Source: Holtermannia corniformis
Taxonomy: Eukaryota; Basidiomycota; Tremellomycetes; Holtermanniales
NCBI GenBank assembly: GCA_001599935.1
Contig: BCIJ01000021.1
Coordinates: forward strand, 106,676-161,056
Length of the DNA: 54,381 bases
Reading direction: 5' to 3'
The notes beneath the pieces are model-generated. The model did not search any database. It saw only the letters and a program-made list of their open reading frames with translations, and had not been told where the DNA came from. A program made the translations under genes and the position numbers. The stretch's first letter is position 1, and every line of letters begins with the position of its first letter. Shown piece by piece: positions 1-54,381 of the stretch.

Positions 1-118
1 GAAGACGAGGGGCGCGGCGGCGCAGCCGCAGCGCACAGACAGTGGTGCGAAAGCACCAGTGGCACTCTGAGCGCCGCGCAGCGGCTACTCGCCACGTGAC
101 ACCGCCGTAGGCGTGACA
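1..118 (+). repeat. End of a family-B LTR, cut by the window edge
   Basis: The stretch matches the end of the LTR at 14623-14950. Both contain CAGCGCACAGACAGTGGTGC, then a CACCAGTGGCACT block, a CACGTG-containing block, and the terminus GGCGTGACA. The copy is diverged and lacks its start, which lies outside the window. Whether it is a solo LTR or part of a longer element cannot be told, and no target duplication can be checked. Confidence 0.75.
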
Positions 119-138
119 GTGACGCTCACGGTGCACTA

Positions 139-582
139 TCAGCTGTCAGCGTTCGAACTAGATGATGATCCGCGCATACGATCTCCCAACTTCTTGAGTT
201 TTGGACTGGCGGGCGGCGGCTGAGAGGCAGCGAGAGTGTTCGAGCCGCTGGCTACACCAGGTAGCGCCTTGTTCTGTGCCTTGTAGTACTCGCGAAGTAC
301 CAGGATGAGTGATTGGACGTTTTTGATGTTGTCCTGGTCATTCTCGCTTGAATCGCCGTGAAACTGCTCGGCGCCAGCGCCACCGGTGGCCTCGAGCAGC
401 TCTGCATCAGGGTCAGCTCTGATGCAGATCGTCCAATCATCCAGACGCACCGGCTGGCTCGAGACCCTTTTCAAGCAACGTGCATTCGTCCAACAAAGCC
501 TTGAGGTGTGCCATCTTGCCGCCGGGTGATTTGGTGTAGGTGTCTGAGAGGGATTCGAAGCTACTGCGAGCAAGTGGATGTT
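139..582 (-). CDS. 3' exons of an unrecognised gene, 5' part not found
   Basis: Two minus-strand exons can be read. The upstream one starts at 582 after a good acceptor (a T-rich stretch and TTACAG) and runs into a GTGCGT donor. After a short intron with a CTGAC branch site, the last exon begins with residues ELLEATGGAGAEQF and ends at a TGA at 139-141. The frame stays open across the join, and the C-terminus is rich in Ser, Pro and Asn (ASQPPPASPKLKK, then a serine run). No ATG or exon could be placed upstream, because the next 250 bases are GGATATCC repeats with ambiguous bases. An internal ATG in the first exon (MAHLKALLDECTLLEKG) could be a start instead. I do not recognise the family. 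It is either the tail of a gene whose 5' exons lie beyond the repeat or a truncated remnant. Confidence 0.45.
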   Translation of the reverse strand, partial: NIHLLAVASNPSQTPTPNHPAARWHTSRLCWTNARCLKRVSSQPVRLDDWTICIRADPDAELLEATGGAGAEQFHGDSSENDQDNIKNVQSLILVLREYYKAQNKALPGVASGSNTLAASQPPPASPKLKKLGDRMRGSSSSSNADS

Positions 583-599
583 CTGTAAGACAGTAAAAA

Positions 600-870
600 C
601 GCTCGAGCCGCCGTTTCAGATGGCTCCGGCGTTTCGGCGTATCCGCGCCTTANCCCCCAATCNGCGAGGATATCCGCCGTATCCGCGCTGATCCTNGTAT
701 CCGCGTTTGTCAAAAATCTGCGGATATCCGCCCTCGAACGTTTCTGATCCGCTAAACGATCCTTGTCACTCACGTGCAGATCCTTGTATCCTCACTTGGT
801 GCTGTAACCAGGATCCCAGTGGATATACCGCCGTTTTTGTTACGTAACGCCAAATCGTGGATATCCGCCG
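600..870. repeat. Cluster of GCGGATATCCGC-like palindromes with ambiguous bases
   Basis: TATCCGC or its complement recurs near 640, 670, 681, 698, 721 and 857, several times as the full palindrome GGATATCC. Three undetermined bases (653, 663, 696) fall inside the cluster and suggest collapsed or variable repeat copies. Palindromic GGATATCC arrays are common in subterminal regions of some hAT DNA transposons, so this may be the end of such an element. No transposase and no clear terminal inverted repeat are visible, so that assignment is only a suggestion. Confidence 0.5.
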
Positions 871-1187
871 TGAATTTTTTGATTCTGTGCTACATTCGGT
901 TGGCGTATGGCACCCTTGCAACCCTGAGACGAAGGAGATCGGGCCGCCGTACCGTTGTGTAGCGAAAGCGACGCCTGCGCAATGCGAGACAGCGGGCGAT
1001 GAAAGCGCAGGAGCAGGTTGTGAGAGGGGAAGTGCCGTACGATTTCCCCTTGACCTTCTCGGTTATTGGCGTGACATACCGCGGGGTGGCATAGGGATGC
1101 GGCTGATTGAATGTGACGCCCGAGAAGCTGCCCAGACGGAGTTAAGAATGCATCACACGACGCATATCAAGCACCACACAGTTGACC
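871..1187. other. No supported gene
   Basis: An open frame on the plus strand crosses this stretch and continues antisense into the small gene at 1188-1484. It has no recognisable motif, signal or splice structure. I see nothing else here. Confidence 0.4.
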
Positions 1188-1484
1188 TCACTTGGACTTC
1201 GGTTCAGTCGTCTGCAGTGGCGAGGACTGCGCATGGTCTCTGTGGGAGGCCGATGCGCTTGACATCTTCAAACGCTTCTCCATGGCAGCCTTTGCGTCTT
1301 CCTCAGTTGTAAACCAGCCGTCCAATCCGTCACAGATTGGTTCGAGTAGACCATATGGGGTGTCGAACGCCCTATCGGAGGCTTCGTCTTCGGTCGTGAG
1401 TCGAGTGAAACTGGAGTAGATATAGCCTCTCTCACACGCTTCAAGAACGAAGTAGCGGTCCGAACCGATGGTGAAAGTCTTCAT
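1188..1484 (-). CDS. Small protein, first of three tandem paralog candidates (98 aa)
   Basis: An intronless frame runs from ATG at 1484 to TGA at 1188. The N-terminus (MKTFTIGSDRYFVLEA) is predicted to be beta-rich. It is followed by a Thr-rich middle, a G-x-x-G-W-F-T-T-E-E-D-A-K-A-A-M segment and a polar tail. The pattern of an N-terminal xFTL..D strand and a W-F-x-x-E-x-x-A helix near the C-terminus resembles the gene at 2380-2661, although this copy is the most divergent of the three. There is no signal peptide, membrane segment or known domain. All three copies lie on the same strand, about 220-330 bp apart, which suggests local duplication. Function is unknown. Confidence 0.5.
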   Translation of the reverse strand: MKTFTIGSDRYFVLEACERGYIYSSFTRLTTEDEASDRAFDTPYGLLEPICDGLDGWFTTEEDAKAAMEKRLKMSSASASHRDHAQSSPLQTTEPKSK

Positions 1485-1811
1485 ATTGTCACAACGGCCT
1501 GCTGAACGAACTATTGGATTACTGACTGGCGTTTATGCGTCAAGATGTAGCCGCAACAAGAATTGTTTCTTTTCTACTTGAGCCGCGTTTCCACACGGTA
1601 GTTCCCTGTACAAGTCTGCTCGGCTCGGCTTTCACAATATACGTACAGTGTTGCGGCAGCATCTCAACGTCAGCTAAATGATTTGCCGATGCGCAATCGC
1701 AGTCGCTCTGCAAGTTCGGCACAGCTTTACAGCCGAGCGATACCGGATCATGTATGTCAAGGGAGCACGTTCAAGGCTACAGACCGTCCTTTGCATCTCC
1801 CTGCAACGGTT

Positions 1812-2159
1812 TCACGTATCCACACCGTGATCCGCTACACTTTCCAGGTGTCTGAAAATCCCATCTATCTTGAACATCAAGTCACCTTCGAATGTTAGCG
1901 TGGGCGGACTCTTTGGCTCCTCATCCATACACATATGGCGAATGTAAAAATCGGCCTGCGCTTGGTTTGCAAAATGCCCATGATGAATGCGGACAAGCTC
2001 GAGCCACCCATGACGAGAAGCTTGGTCGGTAGGCGACCGCCCGCGGGAAGCTGTAAGCGTCCATATCTCGGTGATGCGCCTGTTATTGACATTGGTCGTC
2101 TCGGTCAGCAGGAAGCGCTTGATGCTGCCATCTGAGCTGGTGGTCGTAAGGTCGTACAT
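1812..2159 (-). CDS. Small protein, second tandem paralog candidate (115 aa)
   Basis: An intronless frame runs from ATG at 2159 to TGA at 1812. It shares with the next gene the sequence of features SSDG / LLTETTN / TEIWTLT / ASRHGWLELV (in the other copy SDDG / LLTETIN / TQIYRVT / ASRKGWLLLL), in the same order and spacing. The C-terminal 35 residues have no counterpart in the other copies. Nothing suggests secretion or membrane insertion. I do not recognise the family. The paralogy with 2380-2661 is visible by eye over roughly 75 residues and is the main evidence that both are real genes. Confidence 0.55.
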   Translation of the reverse strand: MYDLTTTSSDGSIKRFLLTETTNVNNRRITEIWTLTASRGRSPTDQASRHGWLELVRIHHGHFANQAQADFYIRHMCMDEEPKSPPTLTFEGDLMFKIDGIFRHLESVADHGVDT

Positions 2160-2379
2160 GGTGTATGTTCACTCTGCAAGCTGATTGCAGGACAGTAGCA
2201 GTGCGAAGGCATGTATCACGCCCAGCCCGTGGCTGGCTGGGAAGACACAACTACGAACAAAAGAAGGCTGTTTGCGAAAATCGGGCGCAACAGAGAAGTG
2301 TGTCAATCATGGATGCATGCAGACTTTGGCAGCGCGCACAAGTCGGCTGCTCCATCTTGAGAGGACCGTGTACGTTACG

Positions 2380-2661
2380 TCAAGTGGGGAGCGCTCCATC
2401 GCCGTTCGAGGTGACCGGCTTGGCGAGCTTGTTGGGTGGGTGTTCTTTGTTCAAATAGTCAAGCGCTTCGTCTTCGCTGTCGAACCACGCAGGGTGCTCG
2501 CTAAGAAGCAAAAGCCAGCCTTTGCGGGAGGCCATTGTATTCGTTGTTTGTTTCTCGGTAACTCTGTAGATTTGCGTGCATGACTCCCCGTTGATTGTTT
2601 CTGTTAGCAAGAGGTATTTGACGGGGACACCATCGTCGGATATCAAGGTGAATTCGCGCAT
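2380..2661 (-). CDS. Small protein, third tandem paralog candidate (93 aa)
   Basis: I start the frame at ATG 2661 (MREFTLISDDG) because this aligns with the starts of the two neighbouring copies. The frame stays open upstream to 2826, but that extension has no counterpart. The order of motifs is FTLISDDG, KYLLLTETIN, TQIYRVTEK, MASRKGWLLLL, AWFDSEDEALDYLNKE. It ends at TGA 2380. The length and alternating hydrophobic pattern suggest a compact alpha+beta domain. It lies just downstream of KU70 on the same strand (KU70 ends at 2889), and there is no sign that the two are linked in function. Confidence 0.55.
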   Translation of the reverse strand: MREFTLISDDGVPVKYLLLTETINGESCTQIYRVTEKQTTNTMASRKGWLLLLSEHPAWFDSEDEALDYLNKEHPPNKLAKPVTSNGDGALPT

Positions 2662-2888
2662 ACGAAGAGGTTGCTCGCACCAGACTGCGCTTATAAGTTC
2701 GACAAGATGAGAGGAGTTCATTCGCCACGAATGAGATTTCGGTATCGGTGCTTGCGGTCTAATTAGACTTGGAAGCCTTCCCGTGAGTCGAATATCAGAA
2801 GGTCCAGCACACCTTGGCTCTCTCACCGTGAGGGCATCAATTTCATCATCTCATATATCATACTACGACACATTCCTACATTGACACC

Positions 2889-5800
2889 TTAGTCATCCTC
2901 TTCGCTTTCGATCCGCTTCTTCTTCTTCCTGCCGCCTTTTGCTGGTCCTGCGTCCTCGTTGTCGTCTTCGTCCCCGGGTATGCCCGGGCCAGCCTCCTTT
3001 GCGGCTTTGTCGAGATGCGGACCGACGACTTCGAGGATATCGGCCTTTTTTGTCCGTCCACTAAGCGAGATGCCTTCGATCGTCAATGACCGGAAAAGAA
3101 TGATCGCACCGGAAGCCTGCTCACCGTGTTTGCTAGCGTAAGCGCGCAGGTCTGCGACGGTGATCTGGATCGACGTGAGCGCCGCCCGGTGAAGTGCGGT
3201 TGTGCGGTTGACCGACCTTCTTGACGTTCTCGTCACGCCACAAGTCCATGATCGAGTCTTCGTCCACTTCCTGAAATTGTCAGTATGCCGACTGCACGCT
3301 GTACGGGCACGCACTTTAACCGGACGCTTGACAGGTTTCTCCTTGACGATCTGCCCAACCGCACGCTCGTCTTCCAGAATCGTCTCGTTCCATTTGCGCA
3401 TCTGAGCACCAGCAGCCTGCGACAGTCAGTATTGCTAGCGTACAGGCTGTGAGCCTACCTTGTGGATGCCCTCGTACTTTGGCAGGGCCTTGTCCTCGAT
3501 CTGATCAGGCTCAAACTCTTCGTCGAAAGCGAGTGACTGCAGCTGCGCATAGTGATATGCCAGCGCTGGGTGGTGAGCGATCTCATGGGATGCGTCGCCA
3601 ACCTCACGCACAAGGATTCGGGTAGTACTCTGACTGAAACTTGCCAGCTCGGATCCGAAGCTTTTTCATGATGGCAGCCATTGCATCGCGCTGTTCGTCG
3701 GTGCCTGTTGGCGTCAGCAAAGCTCTACGCGCGAGAACGGACATACAAGTCAGATGTGAGCTGATGGCTTTTGGCACGCCACGGACGTCGTCGAGGAACG
3801 GCAGAGGAACGAGGTGGAAGCCCGGCGGTTGGTCCTGGCCGCCCGAGTCCTCGTCCAACGTCTCTTTCTGAGCAGGGTCAGCTCTCGCACGCAGAGTCAA
3901 CGACGGACCGATGGGATCATGGCGCAGAACTCGGGTTGCGAGTTCTTGCGGAACATGGTCAATACGAGGCCGTGGCGGTTTTGCGAGACGCAGGCCTTGA
4001 GCAGGGCGGCAAACGTTCGCGTGCTGCCCGTGTAGGCCTAGGACATGTCAGCTCTCGCCTGTCCCGACCACACCATGTACATACATTCTCATCCGGGTAG
4101 ATAAAGTACGAGTGCTTGACGTTGTGATCTACTTTGAGCGTGGCGGGATCTCGAAAGCCAAGAATCTTGATTTCTGCGGAGCATGAGCCCCACGGCTACC
4201 ACTGTTCAGCGTACTAACGCGGCGTCATGCCCATCGTCTTGAGCTGCTTCTCCTCCTCGGCCGTCATTTGAAGCTGTGCACGTCAGTCGATCGTGGCTGA
4301 TTGCAATATGAGCTAGACTGACCGCCGTGCGCGCGACAAATTTCTTCGGCTTCTTCGGTTTCTCCTCAACCGTCTCTTCAACCTCTGGCTCCTCCATCTC
4401 TTCATCTTCGTCGCGCTCGGCTCGTACGCGCTCATGCTCTTCGACGACCTGGGCGTGCTCGGCTGAATGCCACCAGTTTGGCTCGAGCGCGTTGTCAATC
4501 TTCTCACTGCCAAAGTAGAACATGCGCGCCGTGTCCTTTTCCTTGAGCGCTTCGCCGGTTTCCTGCGCAGGTGTCAGCTGATGATCGTGCAAAGCTGACA
4601 CGGTCTCAACATTGGGCGCGATACGCGACCCAGAGACATTACCGCAGCACACAGACTCACCGCCACATTGTAGTCCGTCTTGGGCACGACCTCTTCAATC
4701 TGCTGCCCGCGCATCTTGTAATACTTGTACGTCCCCTTTTTCTGCTCCGAGACCATTGCGTAGCTGTCAACGTCAGCGCGGTCGTCGACGCTCCAAAGTC
4801 TCACCCGTTGACGCCGATCTCGATCGCCCCAAGCTTGAGCGGGATACTGAACAGGATCCGCTTGGGCGCCTGACGGACCACGAGCTCGCTCATGACTAAT
4901 GTCAAATCTGCCAAGCCGTCGGCTTCGAGATCGGCTTGGGTGTCGGCTGGGTCGTCTTCTGGCCGGTTGAGGATATCCTGCGCTGGGTGTCAGCTCCTTG
5001 GCGTGATTTGTGCAAAGACGCGGCCTTGTGGCTCAGAGTTGAGATGCTTGTCGTGGTAGTGTCGAGTGAATCGATTCGTGGATTCTTCGCCTCCACGACT
5101 CGTTCAAAGCAATTGTCCATCACAACAAGTCAAGCAGCATCGAGCCGAGGCACGAGCACACGCACGTTCCAGTATACGTTGGCATCAAAGCGCTCGCCCG
5201 GCCGATTGATGAAATACGTATCGACCGAGATCCCGTACATGGACAGATCCTGCCGTATGTTAGCCATAGCATCTCGAATCTGGTTGGAGTGGTTGCCTAC
5301 GTTGAAGATGGTCTTTGCTGGGTTCCGGTTCAAGAGACTATGGGTCGGCTGATCCCAGTCTGTGACGAGGAAGACGCGCTTGTTGCCCGCGATCTTGGAT
5401 CCTCTGTGCGGTTCAGCGTCCTGCGGCGGGGATAGCAACGCACGCATCCCTGAATAGCAGGCTACAAGTCGCGAGCACGTCGCCAATATCGACGTCTTGG
5501 CCATCGGCGATGGGTGGGAACATGTCGGTGAAGATTTCGGGTTCGGTCGAGGGGTCGTCTTGGGCTTGTTGGTCGGCCGCTGGGAAGAGTCAGTGTGTTT
5601 CGTAGGTGAGTCAAGGAAAGAGAATAGTCTGTGTAGGTAGCGATAGAGAAGAGTGCTAGAGCTTGGTGGCAGCTTGCCGGTGCACAGGCGACGGCCAGCC
5701 AAGCACCGGCAGCTCCACATTGGACTAGCACATCCCCCGCTACACAACTCTAGACACGGTTGCATCACGATACTGTAGGCAAGTTTCGAGTAGAGAGACA

Positions 5801-6401
5801 GGCGCAAAAGACAGCACCCAGTCGTGAGCCCGTCCAGCGCCGTTCGTCGCAGCCAGTAGTGCCTCCCAGATAATCCGAATCTTACCACTCACTATTCAGC
5901 AGATCCAGCGTCCGCTTTATCTCTTCGGCATTGATCTGTCGGATCGGCTGATACAGATACATTCCCGGCTTGTTCTCGATCGAATTCGACTCGTGCACGA
6001 GCGGTTCCTTGTCCGGCTACGTCTTGCGTCAGCCCATTGGTCTCGTCGCACCCATCACGGTCCAACACACATCGATGTTCCAAAACACGACGCCGACACT
6101 GTCCATCGGGCCCGAGATGACCTTGGATCTTGATATCTTGAGCACGGCGTCGAACGCTTGATGGAACGGCGACCGCTTGCCGTCTTTCCCGGGCGTCTGC
6201 ATGGATCGAGACGCATCGATGCAGAAGAGGATGTGGTCCCGGGACGCGAATTGGTACTGCGATGAGGTGAGAGTCAGGATGGGATGGACTGGAAGCTACG
6301 GGTAGACGGACCTCTGAGCGGTCGAGGTCTTCATCTTCTGGCTGGTCGAACGCGTCCCAGGCGTTCAGGTCGGCGGTTTGGGTGCTGCGATACGCCGACA
6401 T
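2889..6401 (-). CDS. KU70: Ku70 subunit of the Ku DNA end-binding complex
   Basis: Ku70 pairs with Ku80 to bind double-strand DNA ends in the nucleus and starts non-homologous end joining. The ATG at 6401 opens an acidic N-terminus (AWDAFDQPEDEDLDRSE). The VWA-type domain follows after one intron, with DHILFCIDASRSMQ and later VGVVFWNID. The segment GMYLYQPIRQINAEEI is typical of Ku70, and SKIAGNKRVFLVTDWDQP closes the VWA domain. Further exons carry the core, including MAAIMKKLRIRAGKFQSEYY. The C-terminus has a SAP DNA-binding domain (ITVADLRAYASKHGE, SGRTKKADILEVVGPHL) and a basic/acidic tail ending at TAA 2889. At least ten short introns are visible, plus one of about 313 nt (5580-5892). 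No frameshift was seen, but not every junction was resolved. Confidence 0.92.
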
Positions 6402-6862
6402 GATGATCTGCTCGTCTCCGCGACTTGGATGAGCTTGGTGTCGAGCTGAACGTTGTCGGAAAGCAAGAACAAGAAAGCAAGACAAGCTGAACGTTAAGAT
6501 GACGGCGATCACATGAAACATGGCAGGCCTACTGGTGCGCCTATAATGACGCTTGCGTGCCTAAAGCGTGGTCGACTTTGCCGAGGTCGGTGCTGGCTGT
6601 AACGACTGTTTGTTCGCTGTTACTGCCCTTTCGTCGCGTATCGGACACTGGACAAGGTGTTGACCGCCATATGGTAGACTGTAGCGTCCCAGTGATGCCA
6701 GTATTGTCATGTACGATCGTCCAACAGTGCTTGCAGAGGCTGCTCGGTTGGGATCCGAGCGTCTCCGCCGTGTCACGCGCCATCAACCATAGCATCCTCG
6801 CCGCCGTCTGTTCTTCTTTATACCTTTGCTCCATCTCCTTCTTGTACACTCAAACAGCCGCA

Positions 6863-9800
6863 ATGTCACTCAGGCTACTGACCCGCCGCGCATACTCTTC
6901 AGCCTCGGCCGCCGCACGGTCCTCGTCCCAGCTCGCGCCCAAAGCCAGCCAGCTAGCGGAGCAGCTCACAAACGGGTGGAAGGGTGCAGACTTCCTCGGC
7001 GGCAACACGAAAAACTACATTGGCGGAGCGTTCGTGGAGAGCAAAGCCAAGGATTGGCTGCCCGTCTTGGATCCGGTGCGTCATCGTGCCGCGAGATGGG
7101 CAGGTGCTGGTGCTGATCGGGGGATAGTCGACCCAAACAGTCGTCAACTACACGCCAGAGACGACGGCTCAGGAGTTCGATGCTGCGATTGCGGCCGCGA
7201 GCGATGCGTTCAAGACGTGGTCGCAGACTTCATTGCTGTCGCGTCAGCGGATCATGTTTGAGTGAGTGACCTTGGGTGATGGCTTATGGCACCGTACCAG
7301 CACCGCTCTCCTCCACTGTACCATCCATCACTTCTCCTTGATCTTGTCGCACTCTACACTCCTAACACCCATCTCAACCAGCTAACCACCTCGCAGACTT
7401 CAACACCTCATCCGCGCCCACATCCCCGACATCGCCGCCGCCATCACGCTCGAGCAAGGCAAAACGCTCGCAGACGCCAAAGGCGACGTCCTCCGCGGTC
7501 TTCAAGTCGTCGAATCCGCAACGGCCATCACCAGTACCCTCATGGGTGACAAGCTCGAGGTTTCGAAAGACATGGATACGGAGAGTAGGAGGTTGCCGTT
7601 GGGCGTGGTCGCTAGTATCTCGCCGTTTAACTTTCCGGCCATGTGAGTGGGAGGAACGGTTGGATGGAAGGGATGGGACGGGATGGGTGCTGATGGAGTA
7701 TAGGATCCCATTGTGGTCGGCTGCGCTGGCGACGGTGACGGGTATGTCTCTCCTCGTCGCTGTCTTCCTCGTTCAACCTGCCACGCTTGCTGTGTTCCCT
7801 TCTGCAAAGTGCGCGATGGCTGACACCTTCCAGGCAACACCCTCATCATCAAGCCGTCCGAACGCACACCAGGCGCTTCAATGCTGATCGCCGAACTGTG
7901 CGAGCGAGCCGGGATGCCCCCAGGTGTCGTCAATGTGTGAGTCGCTGTTCTCACAAGCTCGAGACTTGGTTTTTGGCAACAGAAAGCAACGAAACATCCT
8001 ACCGAGCGCGCACCGCCGTCAGCTATCAGCTCGCAGGGTTCTGACATTCAGGCTACCCTGCCTGTCCTGGAAGAATCCTGACGCTGTTTCGACGAACGAG
8101 GTCACGCTCCAGCTTTCTGCACGGATCGTGGAGACTCTCGAGCTCCAAGCTCGAAGCTTGGTGTCAGTCGCCACGGCCTGGTTTGGCTTAGAAGGACTGC
8201 TACGCGACTCTCGCCACCGTGGTCAATTCCGCGGACCCGCACAACTCGATAAGACTGCTTCGTTGCCTCTGGTGTCTGCATGCTGAAACATGCTGCCGTT
8301 CAACAGCACCAAAGCCGACATTGCGCTTCCTGCGTCACCTGGACACCGTCGCAGAATACTCTGTCGGCTGACAATGATCGAGACTGCACTGCAACCACTC
8401 GGTATTTGACGATATCATTGCTTGCGCGTGTAGTTGCGTGATGGTGGCACTGCCACGCAGCCATATTGCGCAGCAGATCGCGAAGCATCTGAGACGTTTA
8501 TTTGTGCGGCTGACAGTCGCTGCCCAAAAGCGGAAGCGATCTATCATCGTCGTCGCTGGCGCAACTCTCTTCTCCGATCTAGTGTATGGAATCACATCAT
8601 CAGTAGCTAACATCTACAGTGTACACGGCTCTGTCGGCACCGTCAACCGCATCTGCGACGCACCCGCCATCAAGGCCATCTCATTCGTCGGCGGTGATCG
8701 AGCGGGCAAGCACATCTTCGAGCGGTACGTCAAGTCATCTCTCGACAATTGTGCAGTGCTGATGTGCTACAGCGGTACCATGAACGGCAAGCGTGTCCAA
8801 GCCAACCTTGGCGCCAAAAACCACGCGGTGATAATGAACGACGGTACGTTGCGCTGGGTGTCGCTGAGTGTTGGCTGACGTAGACAGCTAACAAGAACTT
8901 GACTCTGAATGCTCTCGCTGGGGCTGCATTCGGCGCTGCTGGCCAGCGCTGCATGGCTTTGTCTGTCGGTTCGTCGCTGATAAAACCTCTATGAGACGTT
9001 GACGTGATTAGCCGTCTTCGTCGGCACCTCGCGCGAGTGGATTCCCGAGCTGATTGAACGCGCTCAAGCGCTGCGCGTGTCTGGCGGCTTTGAGGACGGT
9101 ACTGATCTGTTCGTGCCCTTCATGCTGGTCGTTCGTTGCTGACGCTCCACAGCGGTCCCGTCATCTCTCCACAGGCCAAGGAACGCATCGAATCGCTCAT
9201 CACCTCTGTCGAGCAAGAAGGTGGCAAGATCCTGCTCGATGGTCGCGGCTACAAGGTAGACGGCTACGAGAATGGCAACTTTGTTGGACCGACCGTGCTC
9301 CACGTCACGACGGACATGAAGGCGTACAAGTGAGTGGACCTATGCTTGCGTGATGGATGGCGCTAATTGTATCGCGCAGAGAGGAGATCTTTGGCCCGGC
9401 GCTGTGCATCGTCGAGGCCGACACGCTTGATGATGCGCTCGACATTATCAATGCCAACAAGTAGTGAGTGGGATCCTCAGTACACGGAACCTGGCTCATG
9501 ATTCGCAGCGGAAACGGTGCTTCCATCTTCGTGAGTCTCTGGCTGCCAATGAAGACACCAGCTGACGCCCACAGACCAACTCTGGCGCGACTGCTCGTAA
9601 ATTCGAGACGCACGCCGAGCCTGGCCAGATCGGCGTCAACGTCGCGATTCCAGTATGTCTCTCGAGACCCCGATAGGTGATCTCAGACTGAGACCGCGCA
9701 GGTACCGCTGCCAATGTTCAACTGGTCGGGCAACAAGGGCTCTTTCATGGGCGATGTCCCATTCTACGGCAAGACTGGGCTCGAATTCTACACTACCCGC

Positions 9801-9919
9801 AAGGTATGTGGCTGACTTGACTGCGTAAGAATGCTGATGTACAGACAACAACGACTCTGTGGCCAGAGGCGGATGCGACGGGGAACCGGGCGTCGGTGGA
9901 CATGCCGCAACTGAATTGA
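6863..9919 (+). CDS. Mitochondrial methylmalonate-semialdehyde dehydrogenase
   Basis: This is a CoA-acylating aldehyde dehydrogenase of the ALDH6 family. It converts malonate and methylmalonate semialdehyde to acetyl- and propionyl-CoA in valine and pyrimidine catabolism. ATG 6863 begins a Ser/Arg/Ala-rich mitochondrial presequence ([20 protein letters not shown]). Next come [18 protein letters not shown], the [13 protein letters not shown] region, [24 protein letters not shown], and [12 protein letters not shown] with ISFVGG. The catalytic cysteine lies in [14 protein letters not shown], and the family-typical end is [20 protein letters not shown]. The stop is TGA 9919. About ten introns are present, nearly all 45-70 nt; the exception is 683 nt at 7937-8619. 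The gene is divergent from KU70 across about 460 bp. The family is well supported by the cysteine motif and the C-terminal signature. Confidence 0.93.
7937..8619 (+). other. Unusually long intron of the ALDH6 gene
   Basis: The donor GTGAGT at 7937 and the acceptor CTACAG at 8619 join the codons of [15 protein letters not shown] in frame, giving a 683-nt intron. Neighbouring introns of this gene are about ten times shorter. I see no open frame with family character in it, no LTR ends and no convincing terminal repeats. Confidence 0.75.
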
Positions 9920-10070
9920 AGCGAGTGTAGCTGTCATGTATGTATAGCTATCGCGTTGCCGGCCGGTCCGATGCGTTGGATGCGATGCGACGAGTCAATG
10001 CTACGTAGATATATAGAGTGACATCTCGTGCGCTGCCATGACCTAGAATGCCTCCTCGCTGGGAACGACC

Positions 10071-10475
10071 TCAAGCACACTTTTCATCCTGCTTCTGGGA
10101 CAGCGTCTGGTTGTCTTGGACAGCGTCAGTGAGCGTTGCGCCGTGGCTGTGAGACGTACCGGTAGTTGGCTCTTTGGTCGAGGTAGAGTCCGCAGTCAAC
10201 ACGAGGTCGGTCAACTGGTCGGCCGCCAAAGCAACGGCCCAGTCCCAGCCATGGTTCTTGACAGCTTCGACGTGTCTGCGAGTCGCTCGGAAGTCAGGCG
10301 GCAGGTTTGCGATGATAGTGTCTAGCTGAGCGTCGTCGACCTCGACATGGCAGCCGTACCAGTAGTACCACATCATTGCGACTGCAAAGTGTTCGGATCG
10401 TCGGTGCCAAGTACGCTCGGCCTCTGGAAGCGCGGCGATCGTGGCGTCATACTCTGGCGAGGTCCAGTAGTCCAT
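10071..10475 (-). CDS. Hypothetical protein, two exons (119 aa)
   Basis: ATG 10475 starts MDYWTSPEYDATIAALPEA. The first exon ends at 10160 with donor GTACGT. A 45-nt intron (10115-10159, branch site ACTGAC) is followed by a 44-nt exon ending ...SQKQDEKCA at TGA 10071. Total length is a multiple of three. The middle is aromatic (MMWYYWYGCH) and is followed by helical segments with NHGWDWAVALAADQLTDLVL. The aromatic patch recalls the YG box of SMN proteins, but it is not C-terminal and lacks the repeated Y-x3-Y/G spacing, so I do not assign it. The gene converges with the ALDH6 gene about 150 bp away. Function is unknown. Confidence 0.6.
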   Translation of the reverse strand: MDYWTSPEYDATIAALPEAERTWHRRSEHFAVAMMWYYWYGCHVEVDDAQLDTIIANLPPDFRATRRHVEAVKNHGWDWAVALAADQLTDLVLTADSTSTKEPTTGTSHSHGATLTDAVQDNQTLSQKQDEKCA

Positions 10476-10754
10476 AACGAGGATGGTGGTTGCTCAAAGT
10501 GATGGGATCAAGATGGGGACATTCCAATACACGCGTCCCGGTCGCTCATTACCCGGCCCCGGAGGACATCACGCGACCAGAGCAAGATAGTGTAGACAGA
10601 CAATCACATACACATATGCTATTCAACAATGCTCTTGGCTCTCCACACTCGGAACACCTATGTCATTGGCTTACTGTTGGCCGCCTCTTGGAGACCCTCC
10701 GGCCTGCCTCGAGCCGTCGGCCTGCAAAGGCCCAGGCCGGCCTTCCCAAGTCAG

Positions 10755-12025
10755 CTAGCGCTGCTGTCGCTGCTGCTGCTGCTGCGATTGCTGATGCGGT
10801 TGCTGTTGCTGCGGTGGCTCCGCTCTTGCGTTCGACGTTCGGATACGCGCACGACTGACCCAGTTCTGACCGTTTGCGTCGGGCTTGAATTCCAGCTCAT
10901 CGCTCTTCTCATCGTCCGGATGGTGAGCCGGGGGTCCCCGAGCTGCAGCCATTTGACCGAGTTCAAACATTTGGTGTTGGTTTGCCGGCGGCACGGTTTC
11001 ATGATGTGACGGCTGGCCGTGGAGCGTGAGGCGAGGGGGTGGCGTGGAGCGGGTGGAGGGGGGGTCTGTACGTCGTGCGGTAGTGTGGGTAGAAAGGGCA
11101 GGGCGAGGCATGGGAAGCATCGAGCGAGTTGGCCCGGCTGCCGATCGATAGGTTTGAATCGTCAGGAGCAGTGCGGCTGCCTCCTCATCTTCGACCGAGG
11201 TTGATTCTATCAAGGTGCTTGAGCCGACACCGCGCGTGGAGGACGGGGCTTCATGACGAGTTGACGGCGTCGACAAAGGTGACCTAGGGAGCGAGGGACC
11301 CCGCCGGCCGCCAACGACTGGGCTCGCGCTTCTTCTTCTCGCCTCGGGTTGCACGGGTTGCACGGGTCGCATATAGCCGCGTCGCCGGACTCGATGGTGC
11401 ACACAACCTTCTGCTTCATAGTAGTGGTGGTAGCCTCGGTGACACTCTACCGACATGGTCAGCCAAAGCATGCCACATGCACCCAGAACTGAACACACCA
11501 TTGCACCGGTGGCTGAACTCGTCGTTGTGTGTGATGAGATGCTTCTTGAATGAAGAACCACTAGAGTACTCATGCCTGGCCGCAGTTTTGGCACAGCTGC
11601 GCCATTTGCACTTGTAGCGCGCCTTGTCCCGCAACCTTGCTAGCCCGTGAACTGTCAAATTGGTGAGCATTCGTCGGCACACTGGGACCAGACTGGTTGT
11701 CACCATGTCTGAAGTGGTCACCCATCTTGCCCTCCTCTACTTCGTCACGGCAATCGTCCCATTCGCAGGGTTCAACAGCTTTCCACTCGTCACCGTCTCC
11801 GACTTTGGCACCGTCCAACTCCCCGACAGTCTGCGCCATCTCAACGCCTGCGTCTTGCCCGGTTCGCTCGTCTATACCACCTGCATATTGTCAGCATGAC
11901 CTCTGGTGACGACTGCTGAGATGGCACGCACCCCCAGGTCCCGGGTGACCCTCCAACTCATCACGTCTGTCCTCTTGGGCATCCTCCTCCGCCCACTCCA
12001 CCGCACGGCCCTTGCCCTTCTCCAT
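10755..12025 (-). CDS. C2H2 zinc-finger protein, intact copy
   Basis: ATG 12025 starts an acidic N-terminus (MEKGKGRAVEWAEEDAQEDR). An intron follows, then the first finger, CEWDDC...MGDHFRH (C-x4-C, H-x3-H). After a phase-1 intron comes the second finger, YKCKWRSCAK ... SSFKKHLITH. This C-x4-C layout with long finger loops is the fungal type found in DNA-binding regulators, so a nuclear role is likely. The 3' part is uncertain. The best-spliced reading continues TMKQKVVCTIESGD with two CNPC motifs and stops at 11210. A much longer Ser/Pro/Gln-rich open frame ending at 10755 in a polyglutamine stretch overlaps it and could be joined by another intron. A decayed paralog with the same exon phases lies at 17973-18533 across the transposon nest. 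Confidence 0.65.
10757..10820. repeat. CTG/CAG trinucleotide repeat
   Basis: An imperfect (CTG)n run interrupted by CGATTG and GTTG units. On the minus strand it would read as glutamine-rich protein in the longer of the two candidate 3' frames of the zinc-finger gene. Confidence 0.7.
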
Positions 12026-12526
12026 CCCGTGTCCTGTCCAACGTAGAGATTACTTTAGTAATTGTGAGCGCGTACGACGGGCCGGCGTCGCGCAGCTATT
12101 CTATGCAGTCGAGAGCTTGGATCAGCTCGTCCGTGCTGTTGCTACCGATTACAAGCATTTCGTAATCCATTAGTAGTTTTGTCATTAGCCCAGCGTTAGT
12201 GGCAAAATGGCAGCACCCGCCGTTCAATGTCAGCAGATTCGACATGGTCGTTGCAAACTGCAAGAAGCTTGGCGCGTTCCGACCATTGGGCTTCGCTCCC
12301 GCTCAAGTGTATCTTTTGTCGATTCTGCACGAGAGGCCAAGCGCCTTAACAGCCCAATCCCAGTGCTCCCACCGTGGATCATATTTTTAACGGTGCTTCC
12401 ACAGATGTTGACCATGCGGTCGCTGCAAACGCAATCGACACCTATACCCTACGTCTTAGACTGCTAATACATAATGCGGAGACGGTGGCTGGATCGGCAA
12501 CTGGTATTATGTACCGCGCAAGCCGC
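12026..12526. other. Upstream region of the zinc-finger gene, partly duplicated
   Basis: No gene is supported here. A block near 12165-12250 (attag, GTGGCAAAATGGCA, AGATTCGACATGG) resembles 18660-18755 (GTGGCAAAGTGGCA, ACGTTCGACATGG). The GACATGG word lies 216 bp upstream of this gene's ATG and 210 bp upstream of the paralog's ATG, so the promoter was duplicated with the gene. The rest, 12251-12526, shows nothing I can name. Confidence 0.55.
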
Positions 12527-12604
12527 TGTCACGCCTACGGCGGTGTCATGTGCTGAGTAGTTCGCCTCGCGACGCTCAGAGTGCCACTGGTGCTATCGCA
12601 CCAG
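12527..12604 (-). repeat. Family-B LTR, left piece (split by the copia element)
   Basis: It begins TGTCACGCCTACGG, the reverse complement of the GGCGTGACA terminus of the LTR at 14623-14950, and runs through AGTGCCACTGGTGCTATCGC to ACCAG. The remainder resumes at 17728. Together the pieces make about 323 bp, matching the 328-bp LTR at 14623-14950 in reverse orientation. Confidence 0.88.
12600..12604. repeat. Target-site duplication ACCAG (left)
   Basis: ACCAG directly precedes the 5' LTR and is repeated at 17723-17727 directly after the 3' LTR. Five-base duplications are normal for copia integrases. Confidence 0.92.
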
Positions 12605-12728
12605 TGTAAGGGTTAGGCTTCGGCCTTTGCGGTGTTTAGGTGTCTAGAAGCCAGAGGGGGTCAGCGGCGAGTGTCTAGATCGATTGTACAGCTTTCGCCT
12701 ATGTACAATCTTCTCTCTCTCTCTGACA
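12605..12728 (+). repeat. 5' LTR of the copia element
   Basis: It runs from TGTAAGGG to CTGACA, with the standard TG...CA ends, and contains GTTTAGGTGTCTAGAAGCC and a (CT)n run near the end. It matches 17599-17722 base for base at an offset of 4994. Confidence 0.95.
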
Positions 12729-12741
12729 GGTTGTGAGCCCT
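12729..12741 (+). promoter_or_regulatory. Primer-binding site, complementary to the anticodon arm of initiator tRNA-Met
   Basis: GGTTGTGAGCCCT follows the LTR without a gap. The complement of the anticodon stem-loop of eukaryotic initiator tRNA-Met reads GGTTATGAGCCCT, so 12 of 13 bases match and the thirteenth can form a G-U pair. There is no TGG start as expected for priming from a full tRNA 3' end. Copia and Ty5 are known to use such half-tRNA primers. Confidence 0.75.
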
Positions 12742-13223
12742 TTATCTCTCGGTCAGACAGAAGCACGAGCAAGAGGGTGTAACACCGCGAGTGCGCAAGG
12801 GACACACGGCAACGAGCGCGACGATTGACAGTGATCAGGCGGCCAACGGGTCCGTGCGCGCACCATCAAACGCTTCTAAGAGAGTGAGAACGATTCAAGA
12901 ACGATCAGATTTCTCTGCCAGATATTCTACACGTTCAGCGGGGACTTGAGTTCGCTCAGTTTCCGTTTGTCGTGAGTGGGAGGGAAATCCAGAGGAGGCA
13001 GGAAAAAGGCCCTCGTGATCTCTGGTGGTCACCTCAGCGCCTACTGAGTGTGGCCTAGCGTCAGGCAAGTCCATCAGGGACGTCTCTTTAACTTGTACGA
13101 ACCGCGCTTAACCACACCGGTTTCATCATAGTACACACTCGAGCATCATCGCAGCCGTTGCTCCCGCTGATCGACGACATCCACCTCATCCGTCACCGTC
13201 GACCAGCGAGCGCTCAACCCATC
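12742..13223 (+). other. Leader between primer site and gag start
   Basis: This roughly 480-base untranslated leader of the copia element has no open frame with family features. It would hold packaging and dimerisation signals, but none can be recognised by eye. Confidence 0.6.
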
Positions 13224-14627
13224 ATGGCGCAAGTCATCGAACTCCCTCCGATGCATCTCACTGTCGAGTCCACGATCAAGCTCTCGGGTGCGGACAATTA
13301 CCCAGCCTGGTTCAAGAGCATCCGTGCGCTCCTCCGCATGCACAACGTCTATCCGACTGCCATCGAACCGGACGAGAATGCGTTTGAGCACGCGCTGTGG
13401 GTGCGCAGAAACGATCGTGCGTCGTCCATCGTCAACATGAGTCTCTCCGAGTCGGTCGCGATGGTCATTCCCGATATCGACGACACATTCCTGCTGTTGG
13501 CGAACATCAAAGCCCGGTATGATGTCCCGCAGGATCCTGGCACGAGCCTGATGCTGGAAAATCAACTGGCTACTATCAAGATGCGCGACGATGAGACAAT
13601 CGCCGTCTTCTACAAGAAGCGTTTCGAACCGCTGGTTGCAAAACTGGCTCGTACGACGCGTCCTCAGTCAACCCAACAAGCCGGGCTGAGGCTGTGCAAC
13701 GCTCTTCCGCACCGATTCGTCCATGAGGCGCATGTGCTGGAGGGGCAAGCGCTCACCATGGGCATCCTGTTCACGTGCGAATTCGTTCTCGCGCAGGTGT
13801 CAAAGTGGGAGTCCGAACAAAGCTCGTTTGCTCCGCAGTCATACGCTCTGCAAACAAACGCGCCCTCTCCGACTGTGCGTCAGCCGCCCTCCGATCGCAA
13901 CCAGCAGCCGGCATCGGCGCAGCGTCCCGTGTGCTGGACTTGCGGCAAGGTCGGTCACGTGCAGAAGTTTTGTCGAAGCGGTCCGCCACGTCCCGGTTAT
14001 GCGCCTGCTCCATGGCAACAGAGCACACAACCTCCTTGGATGCAGTCGCCGCCGTGGGCACAGCAACAGCAGGCCTGGGGTCCTGCGCCCCCCTGGGTTC
14101 AGAACGGCAACAATCAGGCTGGCGAATGGGGGGGTCCACGTGGCCCTCCGACTCCGGCAACCGGTGCCAACACGACCGGAAAACCGATTGCGCGCTTCGC
14201 CGCCGTCAACGATGAAGTGCCGGTCTTCGGCATGATCGCGACAACCGCTGAGCGCTCCTTGCCCGGCAAAGTGATCATTGATTCGGGCGCAAACCGGCAC
14301 ATCTTTAATCACCAAGAGTGGTTCGCGGACCTCTCCCCGTGCAACCAGGCGATCCACCTCGCCGACAACGGTGTTATCAACGCCATCGGTAAGGGCACCG
14401 TTCGGCTGTACATCGACGACAGAGTCTTCACTATCGCCGATTGCTTATTGGCGCCAAAGTTCGGCACAAACCTCGTTAGCTCCACGATCCTCGCCAAACG
14501 AGGCATAGACCACATGACGGTGGGCACGCTCATGCGTTTCACCGCGCGTGGCATGCCGCTCTTCGACGCCTGCATGAACGAGCACGACGCGTGGCAATTG
14601 CAAGCGTACCCGCATCCGGATATGTGA
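13224..14627 (+). pseudogene. copia gag and protease, cut short by an LTR insertion
   Basis: I take ATG 13224 (MAQVIELPPMHLTVE) as the start; the frame is open upstream to 13158 but only with a TTG. The gag region begins KLSGADNYPAWFKSIRALL, the usual UBN2-type start. A CCHC knuckle lies at CWTCGKVGHVQKFC, followed by a Pro/Gln/Trp-rich linker and the aspartic protease site IIDSGANRHIF. The native frame is lost at 14623, where the inserted LTR adds one codon and a TGA. Removing the insertion and one copy of GGATA brings the frame directly into the integrase part at 15151. The break is therefore a clean insertion and not decay. Confidence 0.9.
14618..14622. repeat. Target-site duplication GGATA (left)
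   Basis: GGATA precedes the TGTGAGGG terminus and recurs at 15146-15150 after the GGCGTGACA terminus. Confidence 0.9.
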
Positions 14628-14950
14628 GGGCCTCGCCGAGAGAAGGCGATAGCCCGAAAGGAGAGGCAAGATCGACGCAGCGATCGGCCTCGAGAAGGCG
14701 GGACTCTAGATCGCGCGATGCGGAAAGCTAAGTTCCGCACTCGAGGGCTCTGGAGGATCGACGAGAGAGAATAGGATGAACACTATAATATTCGAGCGAT
14801 GGAGATACAACAGGAGACGAGAGAAACAAAAGGGCGCGCGCAGGCGCGGCCGCACCGCCGCAGCGCACAGACAGTGGTGCGATAGCACCAGTGGCACTTG
14901 GCGAGGCGGTCTCCTCGCATCCCGCACGTGGCACAGCCATAGGCGTGACA
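14623..14950 (+). repeat. Family-B LTR, full length (328 bp), inserted in the copia polyprotein
   Basis: It runs from TGTGAGGGCCTCGCCGAG to GGCGTGACA and contains an AT-rich CACTATAATATTCGAGCG box. One base follows before the run of N. The same sequence in reverse orientation makes up the split LTR around the copia element, and its end matches 1-118. Confidence 0.9.
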
Positions 14951-14951
14951 G

Positions 14952-15051
14952 NNNNNNNNNNNNNNNNNNNNNNNNNNNNNNNNNNNNNNNNNNNNNNNNN
15001 NNNNNNNNNNNNNNNNNNNNNNNNNNNNNNNNNNNNNNNNNNNNNNNNNNN
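14952..15051. other. Assembly gap of exactly 100 N
   Basis: The gap is flanked by a perfect 94-base direct repeat (14857-14950 and 15052-15145). A round 100 is usually a placeholder for unknown length. The missing bases are probably the 5' part of a second LTR together with the internal region of the inserted element. Confidence 0.9.
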
Positions 15052-15145
15052 GCCGCAGCGCACAGACAGTGGTGCGATAGCACCAGTGGCACTTGGCGAG
15101 GCGGTCTCCTCGCATCCCGCACGTGGCACAGCCATAGGCGTGACA
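15052..15145 (+). repeat. 3' part of a second family-B LTR copy
   Basis: This is identical to 14857-14950 and ends in GGCGTGACA, directly followed by the target duplication GGATA (15146-15150). Its start lies in the gap. Confidence 0.88.
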
Positions 15146-15150
15146 GGATA
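15146..15150. repeat. Target-site duplication GGATA (right)
   Basis: This is the second copy of GGATA. The copia frame resumes here in the same codon phase as before 14622. Confidence 0.9.
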
Positions 15151-17603
15151 ACAAGGCCGACTCAGTGCTGCTGCATGCGTCTCATGCCGTGGTACTCGAC
15201 GCTGACTTGTGGCACAAGCGCTTGGGTCATCTCTCGCATACGAAGATGGTCGAAACTGCAGAAGTATACACCGAGCATGCTGCAGATCTGTGTGCGACAC
15301 TCCACAAATGCGAGGCGTGCCAGTTGGCCAAGCAGACGCGCGCCGCGCATGAACGTTCGACTGCAAGAGCGTCGACGCAGCTCGAACTGGTTCATCTTGA
15401 CCTCGCCGGCCCTTTCCCGCCCGCAGTGATCGGCCGCTGGGAATACTGGCTGATCGCCGTCGACGACTACTCGCGCTGGATGACGATCATCCCCATTCAA
15501 TCGAAGGCTGACGCGTTCCCCGCTTTCCAACATCTCGCCCGGATGTGGGAGGGCGGCACCGGCTACAAATTCGGCACGATTCGCACAGACGGGGGAGGCG
15601 AATTTGTCAGTCGTCACTTCGAGAACTGGCTACTCGAGCATCACATCAAGTGGCAGCGTACGGCGCCCTATAATCCTGAAAGCAACGGACGCGCTGAACG
15701 CACCAATCGGACTGTCAAAGAGGGTATCGTGGCGATGCTCAACGGTGCCGGTCTTGGGAAAGAGTACTGGAGCGAGGCGGCTCAGGTGTTTGTGCTTGTC
15801 AAGAACAAGACTCCTCACAAGGCCCTGCCGCGCAACACGACGCCCTACCAGCTGTTCTTCTCCAAGATCGTTGACGGAAAGCGCGTCGAACCGCTCAAGC
15901 CAGACATCTCTCACTTGCGCGTGTTCGGCTCCAAGGTCTTCGCGTTGCAAAACAATCCAACAACGCTCGAACCACGCGCGGCGCGCGGCATTCTTATCGG
16001 GTACAAGCCTGATGCGAAGGCCTACAAGGTACTGCACGAAGGCGGCACTCGCGCCATGTTTTATCGCTACGAGGATGTCGATGTCTGGGAAGACGTACCA
16101 GGCAACGCGACGGCCATGCTTGCCGCACAAGGCGACGAGGACTGGTCCGACGCAATTGCTGCCGAACTGAAGTCGATCGAAGACAACAACACGTGGACTG
16201 TGGTCCCGCAGAACAATACTCGCTCGCTCCCCACGAAATTCGTCTTGCGCAAGAAGGACGACGGCACGTTGAAAGCCCGCCTCGTCGTGATGGGCAACTT
16301 CCAACGCATGGGCGAATACGGTAAAACGTACGCACCGGTCGTCGGGTTGCCGTTCGTTCGGGTGCTCTTCGCGATCACGGTGCAAAAGGGCTGGGCGATG
16401 CGCCAACTGGACGTAAGCTCCGCGTTCCTCTACGGCAATATCGACCGTGATGTGTACGTGCGTCCACCGCGCGGACATGAACTGCCGGCTGGATTCGTGT
16501 ATAAACTCAACAAAGCACTGTACGGACTCAAGCAGTCACCGCGGTTGTGGCACGCGACACTCTGTGATGCCCTGCGCAAACAGTCTTTCCAAGCGTGGGA
16601 TGGCGACACGTGTTTCTGGTATCGCCACGACGCAATGTTGGTCATCTACGTCGACGACGGCGTAGTGTCGGCCAAGTCGGATGATATCGCGCGTGGCGTC
16701 ATCGAGCGATTGGGGGACGCGTTCAAGATCAAAGACATGGGCGTGCCAAAGCTTTTCCTCGGCATGGACGTCTTCGTCCAGCCGAATTCGATCACGATCA
16801 GCCAATCAACATACATCAATCGCGTGCTTCGTAACAGAGGATATCACGACGCCAACTCTCTGCGGACTCCCATCATGTCGAATGTGTCGTTGACGAAGAC
16901 CGCGCTGCTCGACGACGCGCACATATCGACATACAGGTCTATGCTTGGCGAGATTGGCTACCTGGCAATGTGCACCAGGCCGGACATCGCGTTTGCGCAT
17001 GCGCATCTCTGCACCTTCCAGCAAGCTCCGCAGAAGCACCACTTGGCCGCAGTCGGCAACATTCTGGGCTACCTGAAAGGCACACAAGAGCTTGGCCTCT
17101 CCTACACCGGGGAGGGAGCATGTGCTCTGTACGCAGACGCAGACTACGGCAACGATCAGCGCAAGACTCAATCCATGTCCGCGCATGTCATCGAGGTCGG
17201 CAGCGGCACTGTCGCATGGAAAGCCAAGCTTCGCCATGGCGTAGCCACTTCGACAACCGAGGCCGAATGCGTGGCTCTGTTCTACGGCACGCGCGACATG
17301 GTGCACCTGCAGGGCCTGCTCAAGCTCGTTGGTGCCGACCCGCGGTGCACAATCTACGAGGACAATCAAGCCGCGGTAGCGTTGTCCCTGGGCGAGGGAC
17401 ACAGTCACCGCTCTCGTCACTTCGCAACCAAGGTCAACTACGTCCGGCAACAGCTGGACGAGAACAAACATCTCTCGATCCAGCACGTACGCTCGAAGCT
17501 TCAGAAAGCCGACGGACTCACCAAGGTCCTCGGCCCGATAGCTTTCGAAGATTGGCGCAAGCTTCTCAGCATGCAGAACGCGCCTTCGCCTGGGGGGGTG
17601 TAA
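15151..17603 (+). pseudogene. copia integrase, reverse transcriptase and RNase H (separated from gag by the insertion)
   Basis: The frame is intact from the insertion point to TAA 17601-17603, which overlaps the first bases of the 3' LTR. The order is copia-type: GAG-pre-integrase with the HHCC zinc site (LWHKRLGHLSH ... CEACQLAKQ), then the integrase core with its Asp residues (LVHLDLAGPF, TIRTDGGGEF) and Glu in NPESNGRAERTNR. The reverse transcriptase follows (QLDVSSAFLYG, ALYGLKQSPRLWH, VIYVDDG). RNase H comes last (LYADADYG, STTEAECVAL, YEDNQAAVALS). All catalytic motifs I can check are present and there are no internal stops. Without gag and protease upstream this copy cannot be autonomous. 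No ATG lies near its 5' end, so it is probably untranslated here. Confidence 0.92.
17592..17598 (+). promoter_or_regulatory. Polypurine tract of the copia element
   Basis: Seven G residues directly abut the TG of the 3' LTR, in the place where plus-strand DNA synthesis is primed. The tract also encodes glycines at the end of the RNase H frame. Confidence 0.85.
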
Positions 17604-17722
17604 GGGTTAGGCTTCGGCCTTTGCGGTGTTTAGGTGTCTAGAAGCCAGAGGGGGTCAGCGGCGAGTGTCTAGATCGATTGTACAGCTTTCGCCTATGTAC
17701 AATCTTCTCTCTCTCTCTGACA
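17599..17722 (+). repeat. 3' LTR of the copia element
   Basis: It runs from TGTAAGGG to CTGACA, 124 bp, with no difference seen from 12605-12728. The pol stop codon is contained in its first bases. Confidence 0.95.
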
Positions 17723-17727
17723 ACCAG
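17723..17727. repeat. Target-site duplication ACCAG (right)
   Basis: This is the second copy of the five bases at 12600-12604. Confidence 0.92.
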
Positions 17728-17972
17728 TACTGTCTGTGCTGCGGCGGTCCCTGCCGCCGCGCTGTTGAGATTGCGTCTCTCAGTTGTATCTACATCGCTC
17801 GAATATTATAGTGCTCTATCTCTATTCTCGCTCGTCGATCCTCACGGTTCCTCGTGGTGCGGAACCTCGCTTTCCGCTGCGCGACCAAGAGTCCCGCCCT
17901 TCGGAGGCCGATCCTCGCCGATCTAGCCTCAGCTCTCCCGGGCCATCGTCCTCTCTAGACGAGGCCCTCACA
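17728..17972 (-). repeat. Family-B LTR, right piece
   Basis: It continues the LTR from 12604 (TACTGTCTGTGCTGCGGCGG) through CATCGCTCGAATATTATAGTG to the terminus GGCCCTCACA, the reverse complement of TGTGAGGGCC. The bases outside the two ends of the whole split LTR (GCCGC on the left, CTTTC on the right) are not a duplication. Confidence 0.88.
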
Positions 17973-18533
17973 CTTTCGCACCAGTCTTTCGCTCACCTGT
18001 ATGGAGGCGCAGATGTCGTTTGAAAGAGGAGCTGTTGGCACACAAGAGTCCTGCTTGTCCTCGACTGCAGGAGCGCCACGGACACAGATACTATTGCGGG
18101 TAGCGAAGGGTCCGAGGGATGTGAACTGTCGTGTCATTTGCGTAAGCCTCTTTGACCAATGCAGAGATGGCCATGCTCACCGTCTTTGACATGCGCCCCT
18201 AGATCTTCAGGCAGACACCTCGTGGCACACGTTCCCCACTCGCAATCCCACCGCCCGTCGTCTTCTCCCCCATCGCTACGCTCGTCCTCCTCATCCTCTT
18301 GATCCTCTTCACCACGCGGGACGTCCTGCTCGTTCGCGCCTGGTTCACTCGCCTCGCCTACATGGTCACCTTCGTGGGCCGGTACCTGATCCTCGTCTGC
18401 GTTCACTAATAGTCAGCATATCACTGGTCGTATTGGTTGCCAGCTACGAGGCACCATCTGCTAGCTCCGGCTTGATCAACTCCTCCTTGACATCCTCTTC
18501 CGGCGCCGTCGCCCGTTCCTTGCCTTTGCGCAT
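17973..18533 (-). pseudogene. Decayed duplicate of the C2H2 zinc-finger gene
   Basis: The ATG at 18533 begins MRKGKERATAPEEDVKEEL, parallel to the start of the intact copy (MEKGKGRAVEWAEEDA). An intron of similar size follows, then an acidic stretch and the first finger, WDCEWGTCATRC...LGAHVKD. The next intron has the same phase as in the intact gene. The third exon reads VHIPRTLRYPQ and then meets an in-frame TAG, immediately before an otherwise complete second finger, YLCPWRSCSRG ... SSFKRHLRLHTG. About 25 bases further the family-B LTR begins, and nothing recognisable of the 3' part remains on the other side. I infer duplication, then decay and truncation. Moving the splice acceptor past the TAG would put the second finger out of frame. 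Confidence 0.75.
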
Positions 18534-18981
18534 CGCTCAGCTGATCTGACGAGTGCCGATTTCAGTGCGGCGCGACTGATCCTGTTACTGAGCTAGAGCA
18601 ATATAATGGTCGTTGCTGAATCGTCAGCTGTGGCCACCGATTAGGATCCGTTTTCTAATCCATTAGCATTCTGATCAGTAATCCAACATCGTCAGTGGCA
18701 AAGTGGCACTCGCAGCGCACCCTGTTCAAAATCAGCACGTTCGACATGGATGTTGGTGAGAGCGACCCGCTCTCCGTGGTCACTGACGTTGACTCCGCAC
18801 GATTGTGATTTTTGTCATGTTTCCAAGCTGGAAAGACTCGATTTGGTCGCTGGGACGAAGCTCGTTAAACTGCGTGTCAAGCACATGAAGTAGAGTCACC
18901 CTGCTGCTCGTTGTTGTACTTGTCACTTGGCAGCTATCAGTCATCTACACACAGCACTGTACAAGGTCAAAGCAGCTCACG
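18534..18981. other. Intergenic region with duplicated promoter block
   Basis: 18660-18755 resembles 12165-12250 (see the region upstream of the intact zinc-finger gene). The rest separates the pseudogene from APC4. A small TATA-less, AT-richer stretch lies near 18595-18690. No other feature is seen. Confidence 0.5.
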
Positions 18982-21848
18982 ATGCCGCTGCAAGACTTGG
19001 AATCGCTCGATGAGCCAACAACTCTGCACTTGGCGCGGCCGTACCACCTCCATCCGAACGCAAGCAACCCGCAGATGGACCTCGTCGCGCTACTGTACCT
19101 TCCGACGGACGCAGACATCGCAATGGGTGACAACGACAGCACTGTAGAGCTCTGGAGGACATCGGGAGAGGAGTGTGTCAAAGTCTGGGAGCGGGATCTG
19201 GGCGGGCAGATTGTTGGTCTAGACTGGAGCTGGGATGGTCGGTTGGATGGGTCAAGCTCGGCTCACTGAAGGGTGCTGATGGGGCATGCGACAGGTCTGC
19301 AGCTATCACTTTTGTCCTACCCTTCATTCGGCGCGTCATCATCCTCAGCACAGCCGTATACTCTGACCCACCTGTCCGTGCACGACGGCACGCCCATCGC
19401 GTTGCTCTCGCTCAAATCGCCCGAGGTACCGCTTCAGGGCTCATGGATTCCCATGCGATGGATCAAATCTCGAGATCCATGGCCGCAACTGGAGGTGGGT
19501 CCCATCTCGGCGTAAACAGACACCAGTTTGCTGAAGCCGTAACGGTAGAAAGGTTCAGCCGGGTTGATCCTAGATGCTCTTCCCACGATTGAGAAAGTCG
19601 AACCGACTCTTCCTCCACAGTACGTCCCATCCATTATTGCCATGCAACGCCAACCGCTGAGATCATTCATAACCCAGCCTCAACATGATGTATCAATTCC
19701 AACCCGCACTAGCGCTCAAAGCCAAGAAAGCACTCGACGTCCCCCACCGCTCCCTGTTCACCTTTCCCTCTCTACTCTATACGACCCCAGACGTCCTCTC
19801 CATCCCGTCGCTAGACCAGGACTTGTTGACAGGCACCTATCCTGGCGGGAATAATCTACACGTCATGCGCCTGGCCCGGAACGCGGACAGGCTCAAAGGG
19901 ATCTTGGATATCGTCGTCAAGGGCGTCGAGGGGGCGCAAGGTGCCTGGAGGGATGTCATGAAGCAAGGCGAGCTGTGGGCAGAGGAACTGGACGAGTGCG
20001 AGGCTGCGGCGGGTGGTGCGTGGAGATTGGCTAATGACGGTTCCGAGGATGCTGATACGGAGCAGATCCGAAAGGCGCTGGGAGGGCAGGGATGTGCGCT
20101 CTGCTGATGACGGGAAGGAGTAATACGACCGTCACCGACTTTTTCTCACATCGTCTGACGGGCCGGGTTAGTCACGCGCCTCGTCCTCCCCTGCTCCTCT
20201 TCGGGTCCTCTCCCGCCACATATCGCCTTCCACACCAGAAAACACCGTAGGCTGACGCCACACAGACCCTCACTAAATGGAAGACGACGGTCCTCACCTC
20301 GCTCGAAAAGATCCACAAACTCATGACGCAAAGTACGATCCCGGGCCTCGAGCGGATCCTGGTCGTGCTCGACGAGCTGGCCGGGTGGTCGGGAGAGTAA
20401 GTCTGCAATCTGCCTGTGTCGTTTCACAGCTGACCGGGCGCAGTGAAGCATATGCTGCGCTTGGGCTGGACCTGGACGCGATCGAGGATTGCATCAAGGT
20501 TGTGAGAAGACTGGCGATACTGGCAAACCACCTCGATCGCGATGCGGCTCACAAGACCGAGATAGCGACAGAGTACTTCGCTTGGCTGTCATACGGTGCG
20601 TTTCTTATGTCGTCGTTGGCGCCGTCGACATCGGCGGCTGACATACTCAGAGGTCGAACGCGTCCACAACACGGATCGAGACCAACCGGTCAACGCGACC
20701 TTTAACGCTCTTTACGCATGGGAATACCTCGAACACGGCTTAACGCTCGAAGCGCGCTTTGGCTCGTCTCGCTCGGTACGGTATTTCCCCTCGTTTGACG
20801 CCGAGCCTTTCCGTGGACCGCTCGATCCGGATCAGCTATGCCCGGCGGACGTAACGTCGCCGTATGTCCAAGCGGGGGAGAAACTTGATGGCGTACTGGA
20901 CAAGGCGTTGCAAGGCTTGCAGCACTCTTACGTTGGTGGCGACGACGATGTCAAGGATGCTGTTGGGTCGCGCGAGCTGGAGAACTGCGTTTGGCCGGGC
21001 ATGCTGGACCTCGTGCCGGATATCGTCAAACGGTGTCAAACTTTGGTCGAGGTCGGCACGGGGTCACAACTAGCCAAGCTTTCTGGCGCGAGCAAGGGCT
21101 CAAGTCCGGGTCAGGCCGAGTATTTCCCGGAGGATGGAGTGAGTCGTCGGACATTGAAACTAGGCGCCTGCTGACGGAGCAGTCGATGTGGACTGCCGCG
21201 ATAGCGCCGGCGCCGGGCACATCCAGCAGCACCCTTGGTAAGTTCATGGGTTTTGCACCGGAAGAAAAGTGACGCGCAGCTTTGTACATCTTGCATCGAG
21301 ACCCGCAAAGCCAACTCCGCAAGCGTGCGGTAGTCGAGCTAGCAGTCGACATGGAGCCACTGAAGGTCTTGGCGGTCGACTTTTTCGATGCCGTCGAGCT
21401 GGTACTTGTGATAGCAGCGTCGAGTGAGTCTCTGCAAGGGAGCACAGATCATACATCTGATGAGAGCAGCGGGCGAGCATTACTTGGCGACGGTGGAGTA
21501 CACGACTTTGCAGTACGTGGATGACGAACAAGTGTCGAGCATAGCGGTGCGTATCATTCCCGTAAACTCGATGAACTCGGCTGACCAAGGTCGTAGCTAC
21601 AGCCGCTCGTCATCGCCCGGTGTCAAGCAATATCCATATACCCTGCAGCGCCGACCATCACCTCGCACCTCGCACTCGCACTCAACGGTCGCAAAAAGCG
21701 CCGCTCAGCATGCGTCATGTCGCCCGACGGGACCCAGCTCGATGTCTACAGCCTCTGGATCCCCGGGGTAGACGACGACGGTGATGACGAGGATGAAGGC
21801 GACGAGGATGATCAACCGGGCGAAGGAGACGACGCGATGCACGAGTGA
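18982..21848 (+). CDS. APC4: Anaphase-promoting complex subunit 4
   Basis: APC4 is a scaffold subunit of the APC/C ubiquitin ligase that drives exit from mitosis. It pairs an N-terminal WD40 propeller with a long helical domain. ATG 18982 starts MPLQDLESLDEPT. NPQMDLVALLYLP is the family-typical first WD blade, followed by KVWERDLGGQIVGLDWSWDG. The middle contains LTKWKTTVLTSLEKIHKL, which marks the APC4 long domain (LTxWxxxLL), and EDCIKVVRRLAILANHL. The C-terminus returns to the propeller fold with RRSACVMSPDGTQLDVYSLW and ends in an acidic tail at TGA 21848. Around ten short introns are present, not all of them resolved. Overall order and length agree with fungal APC4. Confidence 0.82.
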
Positions 21849-22100
21849 TGCCGTTTTCTTTTCAAAGGATGGTTCAAACTGTCGCGCAAAGGATGGATGA
21901 AACGCGAGCTGGGACGAATGCTTATAGGCTGACGATGCGGTTACGACGAGGTCCCAACTTAGCCCACCCCCCCCTCCCCACTCCTACACCACCTACGCTA
22001 ACTGCTCACTCGATCACCACGCTCTACTCACATCTTTGAACCACACATCTCCCTTAAACCACACCAGGTAACAGCCCATCCTAAGACTCACTAGCGCACA

Positions 22101-23101
22101 ATGGCCGGACAGCCCGATGATGACTCGCCGAAGCGCATCTGGCTCTTCGTTTGCAAGGTCTGGATCTGGATCTCGATCGGGATCATGGCAAGTCGTGCGA
22201 CTGGCTGTGAATCTTGCATTGACGTCTCAGTTTCTGATCCTCGTCGTCTGGTTCATGCTGCTCATCAGTGGTTTGCTAAAGTACAACGCTCGCTATGGTA
22301 GGTGTTGCTTCCTTGCTTGAGGCGCAGAGCTCAAAGAAGCCAGGGTTCCGCCACCAAACGGACAACATTTACTTTTACGGTGGAAGTCCGTACTGCGGCT
22401 ACGCTGACCAGACACCGTTCCCCAAGCACCTCGGCGGCGTGACGTGCGTAGCGTCCGCTGTAGCTTACACAGCTGACCGCTATCTCAGATTCGCAGCGTT
22501 CTTCGAGGCTGCCATGATCCTCTGGACCTTTTTCTCCATTCTGTCAGAAATGAGGTGTGTATGCGGATGATCGCGCATGAGCGCTGACGTCGGATCGTAG
22601 CTGGAGGGGCGGGGTCGTGCGCCGTACTCTGAGTCAGTGTTTTCGGTCCAGTCTGGTCGGCTGCTGACTTTTGGCAGAGATGCTCCGCCTTCGAGGCCTT
22701 TACTCGGAAGAGGAGACTGCGCCTAACGACCGTGAGTATGTAGAAGTGGCAGCGCACAAAGCTGACGCCTCGTAGACATCATTGCAAGTCTCATCCAACG
22801 ATTCTAGTCACTGCATCAGCTGACGCGCTTAGGTCAACGCCGGTCTCAAGCTGTTCATTGTCGCCGCCACCGGGTCGCAGAGCTGGGTCGGGCTGAACGC
22901 CGATCAAGCCGGTGTACAGCAAAACACCGATCTCGAGCTCTACTGCCTCGTTGCGACCCTCATGCTGCTCGTCAACATTCCGTTTTCCGTCATTGCCCAA
23001 GTCGTGAGTCTGCGTTGCGTCTCCGCGCCACAACTGACGATTCTCAGTGGTATGTCCCCGTCGCGATCGCGGAGCGGAAAAAGGCCGGCTCGTACGCTTA
23101 G
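22101..23101 (+). CDS. Small four-helix membrane protein
   Basis: ATG 22101 starts MAGQPDDDSPKRIWLFVCK, a short polar N-terminus that leads into a first hydrophobic segment (VWIWISIGIM joined to FLILVVWFMLLISGLL). A loop with GGSPYCGYADQTPF follows, then a second segment (FAAFFEAAMILWTFFSIL), a third (LVATLMLLVNIPFSVIAQ) and a short basic tail ending WYVPVAIAERKKAGSYA at TAG 23101. The exons are small. The first intron appears to use a GC donor (GCAAGT right after ATCATG, acceptor CTCAG near 22231). The topology resembles tetraspanning MARVEL-type proteins, but I see no diagnostic motif. Function is unknown. Confidence 0.6.
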
Positions 23102-23199
23102 CGCCGTGTTGGCGATTGCAGACTTCAGGCATGGCTTGGCGAGGCTGCGGGCAGTGTTGTATCACGAGCATGCGTGGATGGACTGCATACGGCTACTGT

Positions 23200-24546
23200 C
23201 TATGCCTCCTCGTGGATCAGCACGTACTCTCGCGATGACGTGCCAAACTTGATGACTGGGGACGTGAGCTGTGCGCTGGAGACAAGGGCACAGGACTGAC
23301 CGTCGTTGACTCGCAGTTCATAGTATCGTGACTTTGGGATCTCGTCGCCGTTGACATGGGTCCCGTTGGTCGAGTCGAGGTCGATGATGAAGGGTCTAGT
23401 GATTCAGCCTGTGCTTGTGAGGCGGACCACGACACTCACTTGACCGTCGACTTGACATCACCATACTCGTTTTTCTCGCTCACTTGTCGGAACTGGAACA
23501 CTGCATGCTGCTTTGAGCACGAAGGGTGTGCGATCGGGATGTCGGTCACCTGCGCGACTCAGCCGCGACTCCCCAACCGTACTGAACACACTCACGACCG
23601 TGTCCCGACCGACGAGAAACGCAGACTGTTTGTAGATATGTACCAGATCTACCCTGATCAACACCGTCCCGTCTTTCGCAGCAGCCCAGCACTCACCAAC
23701 CTGCTCTTTACCTTTGAACACGTACAGCCGCCAATTCTTGGTCGGCTTGCGCGCCTCTGGTGGTTCGTTGTATTTCAACACGACGCCCTTGACGGTGTTG
23801 GCGTCTTTGGCGAGCAGGCCAGAGTTTGAAAAGTTGGGTTTCTCCGGCTCGACGGATGGTGGGCGATCTGGGTCCTGTACGGGGTCAGCTTGACCTGTGG
23901 AGCTTGGCGGCGAAGTCGGTGCGATGTGTATAGGCAAGGGGGTGTGGCCAAGCTAAGACTTGGTACCGAGCAGCTGTTTGGTGAATGCAATCGCTCGCTC
24001 GGCCGACTTCAACATGCAATAGCTAGCAACTACCAGTCCAGGTGCAGCTTCTACTCGCTGCATGTACTTCAGGACCGTCTAGCTGCCATGAGCAAGCCGC
24101 AAAGCGAGCGAGCGACACTCCTTCGAGGTAGCTGCTTCCACCAACCAAAAACATGCGAAGCCCGTCATAGCTGCCGAGCCCAGCAAAGGCGGAGTGCATA
24201 CACTCCAGCCAGCCCGGTCCCACCACACAGACATGAATAAGCAGGCCTAGCAGACCCACATCCCACAAACACCAAATCAAACACTCAACCCGACCACCAA
24301 CGCACGACTCACCGCATCCTCATCAAACTTTTTCCGATCCCCCGCCCGTTCCCTCTCCCTCTCACGTTGACCATACTCCTTCTTGACGCTCGGTCCAGGC
24401 TGGTACGCTCCCCTCGCTCCGTACCCGTTATCGCGCGGTCGGGAGGAGAGGTTCGGTGGGGACGGGCGGCGGTTCCGATACCCCCCTGCGCCTGGTTGGG
24501 ATCTTGTTGGAGAGCGGGAGCGGGAGCGAGATTCTGGATGCGGCAT
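23200..24546 (-). CDS. FHA-domain protein of the SNIP1/Pml1 family
   Basis: SNIP1 (yeast Pml1, plant DAWDLE) is a nuclear phosphothreonine-binding factor linked to the spliceosome (RES complex in yeast) and RNA processing. ATG 24546 starts MPHPESRSRSRSPTRSQ, an RS-rich N-terminus. After a long intron of 438 nt (23875-24312) comes the family hallmark VVLKYNEPPEARKP and NWRLYVFKGKE. The FHA domain follows with SAFLVGRD, SCSKQHAVFQFR and DLDSTNGTHVNGDEIP, including the Arg, Ser and Asn-Gly positions that bind phosphothreonine. It ends KFGTSSREYVLIHEEA at TAG 23200. An ATG at 24573 in the same frame is an alternative start. Confidence 0.9.
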
Positions 24547-24587
24547 GCTGAGGCGGGATGAGTGGAATTGCAAGTATGGATGGTAGA

Positions 24588-24608
24588 GTACGATGGATGG
24601 ATGGATGG
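24588..24608. repeat. GATG tetranucleotide repeat
   Basis: A short run of GATG units lies just upstream of the FHA-domain gene. It is a simple microsatellite. Confidence 0.7.
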
Positions 24609-24789
24609 CGAGTTGGCGGAAATGCTAGAGGTGCTAGTAACTGTCTGCTAGCGAGGCGCTAGTGCCGCGCACAGCTCCCCGATCCGTCTGCATGGCCGGG
24701 ATGCGTTGCTCGAGTACGAGAGGCCTCGCGGTACAGTATCACAGCAGAGCACGCAAGCAAGTGTACACGCACAAGCCAATACATCCCAC

Positions 24790-26012
24790 CTAAGCCGCCA
24801 GAACCCGCCTCGCAGTCGCCAACACAGCACTCTCAGCATGCGCATCCAACAAGCGCTCCGTCGCGAGCTCTGCCAATGCCTTCAACTGAGCTTCAGGAGG
24901 CGCTGTTGTCCCACTCGGACTCGTCTGTGTTCTAGCGTTGGTACTGACACCGGTCTCGAGTAATCTCCGTGTCGTCTGCGTCCAGTCAGACTGCTGTGTT
25001 CCGTGTACCACATGGCCTCGCTGGCTACATGGTCTAGCGGAGATGAAGCACAGCACGCACCAGTTTGACACCCCACCATGCTCTCGTCTTCTCCCCTCCT
25101 GGTGTCTGACGCGCACTGACCCCCGGTCCAGCCTTGGGATCCGTCATCATCTCGACCGCTCTCAGGAAGAATTTCAGCGCCAACGTGTAGTCCCTTTGCA
25201 CATCAGCCTGCGCTACAAACCTCGGAGCAGAACCGCACGCACCCAATAGTATACCCCGCCTCTGCGGCTCTCAGCACGACACCTGAATCCCATGGTGTGA
25301 GCGCCATGAGCTGATATAGTGCCGTTTGCGCCTGTGACCAGCTTCCGAGATCGGCGTAGAGCGAGGCGAGGAGGGACCAGGCGACGGCGTCGGAGTGGAA
25401 CGTGTCGAGGTAGGTTGTTAATTGGGAGATTTGGGAGATTTTGGTTGGTGCCAGTGCGATGAGACGTTGATGAGCGGCCTGTGTGGTGTGAGGGATGTAC
25501 GCAGCAAAGATTTATAAAGGAGGTAGTGTGTTCCGGTGTGCCGAGGGTGGCGGGAGGATAGCGAAGATGGACATACCACATTGCACTCGTCGTCGTTCAA
25601 CAGCGCCAGATAGATCTTCTTGGCCGCCTCGACATCACCCTTTGCCTCCACCTTCAAGCCATACAGTACCCCAACCCGCGGCGAATCCACAAAGCGAGAT
25701 GTCAAAACGGCCAGTTGTTGCTGCGTGCTATCAGTACCCCGCGCACCTGGCAACATCGCCATCACGACCCACCTCGGCGAGCTGTATCCGTCCAAGATCA
25801 AGCGCAGCAACCACGACCTGTTCGCGTACGGCCCACTCTGTACGAGTTTATGAACCTTGAACTGGAACTGGTTGAGCACGGCCGGACACACCTTGATCCC
25901 CTAGCGAGCTGTTGTTGCTCAGTAGCGGTTCGGCGAGGTCTAGCACTTGTTCCGAGTTGCGTGCGCCGAGTGTCCGCCAGCGTGCGAGCTGTTCGAGAGC
26001 GGAGAGTGACAT
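24790..26012 (-). CDS. EMC2: ER membrane protein complex subunit 2 (TPR protein), with an apparent frameshift
   Basis: EMC2 is the cytosolic TPR subunit of the EMC insertase at the ER. ATG 26012 starts MSLSALEQLARWRTLG, followed by DLAEPLL. Later exons give FVDSPRVGVLYGLKVEAKGD, AAKKIYLALLNDDECN, the hallmark ISQLTTYLDTFHSDAVAWSL, LYADLGSWSQAQTALYQL and DYTLALKFFLRAVEMM. It ends ATARRVLAA at TAG 24790. Near 25880-25895 the N-terminal frame (SSLGDQ) and the continuing frame (PAVLNQFQFKVHKLVQ) differ by one base within GGGGATCAAGGTGTG. No intron of sensible size joins them. This is either a base-calling error in a G run, a real frameshift or an unusual splice. The family assignment is firm. Confidence 0.82.
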
Positions 26013-26231
26013 GATCAGTGATTGGAGATGAGATACAAGGGCAAGAAGACGTCGAGGTGGTGCTATGCTAGCGGCTGTATCACATGAAATAGCCCATCCC
26101 AGCTTGCGTGCCTACCAAACCCCCGCACGCCTATCGCGCGCCTATCGTTTCCTCGGTGCCCCTGTTGCCCTCCTCCCCTTGTCGACATTGTTCGACGGTG
26201 TTTCCTCGTAGATCAGCATGTCGAGAGGACA

Positions 26232-29200
26232 ATGACGACCACAGTCACAAACACTGGCCCGCTGGAAGACTACCTAAGCCGTGAGCAACCGTCTACCGTC
26301 CTTTCACCTCCAGAAAGCAACAGCTGATCCCATCCCTTTGTTCCTAGAATTCGACAACGCGGGCCCCGACGCTGTGGATGGCAATGTTCATGGCGAAGGA
26401 GAAATGACCGATATGGGTGTAGGAGCCCATCTTATGGACGAGATCCCCGTTGCCTCGAGCTCGGGCCACGCTCGCCAGGGGTCGATCGCACGGCCGATCC
26501 CAGGAGGGTGGTGTCTGAACCCTCCCCTCACCCCACCCAGATCAACGCCACAACGCAACTCGAAACGCAGCTCGGAAATCTGGCAGGCCGTCTCGCAGAA
26601 CATTGTTTCCCAACTCAAGGTCCATCCCCTATCTTGCTTTATCAATTGATGGTGATGCTGACGATGAGCACAGTCGCCTACTGGACGACTTGGACTGGGA
26701 TCCGCACCGCCGACCCCGATCCCGCTCTTGACGCCGCCGCCTCAGTTTCCGGAAAAGTTCAAATACTTGATCTGTTCTTCGGCCTTGCTGGATCCTGGCT
26801 TGGTCGGTGTCGGTGGCGTCCCTGCGGAGCGCGAATGGTCCCGCAAGGGCAAGGAAAGGGCGATAGATGTCGATGATGAGCTAGTACCGACGCCGCTGCC
26901 GACACTGCTGCATGCAGACGCTCGACAGGCGTGGCATGCTGGGCGCCAACGGCCCGATATCGCCGTCGCTGCCGTCGTCCTCGTCCTTGCGCTCGGTGTC
27001 TGCGTGGGCCCCGTGCCCATCGTCAGCATCATCTGCGTTGCGTTGATCATCAGCACTGCTATACGGATACGATATCATCGCCGTCTCGCAAACGCTGTGA
27101 CAATCGATCCCCTAGCGATCCCCGAAACGTTGCAAAACCCTCAAACGATGGCGCTCGAGAGCTTGCAGGGCTTGATCACCGAAGCCGAGGCGCTCGATCG
27201 CAAAGTGGCAGATGCGCTGGATTTCCTCCGGGACGCAGAGCAAGTCACGCCTCCTCGGTCAGTCTCCTGCCGTACAAACCCAACGTATACTGACCGACTG
27301 TCAGTGACGTCTCGCCTGATCCTACTCGTCCAACGTTTGGCCACACTGAGCCACTCCGACTCCACCTCCATCGACTTACCATGACGCTCACGGACCATTT
27401 CGCGACCGCCTACTCGACGTTACTGCCGCTCAGCTCGCCGACAGAACTCGCGCTCTATTCGGACATGTATGGGATCGCCCACACTGGCGTCGGTCTACAC
27501 GGAGCACCCAACAGCGCGACTAAACGCCGTCGAAGAGGCGTCCAACCGCTCTCGCTGGCCCAGACGACCAATCACAGCTCGAGCGTACCCAGCCCCAAGC
27601 GCCCACCGCCGCTCCAGCGCTCACGCTCGTCCGATCTCGACGACGTGCCAATGTGCTCCGCCGGCTCACTTGATCAGGCCTTTACCCGCCGAGGCACAAA
27701 ACACCTCTCGCAATCGTCCATGGCAGACGATCGATTCACGACCATCCCGCCACGAACGCCGCGGCTGTCCAAGCGCTCGAGCTGGAACGGTCGGCTCGAT
27801 AAGAGCTATAGCGCGTCTGCGTTGCCTGATTGCGCTTCCTCGCCGCGAGGATTCAATACACAGGCCTTGCGGCACGTCAAGCGGATCACTGAAGGGTCTG
27901 AAGATGAGGACTTTACTTCGCCTACGAGAACGCCGTTGAAGCCTCTGTTCTCGCCACAGCGCGTCAAGCTTGCTCAAGCGCAGGCGATGATGGTACCACT
28001 CCCGCAAACTCCGCCGTCCGATCGAATGCAGGCGCTTCGCGGGGAATCGCCAGTGTCGAAGAGCGCACCGGTGTCGGCGCTGCCTCGTACTCGTACACCC
28101 GGCTTGTTACCGTCTGCAATCGCGCTCTCCGAAGGCGAGCTCTCACACCCGATGCGCGTGGCCACGACGCTGCAGGTCGGCAAACGGATGAGTCTGCAGT
28201 CGTTGACTTATAACCCACCGGACGAGGAACCGAAACGCGCCCGTCGCTCGAGCTTTGCCTACGTGCCTGCCGACGAGGCTGGGAGCGAGCTGCAACGCAG
28301 TCGCTCGCTCGGCGGTCGGCCCGCTACGACGCACTATTCTGCTAGATCGAAGGCTCACCAACTCTCGCCTCTTTACCCCTCCCAACCATCCACCTCATCC
28401 CCACTCAGTCGCCCAGGACCGCACGCGCGCTCCAACTCGCACAGCCCGTTGACGCTCCCGGCGCTCAAAGCGGCATTCTATGGCGCACACTTGAAACGGC
28501 AACGCGTAGCGTGCTGTCTTTTGGCTCTACGGTTCGCGAGGCGGGACCCGCCAGATCAACGACGGGATCGATTGAGCGAACTGGAGGGTGCAAGGTACTG
28601 GCTTGAAGTCAGGGCCGTGCTGGAAGCCCTGCGGACCGGGTGCAGCGAGGAGCGGCACGAGGTCGAGGTTGTGCGAGGTCAAGCGGCCGTGGACGTTGCG
28701 CCGGCTCGACCGGCCGACGCTTTGCGTCACTGGCGACCGGCAGCGCTGCACGGTGCGACTCCGACTCTTGACTTTGCGCCGCGTACGTCCGACGACGAGA
28801 GCATGCTCGGGCACCTCAAGGCGATCGACAGTGTCCTCCACGCGGCTGCTACCTCGTTGCAGCGTGTATCAGAAGGCCTTGGCGACCCAGCCCGCGGTGC
28901 CGACACGGCTATCGCCGAATGGACGGTTCTGCGAGGTACGCTCAGCGATCTCGTGCGCGAATGGGATCGCGGCAAAGAAGTGCTCGACCGTATGCATCGC
29001 GGCGACCAAGACTCGGCTCCCGTCGAGCTTCCCGCCTTCATGAAGGCTTGGTCCGAGAGTCCCCCGATCCAACCGACGACTCCGCGATTACCCCTCTCGC
29101 CCGCCACGACTGTACACAGCTCGCCTGCGGACACGGCGACTGCTCTTCCTGACTCTGAAGCAGTCGAGGAGCTGCCCCTGCCTGGCGCTGATACCGTGTT

Positions 29201-29576
29201 CGAAGGCGTTTCGGGACCTATCGTACGACCGCGATCGGAACTCGGCAAACTCTCACGCGATGAGCGGATCGCCAAGGCCAAACTCGATCGCGAACGAGGG
29301 ACCGATCTGTACTCTTCCGCAAGTTCGACCGACCAAGCGGACAAAGTAGCCGGTGGGCAAGTCGTTCAAGAGCTGCGAGGCGTCATTGGTCTCATTCGCA
29401 AGATGAAGGGTACGGTCGAGGAGGATCTGCCGGTGCAGGTCGAGATGCTGGATTCGGGCCAGAGAGACTTTGCGCAGCGGCGAGAGACGTTTGCGCAGCT
29501 GGGCATGGCTTTGCCGCTACCTTTGCTGCCGCGGCGGGCGGTGGACGCGGGCAGGATTGGCGACGAGAGTGACTGA
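26232..29576 (+). CDS. Vezatin/Inp2-like membrane protein (putative myosin-binding)
   Basis: ATG 26232 starts MTTTVTNTGPLEDYLS. Splicing joins FDNAGPDAVDGN, then SPTGRLGLGSAPPTP and PPQFPEKFKYLICSSALL. A membrane hairpin follows (AVAAVVLVLALGVCVG, then VSIICVALIISTAI), a coiled-coil-like segment (LESLQGLITEAEALDRKVAD), and after a CTGAC intron ending at 27305 a single long exon to TGA 29576. That exon has a Ser/Pro/Arg-rich linker and a helical region (HLKAIDSVLHAAATSLQRV), then ELGKLSRDERIAKAKLDRER and QELRGVIGLIRKMKGTVEED. The FKYxICSSxLL motif, hairpin and downstream helices fit the fungal vezatin-type family that tethers myosin V to peroxisomes. This rests on layout and is tentative. Confidence 0.55.
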
Positions 29577-29730
29577 GCCGTAGCTCTTCGGCGAATCATA
29601 GCGCATGTATTACATGAGGACATAACCAGCATCATCAGGTATGAACAGATATCAACATCGTCGGCGCAAATGTCCGTCACAATAGTCTAAGCCTTAAGAT
29701 CTTCTCACCACCCATCACTACTCGTACACG

Positions 29731-31321
29731 CTACGCCGTCATCGCGCGCGGCTCGGGCATCAGCGCGCTCGATGTCGTGTTGGCCTCGCGAGCCTGCAAT
29801 TTCGCAAGGATCCTCTCGCGCGCTGACTTGGGCTTTTTGGTGCCCCTAGCCTTCTTCTGACCGGTGCGGATGATGCCGGCTTCGGCCTCGAGCCTCTGCA
29901 AGACCGGGTTGTCGGCGTACGGGGCGCGAATCGATTCGCAGAAAGCGCCGATGGTTGTCTCGTCGCCTGTCTGGCCGTAGGCCGCCTCGCGCAACGCCTT
30001 GAGCGGGACGAGATCGAGGCCCTTGCGCACGCTCATGCACTGTTCGAGACGTTGCCAAAACTTGCCGCGCCGGACGCAGCGCGCTAGATCGGGGCGGCCG
30101 AGTACCTCGTACGCTTCGGCGAGGACGACCTCGTTGCGACTGAGATCGTTGACACCGTCCCAAAACCGTTGACGGTCAATGAGGGCGGTAGGGGCGGCAA
30201 ACGCTTCGGCTTTCGAGACGGTGTGAGTCCTGATCGTCCGGGTCAGCAATCCGCACGGCATGTCTTGCACCTGCTTACCACTCCCAGTCGAGGACCCCAG
30301 TCAGGTTTCCATCGTCGTCGACGAGGAATTCGTCGCCCTTCATCTCACCGTGCTGCAGGTAGAGCCCATTGTCTTCCCAAGCATCCTTGCGATCCTTGAT
30401 CACATCGCGGAGCCAGAGGTAGACCACATAAGCATGCGGCGGGTGGTCGATTCTCCAGTTGGGGTCAACGAGCTTGGACAGTGTCCAGTCACACCAGATT
30501 GTATAACGCTCGCCGCTCGTCGTGATCCGCCCAGTGGCGAGCTGACCTTGACGGCGGCGATTGAAACCAGCACCCCAGGTCGGACCAAGGTCGCACGACC
30601 CTTCTGGGCCCAGAATGATACTGCCAATGCGATCGAATTTCAAGTTCGAGAGCTTGACGTAGAACTGAGCGAGCTGGAAGATGATCCGATCGATGTTGGC
30701 GCGCGGCATGTTGTCCATGCCATCGAATGTGAACGGATGTGGACACTCGGTGCCGTCCAGCGCGTCCACGAAGAAGAAGACAATGTTTTCCGGCGAGTCT
30801 GCATCAAGTTAGCCTGGCATACGACATGGTCAGGGTACTCGCCTGAACGCTGTTTAGGGACGTAGGCATTGGGTACTGGCAAGCCGACACTATGGAGGAA
30901 TTTCATGGTCGCAATCTCGCTTTCCCAGAAGGGTACAAATTCGTCTTCAAGTGGGCCATCGTTCTCGAGCCTGATGCGTACCAACCACTTGACGCCATCG
31001 GCGAAGACTACCGGGAAGTGGGTATGCCGATTGCCGCCGAGATGGTGGTTAAAGTCTGGAGGGTAATGCACGACGGGCAATCCGGAAACTTCAGGCCTCA
31101 ACGCAGCTGCGTACCCGGCGATGTCGACTGCTTTGGCTCTCTGGTAAAGGTCGTGTTTCTGTGCAAGTGTCAGTGGCAAATGAGGAGGACCACGTCAGGG
31201 CGTACGAGTTGATCCCATGGGTTGTCTGGCTGTACCGCGGGTCGTCAGCTCGGGAAGCAGGACACAGGCTGAGCCGACGTACCACAAGCACGGTGCTGGC
31301 AGTCTCTGTCACGGTCGCCAT
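29731..31321 (-). CDS. Aminoglycoside-phosphotransferase-like kinase (fungal APH family)
   Basis: This is a kinase-fold protein of the large fungal APH family; the substrate is unknown. The start is ATG 31321 (MATVTETASTVLV, exon 31283-31321). A 24-nt microexon (31206-31229, PDNPWDQL) follows, then the exon from 31158 (KHDLYQRAKAVDIAGY). The N-lobe has WLVRIRLEND, and the next exon starts SPENIVFFFVDALDG after a 50-nt intron. The catalytic loop reads LQHGEMKGDEFLVDDDGN, and the metal-binding segment is LTGVLDWEWTHT. The loop has Glu where many members have Asp. The C-terminus is helical with a basic, Ala-rich tail (ARGTKKPKSARERILAKL) ending at 29731. The gene converges with the vezatin-like gene. 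Confidence 0.85.
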
Positions 31322-31397
31322 AGCTGTCGATGATGGTGGATGCTGCCAACAGCAGGGCGGCAAGGGAGTTCGCCGGTGAATCGGAGTGTTTCACCGG

Positions 31398-31796
31398 TTA
31401 GCACCGAAATACTCCGATGATGCGATGATCGCGATGGGACGCAAAACCCTCCGAGTGCAGCATGCTTCGGGATCGTGAAGCCGCAAGCCAAGCGTCGGCC
31501 GAATGCCTCGTGTAGCTCGACAGCGAATAGTAGCGGAACCACTGCGACCTTGAATGCCGTCTCTTTCTCAGAAGCAATTCATACCTGCTGACTGTACGGT
31601 ATACGAGGTCGTCAGCTGGCTTCATTCGCCGGACGTCGGCGACAATCTCGGGCAGCGCAAGCGCTTCCCAACACTTTGGAAAGTCTCCGTGGCGACTTGC
31701 GATCCGTGATCGCAAGAAGCAAGGCTTGGGGTGGAGCGCAGGCCGGCCGAGCAGGATGCCCAGACCGAGATAGATGACGATCAGCTCGACGGTCAT
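31398..31796 (-). CDS. Hypothetical small protein
   Basis: ATG 31796 starts MTVELIVIYLGLGILLGRP, a hydrophobic N-terminus that could be a signal or anchor. It is followed by SRIASRHGDFPKCWEALALP and VRRMKPADDLVYR. A 37-nt GTATGA...AAG intron near 31570-31605 can be removed to continue RSQWFRYYSLSSYTRHSADA to TAA 31398. There is only weak evidence for a gene: an ATG, an open frame and a plausible N-terminal segment. It lies 76 bp upstream of the kinase gene on the same strand and could be part of its 5' leader instead. Confidence 0.3.
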   Translation of the reverse strand: MTVELIVIYLGLGILLGRPALHPKPCFLRSRIASRHGDFPKCWEALALPEIVADVRRMKPADDLVYRTVSRYELLLRKRRHSRSQWFRYYSLSSYTRHSADAWLAASRSRSMLHSEGFASHRDHRIIGVFRC

Positions 31797-32394
31797 GGGG
31801 CTGCACCTCTGCTTCGGAACGGCCAATCTAGGCTCAGACCAACAGCAGCATGAAGCTTCGTGCAACCTAAGATCAATGCTCGACTGCTCGCTTTGCCCGA
31901 TTGTGGACGTCTTGGCCGAGCTCCGAGCCGGTCACTCGGGTAAGACGCTTGCGGACGGCGCACGGATCACGGCTCGCGGTGAGTTTCTCGACGAGCTAGG
32001 TGCAATCACCGTCAAATACGGTCATCTGTTCGGAGCCAAGACCCGACGCTTGGAGAGAACAGCATCCCAAGGATCAGCGAGACGTTGCGCCCGGCAAAAA
32101 GGCTTCTGCGTGCTCTACACAGGCGACCGCCACATCCGGCTGTACCGCCCAGATTGAGGGGACGTTGAAGTGGTGCAAGGCTCGTGAGTACGCTCGTGAC
32201 AAAGCCACATCGTGTCTCTAATGCTTCATAGATATGCAGACCTAGAATCAGTCCACCTATCCGCGTCGACCCTGGTGCAGTGCTGTCACTTGTGAATATG
32301 ATATGTATGTGTATAGCTTCACATGTCCGATGAACGGCTGCCCGACCGCCGGCTCTGTGTACATCTTGACGCCTGCACGAGCGCCCAACGTGGT
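31797..32394. other. Intergenic region, no supported gene
   Basis: A plus-strand frame at 31876-32157 (starting MLDCSLCPIVDVLAELRAGH) is open but shows no motif or splice partner. The stretch separates the small hypothetical gene from the 3' end of the chromodomain gene. Nothing else is seen. Confidence 0.4.
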
Positions 32395-34422
32395 CTAGGG
32401 TTCCGGCTTGAGACGCTTCGAGGCGCGTCGCGCGGTGTTGAGCGTAGATGGACGTGGTCTGGGTTTGCCTTTGACCACGGGTTTGACTTCTTCGACCGAG
32501 GCCGGTGTTGCCTTGATGGAAGCGCGACGCGATTTTGTCTGAGCAACCGGCTTGACGTTTTCTTTCTGCGGTGTTTCTTTTGTCGCTTGTTTTGTTCGCG
32601 TGCGAGTGTTGGGCTTTGCACTATCGCTTGGTGATGGCTCATCGACCGGTTTCTGGAATGGCATCTCGCGCGTGATGCGGGCGATCGAGCCCCAGACGGC
32701 CTCTTCCCACGCTAGCCAGTCTTGCAACGCCTAGTTGCTGTAAGCTTGGGTTCACCGGCGGATCAAACGACTGACCTCATTGGCACCATCGGCCAGCGAC
32801 GATGCCCTCTCCCACGTATCATCCTCCGGCGGGTAGCCCTTCCACCGGACTCTGAATTGACCATCCTTGTCCGTCCGACTACCCTTGCGGCAGACAATCT
32901 TCTCTACCTCGTAGACGTCTTCGGCGGCTTGCTCTTCTTGCTTGAGTTTCTCCTGCCGAGCCTTGACTGCCTCCTCGTCGTAGTCTCCCACGAAAGCGGC
33001 TTTGCTCGCGTGCCACGCGTACCGCTCTTCGTCGCACCACGCCGGCATCGCGCTAGACTCGACAATCTCCGGATCGTACGTTGGCGGAGGGAGATCAGCT
33101 AAGCTGCTATACCCTTTGCGGAGGTAGGCGTTGACATAGCGGTGTGCCCAGCACAGTGCGTTTTCAAAATCAAGCACGCGCATACCGGGACGGAGGCCGA
33201 TCGTCCAGGCGTGAGGCGGTGCTTCGCCGAGTCTCGCCCAATAACGCCATTGGTTATCGTACAGCCACTTGAGGCCCGCAGCTTCCATCTCGACAGAGTT
33301 GATCGCGGGCTTGGTGAACATGCGCTGGAGAAAGTAGCGCGAGCCAGGCCCGCACGTCGCAAAGTTACGGTAGAAGAACTTCATGTGTGGCGAGCCGTTG
33401 AGGTAGCAGAGGATGTTGAGGGAGAGGAAACCGCCAAGAGTCGGCAGCGTCTGAAGAACGTGGCTGGCGTCGACGGCGTATACGCACTGGCGGAGGCGTT
33501 CGGGCAGCCCCGACTCCATGACGGCCTTGACAAACCGAAGCGTGGCGGCGAAATGCGGCAAGTTCTTGCCAAAGTAGATTGTGGGCGGTACGAGCTGGAA
33601 GCCAGAAGTGTAGATGACTTCTTTGCGGATGATAGACTTGTTGTAGAGGATAGATTCGTACTTGTGAAAGTCCCTGTCGTAGTTTTTCCAATTTGGGATC
33701 TCTCCCAGACCATCGATGAGCTCTTGCCACGTCGTGCCCATGTAAAAGCCGCAGTAGAGGAAGACACGGACTATAGACTCAGCCGTAGTCTAAACAACCC
33801 GAGAGCGCGACTCACAGCAAATCTCCTCATTACTCTGATCCCCATTCGCAATGATGTCCCCCTTCATCTTGATGCTACCAGCGTCCAGCTCACGAAACAC
33901 ATTCCCAATATGTTCCTTCTTCATCGTCTCATCCTCTGTCAATTGATCCCTCGGCACACCCGCATCACGCAGGTGCTGCATCTTCTGACGCTCGGCGCAG
34001 AACCGAAAGAACAGGTACATCCAGTGGTTGTCGATGGGAGCGGTGATAGACGGACGACCGTGTGGTTCGAGCGTTGCGTACTCTGTCTCGGCCTCTTGGA
34101 CATGCTCTGCGTGCTTCTTTTGTTGAGCCGGTGACTCGGACAGGGGGCGTTGCTCGCATTGCTGTGATGTTGGCGTCAGACGCTAGGAGCCGGTGACAAC
34201 TCGAGCCGGACTGACCTCTTTTGGTGCAGAGATATCAATAGCAGCACTTTCAGTAGTATCAACGTCCATGTCGACCGGCACCGCTTCGGCAGGCAGCTCT
34301 GATGAACTCGGTTTCATCTCGGCGTCGTCGAGGCTTTCGGATTTGGGTGCCGGGCTCGGCGTCACGGCCTTTGTCTCGGCTGTGACATTTTCAGAATCGT
34401 TCTTGCTGCTTGTCGGTGACAT
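32395..34422 (-). CDS. 5-hmdU-kinase-helical / aGPT-PPlase-like domain fused to a chromodomain
   Basis: Four exons (34216-34422, 33816-34161, 32776-33770, 32395-32730) join in frame to 627 residues. Residues 1-115 are a polar linker. From about 116 the protein shows the helical domain named after phage 5-hydroxymethyl-dU DNA kinases: MYLFFRFCAERQKM, TEDETMKKEHIGNVFRELD. It continues with LYCGFYMGTTWQELIDGLGE, GFQLVPPTIYF, LGGFLSLNILCYLNG and the NFATCGPGSRYFLQRMF (GPG) motif of alpha-glutamyl/putrescinyl-thymine pyrophosphorylase-like proteins. At about 471-516 lies a chromodomain (YEVEKIVCRK, FRVRWKGYPPEDDTWE) with its aromatic cage residues. A basic C-terminal tail follows (KPRPRPSTLNTARRASKR). 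The family is known from DNA thymine hypermodification; a chromatin-directed role is inferred from the fusion. No TET/JBP oxygenase is in this window. Confidence 0.85.
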
Positions 34423-34674
34423 TGGCCCTGCTCCATCCACAGGAATGCTCGCAGTGAAGGTTGATCAAGTCCGAGCGCAGACTTTGTCGGATTAGTGTGG
34501 TTTTGCTACCCGAATGCTAGCGGGGTGCTAGATATCAGCTGGCGGTGGGTGTGTAGGCAGTAGAAGCTTGTACACTGTTGGAAAAGGCTCTCGCCGCACA
34601 TAAACATAGTATACAATACCCAAAGACTTGTATCGCCCACTACAGTCACCCCACCAGTCAAGCGAGACACATCG

Positions 34675-35950
34675 CTACAGCTGCCCCGCCAGGATTCTCT
34701 CCATCTCCTCCCCCTCACCGCGCATCAACTCGACAGCCTCCATCTGCACCGCATCAACGCCCTCAAGCGCAAGCTGCGTCCCACGCGGCCTCCACCCTTC
34801 AACATTGGCAAGGGAGGACGCGGCTGTCGACTTGTATTCTGTAGCTGGCGTGGGCGAGCGCGATGTCTGCGCGCTGTGGATTGACGACGGGCGACGACGT
34901 TTGAGATTGCGCGGTGGTGTGGATTGTGCGAGGTTGGAGGGGAAGGACGGTGGGTAGAACTGTAGTTCCTAGGATGTCAGCTGCGGACGGGGGGCAGGGA
35001 GCAAGTGGACGGACCTCATTGAACACAGACATGTCACCGACATCATCCCACGTCCGCTTATTACTTTCCACGACTTCGATCTCGATGATCGGCTGTTCAG
35101 CACCGATCGAAGCAGGCAGGGGTTGCTCCTCTTCCCGAGAGGGTGGAGGGGCAGCAAAGTACGGGCTGTGCTTGGCTGCTGCGACGGGTATCGGGCCTGG
35201 CTGGCTGTTCGTAGCTTTGACCTTGCCTTTGCCGCTGTTGCTAGATGAGCTCGAGCTAGGCTTGGCGATGGCGAACCCGAGTCGTTGTTGCTGGCTCGTC
35301 CCAACAGAGGTGCTGGGTTGTGGCGGCGTCGGTCGCTGTACAAGAGCCGGTGCTGACGCCGAAGTCGAGATACCCACGCTCGTACCCACCGAGAGGGTAT
35401 GCGAAGATTCCACCTGCAGTGTGGCCGTCTCCGTTCCCACCGCCGCCGTCTTTGCCCTCTTCCCCCTCTTGACAAGATGCTTCGAGCTTCCCAGCTGCGG
35501 TTTCAGATTCCCAAGGCTAGTCCTCTTCTCCGCATTCCTCAGCTCGCGCCATTCCGCCATCCATCCATGCAACTGCTCCATCGAGTCCGGGACCTCGTTC
35601 TTCCACAGCATGACCTGAGTCGCCTCGTCTTCGGCCGGAGCAGTGTTCAGACCCCATGAGGTACGTGCGACCTCGCCTCGCCAGTTACGGACGGATGCGA
35701 GGAAGAGGTTGGGGCCGTCTGTGCCGGTCTGGAACTGCTTGGCGATCCGGGCGCTGATAGTGTTGATGCGTATCCGGGCTGCGGGTGAGAGTGGAGGGAG
35801 TGTGGACGGGAGGAGGATGTAAGGCAGTGCTGCGTATGCGTTCGAGCGTGCTGTGAGGTCGTCGAGGAATGAGGACGAGGGCTGCGACGGCATGGACATT
35901 GTTGAGGATGGAGAGAGGGTGGACAGGGAAGATTGCGCCGGTAGGGTCAT
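34675..35950 (-). CDS. Hypothetical Ser/Thr-rich protein, probably nuclear
   Basis: ATG 35950 starts MTLPAQSSLSTLSPSST. The frame is open upstream to 36091 but begins there with GTG. A conserved-looking N-terminal part (AYAALPYILLPSTLPPLSPA, then ISARIAKQFQTGTDGPNLF and NWRGEVARTSWGL) is followed by a basic stretch (KHLVKRGKRAKTAA), a long low-complexity Ser/Thr/Pro region and EVVESNKRTWDDVGDMSVFNE. A 58-nt intron with a GCTGAC branch site joins ELQFYPPSFPSNLAQ and a basic NLKRRRPSS. The end is a helical ALEGVDAVQMEAVELM and RGEGEEMERILAGQL at TAG 34675. Basic clusters suggest nuclear import. I do not recognise the family. Confidence 0.65.
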
Positions 35951-36189
35951 TTTGAGGGTGTCGCTGTTACGAATTACCAGTGACTGCTCCCTCGAGCCAT
36001 CGGTAGTGATGCTGACGCTCCGTGCGCTCCTGTACGCGGTCGAGGATGTTCGCTGATGGTGAACAAGCTGGTTCAACGAGAATCCAGCCACCGGCCAGCA
36101 GGCACGCGTCGGTTCAAATAGTCGCGCCCATAGGCCTGCGCAGACGACAGCGGCACTCGTGCTTCTGCATCGGCTCTAGCTATCTACTC

Positions 36190-36903
36190 TTAAGCCTTGA
36201 TGAGCTTCTGCTTGATGCCAGCGGCACCAAGAGCCTGCAAGTCCGAGTTGCCGCCGATGAATTGCTGGTCTGCGAAGAGGTTACGTTAGCGTCCGTGTCA
36301 CAGAAGCCGTCTCGACCACTCGTCGGTCACGGGCACCACTGCCCACGACTTGAACGAGGTACGCTTAGACAATGTGAGAGTGATACGTACTGATCCAGAT
36401 CTGTGGGACGGTACGCTGACCGCTGATGGTCAGGAGGTAGGCTTGGATCTCGGCTGAGGGGCAGTCAGTATTGCCACCTGGGTGTGCGAGCTGGAAACGC
36501 ACAGCCCTCGTCAAGCGTGTCGAGCCTGGGTGAGTCAGCGATAGCGACAGGCTAAACTCGCACTGGCGACTCACTCGACAATCTTGACGTCGTCGACGTC
36601 TTGCTGAGCAATCGTCTGCTTGGCCTTGGTGCAGTACTATGTATGCAAACGTCAGCACAACATCCAGCACGGCAACTTTTCTGCATCACCCTCCCGGTTC
36701 GGATGATGCCGCGCGCCCATACTCACAGGGCAATAAGTCTTGCTGTAGATCACGACCTTGTGCTCGGCAATGTTCTTGTCGACGGTCGCCTTGAGAGGAC
36801 CGGGGGTTGAGGATGAGGCGCCCATTCTAGTTGATGTAGTGGTGGTGAAAGGTCTGATGCGTGGAGTCAGGTGGGTGGTGAGTAGGCGAAGACGGGTGGC
36901 CAT
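36190..36903 (-). CDS. Dithiol glutaredoxin, probably with mitochondrial and cytosolic forms
   Basis: Glutaredoxins reduce disulfides with glutathione. ATG 36903 gives an Arg/Thr-rich presequence (MATRLRLLTTHLTPRIRPF) typical of mitochondrial import. A second in-frame ATG (MGASSSTPGPL) would give a cytosolic form, as described for yeast Grx2. The active site CPYC lies in VVIYSKTYCPYC and is split by an intron. It is followed by KAKQTIAQQDVDD, VELDTLDEG, QAYLLTISGQRTVPQIWI (the TVP cis-proline motif), QQFIGGNSDLQAL and the end GAAGIKQKLIKA at TAA 36190. At least four short introns are present. The 321 bp to the next gene (36904-37224) show no other feature. Confidence 0.92.
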
Positions 36904-37224
36904 GTAAAGGGGATAGAGACGGGCAGAAGCCGATGGTGTAATCGGATCGCGGCGTGATCGGACGACGTCACGGCACCGGGTGGCTGACAAACCTGTGGGC
37001 GCCGTCCTCGGCCATTTTCACGGGCGCAGGCTATCGAAGCCGCAGATAAGTCTTCGAGGGAGGATAGCTAGTATCACATCAAGCGCGAGACTCGAGTAAA
37101 GGATGGGCAAACAGCGCAAGGCTCAAAGTGGCACTTGGCCTACCGTGTCGAACGTAAGCACGCCTGAACCGCATGCATAGTTTGGCTCGAACCGTCCGGG
37201 AACGAGTAGCGCTCCAGAGTGCCC

Positions 37225-38385
37225 TCACGGCTCCGGATCCTCAGCCATGTCCCGCACAAAAGCCTCCCATTCAGCCTTTGGCATCCCATACGTCTCCGTC
37301 CCAACCTCGGGGAACGTTCCATCCCGCACCGCTTGCACATAGCCTTGCACCGCACTTTGCGCCTCGGTTCCAACCTCGCCAAACCGTCGTACGAAACGAG
37401 GCTTGCGCTCGTGTTCATCCGACAAGCCGATCGCGTCGGCCAACACCAACACCTGGCCTGATGTGCCAGGTCCCGCGCCGATCCCGATGGTCGGTACCGT
37501 CAAATGTTCAGTCAAGTACCGCGCGAGGTTGTGCGGGACAGCCTCGATCAAGAACCCGAATGCGCCGGCCGCTTCAAGAGTTTTCGCCGTCGCAAACAGT
37601 TGTTTCGCCGTTGAGCATGTCCTGGCTTGTACGAGATAACCCGATAACGAGGTCGCGCGCTGCGGTTGGAGACCGATATGCGGCATGACGGGGATCCCGA
37701 TTTCTGCGAGGCGACGAACGAGGGGGACGATCTCGAGCCCGCCTTCGATCTTGAGCCCGTCCACGCCGCCTTCTTTCACCATTCGTATAGCCGCTTTGAC
37801 GCCATCTGCGAGCGAGGCCTCGAAAGACCCGAATGGGAGATCGGCAATGAGAAAGGCGGAACCCAGGCCACGCTTGACGGCTTTACAGTGGTGCAGCATC
37901 TCGTCGAGTGTCAGGCTTGTGGTCGTGTCGTAGCCTAGCGCCACTTGGGCTAGAGAGTCCCCGACGAGGACAATGTCGACGGGTGACTTGGAGAGGAGGA
38001 CGGACGTTGGATAGTCGTACGCTGTTAGGCAGGTGATGGGCGTTTTGGCCCGGTGTAGGGACTGTAGCTCCGCTATGGTCACTTTGGGCCGTACGGGTGC
38101 TGTCGTCGTCAACGAGTTGGACTTTGCAAAGAGGTAAAGGAACTCACTATCTGCGTTCACGATTCGCTTCTCAACAGGCCGTGCGCTCATGTGGCGTCGC
38201 TGAGCTACCGGCACTGGAGCTACTTGAGCTCGACGGCTTCCGGTGTTTGCGCTTGTCAAAGAAGACGCAGCGCGTACGCAGTATGCACAAGAAGCGACGC
38301 TCGGACGAGCTGCCGAAGTGCTGGCACTAGCAATAGTCGCGGTTGAGCGTTGCAACGCTCGAGGAAAGGACTGAACCGCCGACAT
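37225..38385 (-). CDS. ECM31: 3-methyl-2-oxobutanoate hydroxymethyltransferase (ketopantoate hydroxymethyltransferase)
   Basis: The enzyme makes ketopantoate from alpha-ketoisovalerate and methylene-tetrahydrofolate, the first step to pantothenate and CoA. The gene is one uninterrupted frame of 386 codons, which is unusual in this intron-dense window. An N-terminal Ser/Ala/Arg-rich extension of about 75 residues ending near [12 protein letters not shown] is a likely mitochondrial targeting sequence. The core begins [20 protein letters not shown]. The PanB motifs are [27 protein letters not shown] (metal-binding Asp), [37 protein letters not shown] and [20 protein letters not shown]. It ends at 37225 with [15 protein letters not shown]. 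The lack of introns fits either gene transfer from a compact source or intron loss. Confidence 0.95.
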
Positions 38386-38660
38386 CTCAAGTTCTATCCA
38401 GCTGAGTCAGCGTTTGAGACTGCGTAAATTCACAGCAGAGATGCACATACGATTACAGGTAGTCAAGAAACGGTCTGTAGAGTCTTCCCTCGACTGCTTC
38501 AAAGTTGTCCAACTTTGGGTGTCGCCAACTCGGTCGTTGTGGTACGAGACCGCCAATCCCGCCGAGCTCGTTTTCTCCACGCGACAACTTTCCCACCGCA
38601 GCGTCAGGCACGAAGTGTTTCATAAGGGTGTCACGTGATCCAGCACATGAAACAAGCAAG

Positions 38661-40558
38661 ATGAGCAAAAGTCGGTTCAAGCTAACGACGACCATGGACG
38701 ATCTGGCGAGTGTACACCGGCAGATCAGGAAGCAGTCGGCGCAGCACGATGTGTTCAACAGACTGCGTTCGATCGCAGCGGATCAAGCGTTTGTGAAGCG
38801 GGTGAAGGAGGTTTGGTTCGAGAACCGCTTCGTCATCGTAGGTGCGTAGCGGTGGCCGTGGTCATGCATGCGCTTACTGGATATATCAAAGCCAATCAGC
38901 GATGTGGGATATGGTACTGTGATCCGCAGGTGGGTTCTGGTTCTGCTACACGTTGGCGGGCTCTGACGACGCGTAGACATCCTCGACGGCGTATGCATAC
39001 TTCAAGTCGACAGATGGCCATACTGGTGTCAGTCGGTCACATGCACGACCAGAGTGTAGTTGCTAAACTACAAAGAATTGGGACTTTTCCCTCCGCCGTT
39101 CAAATCTGCCGTTTGCAACGTACGCCGAGGCGCACGGAGGGTTAGTGCTGCGATCACAGACTAGACATAGCTAATCGAAAACAGCGTGATCTTGGTCGAC
39201 GCAACAAGACGCGGCAAGGTCAGTCGCTCAATGTGAGTTTGGCACCAAGCTAAGCTCGTAGCGCATGCCCGATGCACTTTCGAAGACTGTTCCAATCTGG
39301 TGCACTGTCATCAACCGAGCCGTAGCGCTGAGACGTGGAGCCAAGGCACTGTCGAATTGGGACACAGAGCTCTACCTTCCACCACAGATAGTCAGTGCGT
39401 CCGAAAAGGCACAAATAGAGGCAAAGCTTGGTAATTGGGCTCGCGCGCTCGAGGTGTCTGCGCTACCCCTCCCGGATCTCACCAAACCTCTCCGTCCATT
39501 CTTCCTTCACCCGGGTACGACGGTCCCGCCCGTGATCCCGCCAGTCGATCAATGTACCTACACTCCCGTCATCTGCCTCAGTGCTAGCCGGTGGGCAGGC
39601 AAAGACCCAGATCAGAGTTTTGCGATCGGGCGTTCACTCGGTGATGCGTTCGAGTACGTGATGGGTAGTGGAGACGATGAGGAGCTCTGGGGGAGGGTGA
39701 GTGCCGCCTTGACGCTGCTTCAGTCCAGGACATGAGATTTACAACGACAGGGTCTCACGTCGAGTCTGTATCATCGGCACAAGGGGGCCCTTCTGGCGGC
39801 CTCGAGAGATGCCTTACCAGAGTTGATCGACACTATCGTACAAGCTGCCAAAGTCCCACAGGCCTTGAATAGTAACGACACCATCTCGGTCGGCATCACC
39901 GCACACGCCGTGCCGTCCATCACATCCCCCATCGCCTTCAACCTCCCACTCTCATCCAGCACAGGCTGGGAATACGCCTCAGCTCTGCCCCCACTAGTCC
40001 TCACCATCATACCGTGCAAGCTCCCACCGCAATCTCGCTTCCTCGCACCCTCTCCATCCATTCAACGCCACCTCATCCCTCTCACGTCGCCGAAAACACA
40101 CGGTGTAGAATTCACACGAGCGCTCTCGTTCGTCCACCAGCTCGCGATCCGTGCGCTGCAAGAGAATCGAGGGATCCTACTCGTCCCTGGCAGTCTTCAG
40201 GATGACGCTACACTCTTTGATGTAGCGGGCGACGGCATGCCGTATACAGGCGACGTAGACGGGTTCAACAAAGCCGCCGTCCAAGGCGTCGTGTATCTCG
40301 GGATCGTATTGCTCGTTCTTGCTGTCCGCGACGATCATCAGCCGCGATCCATGAGCGATCTGGCAATCTTCAAGCGTAAGTGCTGTCTCCACCCGCGTTA
40401 ATCCCAATTCACACTTGGCAGCAACAAAGAAAGACCTCGAGACGCGACTGCACTGGCTCATGTCTCGTTGGCCACAGGCAAACGTAGCGCGTGCCGGGCT
40501 GAAACGGATCAACGAGTTCATGATGGCTGCTTCTGGAGCTCGACGTCCGGCGCAATGA
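38661..40558 (+). CDS. RIT1: tRNA A64-2'-O-ribosylphosphate transferase
   Basis: Rit1 adds a ribosyl phosphate to A64 of initiator tRNA-Met in fungi and plants, which keeps it out of elongation. ATG 38661 starts MSKSRFKLTTTMDDLASV. Family segments are LRSIAADQAFVKRV, RCGIWYCDP, ILVDATRRGK, RMPDALSKTVPIWCTVINR, YLPPQIVSASEKAQIEAKL, LTKPLRPFFLHPG, YTPVICLSASRW and FEYVMGSGDDEELWGR. The C-terminal exon is TKKDLETRLHWLMSRWPQAN ... LKRINEFMM, ending at TGA 40558. Several short introns interrupt the N-terminal third; I did not place every junction. It is divergent from the pantothenate gene. Coincidentally, the copia element in this window appears to use the same tRNA as primer. Confidence 0.9.
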
Positions 40559-40647
40559 TAGAGGTACTGTAATACATGCCGCGGGCTAGTACAGAAGGTT
40601 GTAACAACGGCAGCCGGGTCGGGTCGTACACGGTGAGATGCAGTAGA

Positions 40648-42900
40648 TCACAGGATCGGGCCGGCCAGCTTGACTTTCTCGTCGATCGCGTCCTCGTACT
40701 GCGCGATAGCGTCAGCGTCATCGTGTACACCACCTAGCGCCAGACAAACCTTTGTGAAAGCCTTCTGGAACATGCCCCCAAGCTTCTCAACTTCAACCTT
40801 GAACGCGTCCCTACTCGGCCAGACCTTGATCGGGTCCAGAATCTCGCTCGGGACACCGTTAACAGCCTTTGGGATCGCCAAGTTGAAAATCGGGAAGTTC
40901 TCAAATTCGGCGTTGGCGAGCGAACCGTCGTGGATGGCGTCGACGATTGCGCGCGTGTATTTGAGAGGGCAGCGCTTGCCCGTGCCGAATTTACCGCCGG
41001 TCCAGCCCGTGTTGATGAGCCAGCAGTTTGCAGATGTCTTTTGCATGCGCTCGGCGAGCATGGCGGCGTAGCGACCGGGCTGGGCGTGTCAGCTTGCGTT
41101 CATGGTAGACTAGAGCGAAGGACTGACGTGCAAGACGATAAACGGCTGGCCGTAGCACGTCGAAAACGTCGGACTCGGTTCCACGATCCCATCCTCCGTC
41201 CCAGGCGTCTTGGACGTGTAGCCCGCAACAAAATGGTATGACGCTTGCTCGGGCGTCAATTTGCTGACGGGCGGCAAGACGCCAAAGGCATCACAGCAGA
41301 GCATGATAATGTCTGTCGGGTCCAGTGTCAGCTTGTTCACACGGAGCGTGAAGACGACGCACTGCTAGGCTGGCGGTTGGCGATACATGGGATCTTTGCG
41401 TTGGGGATGTATTCGATCGGGTAGGCGCACCGCGTGTTCTCGGTGATTGAGACGTCGTCGTAGTCGGGCTGCCGGTCGGCCGGGTTGTACACTACGTTTT
41501 CGAGGATGGAACCGAATTTGATCGCGCCAAAGATCTCGGGTTCCTGCCATGGTCAGCGCTAGCTACGGTAGGGATAGGAAGCGCACCTTGTCCGCAGAAA
41601 GGTTGATCGTCTTGGCGTAGCACCCGCCTTCAATGTTGAACACACCGGTATCGCTCCAGACGTGCTCGTCGTCGCCGATCAACAGCCTGTTCGGGTCGGC
41701 AGACAGCGTCGTCTTGCCCGTCCCGCTCAAGCCAAAGAAGAGCGTCACGTCGCCCTCGGTCTCGCCCTTCTCCCCCGCACCAATCGCCTGGTTGGCACTG
41801 CTATGAAGCGAGAGCTGACCAAACTTGACGGGCTGGAGGTAGTGCATGACGCTGAAGATGCCCTTTTTCATCTCGCCCGCGTATTCAGTCCCGAGGATGA
41901 CCATCTCCATCCGCTTAAAGTTGATCTCGACGGACGTCGTGGACGTCATGCCGGTCGTGAACCGGTTGGCGGGGAATTGACCAGCGTTGTAGATGATGAA
42001 ATCGGGGTCGCCAAAGTTGGCGAGCTCGTCGGCCGTTGGGCGGATGAGCATGTTGTGCTGTCTGTGTGAGTTTGGGTGGGCCTAGCGGATCGGACGGACC
42101 ATGAAGAGGGCGTGGTAGGCTCTGCTGGCAATCACGCGCACTTTGATGCGGTATTTCGGGTCCCACTGTGATGGTGAGCTTGCGTAGTCTCGGATCGTCC
42201 AGTAGCACTCACACCGGCAAAGCCATCAAACACATAGACGTTGTCCCTCGTGTTGAGGTAATCGATCGCTCTCTCGCGGTTGATTTCAAACGTGTGCTCG
42301 CTTCACACTATCAGCGCCAGCCTCTCTCACGGTATCCCCACTGACTCCATCTTGATGTTAACAGGCCCCCACCAAACATGGTCCCTCGACCCCTCCTCGT
42401 ACACGATCCGCTTGTCCTTTGGGCTGCGGCCCGTCTTCTTGCCTGAAAAGTTGATGAGGGCGCCAGAGGACGAGATGACTGCGCCTTCGTTGAGGATGGC
42501 GTCTTCGTAGAGCGAGGCGATGGGCGCGTTGCGCTTCAGAGTGGTCGTTAGCTGATGGAGCGTGCGGTAGGGTTGCCACGGGAGCGAGCGGACGAGGCGG
42601 GGATAGGGGCGCATGGGTGGTGAGAGCGTAAAGGATATGCATGATAACGTCTCCAACCGGGTGGGCCATGGTCAAAGGAGGGTCGGAGCTGACGCACGGA
42701 CCCCCTGAAAGGCCGTGCACGCGCTCACACGACCAGAGCAGTCACTGACCTTGATGTGGATCTTGTCCATGTCGAATCCGGCTTCGCTAAAGTAGTCGAG
42801 GTCCTTGCCCAAGACTGAGCGTTCGTCAGCTTGGTCACCCGGCGGCAGCTCGCGACTCACAGGCATTGCCTTCTTCGTCGTGGTGCTGGCGGTTCGGCAT
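40648..42900 (-). CDS. PCK1: Phosphoenolpyruvate carboxykinase (ATP)
   Basis: PEPCK turns oxaloacetate and ATP into phosphoenolpyruvate, the committing step of gluconeogenesis, in the cytosol. ATG 42900 gives a 13-codon first exon ([13 protein letters not shown]). Splicing to [20 protein letters not shown] follows. Further on: [40 protein letters not shown], the kinase P-loop [18 protein letters not shown] with IGDDEHVW, the [20 protein letters not shown] segment, [20 protein letters not shown], and [20 protein letters not shown]. It ends [11 protein letters not shown] at TGA 40648. This is the ATP-dependent class found in fungi. It is interrupted by several short introns and converges with RIT1 across 89 bp. 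Confidence 0.95.
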
Positions 42901-43675
42901 GGTGGTCTAGAGTCACGACGAGCTGGCTGATGGCTGTGGTTGACAAGGTGATGCTAAGGACCCAGAGTGANTAGCGGCTATCCCGTTGAGCATCCCCATC
43001 ATCCATGCCATCCCGCGCGCAAGTCACAAGGTCTCCAATGGGGCCGTGCACAAACGAGGTCTAGCACATGAAACGCGCACCAACCGGTTCACCACAACCG
43101 GCGTGGCACCTGCCCCCCTCCCTTCCGCTTGACCTCGTCCAAGCCAGCGCACTCACCAGGTTTCTATACAGCGCTCACACGGGTAGAACAGTCGCCATCT
43201 GTGCTGCACGACGCTCCCTAAGTACCCACCGCTCGATCCCACTTCCGGTCCCTCCCGACCCGCCACTTCGGCCATGCTCGGTTCTACGCGCTCACCGTTT
43301 TCGAATCGCGTCCCGCACGGCCACCATGATTTCGAACCGTTCGGTCCTACGCGGTCACCTGCGTGCGGGAGGGAGGCAAGCGGGAGCCGCCATGGATGAG
43401 TCTATCGATACAGTCGCGAGAGCGCGTGACAGGCGTATCTGTTGCATAGCAACCGTCGTCAAGCAATATTAATGTATCACTATGTGTGCTTCCGACGTTC
43501 TGCACACTACTGGTCTCCCATCTCGCTAAACCTCTTGCGGTCGAGACTGTAGACCAGAGCAAAGGGACGAGCCCGTGATCGGACTCGGAAGGATGCGGTG
43601 ACACTGGTCCTCAGGAGCTCCTACACTCCCCGCCGCGCCCTCGACAGCTCACACGACCAGTCGTATAACCCAACA
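42901..43675. other. Intergenic region between PEPCK and the GNAT gene
   Basis: This is the divergent promoter region of two genes. It holds one undetermined base (42971) and CT-rich and pyrimidine-rich stretches around 43120-43320. A plus-strand frame at 43068-43472 is open but has a low-complexity composition and no motif. Regulated transcription is expected for PEPCK, but I cannot name a binding site. Confidence 0.45.
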
Positions 43676-44193
43676 ATGACAGTGCCGTCGCAACCGCATA
43701 CAGCGTCCACACCTCTTCCTGCGCATGTGACGATCCGGCGCGCGACCCCAAGGGATCTAAATGCCATCGTGGCGTTCATAGCAAGTATCGGGTGGCACAT
43801 CGCCAACACTGACACCTGCAGGCCAAACACAAGCTCAATCCCACCCCCGTCCCAACCCTGCTCCACTCTCCCCAATCCCAAATCCTTGTCGCCGAGTCCG
43901 GATCGACCGAGATCACAGCGCTCCAGATCGCAACGTTGACGCTGCCGACCGCTCTCACTATCCACCTACTGTTCGTAGCTCCGACTGAACGCAGGATAGG
44001 GATCGGTACCGCCTTGGTCGATTGTGCCGTCCGGTGGGCGAGGAACACGATCGGAAGGTGTCATCGACCTCGCTCGGGTTCGGGTTCGGGCGAAGAGTCG
44101 AGTCTGGGACAGTGGGAGCTCGACATCTTGGTTGATCGTGCTTGGGCACGGGGCGCCGTGGCGTTCTGGGCCGCCCAGGGCGTCGCGCTGTAG
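43676..44193 (+). CDS. GNAT-family N-acetyltransferase
   Basis: ATG 43676 starts MTVPSQPHTASTPLPAH, followed by VTIRRATPRDLNAI, the usual first strand and helix of a GNAT domain. A 61-nt intron joins AKHKLNPTPVPTLLHS and then ILVAESGSTEITAL. The acetyl-CoA-binding motif A is LLFVAPTERRIGIGTALVD (V-x-P-x-x-R-x-x-G-x-G). The C-terminal part is LDILVDRAWARGAVAFWAAQ with GVAL at the end (TAG 44193), the expected 'neighbour helix plus fused strand' of a GNAT. Total length is about 150 residues, so it is a single-domain enzyme. The substrate cannot be told. It lies head-to-head with PEPCK. Confidence 0.8.
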
Positions 44194-44368
44194 CTGATCA
44201 GAGGACCGTGTTGTAGAATCCTTGTTGTCATGTATCATCACTATCTCGGCTGTGAGTGGCTTTGCCGTGCGACATCTTGCCAGTATCCTTGATGCCAACC
44301 CGAACAGCTCTACGCATCGACAGACTTGACACCCATACTAACATTCTAATGGATACAACTCGACGCCA

Positions 44369-47300
44369 CTATGCACCAAACGGCACGGCCGGGGACGCCT
44401 CCCAATCGGTATTCGCAAGCTGCGTCCAGAAATCAGCACCATCGGTCCCATCCACAAACCCTTGCAGGTTCATCACGTCCGTCGCGGCCGGCAACGAGCC
44501 GCCATAGGCCCCGCTCAGCGGACCCAAGTGACCAAACGAGAACTGGGCTGATGGATCGTCCGTGGCCGGTTCGGGAAAGCCAGAGTTGCCAAACTGCACG
44601 CCGGCGTCGGTAAAGTTTTGGAGCACGTCGAGGCTGCCGACGTCGACGCTCGGCGCGAGGTCGAACAGCTGGGACGTGTACGGTCCGTCGAAAGAGGGTG
44701 GTGGGATCGATGGGTTGGCGGATGTAGGTGATGGCTCGAACAGCATGTTGCTTGGACCCGCACAAGTCGCGCCAGCAGGTGAGTTGTGCGACAGCCGGGG
44801 CAGCACGGTAGGTGGCGTCGGGTGATGCGGCGAAGAGCTGAGCGAGTCTCCAGCGGTAGCGTGATTCGGCGCGGGCAAGCTACTGCGCGCGTCCGACGTC
44901 GCATAACCGCCGCGAGCATAGTCGTCTCGCGAGCGCTTGTGACTGCCTGGGTAGCCATACGGGCTCTGAACATCGTTTGCGACGTATTTCTGTCGGGCGT
45001 AGGCTAGCTTCTCTTCCAAAGTCGGCGACGGGGGTGATGGCCGAGATGGCGGAAGGAAGCGTGACGTGAGCCTACATGTCGTCAATCATCTGCGAACCGT
45101 TCAAGATTGAATCGACTCACGGCGCGCCCTTTGGCTGCGCCACGTGCTTGTCTCTCGAGTGCAAGTGCTTGGTCCTCTTCGGTGGGTGGATGCCAGCGGC
45201 GGCATCAGCTCGGATCTGCGCCAGCTTCTGCTTGGCTTTCTCATCCACATCGCTCAAGAGTTCTTTGAGCTGGCGAGCACCAGGCCAGACGGGTTCAAGT
45301 GCTCGCAGTGACGCTACAAAGTCAGCTCAAAGCCGCTCATACGCCCACAGTACTTACCCTGCACCGACTGCACTTGGGCCCCAACCGCGTCAACGACAAC
45401 CTGGTCGCGGCACAGTACTTCGCACAGCAGCAAGATGGTCGCTGCACTCCAGACCATCTGACAGTAGATTGCCAGGTGATGCGTTGGTGGAACCATGACC
45501 TGCGTCGTCTTTGCGATATGGATCACGGACCGCGCGGCTTCCATGCAGTTTGTCAGCGATGGCGAGTCGGGCTGCGTATTGTGTTAGCTCAACCGTCCGT
45601 TCTGTGGATCCTCAACGTACTGGCGGCGTCATCGGCGGCAAGTTAGGGTTCGGAAGGAAAGCGCGATGAAGTGCAATCATGATGGTGAAGTAGCTTTGAC
45701 AGATCAGCCGCGGTCATTGATTCCAGGACGTACCTGTTACTCAGCACCGCACTCATCACTTGAATCGTCGGGATAGACGACGGGCTCTTGAACACGACGG
45801 GCTAGACTGATCAGCCCTTGCAGCAGAGCACAGGGAACGCTCTGGCAACCCACCACGTCCTGATCGAGCCACTGGCGAAGACACTTGTCCAAAGCGTTGA
45901 TCTGTGACTGCATCTGCTCCGCCTTGGCCGGGTTCGACAGCGAAGCCGTCAAATGGGGCTTGTACATGCTGCCACGCGAATCAGCCGTGACGGTGTCTTG
46001 TCAGACTACGAGCACTTGCCTCCGGTGCACCCTCCCCGCCCAGACGTATAGCTTGCAGAGCGCCACAAAGCCCGACATCCAAGAACCAAGAGTGTTCGGC
46101 CTCGGCGCAGGACTCGGTTCAGCAGACGAGCGACAGGAAGCGGCGACCGCGTCGAGTTCGGCGTCGTCCATGTCGAGAGGGAGCTGGATGTCGCAATCGA
46201 GATCATCGACGCTAAGGGGTCGGCCCAAGCTGATAGACACGATGCTGTGACAGTCAGTAAGCACAAGCTAGCGACAAGGAGACGGACCGATCAACACCAT
46301 AGACGGCCCACCAGATCCGCGCTCGCATCTGTTTTTCAGCAAATGGCATCTTCATCCGTAACGTTGAGCGCTGCGCGTGCTTCAGCACGACCAACCGACA
46401 CCGGCACAGTACCAAGCTGGCGCGTACGCAAACAAGTCAAGCGAGCGTACTCACATGCAGCCCAAGGTCCATCGCCAGCCGGATCGCCTGCCCAATACTC
46501 AACCAAGCCTTTGGCAGCGCATTGACACTAGCTTGAAACGCGGCCTTGAGCGTCATCTGCTGTACGATGGACAGATCGACATCGTCCGCCGCAATGTATT
46601 GCAAGATCTGCGCTCTGCCAGTCGTGCCATCAGCCATCGCTGGCCCGTGCACAGCCGACATACCGCTCAAACCAGACGATACCAGCTTCCGCTTCGCCAG
46701 GCTTGATCGTTTCTTGATCGTCTGGATCCACTTCGTCTTCCTCTGCGTTCGCGGGCGAGTGCTGTACCCCGCGCTCGCGCTCGGCCTGTTTAAGAGCTTT
46801 GAGGCGTTCACGATGCCATGCTTTACCAGCGACGATGACGCGTTCGCCGAGGGCAAAGACGGAGAAGACGACCGAGATGAACTACCGGTCGACCGTAAGT
46901 TTTGTGCGCTGCAGGGTGCAGGCGCGGGACTGACGGCTGCGTTCTTTTCTTCGTCTGAGCCTGCTGCGCGGCGAGCTGGGTGTGTGAGTATGTGCAATGC
47001 TGTAGGACAAGGAACCGCGGACGCACCCATCAAGTCTGCAAACTGGCGCCGGAACGCCGTCTCATGCAACAGAGGCAACGAAGGGTGGATCTCGACAAAG
47101 TAGGCATCGATCAACTTGTACGCGTACTCGTCGTCGGGATACTGCACGTCGGCAACCTGAAGCAGCCACGACTCAGCACGACAAGCGTTCGCATCACACT
47201 AGGCCAGAAACGTGTACAGAGCGTACGAGAGCGGGGAAAGAGGGGGACATACCGTCGGGAGGGCCTTTACGACGCCCGCACCGGCCACGGGCGCATAGTA

Positions 47301-48297
47301 TGGGTTCTGGATCTGAGCGCCGTCTCGGTCTCGTGGCGTCGAGTGGGGTTCACTCTCGTCGACGCTGATCCCGTCCACGGGCTCTGCACTGCCGACGCCA
47401 GGACCGGGCCCGGCTTGAAAGCTGTCCATGAGTGTTAGGGTCGAGCTGGTCCCGATCCAGCGCATGGTGCCGTTTGAATCGCGTGAAATGTGGCCAATGT
47501 CTTCGATCGGTGACTGGACAGGACCAGAGTCTGGATCGTGGCCGTCGTTGGTCGTGTCGGGGTGATGGAAGCGGGCGGCTAGATTAGGCATCGGAGGTGA
47601 CAGAACTCTGGGTGCAGTCCGTAGCGGTTGTGCAAGTTGAGGAGGTAGAGCGTTGCGCGATTCAAAGAGCTCCAGCATTGGCATCAGGCGCGTGTTGATG
47701 GCTTCGAGCGCCTGCGGGTGTGAGCTGGGCTGACAGCTTTGTAGTCGACTGACCTGCACACGCGTCTCGAGGCTTTGCACGTATTGGCGAGAGAAGGCTG
47801 CACTGCGCCAGGTCAGTAGCTGATACCTTTGCCGATGGACCACGCACCGGTCTCGTGTGGGCGGATATGTGCACTCGGTCCCTGTGAATCGTCAATAGCG
47901 TCCTTGGGAGCTACCCCACACACTGACCAGAGGCAAGACAGGCTTGACAGATTGGCTCCTTGCCCTCGACCGTTTGCAGGCCGTCATCACCTGGCGGCGG
48001 CAGACACTTGCTCTTGCGAGTCCTGCACGCACTGCACGCGCGCCAAGCCCGCAGGTTGGCCTGTGGCTCCGAGTGGGCACTGACGGGCGGCTTCTTGCCC
48101 TTTGGAGTTGCTGATGATGGCTTGGAGCCTGATGGGGCGGTGGTGAGCGGCGGTGGCCTTGCTGGCGGTTGATGGTAGCTCATCGGCGCTCTTGATCGCT
48201 GCCTCAGCGGCGGCAGAGGGGTAGCAAGCTGCTGCTGGAGAGAAGTGAAGGCGAGGTAAGGTGAAGGAGTGGGATAAGGACAATAGTGAGCTGCCAT
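44369..48297 (-). CDS. Zn2Cys6 fungal transcription factor with middle homology region
   Basis: ATG 48297 starts MAAHYCPYPTPSPYLA. The binuclear zinc cluster is complete once an intron is removed: CSACRTRKSKC, then CQACLASG joined to TECTYPP, giving C-x2-C-x6-C ... C-x2-C-x6-C. A linker with FSRQYVQSLETRVQ, the usual dimerisation helix, follows. A low-complexity region leads to MRWIGTSSTLTLMDSF. The fungal-specific transcription-factor domain contains KLIDAYFVEIHPSLPLLHET, LPKAWLSIGQAIRLAMDLGL and ISLGRPLSVDDLDCDIQLP. The C-terminus is Ser/Pro/Asp-rich (QSPYGYPGSHKRSRDDYARG) and ends at 44369, possibly an activation region. About ten short introns are visible. It is divergent from the MSC7-type dehydrogenase gene. 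The target genes are unknown. Confidence 0.9.
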
Positions 48298-48712
48298 CAC
48301 GACCGAGTTGAGCGATGCGTACCGTCCGAGGGCAAGAGACGGGAGCGAGCACGCTTTATCACTTTATCGATCTCGCGGAGTGTGCTCTCTCTCGTGTGCT
48401 CTCCGTTGACGACTGGCGAGCCGAGCAAAGGAGGACAGCAGGCGGTTGATTAAGGCTCAGCAAGAGGCTCAAGCCGACGGCGCCGTCGTCGTGGTCCCGT
48501 TGATGCTCCGTTGATGGTCGCTGGCTGACAGAGGGGCAACGGAGACGACTGCGCTGTCGAGGAGACGCGCTGCTGGTGTTGAAGCAGCAAAGGCGAGAGG
48601 AAGAACAAGACAGAAGGGTTGTTGGTCGCCGTCAGCGACTCGGTGATGAGTCCGAGAGCTCGGATGATGGGATGCACGGCTTGGACGACGACAACGGTAG
48701 CACCGAACGGGC
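48298..48712. other. Divergent promoter region (415 bp)
   Basis: This separates the Zn2Cys6 factor and the aldehyde dehydrogenase. Zn2Cys6 proteins often bind paired CGG or CCG triplets; scattered CGG and CCG words are present, but no clear inverted pair stands out. Nothing else is seen. Confidence 0.4.
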
Positions 48713-51200
48713 ATGGCCAGCTCGGCATGGCAAGCAAAGGCTGCAGATGCCCTGTATGAGCTGTTTGGGACATCGCCAGCAGCATACATCACACCAGAAC
48801 TCGCTGCCGGTCTCGTCGTGCTCTTGATCGCATCGCTCCCGACGCTGTTCAGCTGGGTACAGGTATGGTGGGCAGCAAGGGATGTCAGGACCTTTGACTG
48901 GCCAGCACCAGAGGTGAGCAAACGATGCTCTGGGCAGCATGCTGAACGATCAGGCTGCTTCGTCTACCTGGACTGCAAAAGTCATCACCGACCCGCACTT
49001 GCTCTCCCATCAAGACGATGCTTCTCTCCTGCCGAGCTCGTATCAGCAACACAGGCAGTACCTCACATGCTACGATCCTGCAACTGGCGTATGTAGGCGA
49101 TGCCTGCCTGAGCACAGACTGACACGAAGCAGTACCACCTCGAGACGCTGCAGCTCGCAACACCAGACGAGATCACCGCGAGCCTTCAGCGTGGATCGGT
49201 CGCACAGAAAGCATGGCGTACAACCTCGTTCGACCAACGCGAGCTATTCCTACGCAGCCTCAAGAGCTGGGTGCTGAGAGACATGGAGGCGATAATTGCC
49301 GTCGCTTGCAGGGACACTGGCAAGACGCGTGAGTGTCCTGACTTACAATCAGTGCCATCCCTCGAAGCTCACGCTGACGCTCACTCACAGGCGTCGATGC
49401 CGTGTTTGGCGAGATCCTCACAACCCTCAGCAAGATAGACTATCTCCTCGCCAACGCGCGCCACATCCTCCAACCCTCAACCCGGTCAACCCCACTCCTC
49501 CTCCTACACAAACGCTCCGCAGTCTACTATGAGCCTCTAGGCCTCATCGCCGCCCTCGTCTCATGGAACTACTCCATGCACAACGCGCTCAGTCCCATCT
49601 TGGCGGGGTTGATGGCGGGTAACGCTGTGGTGGTGAAATGCTCGGAACAGGTCGCGTGGAGCTCAAGCTGGTTCGTAGGCGGTGTGAAAGAGTGCTTGAA
49701 GGCGTGTGGCCTCGATCCAGAGGTTGTGCAGGTCGGTTCAAAGCGTTTGATTCGGCCGACGTGCTAATTGCCGTCCAGCTCGTCGTCTGCTTGCCGGAGA
49801 ATGCAGAGCTCGTCACCAAAAGCAAACTCGTGAAGCACATTACCTGTCAGTATTAGCCATGATCAGTCCGTGCCCTCGGCTGAACAATCATAGTCATTGG
49901 GTCTGAGCCCGTCGGTCGCAAAGTCAGTTCTTTGTCCGTCTGACGCCAGAGTGTCGATTGACACCGATAGGTCGCGCTTGCTGCAGCTGAAAACATTATT
50001 CCGACGTGTATCGAGCTCGGCGGAAAGGATCCATGTATACTGCTGCCAGGTGCTGATATAAAGTACTTTGCGAGTACCTTCATGCGTGGCGCCTTGTAAG
50101 TGCATGATTCGTCGCCCTCAGCCTCTGCTGACGGACTCCGCAGCCAAGCTGTAAGCTCATCAAAACCTGCAACCCTCCAATGAGACGCTGACACTCGCCC
50201 AGGCCGGGCAGAACTGCATCGGTCTCGAACGCTTCCTCGTCCATCGCTCGCAATACGATGCTTTCCTTACGCTTGTCCAGCCACGCGTTCAAGCACTCCG
50301 CTGTGGTCCCTCCCTAGCTCCCACTAGCTCCTCTCCATCCTCCACCATCGACGTCGGTTCCCTCATCTCACGTTCCTTCATCCCCCCTCTCCAACACAAT
50401 CTCGCCAAAGCCGTCGCCGCGGGAGCACGCATCCTCGCCGGCGGTCAACCCTTCAATCACCCTGAATACCCTCAAGGCGCATACTTCCAACCGACGCTGT
50501 TGGCCGACGTGACATTCGATATGGACATTGCGCAGAATGAGGTCTTTGCGCCCGTTATGGCCGTCATGCCGTTTGATGAGATTGACGAGGTCGTGGAGAG
50601 ATTGAATCGGGGACGGTATGGGCTTGGAGCGGCCGTCTTTGGCCGGGATCGAGCGGAATGCCGACGGGTTGCGGGCAAGCTTGAGTGCGGGATGGTTGCT
50701 ATCAACGAGTGAGTCGATGACTGTGAGCATTGGGACTTGGCTGACGCATTTCCCAGCTTTGTGCGTTGACAATTTTGCATCAGAGCTCGCGCACAAGGCT
50801 AATTCATCCCAGGGCGTGTTCTATCTAAACCAAGCCATGCCGTTTGGCGGCGTCAAAGCCAGTGGTTTCGGTCGCTTCGGTCGGTCACCTCCCGCATCCG
50901 TCACATGGGCTGACGACGCCCCTCAGGTGGACCTGAGGGTCTGCTATCGCTCACCTCAGCCAAAGCGATCACAGAAGACCGCTTCTTCGACTGGGTCAAG
51001 ACAAGCATCCCGCCCGCGCTCGGTGCGTACACTAGATCACCAACTTCGCGCTGCTGCCGTGCTGACGCGTTATAGACTACCCACTGCCTGCCGGCAACAA
51101 GAGCTGGGTATTTTTGCGCGGTTTGGTCGGGTTCGCATATGGCGAAACCCTTGTTGCCCGTGCAAAGGGCATACTGGGCCTTGTCAAAGGCAGTTTGTGA
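48713..51200 (+). CDS. MSC7: Membrane-anchored aldehyde dehydrogenase of the Msc7 family
   Basis: ATG 48713 starts MASSAWQAKAADALYELF. An N-terminal membrane segment follows (LAAGLVVLLIASLPTLFSWV), as in yeast Msc7, an ER-associated aldehyde dehydrogenase of unknown substrate. The catalytic domain shows AIIAVACRDTGKT, VFGEILTTLSKIDYLLANAR, VYYEPLGLIAALVSWNYSMH, AGNAVVVKCSEQVAWSS, IGSEPVGRK and CIELGGKDPCIL, and the nucleophile in AGQNCIGLERFLVH. NEVFAPVMAVMPF, QAMPFGGVKASGFGRFGG and a C-terminal segment ending GILGLVKGSL at TGA 51200 complete it. ELGGKDP and GQNCIGLER set this family apart from other ALDHs. About ten short introns are visible. Confidence 0.88.
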
Positions 51201-51286
51201 GCATCCGAGGCTGGTGGCATAGCATGGCATCGCACATCATGATAGACAAATGACAGAGATTATGTGGTGAACATGTGGTGATCAGA

Positions 51287-53203
51287 TCACTCGCGGGTCT
51301 CGCGGAAGAGCTTGTTCATAGAGTGCTTGGTTTTGAGAAGCAAGCGTTTGAATGCGCGGTCTTTGTGAGGAGGGGTGGTAGGACGAGACGGGGCAGTAGG
51401 GGGGGACGGAGGAGGGGGAGACGAAAGAGGAGGGGGAGACGGAGGAGTAGGTGGAGACGGAGGAGTAGAGGGGGACGGAGGCTGGGGCGGCGCTGAGCCA
51501 CCACGAGTGGCCGTATCAGCTGTGGTGGGTCTTGCTAGAGAACTAGCAAGACGGGCCGGCGAACTCGTGGGCCGGGGTACGATAGCAGCAGCAGAAGAAG
51601 TTGATGCAGCAGCAGCGGGAGTGGCAGTAGTGGCACGTCCGGGGGAACGCGCGAGCGGATCGGGAGGGGGAGGGGATGAGCCAGATGGGCGAGGTGGAGG
51701 TGTGTTGTCGACTTGAACGTAGGCCTTCTTTAGATTCAACATCTCAGAGATCACCTCTGCGACATCCTCGACCGCAACTGTTTCGCGAGACTTAGCCAGT
51801 GGTACTCGGTACGCCTATCGACTGGCTGCGCCCGTGCGGGGTGCAGCGACTCACCCTTGGCCTGCGCGCCTCCGATACTGGCAAACCTCAGGACTGGCGT
51901 CTGTACCATTGGAGTGCTTTGCGCGGTGGATGTCAAGCTGGCTACGTTTTTGTCAGCTACAGCATCCTGTTTGAATGTCAGCTGCGTACGCAGTGTGCGC
52001 AATGGCACGCACTGAGTCCATGTTACTCAGGCTTTGCCCAGGTCCGGATATGACGGATGCTTTGTCCCTGGGATGCAGCGGTACGCTACGGCGTCGCATC
52101 CGCAGCTCGGCCAGCTCGGCTCTCAGTGCACGAGCTTCCACTTCGTTCTCCGCCGACGACACTTGCCCCTCTTCCAGGCGTTGGAGCTGGCGCTCTGCGA
52201 CTAAAACCTCCAAGTCGATTTTCCAGATATAGCCGAAGTACTGTACAGGAAATGGCAGCATCGGAGTGATCTCGGTGATGCGCCCCGGTAGATTTCCGCC
52301 GTTTACCAGCTGCGTGAAGAAGTCTTCAGCTGACTGAAACTTCGGACAGCAAGTGGACGAACAATCTCTGCAAGGTCCACAGCCAGTTCGACGAAGCGCT
52401 TGCGAATGGTGACCGACATGCTCTGCGGCTCGCTGATGTCGAGACACATGTAATCAACAAAGCGAACCTCGATCCTGTCCAGGATCCCATGCTCTGCAAT
52501 GTACAAGCGGGCGTTGAAATCCTCGAGAAGAACGCAGTATCCTTTGTTAGATCTGGCCTAGCTTCAGCACCTGGGCCTTTGGAGAAGCAGGACACGCAAC
52601 TCACTCTGTACTGGCTAGCAACATACAAGTAGCGGCCTCCCTGGCCCGCTCATCAAGAGTCACCGGAAAGAGTGCTGACGCCGACGTGGCCAGGGGCTGT
52701 GGGGATGGAGGCGCGGCTAAGAAAGCCAAATGCCACTTCGAGGGATAAATCGTGATGCCCCCGGAGTCTGCATAGAGTGGCTTAGAGTTGTCACAGGAAG
52801 TCGGGCTAGACTCACCTTTGTATTTGGTGATGACCCTTGCGACAAAATCGACCGGTTTGAAGTCGTACGGGGTAACTTTGTACGTCCCGGGGTGCATCAG
52901 GTTCATGCCCAACCCGATCAATACATATTGGTCGTTGGACAGCCTTTGACCAGCCAAGCGCCGAACGACGTCCAGTAACATCCGGATATGCATTCTGGGC
53001 TCTTCATTCGATTCTGACTCCTGAGGCTTGGGTAGTCAGCACCCGGTCTCATGATCCACCATCCTACCAACATCGACCGTACCCGGCCACAGATCATTGT
53101 CCTTGATCAGTGGAGATTCTGCGTCTAGGAAGTCTGGCACTGCAGTTTCGAAGTCCGCGCTCAGCACGTATTTGCCGTCTTCAATGACCATGATCTTGTT
53201 CAT
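51287..53203 (-). CDS. Hypothetical protein with a proline-rich C-terminus
   Basis: ATG 53203 starts MNKIMVIEDGKYVLSADFE and continues PDFLDAESPLIKDNDLWPGT. Short introns join ESNEEPRMHIRMLLDVVRRL, YVLIGLGMNLMHPGTYKV, DSGGITIYPSKWHLAFLAA, YIAEHGILDRIEVRFVDYM and FFTQLVNGGNLPGRITEITP. A coiled-coil-like stretch follows (ERQLQRLEEGQVSSAENEVE and ALRAELAELRMRR). The last 150 residues are Pro/Ser/Thr-rich with PPSPSTPPSPPTPPSPPP repeats, then a basic end (DRAFKRLLLKTKHSMNKLF) and TGA at 51287. The first 300 residues look like a folded domain, but I do not recognise it. Exon joins in the middle were not all resolved. Confidence 0.6.
51380..51490 (+). repeat. Purine-rich GGAGAC/GGGGGA repeat
   Basis: The plus strand is almost purely G and A for about 100 bases, in imperfect repeats of GGAGGAGGGGGAGACG. 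On the minus strand it encodes the Pro/Ser repeat of the hypothetical protein. Confidence 0.8.
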
Positions 53204-54381
53204 CTTGTCGGTGGCGGTTGTTCAGAGAGAGGCGGCGGAGCCGCGTGCTCGAGGTATGTGCGCAAAGGATTTATTTTCCTTATTCGGCAGCGCTACAAAA
53301 CTCGGCCGAGGCAAGATATGTACATGGGAAGCGCAGGCCGTCGAGACTCGTGTATTGAGCAAAGCCTTCTGGGCTTCTGCCGGCCGTCTGGCTTGAAGTC
53401 GTTATGGTCATGTTATGTGATTTGATGGCTTCAGGGGTCATCACAGATCTGCACGACCGAGAAGACCATGCCCGTGCGTGCTCGAGCCCCTGGTCACAGG
53501 GAGCAATCCACAGAAGCGACAGCCTGGTCGGTGACAGCTACCATGGAGGTCGACTCGGGGGTGCCAATGGCGGACCCCGCGCGGGCGTCGCGAGCGGACG
53601 CAGACGCTTCAAAGGCTTCATCACCCCTCTTCCAGCTCGGTGACGTGATCAATCAGCCCCTCCCTCCGCACTACAGTGGCGCGCCGACTTAAGTTGACAG
53701 TGGCATTTTTGCGCAACTTTTGATAACTACTTTGCTTGATGTACTGATTTCTGTTGCATTTCAGAGTCTGAAAAGCTGCATACATCTGAACAAGACCACT
53801 TGAAAGACTCTGAGATGACTCAAGGCCCGTCAAACTGTGTTAATTGTGCGTTTGCTTACACCCGGTCAGGAATGGCAGGATAACAGAACGGTGCGCTTTT
53901 CAGCCACATTCTGGCATTGTATTATTGCACTGAGGTGATAGGATTGCTCTATTTAGTCTACGCGACCATTGTCCAGACTTATAGGCATCAGGCTTGCTTT
54001 GTTGCGGAGTGGTATGCTGATCTTTGCACAGAGAAGAATTTGGGCCAGTGTGCCACTTGGCTATACCGGTGCAGATCTGCAATACATATTGATCTCAGAG
54101 CTTCAGATTCAATGAGTTTGTGGATCACAAAGTACCCTTGCAGACTGCTAAGCTATACGGCCTGAATCGAGTGTATAGGCATCATTTGAGGTCTTCCTAC
54201 TGTTACGGGCCAGGCGGAGGGACAAGAGGGGTTAACGGAGGGGTTGGGGAATACGGGGATTGGCCGCGGCAGTGGCTGCGGCGGGGGACGTCTCGAACAA
54301 TTGTACAAGCTCGAGTCTTCGAGAGCTTTAATCATAGGTTCTAAGCAAAGGCTACCCTAAACTCCCGAGGCCGCTTCCTGG
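53204..54381. other. Window end, no supported gene; composition shift after about 53690
   Basis: 53204-53690 is ordinary intergenic or promoter sequence for the gene at 51287-53203. From about 53690 to 54200 the sequence becomes visibly richer in A and T. TGTTACGGGCCAGG at 54200 then opens a G-rich stretch. TGTTACGGGC resembles starts of some LTRs, but no partner, target duplication or coding frame is visible, so a mobile element at the edge is only possible. Confidence 0.35.

Follow-up and report, generated by a model that had tools for sequence, protein, structure and literature searches.

What does a fungus do with a domain known from phage thymidine-hypermodification loci once that domain is joined to a chromodomain? 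The question is raised by a gene on the minus strand (32395-34422) of the window, by which we mean the whole stretch of 54,381 nucleotides analysed here, taken from contig BCIJ01000021.1 of Holtermannia corniformis. Splicing of four predicted exons across GT-AG introns of 54, 45 and 45 nt gives a protein of exactly 627 residues, the length given in a preliminary description of the locus, and the frame is kept by the splice acceptor after GAGTCTATAG. A Pfam check of the spliced protein recovered the two domains named there, HMUDK_hel (PF18723; 230.9 bits against a cut-off of 25, E=2.6e-68) and Chromo (PF00385; 48.1 bits against a cut-off of 25.1, E=1.1e-12). The motifs cited for them (FCAERQKM, TEDETMKKEHIGNVFREL, GPG, VEKI, RWKGY and TWE) are all present in the translation. 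Most of HMUDK_hel and nearly the entire chromodomain share the uninterrupted exon 3 (Table 1), which bears out the placing of both domains in one protein. The additional assignment to aGPT-PPlase-like proteins was not recovered: Pfam returned HMUDK_hel and Chromo only, with no SRA, methyltransferase or ADDT domain. NCBIfam assigned the protein to no family, and PHROGs to a single family with unassigned function (63.8 bits). Searched in six frames, the whole genome (a 20.2 Mb assembly in 55 contigs) gave one HMUDK_hel match, this gene itself, which is therefore single-copy.

Table 1. Positions in the window of the parts of the 627-residue gene and of a retroelement
Feature	Positions	Strand	Residues	Remarks
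Exon 1	34216..34422	-	1-69	Low-complexity N-terminus, acidic and Ser-rich; splice model
Exon 2	33816..34161	-	70-184 and first base of codon 185	HMUDK_hel begins here; FCAERQKM and GNVFRELD motifs
Exon 3	32776..33770	-	185-516	Single open frame; remaining HMUDK_hel, linker, nearly whole chromodomain
Exon 4	32395..32730	-	517-627 and stop	Last part of chromodomain match; basic C-terminal tail
HMUDK_hel	33130..34026	-	115-398	Pfam PF18723; split by intron 33771-33815
Trp392 codon	33148..33150	-	392	Replaces Glu of the LCE motif in phage, plasmid and prokaryote-like relatives
Chromodomain	32716..32913	-	471-521	Pfam PF00385; split by intron 32731-32775
Basic C-terminal cluster RRASKRLK overlapping LKPE	32401..32430	-		NLS-like and SUMO-consensus-like tail
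Ty1/copia-type retroelement frames	13092..17600	+		gag, integrase, reverse transcriptase

We determined how widely the fusion occurs by searching about 5.8 billion proteins with the full sequence. At least 40 homologues were found at an E-value of 0.001, in a search whose scoring was confined to the 7992 candidates with the most shared words. Precomputed Pfam columns gave both domains to 36 of these 40, Chromo only to one and HMUDK_hel only to three. The named sources of the fusion in the Tremellomycetes are Tremellales sp. Uapishka_1, Naematelia, seven Kwoniella species, Kockovaella, two Cutaneotrichosporon and Vanrija; beyond this class, the fusion was found in Parajaminaea (Ustilaginomycotina, Microstromatales). 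A search with the helical domain alone returned 61 matches and added two proteins: P0044 of Ceraceosorus guamensis (Ustilaginomycotina), which has HMUDK_hel without a chromodomain and is the only named unfused fungal protein found, and P0080, a prokaryote-like HMUDK_hel protein. An alignment of 18 fungal proteins was invariant at R127, N156, D162, GPG 325-327, C391 and W392 in HMUDK_hel and at E472, W494 and G496 in the chromodomain, and the Trp392 position held Trp in all 18 rows as well as in 34/34 rows of a second alignment. The HMUDK_hel-chromodomain architecture is real and conserved. Iyer et al. (NAR, 2013) reportedly predicted these families. We found no published account of the fusion in the literature searched, a search that lay outside that paper and the paper on the PUGT structure.

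Neither homologue list (40 and 61 matches) contained a Cryptococcus name, with the coverage of Cryptococcus proteomes in the database unchecked, and Tremella and Saitozyma were absent from the list of 40. According to the available part of PMC11185503, every Kwoniella species has Dnmt5 and DnmtX, and DnmtX was lost in Cryptococcus; the same part reports no such loss for Tremella or Saitozyma. The presence of the fusion in seven Kwoniella species and under no Cryptococcus name parallels the loss of DnmtX in Cryptococcus, a parallel that amounts at best to one co-loss.

Outside the fungi, relatives of the helical domain were found in phages and plasmids. With tblastn, LuckyBarnes gp38 matched in 491 of 50,697 phage records and P0080 in 17 of 72,556 plasmids. 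Viral contigs scanned with the fungal domain alignment and with the Vibrio phage protein gave zero loci, as did genome contigs scanned with P0080; the LuckyBarnes scan of contigs gave two. We read the neighbourhoods of 13 phage and plasmid loci, covering 2.5 to 8 kb on either side and less at record ends, and nine of them have base or nucleotide modification genes nearby. LuckyBarnes gp38 adjoins a thymidylate synthase and two TET-associated glycosyltransferases; of the products scanned or named in this stretch, none was a kinase. Thymidylate synthase was also found with a P-loop kinase in Lucky3, with a pyrophosphohydrolase in Nostoc, with kinase-like gp49 and the ADDT/PUGT protein gp46 in PaMx11 (gp50), and with ADDT, a dNMP kinase and a pyrophosphohydrolase in Vibrio phage D506. 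The ViI locus (Vi01_130c) has a MazG-like gene, the Rhizobium plasmid a dCTP deaminase and Haloarcula a dTMP kinase. In M6, HMUDK_hel gp055 adjoins the 5-hmdU DNA kinase gp054, and a thymidylate synthase is present. No modification gene was counted in the neighbourhoods read for Flagellatimonas, Natrinema, Parabacteroides and Nodularia. These surroundings support the kinship with proteins of phage thymine-hypermodification loci that had been proposed for the fungal protein. Phages M6, ViI and phiW-14 make hypermodified thymidine via a 5hmdU intermediate, which a 5hmdU DNA kinase phosphorylates (available part of PMC6449724). Since the kinase and the helical protein of M6 are separate adjoining genes, the helical domain need not be a kinase, and its part in phages would be to handle the base.

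The plasmid loci had further neighbours. At three of six (L013, L020 and L022), HMUDK_hel lies near HTH, ImmA/IrrE and nucleotide-metabolism genes, and at L020 also near a restriction endonuclease; these surroundings look like a mobile or defence island. The gene order on the Parabacteroides plasmid (L021) is a TIR-domain gene, an uncharacterised gene, HMUDK_hel and a radical SAM gene.

A handling of bases agrees with the predicted fold. In a structure search with the predicted model of an HMUDK_hel homologue, 43 of the 50 entries listed were DNA glycosylases, and the closest solved structure among the matches was PUGT, a phage thymidine-hypermodifying transferase (PDB 8z2n), whose structure was reportedly described by Wen et al. 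in 2024. The SP10 5-hmdU DNA kinase also matched by fold, the matched part of the SP10 protein not being displayed. In the helical domain itself, PTLGGFLSLNILCYLN reads as a helix-hairpin-helix. Judged from the homologue model, the domain is predicted to have a helix-hairpin-helix DNA-glycosylase-like fold, a base-handling type in keeping with the preliminary description. Such a fold serves to flip a base out of the duplex. In profile comparisons, the fungal helical-domain profile matched only two PPAR-gamma entries among PDB chains, with E-values above 1, and the PaMx11 gp50 profile had zero matches there. Compared with PUGT/ADDT-type proteins (PUGT being a phage 5-PmdU glycinyltransferase), the profile match is weak, at 10% identity, and the fungal protein is not an ADDT by Pfam.

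We then compared residues of the putative base pocket in an alignment of 12 fungal rows, two of them incomplete at the pocket, with 13 others (12 phage or plasmid rows and P0080). At three positions (264, 288 and 348 of P0010), all 13 phage, plasmid or prokaryote-like rows have Asp, Gly and Glu, respectively. In all nine complete fused rows, by contrast, the Asp is replaced by Tyr, Phe or Asn, the Gly by Tyr, Phe or Thr, and the Glu, which follows a Cys, by Trp (Trp392 in the window protein). The unfused Ceraceosorus protein keeps all three, its Glu lying near the end of a possibly mis-spliced model. The pocket change therefore goes together with the fusion, as judged from a single unfused protein. 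The window protein keeps the core residues R, N-xx-R-xx-D, GPG and C, and so does almost every row, the exceptions being the second R in one fungal row and the P of GPG in two prokaryotic or phage rows. In a midpoint-rooted tree of 23 rows, with the two incomplete ones dropped, the ten fungi formed one group (100/100) nested in the phage/plasmid family, with Ceraceosorus branching off first.

Of six PUGT/ADDT-type rows, three have Lys after a similar Cys, two have Gly and one has Trp. The row with Trp, as in the fused fungi, is an ADDT-family protein of Vibrio phage D506 (L006:5218-6426). As this position varies between subfamilies, Trp there is no proof of lost catalysis, and the D506 protein calls for caution in reading the fungal one as probably not an enzyme acting alone.

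Among solved structures, the chromodomain is closest in sequence to CDYL and MPP8, followed by the plant methyltransferase ZMET2, HP1, CDYL2 and Clr4, and its best fold matches are MPP8, Rhino and Chp1. We take Tyr470 (just outside the Pfam match), Trp494 and Tyr497 to be the aromatic cage, by analogy with the cage positions of HP1. Aromatic residues occupy all three positions in 55 of 81 proteins, 52 found by a pattern that itself required aromatics at two positions and an aromatic or His at the third, and three by eye; the remaining 26, many of them fragments, showed no chromodomain-like stretch. The chromodomain shares the presumed Tyr-Trp-Tyr cage of HP1, Chp1, Clr4, MPP8 and CDYL, and differs from these proteins in its partner, which is a putative base-handling helical domain and not a chromoshadow, SET or methyltransferase domain. 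It probably reads methylated histones, and the cage and the structural neighbours point to H3K9me as the mark. In a rough look at a retroelement origin, its best match to eight other chromodomain loci of the genome was about 40% over 48 residues.

Elsewhere in the genome, a Pre-SET match of the H3K9-methyltransferase type is above its cut-off, as are a DNA_methylase match, with a neighbouring RFD exon above and a BAH exon below their own cut-offs, and an SRA match (65.8 bits) that reads through one stop, probably an intron. Chromo matches numbered 35, of which 34 were above the cut-off, the 627-residue gene among them.

The best explanation, to which we give a probability of about 0.42, is that the protein, tethered to chromatin, reads H3K9-methylated DNA by base flipping and is probably not a lone enzyme. 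In phages, the helical domain would present the base to 5-hydroxymethyl-dU kinases, thymidylate-synthase-like enzymes or TET-associated glycosyltransferases. In fungi, a single-copy and probably nuclear chromatin protein would have arisen by fusion to a chromodomain and alteration of the pocket (Asp to Tyr, Phe or Asn; Gly lost; Glu to Trp). This fused protein would no longer serve a kinase or catalyse by itself; it would instead read a 5-substituted pyrimidine in H3K9-methylated chromatin, with 5mC or an oxidised derivative as the likeliest base. More tentatively still, we suggest that a phage-derived base-flipping domain, retooled through the Glu-to-Trp and Asp-to-aromatic changes, recognises a modified pyrimidine, or assists in its installation, specifically where chromatin is H3K9-methylated.

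The main rival, which we regard as unlikely, is that the protein is a writer: fungi would have a so far undescribed pathway by which a base in H3K9me chromatin is modified, and the domain would act in it by itself or together with an enzyme from another locus, such as the TET/JBP-like oxygenase or a kinase or transferase that escaped recognition. The family resides in modification loci, R, N-xx-R-xx-D, GPG and C are kept, and the LuckyBarnes domain adjoins glycosyltransferases, so non-kinase partners are possible. The Trp of the D506 protein also speaks for a writer, and recounting the PUGT/ADDT-type rows lowered our estimate for the reader from 0.45 to 0.42 and slightly raised that for the writer.

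One candidate oxygenase partner was found, on contig C3 (around 970391-970897; L017:3373-4422). This TET/JBP-like 2OG oxygenase, with two exons joined, has an HRD, a motif of the HxD type, and a downstream His/Arg. It scored 32.6 bits against a cut-off of 34.9, and the spliced candidate had no homologue at an E-value of 0.001 among 1488 candidates; a single gene of this standing does not sustain the expanded TET/JBP set that had been claimed. About 3 kb away, a 1164-residue frame (C3:973757), possibly a retroelement, has a chromodomain match. A term search of PMC12730594, which dealt in 2025 with TET/JBP transposons of fungi, yielded no Tremellomycete term.

Other partners were sought by profile. 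Unlike the phage systems, the fungal genome had no match to the HMUDK kinase (PF18748) or P-loop kinase 3 (PF18751), two weakly controlled profiles whose controls were seen only below cut-off. PaMx11 gp49 itself falls under the PF18748 cut-off, so these profiles can miss kinases. The TET-associated glycosyltransferase (TAGT), with one control above cut-off, had no genome match, nor did ADDT (PF18724) and aGPT-Pplase3 (PF18746), whose controls were silent everywhere. Together with the loss from the fused clade of the Asp, Gly and Glu that are invariant in its relatives, the missing kinase and TAGT matches leave unsupported the enzyme acting on a thymine-like base that the preliminary description had put forward. 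Of its two options, enzyme or reader, the reader is the more probable.

Slightly less probable than a writer is a structural heterochromatin protein, in which a general DNA-binding module without modified-base specificity is joined to the chromodomain. It would agree with the changed pocket residues, with the DNA-binding fold class and with the C-terminal tail. A SUMO-type motif occurs in 18 of 34 homologue tails against 1.75 in shuffles, and a basic cluster in 22 of 34 against 13.5; neither count was reached in 1000 shuffles, although each tail comprises the final 30 residues, in some cases of a poor gene model, and related sequences inflate the enrichment. The window protein has the motif and the cluster together. 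Against this explanation, there is strong constraint on N-xx-R-xx-D, GPG, the Cys and the Trp that has become invariant, and a conserved pocket is not obviously needed for bare DNA binding.

Improbable, in our view, is a DNA glycosylase or lyase that is directed to H3K9me chromatin and there cuts out a modified base such as 5mC or 5hmU. The preponderance of glycosylases among the structural matches and the resemblance of PTLGGFLSLNILCYLN to a helix-hairpin-helix would suit such an enzyme, but its nearest structural match, PUGT, is a transferase. By comparison with EndoIII, the catalytic Asp would be expected at the segment FATCGPGSRYF after the hairpin, where no Asp is seen in a comparison made by eye and not by residue-level structural alignment. 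Also by eye, a Phe that is invariant in 25/25 aligned rows seems to occupy the place of the EndoIII-type Lys. Very improbable is a transposon- or defence-derived protein, one taken up from a phage or plasmid and retained as a guard against mobile DNA, its chromodomain targeting silenced elements: the nesting of the fungal group, the HTH and ImmA/IrrE genes near three of six plasmid copies and the Kwoniella-Cryptococcus parallel with DnmtX (PMC11185503, available part) point that way, but the gene is single-copy with a conserved architecture, PADLOC assigned the Kockovaella homologue that was scanned to no family, and a loss in one genus, with Cryptococcus coverage unchecked, is one event, while Tremella and Saitozyma, for which that part reports no DnmtX loss, are nevertheless missing from the 40 homologues.

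Returning to the reader of bases in H3K9-methylated chromatin, we compared it with known systems. The fungal protein shares with M6 gp055, PaMx11 gp50, ViI Vi01_130c and LuckyBarnes gp38 a Pfam domain that scores far above the cut-off and the residues R, N-xx-R-xx-D, GPG and C, whereas it has gained a chromodomain and replaced the Asp, Gly and Glu. UHRF1 pairs a base-flipping SRA domain with an H3K9me reader. By functional analogy with UHRF1 and the plant chromomethylases, the fungal protein would likewise couple recognition of a DNA base with that of methylated H3, but it has no SRA or methyltransferase domain by Pfam, and the SRA match in the genome is separate.

Few protein folds are known to recognise a DNA base and a histone mark jointly, namely those of SRA proteins and chromomethylases. 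The conserved fusion of a phage thymidine-hypermodification domain to a chromodomain offers a further fold of this kind, with clear residues to mutate and with non-pathogenic hosts, Kwoniella among them, in which it can be studied. If our reading is true, it would be a second, SRA-independent coupling of histone methylation to the state of DNA bases, and it would possibly expose an undescribed base modification in basidiomycete heterochromatin. The protein may let the cell examine DNA bases within silent chromatin, and the fusion provides a direct route to asking whether basidiomycete heterochromatin bears an unrecognised modified base.
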